Under the pieces are notes generated by a model. That model saw only the letters and a program-made list of their open reading frames with translations. It searched no databases and was not told where the DNA came from. Below, piece by piece: positions 1 to 23,780 of a stretch of 23,780 bases of DNA (the first letter of the stretch is position 1; every line of letters begins with the position of its first letter). A program made the position numbers and the translations under genes. The DNA is from a virus: IMG/VR virus record IMGVR_UViG_3300028196_000092, positions 1-23,780 of that record. One strand, written 5' to 3'.

Positions 1-1
1 C

Positions 2-970
2 GTAGAAGATCTTGGCGGTCCTACCCCAGAAAATTATAAGCCTGATGATGATTCAGCAAAGCTGAAGACTCCAGGTGCTACCCTCAAGCAAGTCAGAGAT
101 GTTGTTAACCAGGGCGCTAAGCCTGCGGAAGCAATGCCTAGTGGCATGAAAGAAGAAGAGGAGTCTGAGATCGATGACGATCAAGAAGTAGTTTCCGAAG
201 AGGAAATTGCTGAAGAAGAGATCACAGAAGAGGAAGAAGTTGTTGAATTAGACATCGATGCCGATGTTGCAGCACTTCTCCAAGGCGAAGAACTCTCCGA
301 AGAGTTCCAGGAAAAAGCAAAGACCATCTTTGAAGCAGCAATCAACGCTAAAGTTGCTGCAATCCAAGAAGACCTGGAAGCATCCTATGCTACTGTTATT
401 GAAGAGCAAGTAGCAACATTCAAGAGTGAAATGACCGAACGTGTCGATTCATATCTTGAGTATGTCTCATCCGAGTGGTTGGAAGAAAACCAACTCACTG
501 TTGAAGACGGACTTAAGGCAGAAATGTCTGAGTCGTTCCTCACCGGAATGAGAACACTTTTTGAAGAACATTATGTTTCAATCCCTGAAGATAGATATGA
601 TGTACTTGAGAGCATGGTAAATAAACTTGATGAAATGGAAGGAAAACTCAATGAGCAGATCGACAGAAATGTCGTTCTTAATAAAAGATTAGCAGAATCC
701 ACATCTGATGGAGTCTTAAGTGATGTTTCTGAAGGACTTGCAGTCACTCAGAAAGAGAAGCTCGCTACTCTTGCCGAAAGTGTTGAGTTTGATAGTGAAA
801 CAGACTACCGTGAGAAACTGGTAACCCTTAGAGAGGCATATTTCCCCTCAAGACCCAGTGCTCAAAGAGATTCTTCTGAGTACATTGCAGAAGAAGCAAC
901 CATGAACCAGGAATTAACTGGATCTATGGGAGGATATCTTACTGCTCTGCGGAGAGTTTCTAAAAAGTAA
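2..970 (+). CDS. 22: Prohead core scaffolding protein gp22 (5' end outside window)
   Basis: The frame is open from base 2 with no stop, so the start lies upstream and about 322 C-terminal residues are visible; the ATG at 134 is internal. The protein is very acidic after the first 45 visible residues (long Glu/Asp runs) and then rich in predicted alpha-helix and coiled coil, as expected of a scaffold core. T4 gp22 is the main prohead core component and is degraded by the gp21 protease during maturation; Ile-Ala-Glu tripeptides near the C-terminus and in the acidic tract resemble gp21 recognition sites. Its position immediately before the major capsid gene matches T4 (21-22-23). The assignment rests on composition, position and remembered similarity to cyanophage gp22. 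Confidence 0.88.
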   Translation, partial: VEDLGGPTPENYKPDDDSAKLKTPGATLKQVRDVVNQGAKPAEAMPSGMKEEEESEIDDDQEVVSEEEIAEEEITEEEEVVELDIDADVAALLQGEELSEEFQEKAKTIFEAAINAKVAAIQEDLEASYATVIEEQVATFKSEMTERVDSYLEYVSSEWLEENQLTVEDGLKAEMSESFLTGMRTLFEEHYVSIPEDRYDVLESMVNKLDEMEGKLNEQIDRNVVLNKRLAESTSDGVLSDVSEGLAVTQKEKLATLAESVEFDSETDYREKLVTLREAYFPSRPSAQRDSSEYIAEEATMNQELTGSMGGYLTALRRVSKK

Positions 971-979
971 GTTTTACAT

Positions 980-988
980 TATAAGATA
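980..988 (+). promoter_or_regulatory. Weak late-promoter-like box before gene 23
   Basis: TATAAGATA lies 34 bases before the gene 23 start in the only gap between genes 22 and 23. It matches 6 of 8 positions of the T4 late box TATAAATA. A late promoter is expected here because capsid protein is made in bulk late, but the match is imperfect. A GAGGAAAA ribosome-binding site follows at about 1010-1017. Confidence 0.3.
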
Positions 989-1021
989 AACCACAAACAC
1001 TTTTAATAGAGGAAAAATCAA

Positions 1022-2446
1022 ATGCAAATGTTCAACGGTGAACAGCTGCAGGAGAAGTGGGCACCACTACTGGACTATGAAGGCGCTGATGCCATCAAAG
1101 ATTCACACCGTAGAATGGTTACCGCAGTTCTCCTGGAGAACCAAGAAAAGTTTTTAAACGAGGAAAGAAACTTCCTCTCCGAGGCACCTACCAACGCAGC
1201 TAATGCTGGTGGCGCTTCAGGCGGTTTCGGTGGCGGTGCAACCGCTGCGGGTCCAGTTGCAGGTTTCGACCCTGTTCTGATCTCCCTGATCCGTCGTTCT
1301 ATGCCTAACCTGGTCGCTTATGACCTTGCTGGCGTACAACCAATGAACGGTCCTACTGGACTCATCTTCGCAATGCGTTCACGCTACACCAATCAGTCTG
1401 GAACAGAAGCACTGTTTGATGAAGCAGATACCGCATTCTCTGGTCAGAATGATGGTGGCGATCTGGAGCAAGGTCTCTATACCGCCCAAGCATCTGACGG
1501 CGCTTCTGTTGGTTTCGGTACTGCCGCCCAGAAGACAAACGAAGCTGGCACTAACCCTGCACTCCTTTCCAACTCTGCTAGTGATCAACTTGCCTACAAC
1601 GTAGGTCAGGGTATGCATACTGGTGACTCTGAGGATCTTGGAGACGGTTCAGGCGACCAGTTCAACCAGATGGCATTCTCGATCGAGAAAGTCACTGTAA
1701 CCGCTAAGTCCAGAGCTCTGAAAGCAGAGTATTCCTTGGAACTGGCACAAGACCTTAAGGCAATCCACGGTCTGAACGCTGAAGCAGAACTTGCTAACAT
1801 CCTTAGCACTGAGATTCTTGCTGAAATCAACCGTGAAGTCATCCGTACCATCTACAAGGCTGCAGAACCTGGTGCTCAAACCAACACTGCTACCGCTGGT
1901 ACTTTTGACCTTGACGTTGACTCCAACGGTCGTTGGTCTGTTGAGAAGTTCAAAGGACTTCTGTTCCAGATCGAGCGCGAAGCGAACGCAATCGCCCAAC
2001 GCACTCGTAGAGGAAAGGGCAACATGATTCTGTGTTCCGCAGACGTTGCTTCCGCACTCACCATGGCTGGTGTACTTGACTACACCCCCGCACTCAACGC
2101 TAACCTTAACGTTGATGACACCGGTAACACCTTCGCTGGTGTTCTCCAAGGCAAGTATAAGGTCTATATCGATCCTTATTCTGCTAACCTGCGTGCTTCC
2201 CAGTACTTCGTTGCTGGTTATAAGGGTTCTTCCCCTTATGACGCTGGACTGTTCTACTGCCCTTACGTTCCTCTTCAGATGGTTCGTGCAGTTGGTCAGG
2301 ACACCTTCCAACCCAAAATCGGATTCAAGACTCGCTACGGCATGGTCGCGAACCCCTTCGCAGAAGGAACCGCTCAAGGACTCGGACGCCTCAAGCAGTC
2401 TTCTAACCGCTACTATCGTCGCGTTAGAGTCGAAAACCTCATGTGA
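1022..2446 (+). CDS. 23: Major capsid protein gp23
   Basis: At 474 residues this is the usual cyanophage gp23 size (T4: 521). The product is the HK97-fold hexamer subunit of the T4-type head. Residues 51-55 read FLSEA, which fits the T4 prohead protease rule (Leu/Ile-x-Glu, cut before Ala/Gly), so cleavage after Glu54 would release a propeptide, comparable to the 65-residue one of T4. A Gly/Ala-rich linker (about residues 58-80) follows, then the conserved body starting near GFDPVLISLIRRSMPNLVAYD. GAGGAAAA at about 1010 serves as ribosome-binding site. Base composition is visibly richer in C-ending codons than in neighbouring genes, which is common in highly expressed capsid genes. A terminator follows directly. 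Confidence 0.97.
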   Translation: MQMFNGEQLQEKWAPLLDYEGADAIKDSHRRMVTAVLLENQEKFLNEERNFLSEAPTNAANAGGASGGFGGGATAAGPVAGFDPVLISLIRRSMPNLVAYDLAGVQPMNGPTGLIFAMRSRYTNQSGTEALFDEADTAFSGQNDGGDLEQGLYTAQASDGASVGFGTAAQKTNEAGTNPALLSNSASDQLAYNVGQGMHTGDSEDLGDGSGDQFNQMAFSIEKVTVTAKSRALKAEYSLELAQDLKAIHGLNAEAELANILSTEILAEINREVIRTIYKAAEPGAQTNTATAGTFDLDVDSNGRWSVEKFKGLLFQIEREANAIAQRTRRGKGNMILCSADVASALTMAGVLDYTPALNANLNVDDTGNTFAGVLQGKYKVYIDPYSANLRASQYFVAGYKGSSPYDAGLFYCPYVPLQMVRAVGQDTFQPKIGFKTRYGMVANPFAEGTAQGLGRLKQSSNRYYRRVRVENLM

Positions 2447-2476
2447 TATTTGCCTACGGGCATTTACATTTCATCT

Positions 2477-2501
2477 GGGAGTCTTCGGACTCCCTTTTTT
2501 T
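2477..2501 (+). terminator. Intrinsic terminator after gene 23
   Basis: A perfect 7-bp stem GGGAGTC/GACTCCC (2477-2483 with 2488-2494) is capped by a TTCG tetraloop and followed by seven T (2495-2501), 30 bases after the gene 23 stop. It closes the capsid transcription unit. Confidence 0.93.
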
Positions 2502-2503
2502 GT

Positions 2504-2510
2504 CTAAATA
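2504..2510 (+). promoter_or_regulatory. Late-promoter-like box CTAAATA
   Basis: CTAAATA follows the gene 23 terminator by two bases and lies 20 bases before the ATG at 2531; a second AAATA-rich stretch (2515-2524) sits next to it. It resembles the TATAAATA/CTAAATA late promoters of T4-like phages recognised by gp55 with host RNA polymerase, and would restart transcription for the next virion genes. GGCG just before the ATG is a poor ribosome-binding site. Confidence 0.5.
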
Positions 2511-2530
2511 TAAGTAAATAAATAAGGCGA

Positions 2531-2791
2531 ATGAAATCTTTCGATAGGTTTATTGAAGAGGCAGCAACAAAAAGATGTCCTGTTGGATCTTACTATTGTT
2601 TTACTGATAAGAAGTGTAAGAAGATGCCTCGTGGTTATCATGTGGGTCGTGGTGGTTATCTAGAAAAGGATAATGATTCTAATTCCGAGGATTCAAATGG
2701 ATCAAAGAATGGTAACTCTAATGGTGATAACGGTTCTAATGGCAATGGAAATGGTGGAAATGGAAATGGTGGAAATGGAGGAGGAGAATGA
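2531..2791 (+). CDS. Small Cys-motif protein with Asn/Gly-rich tail
   Basis: 86 residues. The N-terminus begins MKSFDRFIEEAATKR. A compact Cys motif, CPVGSYYCFTDKKCKKMPRG, follows at about residues 17-36, with Cys at 17, 24 and 30, and then a GYHVGRGGYL stretch. From about residue 47 the chain is low-complexity Asn/Ser/Gly, ending in GN/GG repeats. I recall the Cys plus RGYHVGRGG motif from several cyanophage proteins, but no function is known to me. The gene sits behind a late-promoter-like box and overlaps the next gene by ATGA, which suggests a virion-associated or late product. The glycine-rich tail may be a flexible linker. No signal peptide or membrane segment is visible. Confidence 0.72.
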   Translation: MKSFDRFIEEAATKRCPVGSYYCFTDKKCKKMPRGYHVGRGGYLEKDNDSNSEDSNGSKNGNSNGDNGSNGNGNGGNGNGGNGGGE

Positions 2792-3330
2792 AACCCTGGA
2801 ATAATCAACTCAGCAATAGGAACTATCTGTCTCCTGTTGGATTTAAATTTACAATTACTAAAGTACCCAAAGCAGATTTCTTTTCTAATTCTGCATCGAT
2901 TCCTGGTATCAACCTTGGATTTGCAGAGCAACCAACTTACCTGAAGAATCTTCCTGTACCAGGTGATAAGTTAACTTATGCAGATTTCTCTCTTCGTTTC
3001 TTTGTAGATGAGAATCTGACTAATTATCTTGAAGTGCATGACTGGTTAAGAGGACTTGGTTTCCCAGAGAGTCTTGACGAGTTTACAGCACTTAAAGAAC
3101 AAGATAGATATAACCCATCTAATGATGCAAGAAATGCTTTAGGTGAATACTCAGATGCAAGTCTGTTTATTTACAATAGTAATTACAATGAAGTTGCAAG
3201 AGTTGATTTCTTAGATGTATTTCCTATCAGTTTATCTACAATTAACTTCGATGCAACTGACTCTGATATCCAATACGTTACCGCAGAAGCAACCTTTAAA
3301 TACAGCATATATAATATAACAGTTTTATGA
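2788..3330 (+). CDS. 3: Tail-tube-fold protein, gp3/gp19-like (tail completion)
   Basis: 180 residues (T4 gp3: 176). It begins with SPVGFKFTITKVPKADFFSN and contains SIPGINLGFAEQPT and LPVPGDKLTYADFSLRFFVD, the pattern of the T4 gp19 tail-tube family (beta-sandwich, strands joined by Pro/Gly turns, a helix near NYLEVHDWLRGLGFP). From memory, the cyanophage gene between gene 23 and uvsY/uvsW is annotated gp3, the tail completion and sheath stabiliser that caps the tail tube; gp3 and gp19 share the fold. The position supports gp3, since gp19 normally lies upstream of genes 20-23. It is translationally coupled (ATGA) to the preceding small protein. Alternative: a second tail-tube paralog. Confidence 0.72.
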   Translation: MKPWNNQLSNRNYLSPVGFKFTITKVPKADFFSNSASIPGINLGFAEQPTYLKNLPVPGDKLTYADFSLRFFVDENLTNYLEVHDWLRGLGFPESLDEFTALKEQDRYNPSNDARNALGEYSDASLFIYNSNYNEVARVDFLDVFPISLSTINFDATDSDIQYVTAEATFKYSIYNITVL

Positions 3331-3338
3331 TGTAATGT

Positions 3339-3767
3339 ATGAATCTTGATGAAATTCAATTGTCATGGGAAGAAGATTCAAAAATAGACGAAGATAATCT
3401 ACATACGGAATCAACCAAGATTCCTTCTCTTCACGCAAAATACTACAGGATATTAAACAATATTCTTCTAATGAAAAAGTTAGAAGAGAACAAGTTTAAG
3501 CAAATCAAAAAGGAAAAGTGGCAGTATTACACGGGTAAGGCAGACCCCGAGGTGTATATTGAAAAACCATTTGACCATAAAGTGTTGAGGCAGGATGTAG
3601 ACAAATATATGGATTCTGATGAAGACCTCATCAAAGTTCTGAACAAAATAGATTACTTTCAGGTAATGCTGAGTTACTTGGACAGTATCCTTAAGTTAAT
3701 CAACAATCGTACTTTTCAAATAAAGAACTCGATTGAGTGGCAGAAATTCATAAGGGGTTATGACTGA
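3339..3767 (+). CDS. uvsY: Recombination mediator UvsY
   Basis: 142 residues (T4 UvsY: 137). It aligns by eye with T4 UvsY at the YYTGKADPEVY segment (T4 YYSGRGDGDEF) and through the C-terminal half (MDSDEDLIKVLNKIDYFQ, then NRTFQIKNSIEWQKFIRG against T4 SRGFAIKHIQDMRAFEAG). UvsY forms hexamers on single-stranded DNA and loads UvsX recombinase while displacing the phage single-strand binding protein; the C-terminus drives oligomerisation. The charged helical N-terminus holds many Lys/Glu pairs (MKKLEENKFKQIKKEKWQ). It starts eight bases after the tail gene and its stop overlaps the uvsW start, so it is co-transcribed with its recombination partner. Confidence 0.93.
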   Translation: MNLDEIQLSWEEDSKIDEDNLHTESTKIPSLHAKYYRILNNILLMKKLEENKFKQIKKEKWQYYTGKADPEVYIEKPFDHKVLRQDVDKYMDSDEDLIKVLNKIDYFQVMLSYLDSILKLINNRTFQIKNSIEWQKFIRGYD

Positions 3768-5226
3768 TCTTGTTATACGCAAAAAGAATGAGGTTTTTAT
3801 TACCATAAAGGCAGAACCTTATATTATCCAGGAACTATCGGATCATTTTACATTTGATGTGCCTGGTGCAAAGTTCATGCCGCAATACCGTAGTAAGTAT
3901 TGGGATGGTAAGATCCGCCTATTCAGTTCTCACACTGGAGAGATCTATGTGGGACTACTTGATAAGGTCATGGCATGGGCAAAGAACTATGACTATAAGG
4001 TAGAATTTGAAGATAACAAATTCTATGGTCCTCCATTTGAAGTCAATAAAATGATTTCAAGGGAGGGAGTCAAAGAATACATGACTCGTATTGCTAGGTT
4101 CAAACCTAGAGATTATCAGGTTGATGCTGTGTATGATGCACTTAAGTTTAATCGTAAACTGTTAATATCACCAACTGCATCGGGTAAGTCATTGATGATT
4201 TATTCTGTGGTGAGATACTTTGCAGAAAAAGATCATAAAGTTCTTTTAGTTGTTCCTACTACTTCTCTGGTAGAACAGATGTTTAAAGACTTTGAAGACT
4301 ATGGTTGGAATGCTGGAGACTATTGTCACAAGATATATTCTGGTAGGGAGAAGACAAATCAATATCCTGTAACGATTACTACCTGGCAATCTATCTACAA
4401 ATTACCTAGAGCATTCTTCAAAGACTTTGGTGTCATCATTGGAGATGAGGCACACTTGTTTAAGTCTAAGTCTCTTGTAAGCATTATGACCAAGATGGAT
4501 AGTGCAAAGTATAGATTTGGATTCACTGGAACATTAGACGGCACACAGACCCATAAGTGGGTGTTAGAGGGATTGTTTGGTCCATCATATAAAGTTACTC
4601 AAACAAAAGAACTCATTGATAAAGGTCATCTATCTCAATTACAGATACATGTTCTATTGATGAAACATGACCCACATGAGTTTGAAACTTATGAAGATGA
4701 AATGCAATACATCATTGGACATGGTAGACGAAATAACTTTATTAAGAATCTTGTTTTAGATTTAAAAGGAAATAGTCTTGTTCTATTCAGTCGTGTTGAA
4801 TCACATGGTGAACCACTTTACGAATTAATAAATAATTCTGTGAAAGGAAAGCGTAAAGTATTTTATGTTCATGGTGGAGTAGACGCTCAACAACGAGAAC
4901 ATGTAAGGGAAATTACTGAAAAGGAAAACGATGCAATCATTGTTGCATCTTATGGAACATTCAGTACAGGCATCAATATTAAAAATCTCCATAACGTAAT
5001 CTTTGCGTCACCATCCAAATCAAGAATTCGTAACCTTCAATCCATTGGTAGGGTGCTGAGAAAGGGAGATAATAAGAATCAAGCAGTCTTATACGACATT
5101 GCTGATGAAATAGTCTACAAGCAAAGAAAGAACTATACTTTAAATCATCTAGTTGAACGAATTAAAATTTACAATCAAGAAAGATTTAATTATGAAATCA
5201 TACCAGTCGATCTTAAGAATAAATGA
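3760..5226 (+). CDS. uvsW: UvsW RNA-DNA and recombination helicase
   Basis: 488 residues (T4 UvsW about 500). It is a superfamily 2 helicase. After an N-terminal substrate-binding region (residues 1-110, including the QYRSKYWDGKIRL segment) come the Q-like element FKPRDYQ (about 114-120), Walker A SPTASGKS (137-144), DEAH (229-232), motif III GFTGT, and motif VI QSIGRVLRKG in the second RecA domain. T4 UvsW unwinds R-loops and branched DNA, migrates Holliday junctions and rescues stalled forks, helping shift the phage from origin-dependent to recombination-dependent replication. The start overlaps the uvsY stop by 8 bases, and its end overlaps the next gene by ATGA. Confidence 0.97.
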   Translation: MTDLVIRKKNEVFITIKAEPYIIQELSDHFTFDVPGAKFMPQYRSKYWDGKIRLFSSHTGEIYVGLLDKVMAWAKNYDYKVEFEDNKFYGPPFEVNKMISREGVKEYMTRIARFKPRDYQVDAVYDALKFNRKLLISPTASGKSLMIYSVVRYFAEKDHKVLLVVPTTSLVEQMFKDFEDYGWNAGDYCHKIYSGREKTNQYPVTITTWQSIYKLPRAFFKDFGVIIGDEAHLFKSKSLVSIMTKMDSAKYRFGFTGTLDGTQTHKWVLEGLFGPSYKVTQTKELIDKGHLSQLQIHVLLMKHDPHEFETYEDEMQYIIGHGRRNNFIKNLVLDLKGNSLVLFSRVESHGEPLYELINNSVKGKRKVFYVHGGVDAQQREHVREITEKENDAIIVASYGTFSTGINIKNLHNVIFASPSKSRIRNLQSIGRVLRKGDNKNQAVLYDIADEIVYKQRKNYTLNHLVERIKIYNQERFNYEIIPVDLKNK

Positions 5227-5612
5227 AAGAAGAATTCTATGCAGCAATAAAATTAATATCAGGTGAAGAAGTCTTTGCACAAGTAACTCCTTGTGAAGAA
5301 GAAGATAGAACTTTACTTATACTAGATACTCCTGTAATATTTGAATCTATAACGATTAAACATATGGGAGTGAATGCTATGAAAGTTGAACCCTGGATAT
5401 CCATGGGTGATGACTCTATGATATTAGTTAATATGGATAAGGTAATTACGATTACTGAAGTTAAAGATGAACAGATCCTTTGTATCTACAATAAGTATCT
5501 AAGAGATAAGAATCGTGATACTAATCAAACAAAAGTAAATGAAGATATGGGGTTCCTGTCCTCTATATCTGATGCAAGAGTGAATTTAGAGAAGCTCTAT
5601 AAAAGTAGCTAA
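5223..5612 (+). CDS. Sm-like (LSM-fold) protein, copy 1
   Basis: 129 residues. The N-terminus AAIKLISGEEVFAQVTP followed by DTPVIFES matches the Sm1-type start shared with three other genes in this window (16401, 19623, 19918): hydrophobic strand, Ser/Thr-Gly-Glu-Glu-Val, second strand. The second half carries VEPWISMGDDSMILVNMDKV, the family's W-x(4-7)-DD-x(4)-V-x(2)-DKV pattern, then a helical tail ending near residue 129. I recall that a crystal structure of a related marine protein of presumed cyanophage origin showed an Sm-like ring fold. The function is unknown; binding of RNA or single-stranded DNA is an inference from the fold. It overlaps the uvsW stop (ATGA) and is the last gene before the gp55 promoter. 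Confidence 0.8.
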   Translation: MKEEFYAAIKLISGEEVFAQVTPCEEEDRTLLILDTPVIFESITIKHMGVNAMKVEPWISMGDDSMILVNMDKVITITEVKDEQILCIYNKYLRDKNRDTNQTKVNEDMGFLSSISDARVNLEKLYKSS

Positions 5613-5661
5613 GCCATCCCTATGAACCCTGACAGAGTTATTCTACACAGATATTACAATC

Positions 5662-5691
5662 TTGTCAAGCCCTATCATTATGTGCTATAAT
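5662..5691 (+). promoter_or_regulatory. Strong sigma70-type promoter before gene 55
   Basis: TTGTCA (5662-5667, 5 of 6 matches), an 18-bp spacer, then TATAAT (5686-5691, 6 of 6) preceded by TG plus one base (extended -10). Transcription would start near 5698, about 24 bases before the gene 55 ATG. This is a host-sigma (early) promoter in the only sizeable gap (5613-5721) between 3767 and 12050. The rest of that gap holds nothing else I can recognise. Confidence 0.82.
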
Positions 5692-5721
5692 GTGAACATA
5701 ACTCACTAGGAGAACCATGAA

Positions 5722-6192
5722 ATGTCTAGAAAGAAATCTGAGCATTATGTAAACAACAAAGAATTCTTAGATGCACTTATTGTTTATCGAGGGAAAGTTC
5801 AAAGAGCAAAGGAAGCAGGAGAACCACTTCCACGTATCACCAACTATCTTGGTGAGTGTTTCTTGAAGATTGCTACGCACCTTTCTTACAAACCAAACTT
5901 TGTAAACTACATGTTCCGTGAGGACATGATCTGTGACGGTATTGAAAACTGTGTTCAGTACATTAAGAATTTTGATCCAGCAAAGTCTAGCAATCCATTT
6001 GCTTACTTCACACAGATTATCCACTATGCATTCCTGAGAAGGATTCAGAAGGAAAAGCGTCAAATGGATATCCGCACTAAGATTGTGGAACGTTCAGGAT
6101 TTGATGAAGTGTTCTCCAGTGATGGTGACATTTACAGCACCTCCGACTATAATACCATCAAAGAAAACATCCAGTCTAAACTTTATTCATGA
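5722..6192 (+). CDS. 55: Late-transcription sigma factor gp55
   Basis: 156 residues (T4 gp55: 185). It is a divergent sigma70-family protein: FREDMICDGIENCVQYIKNF followed by NPFAYFTQIIHYAFLRRIQKEKRQ corresponds to sigma region 2 (core RNA polymerase binding and -10-type recognition of the late box). In T4, gp55 directs host RNA polymerase to TATAAATA late promoters, activated by the gp45 clamp. The start at 5722 is preferred over the ATG at 5717 because AGGAGA (5708-5713) is spaced 8 bases from 5722, and the 5717 frame stops after 11 codons. The C-terminus (NIQSKLYS) lacks an obvious hydrophobic clamp-binding tail. The gene overlaps the next by ATGA. Confidence 0.95.
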   Translation: MSRKKSEHYVNNKEFLDALIVYRGKVQRAKEAGEPLPRITNYLGECFLKIATHLSYKPNFVNYMFREDMICDGIENCVQYIKNFDPAKSSNPFAYFTQIIHYAFLRRIQKEKRQMDIRTKIVERSGFDEVFSSDGDIYSTSDYNTIKENIQSKLYS

Positions 6193-6473
6193 AACTGACA
6201 AAAGAACTTGCTGTCCTATTTGAAAAATTTGGATGGGAAGAGGGAGATGAAATTTCTGTTGAAATGGCAGGAACTCAAGTCTCAGGTATTGATGTTGGGG
6301 AAGAGTATAACAAGAAGTGGCAATCACCTATTGGTACTCGTAAAATCAATAAAGATGCTTTTATTGTTATCAAGAACCAAGATCGTAGAGACTTAACTAA
6401 ATCTCAACCGATGGACAGAGAACATCTACCACACCATTTAAAGGAAAAGCAAGAAACATTATCTAATGACTAA
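6189..6473 (+). CDS. Small conserved hypothetical between gp55 and gp47
   Basis: 94 residues, not assigned to a family. It begins with a helical KLTKELAVLFEKFGWEEGDE, continues with the short beta-like segments EISVEMAGTQVSGIDVGEEY and KDAFIVIKNQ, and ends in a charged hydrophilic tail (HLKEKQETLSND). There are no Cys clusters, membrane segments or nucleotide-binding motifs. It overlaps gene 55 at its start (ATGA) and gene 47 at its end (8 bases), so it is translated with both. This overlap structure and coding-like composition argue that it is real. The position suggests a role near replication or late transcription, but nothing in the sequence shows which. Confidence 0.75.
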   Translation: MKLTKELAVLFEKFGWEEGDEISVEMAGTQVSGIDVGEEYNKKWQSPIGTRKINKDAFIVIKNQDRRDLTKSQPMDREHLPHHLKEKQETLSND

Positions 6474-7512
6474 AGTTGCATTATTGACAGATACACATTA
6501 TGGTGCGAGAAAGAATAGTAAGTTATTTCATGAGTTCTTCAAAAAATTCTATGATAATATCTTCTTTCCTACTCTAAAAGAAAGAGGTATCACAGAATGC
6601 GTCCATCTGGGCGATGCTTTCGACTGCCGTAAGTCTGTTGATTTTTGGTCACTCCAGTGGGCAAAAGAAAATGTATACGATAAGTTCAGAGATCTAGGTG
6701 TCAAGGTTCACAATATTGTTGGTAATCATGATGCATATTACAAGAATACCATTGGTATCAATGCTGTAGATGCTCTGCTTGAGTCCTATAATAATGTAGT
6801 AAGAGTTTCCGAACCAAAGGAATACAAGATTGGTGGTAAGAAAATCCTTCTATTACCATGGATCTGTGAAGACAACGAGAAACAAACTTTTGACTTAGTA
6901 ACTAAATCAAAAGCAAAGATCATGATGGGTCACCTTGAACTGAATGGGTTTGAGGTGATTCCTGGTATGAGAATGGAACACGGTCTGGAACCGAGTAAGT
7001 TCAAGAAATTTGATACGGTATTCTCAGGTCACTATCATCACAAATCAACCAAGGGTAATGTCACTTATCTTGGTAACACCTACCAGATGTTCTGGAATGA
7101 TGTGAATGACGTAAGAGGATTCCATATCTTTGATACGGAAACCCAAGAACTAGAGTTCATTGGTAATCCATTCTCAATCTTTGAAAAGTTCTACTACGAA
7201 GATACACCGTATCAATTGTTTGATGCATCAGACTTGAAAGATAAGATCGTAAAGATTATTGTCCGTAAGAAATCAGACCAACTTGCATTTGAAAAGTTCA
7301 TTGATAAGTTGCATAAGTCTGGTTGTTCTGATGTAAAGGTCGTTGAAAATTTCTCAATCGATGATGAAGATGTAGATTTTGAGGACGGTAAGTGCGAAGA
7401 TACATTGACCTTCCTTAATAAATATATTGACGATTCTGAATTCAATTTAGACAAAGACATTGTTAAAAAATTGATGCGGGATGTTTATCGAGAAGCATGC
7501 GAAATGGAGTAA
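6466..7512 (+). CDS. 47: Recombination nuclease subunit gp47 (Mre11/SbcD family)
   Basis: 348 residues (T4 gp47: 339). All calcineurin-like phosphoesterase motifs are present: D-x-H in LLTDTHYG (Asp9, His11), GD in HLGDAFDCR (Asp50), GNHD (86-89), GHLELNG and GHYHH near the domain end, so the metal site looks intact. With gp46 it forms the phage Mre11-Rad50-like complex that resects DNA ends to give 3' single strands for UvsX/UvsY and degrades host DNA. The C-terminal third is acidic and probably contacts gp46. The stop and the next start share TAATG (7510-7514), giving tight coupling through the DUF3110 gene to gene 46. Confidence 0.97.
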   Translation: MTKVALLTDTHYGARKNSKLFHEFFKKFYDNIFFPTLKERGITECVHLGDAFDCRKSVDFWSLQWAKENVYDKFRDLGVKVHNIVGNHDAYYKNTIGINAVDALLESYNNVVRVSEPKEYKIGGKKILLLPWICEDNEKQTFDLVTKSKAKIMMGHLELNGFEVIPGMRMEHGLEPSKFKKFDTVFSGHYHHKSTKGNVTYLGNTYQMFWNDVNDVRGFHIFDTETQELEFIGNPFSIFEKFYYEDTPYQLFDASDLKDKIVKIIVRKKSDQLAFEKFIDKLHKSGCSDVKVVENFSIDDEDVDFEDGKCEDTLTFLNKYIDDSEFNLDKDIVKKLMRDVYREACEME

Positions 7513-7817
7513 TGTATTTACTTGCGATATCAGGAAAAGAAGAAGAAGGAGCATACTCTGTATTAGATGAGGATGGTGAGAAGGCACTATACCTTTTTGA
7601 GCAAGAGGATGATGCAACCCGATATGTTGGTCTTCTAGAGGCAGAAGACTACCCTGAGATGTCAGTGGTAGAAGTTGATGAAGAAATATGTATAAAGATG
7701 TGTAATGCATACAACTATAGGTATGTTATAATTACTGAAGATGATTTTGTAATCCCACCACGAGATAATGATTTTATTCAAAACAATCCGCTGGAAGAAC
7801 CTCCTATCGACAGGTAA
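7512..7817 (+). CDS. DUF3110 protein between gp47 and gp46
   Basis: 101 residues from the ATG at 7512, which overlaps the gene 47 stop as TAATG; an in-frame ATG at 7497 would add five residues but lies inside gene 47. MYLLAISGKEEEGAYSVLDE and LFEQEDDATRYVGLLEAEDY match the DUF3110 pattern known from cyanobacteria (strand, EDDATRYAxxLEAxxFP, acidic end). The biochemical function is unknown. Its final 50 bases overlap the start of gene 46 in another frame. A family centred on cyanobacteria placed inside the 47-46 nuclease pair suggests acquisition from a host, but codon use does not stand out by eye. Confidence 0.85.
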   Translation: MYLLAISGKEEEGAYSVLDEDGEKALYLFEQEDDATRYVGLLEAEDYPEMSVVEVDEEICIKMCNAYNYRYVIITEDDFVIPPRDNDFIQNNPLEEPPIDR

Positions 7818-9483
7818 CAACTGGACTGAGATTGATTTTACAGAAGCACAGACAAGTCTCATTGTAGGAACTAATGGCGCGGGTAAGTCAACCGTATTAG
7901 ACGCACTTACCTTCGTGCTGTTCAATAAACCATTCCGTAAGATCACCAAACCCCAACTCGTCAACACAGTGAACGAGAAAGAATGTGTTGTGGAGATTGA
8001 GTTCTCTACGGGTGTGACTGATTGGAAAATTATTCGTGGTATCAAACCAAATGTCTTTGAGATCTACAAGAATGGTGAGATGCTTGATCGGGCAGCAGCA
8101 AATGCTGACCAGCAGAAGTGGTTGGAAGAGAATGTATTGAAGATGAACTATAAGTCATTCACTCAGATTGTGATTCTGGGTAGTGCATCTTTCGTTCCAT
8201 TCATGCAACTCTCCGGTGCAAATCGTCGTGAGATTATTGAAGATCTGTTGGACATTAAGATCTTCTCATTCATGAGCAATATCCTACGTGAAAAGATTCG
8301 TAGTTCAAATGATGATATCCGTGAATTAACCATCCGTAAGGATCTGGTAGAAGAGAAGATTGATATGCAGAAGTCATTCATCTCTGATCTAGAGGAGACT
8401 GGTAAGAAGAATATCCAAGATAAAAAGAATAAGATTAAAGAGTTTGCTGGTAATGTAGATGACCTGGTAAAAGAGATTGAATCTCATGGAGATAAATTAA
8501 AAACTGTTGAAGACCAGATGGAAGTGTCTTCAGGTTCTGATAAGAAACTAAAGAAACTCGGAACACTTCGTGGTAAGTTGCAACAGAAAGTATCAACAAT
8601 TACTAAGGAACATAAATTTTTTGCAGAGAATACGGTATGCCCTACATGTGACCAGCATATCGAAGAATCATTTAGATTAAATAGAATTAATGATGCAGCA
8701 TCAAAGGCAAAGGAACTCCAACAGGGGTTCACGGAGTTGGAAGAGGCAATCAGACTTGAAGAGGAAAAAGAAAATCACTTCAAGGTTCTTTCTAAAGAGG
8801 CAACTAACCTAACGCATGAAATTTCTAAAGCAAATACTAGGATTTCAGGATTACATCACAGATCAAGAGATCTTGAAACGGAAATTCAAACTATTACCGA
8901 ACAACTTGAGAACCGAAATACTGAGCACCATGCATTAGAAAAATTAGTTACAGAACTGGAGGAACTCCAATCTAAACACTCCCAACAAAAAGAGAATAAC
9001 GTCTACAACGAATTTGCACATTCCTTAATGAAGGATGGAGGAGTAAAATCCAAAATTATTAAGAGATATCTGCCTCTTATGAATCAGCAGATCAACAAGT
9101 ATCTTCAGTTGATGGACTTCTATATTAACTTCTCTCTGGACGAAGATTTCAAAGAGACTGTAAAGTCCCCGATACATGAAGATTTTAGTTATGAATCATT
9201 CAGCGAAGGGGAGAAGATGAGAATTGACTTGTCTCTCCTCTTTACCTGGCGAGAGATTGCTAAAAGAAAGAACTCTGCTAGCACCAATCTCTTGATCCTA
9301 GATGAAATCTTTGATAGTTCACTCGATGGATTTGGAACAGAGTATTTCACAAAGATCATTAAGTATGTGGTGAACGATGCAAACGTCTTCGTCATCTCAC
9401 ACAAGACTGATGAACTGATGGATAAGTTTGACAATATCATAAAATTTGATAAAGTAAAAGGGTTCAGTAAAAAAGTCTCATAG
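7768..9483 (+). CDS. 46: Recombination nuclease ATPase gp46 (Rad50/SbcC family)
   Basis: 571 residues (T4 gp46: 560). Walker A GTNGAGKST is at 34-42. A long coiled coil (about residues 170-420) is split by a zinc hook CPTC (Cys291, Cys294), which dimerises two gp46 molecules through one zinc ion. The ABC signature SFSEGEK is at 477-483 and Walker B LLILDEIFD has Asp512 and Glu513. The ATPase drives gp47 nuclease activity. The start at 7768 is chosen because MILFKTIRWKNLLSTGN is the typical family N-terminus; this makes a 50-base overlap with the upstream DUF3110 gene. No ribosome-binding site is obvious, so translation is probably coupled. Confidence 0.97.
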   Translation: MILFKTIRWKNLLSTGNNWTEIDFTEAQTSLIVGTNGAGKSTVLDALTFVLFNKPFRKITKPQLVNTVNEKECVVEIEFSTGVTDWKIIRGIKPNVFEIYKNGEMLDRAAANADQQKWLEENVLKMNYKSFTQIVILGSASFVPFMQLSGANRREIIEDLLDIKIFSFMSNILREKIRSSNDDIRELTIRKDLVEEKIDMQKSFISDLEETGKKNIQDKKNKIKEFAGNVDDLVKEIESHGDKLKTVEDQMEVSSGSDKKLKKLGTLRGKLQQKVSTITKEHKFFAENTVCPTCDQHIEESFRLNRINDAASKAKELQQGFTELEEAIRLEEEKENHFKVLSKEATNLTHEISKANTRISGLHHRSRDLETEIQTITEQLENRNTEHHALEKLVTELEELQSKHSQQKENNVYNEFAHSLMKDGGVKSKIIKRYLPLMNQQINKYLQLMDFYINFSLDEDFKETVKSPIHEDFSYESFSEGEKMRIDLSLLFTWREIAKRKNSASTNLLILDEIFDSSLDGFGTEYFTKIIKYVVNDANVFVISHKTDELMDKFDNIIKFDKVKGFSKKVS

Positions 9484-9492
9484 GTATTACCG

Positions 9493-9699
9493 ATGACAAC
9501 CCCGAACTGGCAGCACCACTCCAAGAAGGATAAGAAACGGACTCTCAAACCACAAGCGATGAGGTCCCGGAAGGAAGCACTCAGACAGTTTAAGAAGAGG
9601 CACATGAACCCGCACAAGATGCGGGTTTCGTCGTATTATGAGTCCATACGAACGAACAACAATGACTGTTTCCCACGAGATCAAGTCACAACTTGCTAA
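9493..9699 (+). CDS. Small basic hypothetical protein after gp46
   Basis: 68 residues starting MTTPNWQHHSKKDKKRTLK, strongly basic in its first 45 residues (Lys/Arg about one third), as in nucleic-acid binders. No family is recognised. It begins 9 bases after the gene 46 stop. Its last 38-62 bases overlap the VWA gene that follows, and an 8-bp hairpin (9607-9627) lies within its codons. The C-terminal 25 residues, encoded in the overlap, look less constrained. It might be a DNA- or RNA-binding accessory to the replication genes, but this rests only on charge. Confidence 0.6.
   Translation: MTTPNWQHHSKKDKKRTLKPQAMRSRKEALRQFKKRHMNPHKMRVSSYYESIRTNNNDCFPRDQVTTC
9607..9627 (+). terminator. Perfect hairpin, possible attenuator or weak terminator
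   Basis: AACCCGCA and TGCGGGTT form an 8-bp perfect stem around the loop CAAGA. Only TTTCG follows, so the T-tract is weak. The hairpin lies inside the small basic gene and 11 bases before the first ATG (9638) of the VWA frame. It may be a leaky terminator, an RNA processing site or a translational control hairpin. Confidence 0.4.
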
Positions 9700-11803
9700 A
9701 CTTCTGGCAACCGAAGACTTGGTTGTGGAGAACAAGAATGTAGAGACTGCATGTTTCAATGTTCATACCCGTGTCCTGACTCTGCCCAATTGGAAGAATG
9801 CAACTCCTGTTGTCTATGACCTTCTGGTTGGACATGAGGTCGGACATGCTCTTTATACTCCTGATATCGATTGGATCGCAGATCGTAATATTCCCCCACA
9901 GTTCGTGAACGTTGTAGAAGATGTTCGCATTGAGAAACTGATGAAGCGTAGGTATCCCGGTCTATCCAAATCTTTTTTCCGGGGATATGAACAGTTAAGT
10001 GGTGAAGACTTCTTCCAGACTAATGATGAAGATATGTCTCTGTTCAACCTGGCAGACAAGATTAATCTGTTTTATAAGATCGGTAACTTTATAGAAGTTC
10101 CCTTTGATAATGATGTAGAGAAAGATTTGATGAAGCGGTCTGGCGAGACCGAGACCTTTGAGGAAGTATTGGATATTGCAGAAGAGATTTACAAGTATTG
10201 CCTAGACCAGAAAGAACAAGAGAGTAAGATCAACTTCGATAATCACGAGATGCCTCAGGGTTCATCTGGTGATAATGATGGGGAAGATGGAGAGCAGGAG
10301 CAAGAATATACTTCAGGTGGGGGTGATACTGAATCTTCTGAATCCGAAGAGACCAGTGATGATATGTCTGATATTAATGATCAGCAGCAGGGTATGTCTG
10401 GGGGTGTAACTTCTAGTCCTGATGTTAAGACTATGAGCGCATTTGATGATGCTGTTCGTGAGAATCTACTGGATCAGGATTGTCGTGATAATGTATATGC
10501 AGAACTTCCAGAGTTGGATCTTAATAAGATTATTATCCCAAACTCTAAAATTCATCAGTTGTGTGTAGAGCAATGGTCAGAAGAATCTACGGCACCAATG
10601 TTCCTAGAATATGTTGATGAGGCATTTAACAAGTTCAAGCGTAGTGCTCAGAAAGAAGTCAACTATCTGGTGAAAGAGTTTGAATGCCGTAAGTCTGCTG
10701 CTGCATATGCTCGTGCATCAACTTCTAAGACTGGAGTTCTCGATTGCACCAAACTTCATACATACAAATACAATGAAGACCTATTCAAGAAGGTCACAAC
10801 ATTTGCTGATGGTAAGAATCACGGTCTAGTATTCGTACTTGACTGGTCCGGTTCTATGGGCAACGTGATGCTTGATACCATGAAGCAACTCTTTAACCTC
10901 GTCTGGTTCTGTAAAAAGGTTGGTATTCCTTTCGATGTCTATGCATTCACTAACGACTATCCTCGTGACGACGGGATGGGTATTGCTGAATTATCCTACA
11001 AAAAGAAAAACGGACTAGTTCGTATTGGTGAGACATTCTCAATGTTGAACGTTCTCACTAGTAAAGTAAAGTCTAAAGAACTAGAACAGCAGATGCTACA
11101 CCTGTTCCGTATGGGATATCACTTCAGTGCTAATTGGGGAGTACCATATGGTATTCCTGTGGGGTTGTATCTTTCTGGAACTCCTCTCAATGAGGCATTG
11201 ATTACTCTAAAGCAGATCATTCCTGAATTTAAGTCTAATAACAATGTAGAGAAAGTTCAGTGTGTAATCCTGACTGATGGTGAGGCACCTCCTCTCAAGT
11301 ATCATAAAGAGTTTATGGGTCGATTCCAACATAGTGTTGAACCATATCTTGGAGTCAATAGTCTTAATGGAGATTCATTTATCCGTGATCGTAAAACAGG
11401 ACACACCTATTCTATGATGCAAGACTGGAATGATCAGTCAAGATTCAGTCATACTAGTTCGATGCTCAAACTTCTTCGTAATCGTATGCCTTCAGTCAAC
11501 TTTATTGGTATTCGTGTTCTTGCTTCTCGTGATGCAAACTGCTTCATCCGTCAACATTCACCAGACTTTAAAGAATACGATAGAATTTCACGTCAATGGA
11601 AAAGGGAGAAGTCATTCACTCTTACTGAATCTGGATACCATAAGTACTTCGGGTTGTCTTCAACTGCAATGAATCAGGATACAGAGTTTGAAGTCAAAGA
11701 GGACGCTACAAAATCACAGATCAAGACTGCTTTCGTCAAGAGTCTGAGAACTAAGAAGATGAATAAAAGAATCTTAGGTGAGTTTATTGAACTCATTGCA
11801 TAA
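9662..11803 (+). CDS. CobT-like VWA protein with N-terminal HExxH metallopeptidase motif
   Basis: 713 residues from 9662 (MTVSHEIKSQLAKLLATEDL); an in-frame ATG at 9638 adds eight, and neither has a clear ribosome-binding site. The N-terminal domain has LLVGHEVGHALYTPD (His58, Glu59, His62) and NVVEDVRIEKL (Glu86, probable third ligand), a zinc metallopeptidase-like layout as in DUF2201_N/CobT-like proteins. An acidic Ser/Glu/Asp linker (about 205-265) precedes a VWA domain with an intact metal site: DWSGS (Asp394, Ser396, Ser398), a Thr near 507 and TDGEAPP (Asp539). VWA proteins of this type work with MoxR/CobS AAA+ ATPases, and a CobS-like gene lies downstream. Cyanophage cobS/cobT-like genes are often called cobaltochelatase-related; the HExxH motif equally fits a protease or remodelling pair. 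Confidence 0.85.
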   Translation: MTVSHEIKSQLAKLLATEDLVVENKNVETACFNVHTRVLTLPNWKNATPVVYDLLVGHEVGHALYTPDIDWIADRNIPPQFVNVVEDVRIEKLMKRRYPGLSKSFFRGYEQLSGEDFFQTNDEDMSLFNLADKINLFYKIGNFIEVPFDNDVEKDLMKRSGETETFEEVLDIAEEIYKYCLDQKEQESKINFDNHEMPQGSSGDNDGEDGEQEQEYTSGGGDTESSESEETSDDMSDINDQQQGMSGGVTSSPDVKTMSAFDDAVRENLLDQDCRDNVYAELPELDLNKIIIPNSKIHQLCVEQWSEESTAPMFLEYVDEAFNKFKRSAQKEVNYLVKEFECRKSAAAYARASTSKTGVLDCTKLHTYKYNEDLFKKVTTFADGKNHGLVFVLDWSGSMGNVMLDTMKQLFNLVWFCKKVGIPFDVYAFTNDYPRDDGMGIAELSYKKKNGLVRIGETFSMLNVLTSKVKSKELEQQMLHLFRMGYHFSANWGVPYGIPVGLYLSGTPLNEALITLKQIIPEFKSNNNVEKVQCVILTDGEAPPLKYHKEFMGRFQHSVEPYLGVNSLNGDSFIRDRKTGHTYSMMQDWNDQSRFSHTSSMLKLLRNRMPSVNFIGIRVLASRDANCFIRQHSPDFKEYDRISRQWKREKSFTLTESGYHKYFGLSSTAMNQDTEFEVKEDATKSQIKTAFVKSLRTKKMNKRILGEFIELIA

Positions 11804-11806
11804 ATA
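11799..11806 (+). promoter_or_regulatory. Late-promoter-like CATAAATA
   Basis: CATAAATA matches 7 of 8 positions of T4 late TATAAATA. It spans the stop codon of the VWA gene and lies 24 bases before the next ATG (11831). It would give late expression of the small helix-extension-helix protein that ends at its own terminator. Confidence 0.45.
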
Positions 11807-11830
11807 TCTAAAACTTCAGTATTTAAAGTT

Positions 11831-12049
11831 ATGTCTAAATTCGGAGACTTACTCAAGGGAAAGAAAGAAGCACCAGCACCTGCTGCTCCTACCCCTCCTG
11901 CACCCGTAGCAGTGCCTACACCTGCTGCTAAGACAATGGGTGATATGTCCAAAATTGAACTTGAAGAACTTGGACGCACTAAGGGTATCGAACTTGACCG
12001 CCGCAAGAGCAAGTCGAAACTCATCAAGGAACTCAAAAACATTGATTGA
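11831..12049 (+). CDS. Small protein with Pro/Ala linker and SAP/HeH-like C-terminus
   Basis: 72 residues. A short basic start (MSKFGDLLKGKKE) is followed by a Pro/Ala/Val-rich linker (residues 14-34) and then MSKIELEELGRTKGIELD with RRKSKSKLIKEL. That last part fits a helix-extension-helix (SAP, LEM or Rho-N-like) unit: helix, turn with KGIEL, basic helix. Such units bind DNA or RNA, or tether proteins to nucleic acid. It sits between the VWA and CobS-like genes but has its own late-type box upstream and a terminator downstream. No ribosome-binding site is obvious. The domain call is by pattern only. Confidence 0.7.
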   Translation: MSKFGDLLKGKKEAPAPAAPTPPAPVAVPTPAAKTMGDMSKIELEELGRTKGIELDRRKSKSKLIKELKNID

Positions 12050-12070
12050 ACCAGTCTCACAACTGTCTAC

Positions 12071-12097
12071 AGGGGGTCCACAAGACCTCCTTTTTAT
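12071..12097 (+). terminator. Intrinsic terminator before the cobS-like gene
   Basis: AGGGGGTC (12071-12078), loop CACAA, GACCTCCT (12084-12091) gives an 8-bp stem with one G-T pair, followed by TTTTTATT. It lies 21 bases after the small helix-extension-helix gene. Confidence 0.82.
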
Positions 12098-12105
12098 TGT
12101 ATAAT
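12077..12105 (+). promoter_or_regulatory. Promoter candidate overlapping the terminator
   Basis: A perfect TATAAT (12100-12105) stands 17 bp after TCCACA (12077-12082, 4 of 6 matches to TTGACA), inside the terminator stem. Transcription would start near 12112, about 24 bases before the cobS-like ATG. The leader has no ribosome-binding site. Confidence 0.5.
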
Positions 12106-12135
12106 AACTTCAGTTGAAACAAAACACACAACATC

Positions 12136-13263
12136 ATGTCTCTTTCTTCTGAGTACATTCGCACTTCACTTCAATCCATGTATGGCGATTCCGTCACTAG
12201 TGGCGATATCCGAGCATGGTGTGCAATGAATGGTGCTAACTATCAAACTGTTTCTAAGAAAATTGATGAATATAAGACTAGTCGTGGTAAGTGGAATCTG
12301 AGTGTGCCTGAACAACTTGAGCAAACTTATCAGGCACCCCCTGCTATGCCTGCAATTGAACAGAATCTAATTCCTGATAAAGATGATACCTTCGTCAAGT
12401 TTGGTAACTTTGGTGATCTTAAAAAAATTATTCAATCTCGTCTATTCTATCCAGCATTCATTACTGGTCTTTCTGGAAATGGTAAAACGTTCTCGGTTGA
12501 GCAAGCATGTGCTCAACTTGGTAGAGAACTTATCCGTGTAAATATTACTATTGAAACTGATGAAGATGATCTTATTGGCGGTTTCCGTCTTGTTAATGGC
12601 GAAACCGTCTGGCACAATGGCCCAGTCGTTGAAGCACTCCAGCGAGGAGCTGTCCTGCTCCTTGACGAGATCGACCTTGCCTCTAATAAAATTCTCTGTC
12701 TCCAGTCTATCCTTGAAGGAAATGGAGTCTTCCTTAAAAAGATTGGACAGTTTGTCCGCCCCAGTGCAGGTTTCAACGTCATCGCAACCGCAAACACTAA
12801 AGGTAAGGGTTCAGACGATGGACGATTCATTGGAACTAACGTGCTCAACGAAGCATTCCTTGAGCGATTCCCAGTAACACTTGAGCAACAATATCCCAGC
12901 GTCAAGACCGAACAGAAGATTCTTGAGAACGTTGCTCAGACTCTGAGTGTCGATGATGTAGACTTCTGTAAGCATCTGGTCGATTGGGGTGACATCATCC
13001 GTAAAACCTTCTATGATGGTGGTATTGAAGAAATCATCAGCACCCGTCGTCTGGTCCACATTGTCCGTGCTTACAGCATCTTCAACGATAAGGCAAAGGC
13101 AATCCAAGTTTGCGTCAATCGCTTTGATGATGAAACTAAGCAAGCATTTCTAGAATTGTACGACAAGGTTGATGGTGACTTTATGGTTCCCAATCCTAAT
13201 GTGCCTGAAGAGACTATAGTTTCTATTCACAATAACGTCATTGACAATTCTATGGAATTTTGA
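12136..13263 (+). CDS. cobS: CobS/MoxR-type AAA+ ATPase
   Basis: 375 residues. An N-terminal region (1-80, with YGDSVTSGDIRAWCAMNGA) precedes an AAA+ core: Walker A GLSGNGKT (111-118), Walker B LLLDEID (Asp177, Glu178), a pre-sensor insert with GPVVEAL, sensor 1 ATANTKGKG (217-225) and arginine finger ERF (Arg244). The D-D-L-I-GG and HNGPVVEALQRGA features are typical of CobS/MoxR rings. CobS is the ATPase of aerobic cobaltochelatase in cobalamin synthesis and cobS is widespread in cyanophages; MoxR relatives remodel proteins with VWA partners. The nearby VWA/HExxH gene is the likely partner. No phage CobN is seen here. The gene ends at a TGA lying between the -35 and -10 elements of the next promoter. 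Confidence 0.92.
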   Translation: MSLSSEYIRTSLQSMYGDSVTSGDIRAWCAMNGANYQTVSKKIDEYKTSRGKWNLSVPEQLEQTYQAPPAMPAIEQNLIPDKDDTFVKFGNFGDLKKIIQSRLFYPAFITGLSGNGKTFSVEQACAQLGRELIRVNITIETDEDDLIGGFRLVNGETVWHNGPVVEALQRGAVLLLDEIDLASNKILCLQSILEGNGVFLKKIGQFVRPSAGFNVIATANTKGKGSDDGRFIGTNVLNEAFLERFPVTLEQQYPSVKTEQKILENVAQTLSVDDVDFCKHLVDWGDIIRKTFYDGGIEEIISTRRLVHIVRAYSIFNDKAKAIQVCVNRFDDETKQAFLELYDKVDGDFMVPNPNVPEETIVSIHNNVIDNSMEF

Positions 13264-13269
13264 TATAAT
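13241..13269 (+). promoter_or_regulatory. Exact-consensus sigma70 promoter with extended -10
   Basis: TTGACA (13241-13246), a 17-bp spacer and TATAAT (13264-13269), with TG at 13261-13262 forming an extended -10. Every consensus position matches. It straddles the cobS stop (13261-13263) and the start of the DUF3310 gene. Expected transcript start is about 13276, so the ATG at 13268 would be absent from this transcript. Confidence 0.82.
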
Positions 13270-13714
13270 GACGAATGCTTGGTCCCTACTTTATGATGAA
13301 ATGATAGAACATTCAAAGTATTATTACGATTACGATCGTAATAGAGATGCATCAGATCCATCCATGCCGCCATGGGGTCATAGTGATCTAGAATACCAAA
13401 TCAACCTTGATATGAATAACGAATCCAACCGATACAAATATAGTGAGGTAGAAATCCTCAAAGAAATCTCAGAGTACATTTCGGGAACATATCAACAGCA
13501 CTATTCTGCTGGTGATGATAAGATTCAAACTCTCGATCTTATTGAAGCTTGTGGTGATGGTGAGGCATTTTGCCGATCCAATATCCTCAAGTATGCCTCT
13601 CGCTACGATAAGAAGGGCACTGCCCGACGTGACATTATGAAGATTCTGCATTATGCTGTTCTTCTAATGCACTTCAATGACAAAAACGCCAAACGTGAAA
13701 CTTACAATCAATGA
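13268..13714 (+). CDS. DUF3310-like protein upstream of the clamp
   Basis: 148 residues from the ATG at 13268 (MTNAWSLLYDEMIEHSKYYY); a TTG at 13241 and an ATG at 13301 are other possible starts. The C-terminal half, LDLIEACGDGEAFCRSNILK then YASRYDKKGTARRDIMKILH, fits DUF3310, a short helical domain common in phages whose role is unsettled. The N-terminal 60 residues are rich in Tyr, Asp and Asn and unassigned. The start overlaps the -10 element of an exact-consensus promoter, so a transcript from it would lack this ATG and might use 13301 or serve gene 45 instead. The stop overlaps the gene 45 start (ATGA). Confidence 0.8.
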   Translation: MTNAWSLLYDEMIEHSKYYYDYDRNRDASDPSMPPWGHSDLEYQINLDMNNESNRYKYSEVEILKEISEYISGTYQQHYSAGDDKIQTLDLIEACGDGEAFCRSNILKYASRYDKKGTARRDIMKILHYAVLLMHFNDKNAKRETYNQ

Positions 13715-14385
13715 CTATGAAACTGTCTGAAAAAACTGTCAACCTCCTCAAGAACTTTGCTTCTATCAATCAGTCTATTGCATTCAAGAAAGGCAATACT
13801 CTCCGCACCATGTCTGTGATGAAGAATATCCTGGCAGAGGCAGAGATTGAAGAAGAGATTCCTCAGGACTTTGCAATTTACGACCTGGTGCAATTCCTGA
13901 ATGGTGTTACTCTACACGACAACCCTTCTATTGAATTCCCTAACCAGTCAAACCTGACCATCCGTGAGGGCAAGGACCGTAAGACGAAGTACTTCTTTGC
14001 AGACCCCAGTGTGATTGTTTCTCCGCCTGAGAAGTCTATTCAACTGCCCACAGAAGACGTTTGCTTTAAACTTGATAGCACCCAACTACAGTCGCTCCTG
14101 AAGGCATCTGCGGTCTATCAACTCCCAGATTTGGTTGCAGTTGGGGAAGCAGGTGTCGTTAAATTGGTCGTTCGTGATAAAAAGAATGACACATCTAATG
14201 AGTATTCGATCACCGTTGGAGAAACTAATCTTGAGTTTGCTTTTAACTTCAAGGTTGAGAACATCAAGATTCTCCCTGGAACATACGAGGTTGTTATCTC
14301 CCAGAAATTGTTGGCAAGATTTGTTAACAACAACTTTAACCTGACATACTTTATTGCACTTGAACCCGACTCAACGTTTGGCTGA
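13711..14385 (+). CDS. 45: Sliding clamp gp45
   Basis: 224 residues (T4 gp45: 228). MKLSEKTVNLLKNFASINQS matches the T4 N-terminus (MKLSKDTTALLKNFATINSG) and FAIYDLVQFLNGVTL matches T4 FDVAIYDLNGFLGIL; the C-terminus ends ALEPDSTFG (T4 ALEADSTHDF). The trimeric ring tethers gp43 to DNA and, in T4, activates gp55-dependent late transcription as a mobile enhancer. The ATG at 13711 overlaps the preceding stop (ATGA); the ATG two codons later (13717) aligns with the T4 start and is equally likely. It is the first core gene after the exact-consensus promoter at 13241-13269. Confidence 0.96.
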   Translation: MTMKLSEKTVNLLKNFASINQSIAFKKGNTLRTMSVMKNILAEAEIEEEIPQDFAIYDLVQFLNGVTLHDNPSIEFPNQSNLTIREGKDRKTKYFFADPSVIVSPPEKSIQLPTEDVCFKLDSTQLQSLLKASAVYQLPDLVAVGEAGVVKLVVRDKKNDTSNEYSITVGETNLEFAFNFKVENIKILPGTYEVVISQKLLARFVNNNFNLTYFIALEPDSTFG

Positions 14386-14392
14386 TGTCCCT

Positions 14393-14584
14393 ATGAGGAT
14401 AATAGGCAGTGGTCTTGTGATCCTTGCCTATTTTATTATTCTCCATGTAAACACAACTGTAGGTGTCGGTCTCCAAATGATTGGAGATAGTATATCGATT
14501 CCTTACTTTATACGGACAAAATCCTGGGATGTTGTTACTATGATATCATTCCTATTAGTGATTTCCCTAACACATTTATTATGA
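14393..14584 (+). CDS. Small two-helix membrane protein
   Basis: 63 residues from the ATG at 14393 (MRIIGSGLVILAYFIILHV). Two hydrophobic segments, about residues 3-19 and 44-62, flank a short polar or amphipathic loop that contains IPYFIRTKSWD. This predicts two membrane-spanning helices. An upstream TTG in frame (14354) lies inside gene 45 and is not needed. The gene lies between the clamp and clamp-loader genes and overlaps the next start by ATGA. I recall similar small membrane proteins at this position in other cyanophages but no function; it could affect the host envelope or anchor part of the replication machinery. Confidence 0.7.
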   Translation: MRIIGSGLVILAYFIILHVNTTVGVGLQMIGDSISIPYFIRTKSWDVVTMISFLLVISLTHLL

Positions 14585-15093
14585 ACATTTTCGTCACAAA
14601 TGAAAGTCCAGTCAAGTCTGCAGAGATTCTACCTGACAAGCACATCGTCAAGATGCCTCTGGAGACGTGTCAGATGCTCGCTATCGTTGCATCAGACAAG
14701 TGGGGGCATGGTTATGGTACTTTGCCTAAGGCAGACGGCACACCCTATGCTACAGAGAAGGGAGCGTTCCGTAATCACCCATGCACCAAGTGGGCAAACG
14801 AGACTGTAGAAAACTCTAGATGGTTGCTTGCTCACGGTATAGCATTATGTGAAGAGTATTTCACTCGATATGGTAAATGTCATACTTGCTTTAAAACTCT
14901 CCTTGCTGCTGATGAGATCATTCCTTATGTGAAATGGGATGACCACACTCCTTTTGTCTTTGCTGGACCTGACGAGTATAAGTATGATACAAGCATTGAT
15001 ATTTTCACTGCTTACAAGATGTATATTGCATCTAAACCTTGGGTGTGTGATAATTACCTTCGTCTCCCCCACCGTAAACCTGATTGGATTTGA
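14581..15093 (+). CDS. Conserved hypothetical, MNIFV...DKHIVKMPLE family
   Basis: 170 residues. The N-terminus MNIFVTNESPVKSAEILPDK followed by HIVKMPLETCQMLAIVAS is strongly patterned, and I recall the same DKHVVKMxLExxQML motif in other marine phages without a function. Further conserved-looking parts are FRNHPCTKWANETVENSRWL, a CHTCF segment and a C-terminal YRxYYxxK-like end (AYKMYIASKPWV). Asp, Lys, His and Glu near the N-terminus could form an active site, so an enzyme is possible. The gene is coupled by ATGA to the membrane protein before it and ends two bases before the gene 44 ATG. Confidence 0.78.
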   Translation: MNIFVTNESPVKSAEILPDKHIVKMPLETCQMLAIVASDKWGHGYGTLPKADGTPYATEKGAFRNHPCTKWANETVENSRWLLAHGIALCEEYFTRYGKCHTCFKTLLAADEIIPYVKWDDHTPFVFAGPDEYKYDTSIDIFTAYKMYIASKPWVCDNYLRLPHRKPDWI

Positions 15094-15095
15094 TT

Positions 15096-16037
15096 ATGAG
15101 TAACTTTATTTGGGTCGAGAAGTATCGACCACAGACCATTCAGGAATGTATCCTTCCTGAAGATACAAAGAAAATGTTCCAAGATTTTCTAAATAAGGGT
15201 GAGATTCCCAACATGCTACTAGCGGGTCCTCCAGGAATCGGTAAGACTACAGTAGCAAAAGCACTGTGTAATGAACTAGGAGTAGATTTTTATGTCATCA
15301 ATGGGTCCGATGAAGGACGATTCTTGGATACTGTCAGAAACAATGCGAAGAACTTTGCTTCGACCGTATCGCTTCAAGCAACTGCAAAACACAAAGTCAT
15401 CATCATTGATGAAGCAGATAACACGTCCAATGATGTACAACTCTGTTTACGGGCGTTTATTGAGGAGTTTGCTGGTAACTGCAGATTCATCTTCACCTGT
15501 AACTACAAAAATAAAATTCTCGAACCACTCCACTCCCGATGCACAGTCGTTGAGTTTGGGATCAAAGGAAAAGAACGAGCAAAGATTGCCAACGGTTTCT
15601 TCGTTAGACTTCAAGAAATCCTCACAGGTGAAGGCATCGAGTACGAAAACAAAGTACTCGCTGAACTCATCGGAAAGCACTTCCCAGACTGGAGACGAGT
15701 CCTTAACGAGTGTCAGCGATACTCCGTGGCTGGTAAGATTGATTCGGGGATCCTTGCGTCGTTTGGGGATATCGCAGTAAATGATCTGGTCAAGAATCTC
15801 AAGGAGAAGAACTTTACTGAAGTCCGTAAGTGGATCGTTTCTAATCTGGACAATGATCCCAATGTACTTCTGCGTCGTGCTTACGATGCTCTTTATGAAG
15901 TTCTGGACGGTCCTAGCATTGCTGCTGCTGTGCTCATTGTTGCTAAGTATCAGTATCAATCGGCATTTGTCGCAGACCAAGAGATCAACCTCTTGGCGGC
16001 AATGACTGAGATAATGGTAGAATGCGAGTTCAAGTGA
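15096..16037 (+). CDS. 44: Clamp loader ATPase subunit gp44
   Basis: 313 residues from the ATG at 15096 (T4 gp44: 319). It is an AAA+ clamp loader of the RFC small-subunit type: VEKYRPQTIQECILP start, Walker A GPPGIGKT (44-51), Walker B IIIDEAD (Asp105, Glu106), and the SRC arginine-finger motif LHSRC (147-149). Four gp44 and one gp62 open the gp45 ring and load it at primer-template junctions. A TTG in frame at 15084 is less likely, since MSNFIWVEKYRP agrees with the family start. The end overlaps the next small gene by 16 bases. Confidence 0.96.
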   Translation: MSNFIWVEKYRPQTIQECILPEDTKKMFQDFLNKGEIPNMLLAGPPGIGKTTVAKALCNELGVDFYVINGSDEGRFLDTVRNNAKNFASTVSLQATAKHKVIIIDEADNTSNDVQLCLRAFIEEFAGNCRFIFTCNYKNKILEPLHSRCTVVEFGIKGKERAKIANGFFVRLQEILTGEGIEYENKVLAELIGKHFPDWRRVLNECQRYSVAGKIDSGILASFGDIAVNDLVKNLKEKNFTEVRKWIVSNLDNDPNVLLRRAYDALYEVLDGPSIAAAVLIVAKYQYQSAFVADQEINLLAAMTEIMVECEFK

Positions 16038-16222
16038 ACAAGAACGAACTAGAAGAACTCAGATATGATGTAGCACATCATATGCTCAGTAAGATGAGTG
16101 CTGGTTCTCAGTTTCAATATGCACTAGATCGTATGCTTCAACTCTATGATCACTACTCTGAAAAAGAACTAAAAGAGATGTTACCTAAATCAAAGAAAAA
16201 AGGTAAAGGTGGGGGATTTTAA
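16022..16222 (+). CDS. Small basic-tailed helical protein
   Basis: 66 residues: helical NKNELEELRYDVAHHMLSKM, then FQYALDRMLQLYDHYSEKEL, ending in a basic Gly/Lys tail (KSKKKGKGGGF). No family is recognised. Two amphipathic helices plus a basic tail would suit a small nucleic-acid or protein adaptor. It starts inside the end of gene 44 and ends in TAATG shared with the next gene, so it is part of the clamp-loader unit. The end-to-end coupling on both sides argues that it is a real gene. Confidence 0.7.
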   Translation: MRVQVNKNELEELRYDVAHHMLSKMSAGSQFQYALDRMLQLYDHYSEKELKEMLPKSKKKGKGGGF

Positions 16223-16404
16223 TGCCACATGAATTCGATTACGTTGAAGCACCCGCTGAAGGTAAAGTTGATAAGTGGGGGTTTACTATCAAACCCACAA
16301 TCTCAGATACTGCTGCTACTCTTATCTGTTTAAGGAATGCCCCTTGCGGCACAGACAAAAAACAAATTGAAAGACTAATTAAACACTATCAGGAATTAAA
16401 ATGA
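16222..16404 (+). CDS. Small hypothetical protein
   Basis: 60 residues, beginning MPHEFDYVEAPAEGKVDKWG and ending in a helical basic KKQIERLIKHYQELK. Two Cys (LICLRNAPCG) are spaced as C-x5-C, too few for a zinc site. No family is recognised. The start shares TAATG with the upstream gene and the stop overlaps the Sm-like gene by ATGA. Confidence 0.65.
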   Translation: MPHEFDYVEAPAEGKVDKWGFTIKPTISDTAATLICLRNAPCGTDKKQIERLIKHYQELK

Positions 16405-16685
16405 ATGTAAAACTGCTACGCATCAGCACTGGCGAAGAAATCGTTGCTGAGATTGTTGAAGAGAATGATGAGACCATCACTGTAAGGAATGGACTGGTCT
16501 GTGTCCCTCAGGCACAGAGTGTTGGATTTATCCCTTGGGCAACTGTGGTTGATAAGCAAGAACCTGAGATTACAGTAGGACGACAGTTCATTGTTTATAT
16601 CGCAGCAGTTGACCCTACTGTAAAAAACAAGTATAGTGAAATGTTCGGTGGTATCACCACTCCTGAAAAGAAACTCATTCTGTGA
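16401..16685 (+). CDS. Sm-like (LSM-fold) protein, copy 2
   Basis: 94 residues, the most compact of the four Sm-like genes. MNVKLLRISTGEEIVAEIVE gives the strand, S/TGEE turn and second strand of the Sm1 part. NDETITVRNGLVCVPQ and FIPWATVV follow, and REF-like QFIVYIAAVDP with NKYSEMF closes the fold. It is the copy closest to the marine Sm-like protein of presumed cyanophage origin whose crystal structure I recall. The function is unknown; ring formation and RNA or single-stranded DNA binding are inferred from the fold. It is coupled on both sides, to a 60-residue gene (ATGA) and to the Dam methyltransferase (TGATG). Confidence 0.85.
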   Translation: MNVKLLRISTGEEIVAEIVEENDETITVRNGLVCVPQAQSVGFIPWATVVDKQEPEITVGRQFIVYIAAVDPTVKNKYSEMFGGITTPEKKLIL

Positions 16686-17527
16686 TGAAGTCTTATAAAA
16701 CCCCTTTAAGATATCCAGGCGGTAAGTCTCGTGCTTGCCAAAAGATGGATGTGTATTTCCCTGACCTGAGGGAGTATAAAGAATATCATGAACCATTTCT
16801 TGGTGGAGGCAGTGTTGCCATTCACGTCACTAAGAAGTATCCTCACTTGGATATCTGGGTAAATGACTTGTATAAACCTCTATATAACTTCTGGAGGGTC
16901 CTACAGGATTCTGGTGCTGATCTTGCTGAGAGAATTGGTGAACTGAAGTCACAGCACCCTGAACCTGGATCTGCTAAAGATCTATTTTTGAAGTCAAAGG
17001 AGACTGTAAATGACTATAATGAATCGGATTTATCTCGCGCAGCTGCTTTTTATATCGTTAATAAGTGTAGTTTTAGTGGTCTCACTGAATCATCATCCTT
17101 CAGCAAACAAGCAAGTGTCTCCAACTTCTCAATGCGAGGCATCGAAAAACTTCCAGGGTATTCCCAATTAATCAAAGATTGGAAAATTACTAATCTCAGT
17201 TATGAACAACTCCTTACTGATAACAAAGAGTGCTTCACCTACCTTGATCCCCCCTACGACATACGAGATAATCTATATGGAAGGAAGGGGAGTATGCATA
17301 ACGGATTCAACCACGACGATTTTGCTGCCGATTGTGATCGGTCTATTGCTCCTCAACTCATATCTTATAATTCGTCTCAACTGGTCAAAGAACGTTTCCA
17401 AGGGTGGGAAGTAGGTGAGTTTGACCTTACATACACAATGAGATCTGTAGGCGAGTATATGCGCGAGCAAAAAGAACGAAAAGAACTTTTACTTTTTAAC
17501 TATGACAAACCCCAATCAGTTATATGA
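16685..17527 (+). CDS. dam: Dam-type adenine-N6 DNA methyltransferase (D12 class)
   Basis: 280 residues from the ATG at 16685, which overlaps the upstream stop; a GTG at 16682 is also possible. LRYPGGKSRACQKM (8-21) and EPFLGGGSVAIHV (36-48, AdoMet loop, FxGxG-like) precede the catalytic DPPY (188-191), the order of the D12 alpha class. Such enzymes methylate adenine, commonly in GATC; site specificity cannot be read from the motifs. GATC sites are plentiful across this window, so it does not look purged. The likely role is protecting phage DNA from host restriction or marking it. It is unusual to find it within the clamp-loader cluster, between gp44 and gp62, which suggests insertion of an accessory gene. 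Confidence 0.9.
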   Translation: MKSYKTPLRYPGGKSRACQKMDVYFPDLREYKEYHEPFLGGGSVAIHVTKKYPHLDIWVNDLYKPLYNFWRVLQDSGADLAERIGELKSQHPEPGSAKDLFLKSKETVNDYNESDLSRAAAFYIVNKCSFSGLTESSSFSKQASVSNFSMRGIEKLPGYSQLIKDWKITNLSYEQLLTDNKECFTYLDPPYDIRDNLYGRKGSMHNGFNHDDFAADCDRSIAPQLISYNSSQLVKERFQGWEVGEFDLTYTMRSVGEYMREQKERKELLLFNYDKPQSVI

Positions 17528-17651
17528 GGATATGGGAAAACTCAATGCACTCTATGAAGAGTTGCTTTGGGACCATGAAGATGTTCTTGAGTTCGTAGCA
17601 GATTACGAGAACGACCAGATTATTATCAGGAACAAGACTAAGAACGGATGA
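17502..17651 (+). CDS. Acidic 49-residue microprotein
   Basis: 49 residues starting MTNPNQLYEDMGKLNALYEE and ending NDQIIIRNKTKNG. It is acidic and helical (LLWDHEDVLEFVADYE), with no Cys and no membrane segment. It starts 26 bases inside the end of the dam gene in another frame, and its stop overlaps the next ATG (ATGA at 17648). The chain of overlaps, and a sequence I recall as conserved near gp62 in other cyanophages, support it. The function is unknown. Confidence 0.62.
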   Translation: MTNPNQLYEDMGKLNALYEELLWDHEDVLEFVADYENDQIIIRNKTKNG

Positions 17652-17812
17652 AAAGACTGGGACGTATTTGGAAATATAGTTTAGGGAGTTTCTCTGATGA
17701 CAAAACCCACAGGTATGATAACTACGTGGTTATGGTACGGAGTGCTATATTTCTTTCTTATCTCGTTACTAATTGTTTTATTATTGCAGGAGTGGTCCGA
17801 CATTGGAACTAA
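17648..17812 (+). CDS. 54-residue single-helix membrane microprotein before gp62
   Basis: 54 residues: a basic start MKRLGRIWKYSLGSFSDDKT, then a single hydrophobic segment (about residues 29-50: MVRSAIFLSYLVTNCFIIAG) and a short C-terminus (VRHWN). The basic N-terminus favours N-inside topology. It overlaps the gene before by 4 bases and gp62 by 10 bases. The function is unknown; the position in the clamp-loader unit, like the membrane protein after gp45, hints at membrane contact by replication-unit products. Confidence 0.65.
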   Translation: MKRLGRIWKYSLGSFSDDKTHRYDNYVVMVRSAIFLSYLVTNCFIIAGVVRHWN

Positions 17813-18177
17813 AAGATTGGTTGAATTCTATCAACATTAACAAGAGAGATCTTCGCCTTGAAGATCCAGACGCAAAATATCCAGCATATATTGTGAATCG
17901 CTGTATGTCCGGTCAACTGGACACGGTTCTGTATGCGAATGAAATGAACTTGAACTCACACTTAGACCCTAACCTCCAGTATTCGTTCATGCTAAATAGT
18001 GTGAGGAAACGGAAAAGATTCTCTCCGTGGCTCCGAAAGGACGAGATCAGAGATTTAGATTATGTCAAACGTTATTATGGATATAATAACGAGAAAGCAA
18101 AACAGGCTCTGAGCATTCTTACCAAAGAACAATTATTATTCATTAAATCTAAATTTGAGACTGGAGGAAAAAGATGA
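17803..18177 (+). CDS. 62: Clamp loader small subunit gp62 (TTG start)
   Basis: 124 residues from the TTG at 17803 (T4 gp62: 187; cyanophage versions are shorter). The product would start MELKDWLNSININKRDL. Family features from memory are VNRCMSGQLDTVLYANEMNL, a basic KRKRFSPWLRKDE segment and YYGYNNEKAKQALSIL. gp62 joins four gp44 subunits to complete the loader. There is no ATG before codon 46 or so, so a TTG start is likely; AGGAG (17788-17792) lies 10 bases upstream. A TTG at 17773 would add ten residues and fits the family less well. The stop overlaps the regA start (ATGA). Confidence 0.9.
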   Translation: MELKDWLNSININKRDLRLEDPDAKYPAYIVNRCMSGQLDTVLYANEMNLNSHLDPNLQYSFMLNSVRKRKRFSPWLRKDEIRDLDYVKRYYGYNNEKAKQALSILTKEQLLFIKSKFETGGKR

Positions 18178-18605
18178 TTCAAGAACCTGAAGTTCACTGG
18201 TCGGCAGACCAGATGATTGAAATTACGTTGAATGAACCAGATGACTTTTTAAAGGTTCGTGAAACTCTGACACGTATCGGGGTTGCATCCCGTAAAGAGA
18301 AAAAGATTTATCAGTCCTGCCATATTCTGCATAAGCAGGGACGATATTACATTGTCCACTTTAAGGAACTGTTTGCCCTGGACGGCAAGCATGCTAACCT
18401 GACGGTGAACGATGTCCAGAGACGCAACAGAATTATCCAACTGCTTTGTGACTGGGGTCTGGTGAGTGTTATTTCACCAGAGAAGGTCACAGACATTGCA
18501 CCCTTGAATCAAATCAAGGTGCTAGCATATAAGGAGAAGCACGAGTGGGTGCTTGAGACCAAGTATAATATCGGTAAGAAGAAGAAAGTAGAAACAACCG
18601 AATAA
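18174..18605 (+). CDS. regA: Translational repressor RegA
   Basis: 143 residues from the ATG at 18174 (T4 RegA: 122). From Met14 (base 18213) the match to T4 is close: MIEITLNEPDDFLKVRETLT, then YQSCHILHKQGRYYIVHFKE, a W-GL element and KEKHEWVLETKYNIG. RegA binds AU-rich start regions of early mRNAs, including replication genes, and blocks ribosomes; T4 RegA also represses itself. GGAGG (18163-18167) six bases before 18174 favours the longer start, giving 13 extra residues (MIQEPEVHWSADQ) plus a basic C-terminal tail (KKKKVETTE) absent from T4. The start at 18213 has only a weak ribosome site. The gene ends the clamp unit and is followed by a terminator. Confidence 0.96.
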   Translation: MIQEPEVHWSADQMIEITLNEPDDFLKVRETLTRIGVASRKEKKIYQSCHILHKQGRYYIVHFKELFALDGKHANLTVNDVQRRNRIIQLLCDWGLVSVISPEKVTDIAPLNQIKVLAYKEKHEWVLETKYNIGKKKKVETTE

Positions 18606-18611
18606 AAAAGT

Positions 18612-18636
18612 AGGGGATTCACTGTCCCCTTTTTTT
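18612..18636 (+). terminator. Intrinsic terminator after regA
   Basis: AGGGGA (18612-18617) and TCCCCT (18625-18630) pair around a 7-base loop, followed by T through 18636. An upstream A-run (18604-18609) could pair with the T-run and make it work in both directions. It closes the clamp and clamp-loader unit. Confidence 0.88.
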
Positions 18637-18646
18637 ATGTTTTATG

Positions 18647-18654
18647 CTTAAATA
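18647..18654 (+). promoter_or_regulatory. Late-promoter-like CTTAAATA before hsp20
   Basis: CTTAAATA lies 10 bases after the regA terminator and 58 bases before the hsp20 ATG. It resembles CTAAATA/TATAAATA late boxes, with 6 of 8 matches to the T4 form. No sigma70 -35/-10 pair was found in this gap. Confidence 0.35.
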
Positions 18655-18659
18655 GTATT

Positions 18660-18676
18660 GGATGCCTTCGGGGTCC
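18660..18676 (+). other. TTCG-capped leader hairpin of hsp20
   Basis: GGATGCC and GGGTCC-type arms pair (one T-G pair, one bulged G) around a TTCG loop in the hsp20 leader. It is short and may stabilise the mRNA 5' end. AAAGGAGA before the hsp20 ATG is a strong ribosome-binding site. Confidence 0.35.
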
Positions 18677-18711
18677 ACACAATCTAATCTCGCTTTAAAA
18701 GGAGAAGTACA

Positions 18712-19146
18712 ATGGTAAACATTCAGAAGTTTCATTCTGCTGATTTAAATTCTTTGGTAGACCGTATAAATAAGTATAGCATCGGTATGGATGATATATT
18801 TGATAGATTATCCCACGTCCATGAAACGCAGGGGAATTATCCTCCATACAACCTAGTTCAAATCAGCAATACGGAATCACGACTTGAACTAGCACTTGCT
18901 GGATTTAAACAAAAAGAATTAAATGTTTACACTCAAGACGGAAAACTATTTGTCGAAGGAACAAAAGAAGAACCAAAAGAAGAACCAACATACCACCACA
19001 GAGGAATGGCTCAGAGATCTTTCACCAGATCTTGGACACTCGGTGATGAAACGGAAGTTAGATCAGTTGCTTTTGAGAATGGGTTACTGACTGTTGAATT
19101 GAGTAAAGTAGTACCAGATCATCACCAAAGAAAGAATTGGTTTTAA
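18712..19146 (+). CDS. hsp20: Small heat shock protein Hsp20
   Basis: 144 residues. The alpha-crystallin domain runs from about residue 45 to 135: YNLVQISNTESRLELALAGF, ELNVYTQDGKLFVEGTKEE, RSFTRSWTLGD and AFENGLLTVELSKVVP, matching the usual strand order and the G-x-L-x-V-x(4)-P end. There is a helical N-terminal arm (DRINKYSIGMDDIFDRLS) and a short C-terminal tail (QRKNWF) without a clear I-x-I. Small heat shock proteins hold unfolding proteins for refolding; hsp20 is almost universal in cyanomyoviruses and may protect phage assembly or photosystem proteins. The gene has its own leader between a terminator and the start, with strong ribosome-binding site AAAGGAGA. Confidence 0.96.
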   Translation: MVNIQKFHSADLNSLVDRINKYSIGMDDIFDRLSHVHETQGNYPPYNLVQISNTESRLELALAGFKQKELNVYTQDGKLFVEGTKEEPKEEPTYHHRGMAQRSFTRSWTLGDETEVRSVAFENGLLTVELSKVVPDHHQRKNWF

Positions 19147-19171
19147 TATCCTGACTAATTTTTGCTACGGT

Positions 19172-19199
19172 TGATACAGAAGTGTATCACTATGATACA
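19172..19199 (+). repeat. Triple alternating heptamer (operator-like)
   Basis: TGATACA (19172-19178), TGTATCA (19183-19189) and TGATACA (19193-19199) alternate in orientation with spacers of 4 and 3 bases. Each neighbouring pair forms a perfect inverted repeat. The array lies just upstream of a TATAAT and of the microprotein cluster. It could be a regulator binding site, or RNA that switches between two hairpins. Confidence 0.75.
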
Positions 19200-19209
19200 C
19201 TATACTCTA

Positions 19210-19215
19210 TATAAT
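19210..19215 (+). promoter_or_regulatory. Promoter -10 TATAAT before the microproteins
   Basis: A perfect TATAAT lies 24 bases before the ATG at 19240. No good -35 is found at 16-18 bp; that place holds the heptamer repeats, which would fit activator dependence. Transcription would start near 19222, followed by AGGAGGT (19229-19235). Confidence 0.5.
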
Positions 19216-19239
19216 TATGTAATCGATTAGGAGGTATCA

Positions 19240-19323
19240 ATGAACTTCACCACCACTGCTTTAGCAGCTGGCGCTCTAATGACTATTTTTGTTGGAGTTC
19301 CCATTACTGCAATTGTTTCTTAG
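19240..19323 (+). CDS. 27-residue membrane microprotein
   Basis: The frame begins MNFTTTALAAGALMTIF and ends VGVPITAIVS, almost entirely hydrophobic: one membrane helix. The ribosome site AGGAGGT (19229-19235) is full consensus with 4 bases to the ATG, the best in the window, which is the main argument that this tiny frame is translated. I cannot assign it. The stretch with FVGVPITAI faintly recalls the first helix of PsbZ (VGVPVAYA), but that is too short to count. It starts a three-gene cluster of membrane microproteins; tiny single-helix subunits are typical of photosynthetic complexes, so a photosystem-related role is a guess. Confidence 0.62.
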   Translation: MNFTTTALAAGALMTIFVGVPITAIVS

Positions 19324-19326
19324 ACC

Positions 19327-19401
19327 ATGGAAATTCTAGTAATTATCGCAGTACTCTCAGCAACAACATTCGGTGCTTATAAAATGACTCCAATACAATG
19401 A
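19327..19401 (+). CDS. 24-residue membrane microprotein
   Basis: It reads MEILVIIAVLSATTFGAYKM followed by TPIQ: a single hydrophobic segment of about 16 residues and a short polar end. It begins three bases after the previous stop, without its own ribosome site, and its stop overlaps the next ATG (ATGA at 19398). It is plausible only as the middle member of a coupled cluster. Confidence 0.45.
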   Translation: MEILVIIAVLSATTFGAYKMTPIQ

Positions 19402-19523
19402 TAAATGATATTAAATCATCTGCTCTTGCATTTGTCTATGCTTGGGCAGTTATTCTCGTTCCACTTGTACTCGTATCGTCTATCGTTAGTTTAGCAAATC
19501 CACAGACACAAGAATCTATCTAA
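19398..19523 (+). CDS. 41-residue single-helix membrane protein
   Basis: A polar start MINDIKSSA leads into LAFVYAWAVILVPLVLVSSI, a clear membrane helix, then a polar end SLANPQTQESI. The layout (short polar N-terminus, one helix, short polar tail) is that of small subunits of membrane complexes. No family is recognised. The start overlaps the preceding stop (ATGA). A CTAAATA box overlaps its stop codon and a terminator follows. Confidence 0.6.
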   Translation: MINDIKSSALAFVYAWAVILVPLVLVSSIVSLANPQTQESI

Positions 19524-19526
19524 ATA
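19520..19526 (+). promoter_or_regulatory. CTAAATA box (late-promoter-like)
   Basis: An exact CTAAATA overlaps the stop codon of the third microprotein. Because a strong terminator begins 23 bases downstream, a transcript starting here would be only about 60 bases long. It is either a chance match or the start of a short terminated RNA. Confidence 0.3.
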
Positions 19527-19548
19527 AAGTATATCGTCGTCGCAGACG

Positions 19549-19590
19549 GAGGGGGAACTGGCAAAATCCAGTTGCAACCCCTCTTTTTTT
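19549..19590 (+). terminator. Long two-part terminator hairpin
   Basis: GAGGGG (19549-19554) pairs with CCCCTC (19578-19583), and inside it AACTGG (19556-19561) pairs with CCAGTT (19568-19573). Seven T follow (19584-19590). It closes the Hsp20/microprotein region. Confidence 0.92.
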
Positions 19591-19600
19591 ATGCTATACT
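19572..19600 (+). promoter_or_regulatory. Sigma70-type promoter for the polymerase unit
   Basis: TTGCAA (19572-19577, 4 of 6), a 17-bp spacer made of terminator stem and T-tract, then TATACT (19595-19600, 5 of 6) with TG plus one base before it (extended -10). Transcription would start near 19607, 16 bases before the ATG at 19623. It would drive the Sm-like genes, gene 43 and uvsX. Confidence 0.62.
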
Positions 19601-19622
19601 ACCAGAAGGAAAATACTGATTT

Positions 19623-20045
19623 ATGAGCGTACAAATTGCACTACTAAAGTCCGGTGAGGAAGTCATCGCAGATATCAAGGAGTTTCGTGACTCTGATGAT
19701 AATCTAGTATCCTACTTCTTTGGTGAACCCCACTGTATTAAAATTAAAACTCAAGAGATTCTGATTGAAGCAGAAGATGCTCCTCCAAAGCATGAGTTGA
19801 TTTTTTATAAGTGGATGGGATTATCCAAGGATAAGGATATCATTGTAAATAAAGATTGGGTGGTTTGCATTGCTGACCCACTCGATTCAATTGTAGAATC
19901 TTACGAAAGGAGGAATAGTGGAAGAGACCAACTTAGCAACAGACGAGATGATGTTGCCGCCAGACTCGATGATGCCGGAACCGGAACTCCCGACAGTTCA
20001 GGTACTTTGCTTAACGAACAGGTTACTTTTACTGAGCAAGATTGA
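19623..20045 (+). CDS. Sm-like (LSM-fold) protein, copy 3, with overprinted tail
   Basis: 140 residues. VQIALLKSGEEVIADIKEF is the family start (strand, SGEEV turn, strand). LIFYKWMGLSKDKDIIVNKD and WVVCIADPLDSIVESYERR give the W/DKD/ADP end shared with the other copies. The domain ends at residue 98, exactly where the overlapping GTG gene begins (19918). Residues 99-140 are a low-complexity, Asp/Arg/Ser/Thr-rich tail (RDDVAARLDDAGTGTPDSS) that has no counterpart in copies 1 and 2, so it probably exists because the DNA is constrained by the second frame. The function is unknown; nucleic-acid binding is an inference from the fold. AAGGA lies 12 bases before the ATG. It is the first gene of the polymerase unit. 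Confidence 0.8.
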   Translation: MSVQIALLKSGEEVIADIKEFRDSDDNLVSYFFGEPHCIKIKTQEILIEAEDAPPKHELIFYKWMGLSKDKDIIVNKDWVVCIADPLDSIVESYERRNSGRDQLSNRRDDVAARLDDAGTGTPDSSGTLLNEQVTFTEQD

Positions 20046-20238
20046 GGAAGTCCTTGCAGATATCGGACAACCCGATTGTAAACTGACTAAACCCTGTCTG
20101 ATTGAGAACGGAGAACTCACACCTTGGTTAACTGATGTATCAGATGACGAAGTTGTTATGATGAGTTCTGATAAAATATTGACAATGGTTGAACCCAACC
20201 AAAAACTACTTGATGAATACGAAGAGTTAACTAAGTAA
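19918..20238 (+). CDS. Divergent Sm-like protein, copy 4 (GTG start, overlapping frame)
   Basis: 106 residues starting at GTG 19918, six bases after AAGGAGG (about 19906-19912), a strong ribosome site that sits inside copy 3. The first 25 residues are acidic and Met/Pro-rich (MMLPPDSMMPEPELP). TVQVLCLTNRLLLLSKIEEV, LADIGQPDCKL, then LTPWLTDVSDDEVVMMSSDK and ILTMVEPNQKLLDEYEEL follow the same order of elements as the other Sm-like genes, including the W, DD, DK-I-x-T-M and final helix. The SGEE turn is replaced by SKIEEV. It overlaps copy 3 for 128 bases in another frame and ends in TAATG shared with gene 43. Confidence 0.8.
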   Translation: MEETNLATDEMMLPPDSMMPEPELPTVQVLCLTNRLLLLSKIEEVLADIGQPDCKLTKPCLIENGELTPWLTDVSDDEVVMMSSDKILTMVEPNQKLLDEYEELTK

Positions 20239-22733
20239 TGCGATTCTACACTAATGTCTATCAGCGATTCAATGAAATGCTGGTACGTGGATATGAGAAT
20301 GGCAGGCAATTCTCTTACAGGGAAGAGTTTGGACCAACTTTTTATGTACCTTCTAAGAAAGATTCAAAGTGGAAGACGCTTGACGGCGACAATGTAGAAC
20401 CAATCAAACCTGGTAAGATTTCAGAATGTAAGGAGTTTGTAGAGAAGTACAAGGATGTTCATGGATTTGCCATCTATGGTAATGATAGGTATGTTGCTCA
20501 GTATATTTCTGATAAGTATCCTGAGGATGAGATCAAGTTTGATATCTCTAAGATTGGACTCTACACAATCGATATTGAGGTTGCTGCTGAAGAAGGTTTC
20601 CCTGACATACACAATGTTGCAGAGGAACTTCTTGCCATCACAATGCAGAATGCTGCAACTAAGCACATCACATGCTTTGCTTCACGACCATTCAATAACA
20701 CTCGTAAGGATGTCACCTTCGTGCTCTGTCACGATGAGTTTGACCTTATCAATCGTTTCCTAGACTGGTGGCAGACAACTGCCCCTGACGTGATTACAGG
20801 GTGGAACTGTGAACTATATGATATCCCATATATTGTGAGGCGTATTGAGCGTCTGATGGGCGAGAAGACAGTTAAGAAACTTTCTCCTTGGAACAGTGTC
20901 CGTCAACGTGAAATCCAGATGCACGGTCGCCCACAGATTACCTGTGAGTTGGCAGGTATCAGTGTTATTGATTACCTTGACTTGTACAAGAAGTTTACCT
21001 ATACTAATCAAGAGTCGTATCGACTAGACCACATTGCATTTGTGGAACTAGGACAACGCAAGTTGGACCACTCGGAGTTTGATACTTTCCGAGACTTCTA
21101 CACAGGCAACTGGCAGAAGTTCATTGAATACAACATCATTGACGTGGAACTTGTTGACCGTCTGGAAGACAAGATGAAACTGATTGAGTTGGCATTGACC
21201 ATGGCATATGACGCCAAGGTGAATTATAACGATGTGTTCTTTCAGGTCCGCACTTGGGATGCGATTATCTATAACTATTTGAAGAGGCGTAATATTGTTA
21301 TTCCTCCAAAGGAAAGATCAGAAAAGGATTCACAATATGCGGGGGCATATGTCAAGGAACCGCTTCCAGGAAAGTATGATTGGGTTGTGTCTTTTGACCT
21401 TAACTCTCTCTATCCTCACCTTATTATGCAATACAACATCTCTCCCGAGACGCTACAGGACACCAGGCACCCATCAACTACCGTTAATAAGATACTTAAT
21501 CAAGAACTGACATTTGATGAATATAAGGATTATGCGGTTTGTGCTAATGGCGCAATGTATCGTAAGGACATCAAAGGATTCTTACCCAAATTAATGGAGA
21601 AGATGTATGGTGACCGTGTTATCTTCAAGAAGAAAATGCTTGCGGCAAAGCAGCAGTACGAGAAGAATCCTACTAAGGCACTTGAAAAGGAAATCTCTAG
21701 ATGTAACAACATTCAAATGGCGAAGAAGATTTCTCTTAACTCTGCTTATGGTGCTATTGGTAATCAATACTTCAGGTATTTTAAACTAGCAAACGCAGAA
21801 GCAATTACTCTATCTGGTCAGGTATCTATCCGCTGGATTGAGAATAAGATGAATGCTAAACTGAACAAAATTCTGAAAACGAAAAACACTGATTATGTTA
21901 TTGCTTCAGATACTGACTCCATTTATCTTAATATGGGTCCTTTTGTTGACTGGGTATTCAAAGACCGAGAGAAAACTCCTGAGGTCATTGTCGATTTCCT
22001 TAATAAGGTCTGTGAGGTGGAATTTGAACCTTATATTGAAAGTTCTTACCAAACGTTGGCGGACTATGTAAATGCATATGACCAGAAGATGCAGATGAAG
22101 CGAGAGAACATTGCTGATCGTGGTATCTGGACTGCTAAGAAACGATACATCCTCAATGTGTGGGACAGTGAAGGTGTGCGATATGCAGAACCTAAACTGA
22201 AGATCATGGGTATCGAAGCAGTCAAGTCATCCACACCTGCACCCTGTCGTCAGATGATTAAGGATGGTTTGAAACTGGTGATGAGTGGAACAGAGGATGA
22301 GGTAATTGAATTCATTGAGAACTCCCGTAAGAGTTTCAGAGCATTACCAGTTGAAGAAATATCTTTCCCTAGGTCGGTCTCTAGTGTGACCAAGTATAAA
22401 GGCATTAATACAATCTATGCAAAGGGAACACCAATGCATTGTCGTGGTGCTCTGCTGTATAACTTCTACATAAAAGAGCGTGGTTTGGGTAAGAAGTATG
22501 CTCCCATACAAAACGGAGACAAGATTAAGTTCTGCTATCTGAAGAGTCCAAACCCGACTAGAGAGAATGTAATATCCTTTATCCAAGACTTCCCTAAGGA
22601 ACTGGACTTAGAACGATACGTCGATTATGAGATGCAGTTCAATAAGGCATTCCTTGATCCACTGCGTGTGATCCTGGATGCTATCGGGTGGTCTGTTGAA
22701 AAGAAAATAAGTTTAGAGAGTTTCTTTTCGTGA
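20238..22733 (+). CDS. 43: Family B DNA polymerase gp43
   Basis: 831 residues (T4 gp43: 898). The 3'-5' exonuclease motifs are intact: ExoI YTIDIEV (Asp112, Glu114, the same numbers as in T4), ExoII GWNCELYDIPY (Asp195), ExoIII YNIIDVELV (Asp302). The polymerase motifs are intact too: A SFDLNSLYP (Asp387), B KKISLNSAYG (about 496-505), C SDTDS (Asp558, Asp560). The C-terminus ISLESFFS resembles the clamp-binding tail through which family B phage polymerases hold gp45. The frame is continuous, with no intein, intron or split. Its start overlaps the upstream Sm-like stop (TAATG) and its stop overlaps the next GTG. Confidence 0.98.
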   Translation: MRFYTNVYQRFNEMLVRGYENGRQFSYREEFGPTFYVPSKKDSKWKTLDGDNVEPIKPGKISECKEFVEKYKDVHGFAIYGNDRYVAQYISDKYPEDEIKFDISKIGLYTIDIEVAAEEGFPDIHNVAEELLAITMQNAATKHITCFASRPFNNTRKDVTFVLCHDEFDLINRFLDWWQTTAPDVITGWNCELYDIPYIVRRIERLMGEKTVKKLSPWNSVRQREIQMHGRPQITCELAGISVIDYLDLYKKFTYTNQESYRLDHIAFVELGQRKLDHSEFDTFRDFYTGNWQKFIEYNIIDVELVDRLEDKMKLIELALTMAYDAKVNYNDVFFQVRTWDAIIYNYLKRRNIVIPPKERSEKDSQYAGAYVKEPLPGKYDWVVSFDLNSLYPHLIMQYNISPETLQDTRHPSTTVNKILNQELTFDEYKDYAVCANGAMYRKDIKGFLPKLMEKMYGDRVIFKKKMLAAKQQYEKNPTKALEKEISRCNNIQMAKKISLNSAYGAIGNQYFRYFKLANAEAITLSGQVSIRWIENKMNAKLNKILKTKNTDYVIASDTDSIYLNMGPFVDWVFKDREKTPEVIVDFLNKVCEVEFEPYIESSYQTLADYVNAYDQKMQMKRENIADRGIWTAKKRYILNVWDSEGVRYAEPKLKIMGIEAVKSSTPAPCRQMIKDGLKLVMSGTEDEVIEFIENSRKSFRALPVEEISFPRSVSSVTKYKGINTIYAKGTPMHCRGALLYNFYIKERGLGKKYAPIQNGDKIKFCYLKSPNPTRENVISFIQDFPKELDLERYVDYEMQFNKAFLDPLRVILDAIGWSVEKKISLESFFS

Positions 22734-22891
22734 GTAAATACATTGTTCGCTGGTCCGAACCAGGAGATCTTTCTCCTCGACAAGAGAGCAGATACTTTGA
22801 AGATGAGACCAATGCTAAGTGGTTTGCAAAAGAACTGAAAAAGAGTTATAATTGGGTTATCTGCACAGAATCAAAAAACGTAATGGAGTAG
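22730..22891 (+). CDS. 53-residue protein after gp43 (GTG start)
   Basis: 53 residues from a GTG (22730) that overlaps the gene 43 stop as GTGA. It starts MSKYIVRWSEPGDLSPRQES and ends YNWVICTESKNVME, with beta-like ends and a central helix (NAKWFAKELKKS). It has the look of a small alpha/beta domain; no family is recognised. The overlap with gene 43 and the immediate next gene support translation by coupling. Confidence 0.62.
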   Translation: MSKYIVRWSEPGDLSPRQESRYFEDETNAKWFAKELKKSYNWVICTESKNVME

Positions 22892-22892
22892 A

Positions 22893-23063
22893 ATGGATCT
22901 TCCTATCAACGACAAAGAATTGAATACTATTATTAGTGCTATGCGTCTCGGTGGAGATGCTGCACTTTATCAAAAACTAAAAAGAGTTAAGGAAATCCGT
23001 GATGAGAATCCAGGCGGACCTTATAAGAAAATTGCCCGTGAAGAATTTGGAATTGCATTGTAA
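22893..23063 (+). CDS. 56-residue hypothetical before uvsX
   Basis: 56 residues: [20 protein letters not shown], then [20 protein letters not shown] and a basic Gly/Pro segment ([16 protein letters not shown]). It is mostly helical, and no family is recognised. It starts one base after the previous stop and its own stop overlaps the uvsX ATG (TAATG). The tight fit makes it likely to be real. Confidence 0.65.
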
Positions 23064-23780
23064 TGGATTTTTTAAAAGAAATTGTAAAAGAGATTGGAGA
23101 TGACTACACCCAACTCGCATCAGACATCGACGACACAGAAACCTTTGTGGACACGGGTTCTTACGTTTTTAATTCACTGGTCTCAGGTAGCATATTTGGT
23201 GGTGTTTCTGGGAATAAGATTACTGCCATTGCTGGTGAGTCTTCTACTGGGAAGACTTTCTTTAGTCTCGCTGTGGTTAAGAATTTCTTGGATAGTAATC
23301 CTGATGGTTACTGTCTGTACTTTGACACTGAGGCAGCAGTTAACAAGTCTCTTCTTACAAGTCGTGGGATCGACTTAACCAGACTGGTTGTTGTCAATGT
23401 TGTTACGGTTGAACAGTTCAGGCAGAAAGCATTACAGGCAGTAGACATATACTTAAAGAAACCTGAAGAAGAACGCAGACCCTGTATGTTTGTGCTAGAC
23501 TCTTTAGGTATGCTTTCCACAGAGAAAGAGATTCGTGATGCTCTAGACGATAAGCAAGTCAGGGACATGACCAAATCTCAACTTGTTAAAGGGGCATTCC
23601 GTATGCTTACTCTTAAACTTGGTCAAGCAAACATTCCACTTTTAGTAACAAACCACACTTACGATGTCATTGGCGCTTATCATCCTGCAAAGGAAATGGG
23701 AGGAGGCTCTGGTCTCAAGTATGCAGCAAGTACAATCATCTATCTCAGCAAAAAGAAAGAGAAGGATGGAACAGAAGTCG
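23063..23780 (+). CDS. uvsX: Recombinase UvsX (3' end outside window)
   Basis: About 239 residues are visible and the frame runs off the window; T4 UvsX has 391. It is RecA-family: Walker A GESSTGKT (58-65), catalytic YFDTEAA (Glu90), Walker [11 protein letters not shown] (Asp146), the [20 protein letters not shown] helix and [13 protein letters not shown], then a Gly-rich [12 protein letters not shown] loop (DNA-binding L2 region). UvsX forms filaments on single-stranded DNA, loaded by UvsY (gene at 3339), and drives strand invasion for recombination-dependent replication. It is the last gene of the polymerase unit seen here, coupled by TAATG. Confidence 0.97.

Follow-up and report, generated by a model that had tools for sequence, protein, structure and literature searches.

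Known cyanophage genes and single-helix proteins

Cyanophages carry auxiliary metabolic genes, such as psbA, hli, petE and ndhD, that are related to genes of their hosts and several of which are located at variable genome sites. The Hli (high-light-inducible) proteins have a single helix and a chlorophyll-binding motif of the ExxNxR type. We describe here a cyanophage cassette coding for three microproteins, A, B and C. A and B are host-related like the auxiliary genes mentioned above, but all three are microproteins of no known function, coupled in an operon and preceded by a palindromic leader of their own. With PetN, PsaM and PsbT (29-32 aa) they share the small size, the single helix and, by prediction, a place in cyanobacterial membranes; they differ from them in that a sequence match is absent in Pfam, NCBIfam and PDB.

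The searches in Pfam and NCBIfam gave no family match for A, B, C or their host versions beyond sub-threshold noise, and PDB gave no relevant match up to an E value of 10. PetN, PsaM and PsbT, used as positive controls, scored strongly in the same libraries, and the known small-subunit families of the photosystems, cytochrome b6f and NDH were rejected, being unmatched despite these working controls. The best PHROG match of any peptide of the analyzed DNA (E 0.0086) was to a family of unknown function, and no ExxNxR-type motif was seen on reading through the distinct proteins of the three families. The type IV prepilin N-terminal domain (TIGR02532) was considered for B and discarded: only 1 of 12 members matched at E values up to 1 (17.5 bits, the cut-off being 16.3) and the other 11 were unmatched.

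Three coupled genes downstream of hsp20

The window, i.e. the whole stretch of DNA that we analyzed (23,780 nucleotides of the IMG/VR record IMGVR_UViG_3300028196_000092), is part of the genome of a T4-like marine cyanophage. Locally, the order is hsp20 (18712..19146, + strand, identified by synteny and by phrog_432 with E 7e-56), leader, A, B, C, a terminator-like hairpin, a pair of small hypothetical genes and gp43, the DNA polymerase. Elsewhere in the window, a 281-aa ORF located 5' of hsp20 (16682-17527) looks by eye like a Dam-type DNA adenine methylase, and an 86-aa ORF 3' of the likely major capsid gene (2531-2791) has an Asn/Gly/Ser-rich low-complexity tail.

The three frames are real genes. 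A (27 aa, 19240..19323), B (24 aa, 19327..19401) and C (41 aa, 19398..19523), all on the + strand, were found exactly as a preliminary description of this DNA had given them, with 3 nt between A and B and an ATGA overlap at the B/C junction. The ribosome site AGGAGGT that it had placed before A (Shine-Dalgarno, 19229..19235, + strand) occurs nowhere else on that strand of the window, and 4 nt separate it from the ATG of A. It had also predicted one membrane helix for each protein, and a single hydrophobic stretch is indeed found in A, B and C, with Kyte-Doolittle 19-residue maxima of 2.20, 1.64 and 2.45, respectively. The AlphaFold2 model of C consists of a single helix at residues 2-33 (mean pLDDT 85). 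When the 476-nt intergenic DNA was Markov-shuffled, three chained TM-type ORFs starting with ATG appeared in 0 of 3,000 copies and two chained ones in 0.4% of them.

Each microprotein has a recognizable family pattern: M-N-[FLW]-T...G for A, which has no charged residue, MEILA...GA[FYW]x[LM]TPK for B and MIxD[IL]KSSAxAFVYAWAIILVP...P..QES for C. An alternative ORF in the +1 frame (19405-19494) is less hydrophobic (1.32), and in the diverged homologs of C (L114-L118) it shrinks to 18 codons.

Leader and terminator of the cassette

The palindrome TGTATCAnnnTGATACA and a -10 box form a conserved leader that marks the cassette, with the palindrome at the position expected for a -35 element. In the window it reads GTGTATCA-CTA-TGATACAC (19182..19200), a putative operator in the -35 region, preceded by an additional half-site TTGATACA (19171..19178, + strand) that was found in most leaders. 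The -10-like box TATAAT (19210..19215, + strand) is contained in the conserved TCTATATAATTATGTAA and is kept in diverged leaders; in the diverged loci the leader 5' of A has the common GTTGATACAnAAGTGTATCAnnnTGATACACT, then TCTATATAATTATGTAA or TCTAAATAATTTTGTAA. We infer that the box and the palindrome are the promoter leader dedicated to the cassette, and that the palindrome would be bound by a regulator.

Scanning IMG/VR by the exact palindrome alone gave at least 118 contigs. Among the matches listed, the palindrome was nearly confined to the cassette with its -10 box: 99 of 118 combined a -10-like box with an ORF for A, B or C immediately 3' of it, three had the box without a recognized ORF and 16 had neither. 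One of the three box-only contigs (L310) encodes a B-like ORF that the search pattern missed, and another (L288) looks like a deleted cassette in which the leader runs directly into the terminator.

At the other end, the cassette is bounded by a terminator-like hairpin (19549..19590, + strand) formed by GAGGGG..CCCCTC with an inner AACTGG/CCAGTT stem and a T run. More than 200 cyanophage records have a hairpin with this inner stem, conserved in its DNA sequence (copies at window 19519-19600, L041:1501-1583, L040:1501-1581 and L032:1930-2030), and it occurs both 3' of hsp20 and in the hli-psbA region. The hairpin varies too little for a covariation check to reveal compensatory changes. Rfam detected no family in the window, hairpin included, or at the host loci.

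Conservation and distribution in phages

The preliminary description held that lack of conservation in related phages would speak against the cluster. We found the cassette conserved, its spacing included, in many contigs of cyanophages. B was matched in 57 IMG/VR loci and C in 28, and the distinct proteins collected were 28 for A (every one of 27 aa), 27 for B and 10 for C. In 60 of 79 cases A and B were 3 nt apart, and B and C had an offset of -4 (the ATGA overlap) in 30 of 30. For one A protein there were 11 distinct coding sequences, and for one B protein nine. The variation among close homologs was mainly synonymous, a sign of purifying selection, with pN/pS values in close clades of 0.27 for A and 0.15 for B; close clades were used because the values for whole families (0.39-0.58) are near saturation and uninformative.

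Between hsp20 and the downstream genes the cassette may be present, partly present or absent, as indicated by the IMG/VR loci anchored at hsp20. Identical or nearly identical ABC cassettes were found in L001, L002 and L004-L007, diverged A and B in L003, L009, L013 and L014, and A alone in L024. In L008, L010-L012, L015-L022 and isolates such as S-SM2 and S-SKS1 the cassette was absent, and in its place was an empty stretch of about 100 nt. At this hsp20-gp43 site the operon comes and goes as a unit, with gains and losses between hsp20 and the terminator. Among isolated phages, A and B were found in S-B05, S-B43, RB11-B and RN05-S (all on Synechococcus MW02) and A in S-SCSM2R (on WH7803), always within stretches without annotated genes. 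Searches by tblastn with single short peptides gave no match in phage records; conserved blocks, synteny with hsp20 and profiles were used instead because tblastn cannot find diverged peptides of this length. In the literature searched, the coverage of which lies outside most subscription journals, we found no report of the cassette.

Larger genes also occupy the site after the cassette (L013:3772-5001, L014, L043 and L100:9036-10586). In several contigs it holds a 409-aa ORF that resembles by eye a serine hydroxymethyltransferase, and in S-SCSM2R it holds ndhD.

Tiny TM proteins (24-69 aa) also form a second array in cyanophages, which in several cases includes B-family members and is followed by phrog_814 or phrog_1184 proteins (L088:3745-4215, L089:3914-4215, L090:1792-2113, L092:4001-4281, L101:2677-3210 and L102:2850-3216). 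In its vicinity are petE, zwf or gnd, as well as an endonuclease gene, and its smallest members are mostly unannotated. Where a phrog_814 protein comes after the B member, the ATGA overlap to the next gene is the same as in A-B-C. However, other partners replace A and C, and the array is near an endonuclease gene that is itself just 5' of the terminase in annotated phages.

Relatives of A and B in the host genomes

We searched the genomes of Cyanobiaceae for relatives of the three proteins. Profiles built from phage sequences only, applied to 201 genomes, retrieved B-type ORFs (E 1.5e-5, 3.1e-5 and 4e-4) and, weakly, A-type ORFs (E 0.002-0.007). With mixed profiles over 400 genomes, unannotated A-type ORFs of 27 aa were found in 29 at E < 1e-3, and an unannotated B-type ORF of 23 aa in five at about 1e-11. 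One example of host A is the 27-aa ORF MNFTVPTISIGILTYTLFHLCFSHIMH, with a GGAG site, and one of host B is the 23-aa ORF MEILAVIAIVGAAFGGAAALTKK. The host A genes have a conserved upstream region similar to CTARGCATTATTACTC...ATTATGTAG, and most host B genes are followed by a terminator-like hairpin. The pN/pS values in the hosts were 0.11-0.30 for A and 0.11 for B.

In the opposite direction, host-only HMMs were run against 9,114 phage ORFs, and the best 28 places listed were all members of the phage A or B family, with no unrelated hydrophobic ORF among them. The best scores were 5e-8 for the A family (0.0042 for A of the window) and 5e-9 for the B family (0.0016 for B of the window), although this test of homology is not fully independent because the phage profiles had first picked the host sequences. 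The comparison of phage and host by hhalign gave 95.5% and 97.7%, whereas an unrelated pair scored 0.3%. The exact pattern GA[FY]ALTPK retrieved no relative across GTDB; it would miss host B, which, unlike phage B, is without the proline of TPK.

Host and phage microproteins thus share the start motif, one TM helix, homology at the level of profiles and, in the case of A, the length. The host genes occur singly, with a different upstream region or a terminator, unlike the coupled phage copies. A and B were never found together in the sampled host genomes, and no photosynthesis gene was found as neighbor of either. Two host genomes (G163 and G176; L246:1501-1842 and L249) have a second 27-aa A paralog, MSFSITTIAAGTVIYMYFLALFGPVLR, convergent with the first and a few hundred bases apart. 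C had no host relative in 300 genomes (best E 0.04, judged to be noise). Recognizable host homologs, as expected of host-derived auxiliary genes, were found for A and B and, in the 300 genomes searched, not for C, and being relatives of host-encoded microproteins A and B look like host-derived accessory genes. Sequences this short (23-27 residues) contain little phylogenetic signal.

Possible role of the microproteins

Since A and B are related to equally tiny genes in host genomes of Synechococcus type, the virus probably adjusts a host membrane complex during infection. The reading that we prefer, with a probability of about 0.5, is that A-B-C is a regulated and mobile operon of host-type single-helix membrane microproteins that modulate such a complex. 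A regulator acting on the palindrome would switch the promoter in the course of infection, and translational coupling would keep the three peptides at similar levels, and they would insert into the thylakoid or the plasma membrane of the host. A and B could then replace their host counterparts or compete with them, and C might be a phage-specific partner that associates together with them with a membrane protein complex of the host, the activity or stability of which would be altered during phage replication. That A keeps a length of 27 aa in phages as well as in hosts is suggestive of a precise fit and not of a generic hydrophobic peptide.

Which complex could be involved is a question on which the preliminary description had already proposed photosynthesis. 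The relationship of A and B to host microproteins gives this proposal indirect support, while the part of it that appealed to known small subunits found no recognizable family, and photosynthesis stays as a possible field of action. A more specific version, in which the three peptides would bind a thylakoid complex (photosystem I or II, cytochrome b6f or NDH-1) and redirect the electron flow like other photosynthesis genes of phages, we regard as unlikely. Cyanophages carrying single-helix microproteins of host type would fit, as would ndhD at the same insertion site in S-SCSM2R and petE, zwf or gnd near the B relatives of other phages. However, the known small subunits were unmatched in searches that did detect PetN, PsaM and PsbT, and the host A and B genes have non-photosynthesis neighbors.

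Hydrophobic single-helix peptides of phages frequently have a role in lysis timing or superinfection exclusion, and on this general ground A, B and C might act on the cytoplasmic membrane in one of these ways. The preliminary description had suggested lysis or the envelope as well, a suggestion that gained no positive support here: PADLOC defence families gave no match, and the best score against the lysis families of PHROGs was that of one B relative to a spanin family, at an E value of 0.12 that is not significant. With the cassette among replication genes, adjoining hsp20 and gp43, and with chromosomal host genes related to A and B, we consider such a function quite improbable.

A still poorer candidate is a toxin-like membrane peptide common to host and phage, of the kind found in type I toxin-antitoxin systems. 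It would agree with the 27 uncharged residues of A, with host A being alone in intergenic DNA and with the two convergent paralogs of two host genomes, but Rfam revealed no antisense RNA family in the window or at the host loci, the Shine-Dalgarno sites are strong, and an invariant length together with the coupling to B and C in phages is unusual among these toxins. Constant length and coupling favor instead a structural or accessory role. Finally, that the region is a non-coding conserved RNA or regulatory DNA open in three frames by chance, as the flanking conserved palindrome and terminator hairpin might suggest, is hardly credible given the synonymous-biased variation, the conserved spacing, the host homology of A and B seen by protein profiles and the lack of any match in Rfam.

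Significance

The genes of the cassette have no annotation in the isolated phages that we checked, and no named family was matched by their host relatives. The existence of host relatives of exact length under purifying selection points to an uncharacterized family of membrane microproteins in the marine picocyanobacteria, and the fact that the phage copies have their own palindromic leader suggests that their function matters in infection. Named genes that can be tested are now at hand in S-B05, S-B43, RB11-B, RN05-S and S-SCSM2R. We propose, tentatively and with more doubt than confidence, that cyanophages carry coupled copies of host regulatory peptides of 23-27 aa under a phage operator dedicated to the cassette, taking over a membrane regulatory circuit of the host, and that these peptides are an undescribed class of microproteins. 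If true, microproteins shared in this way by phage and host would reveal a new membrane regulatory circuit of the host.
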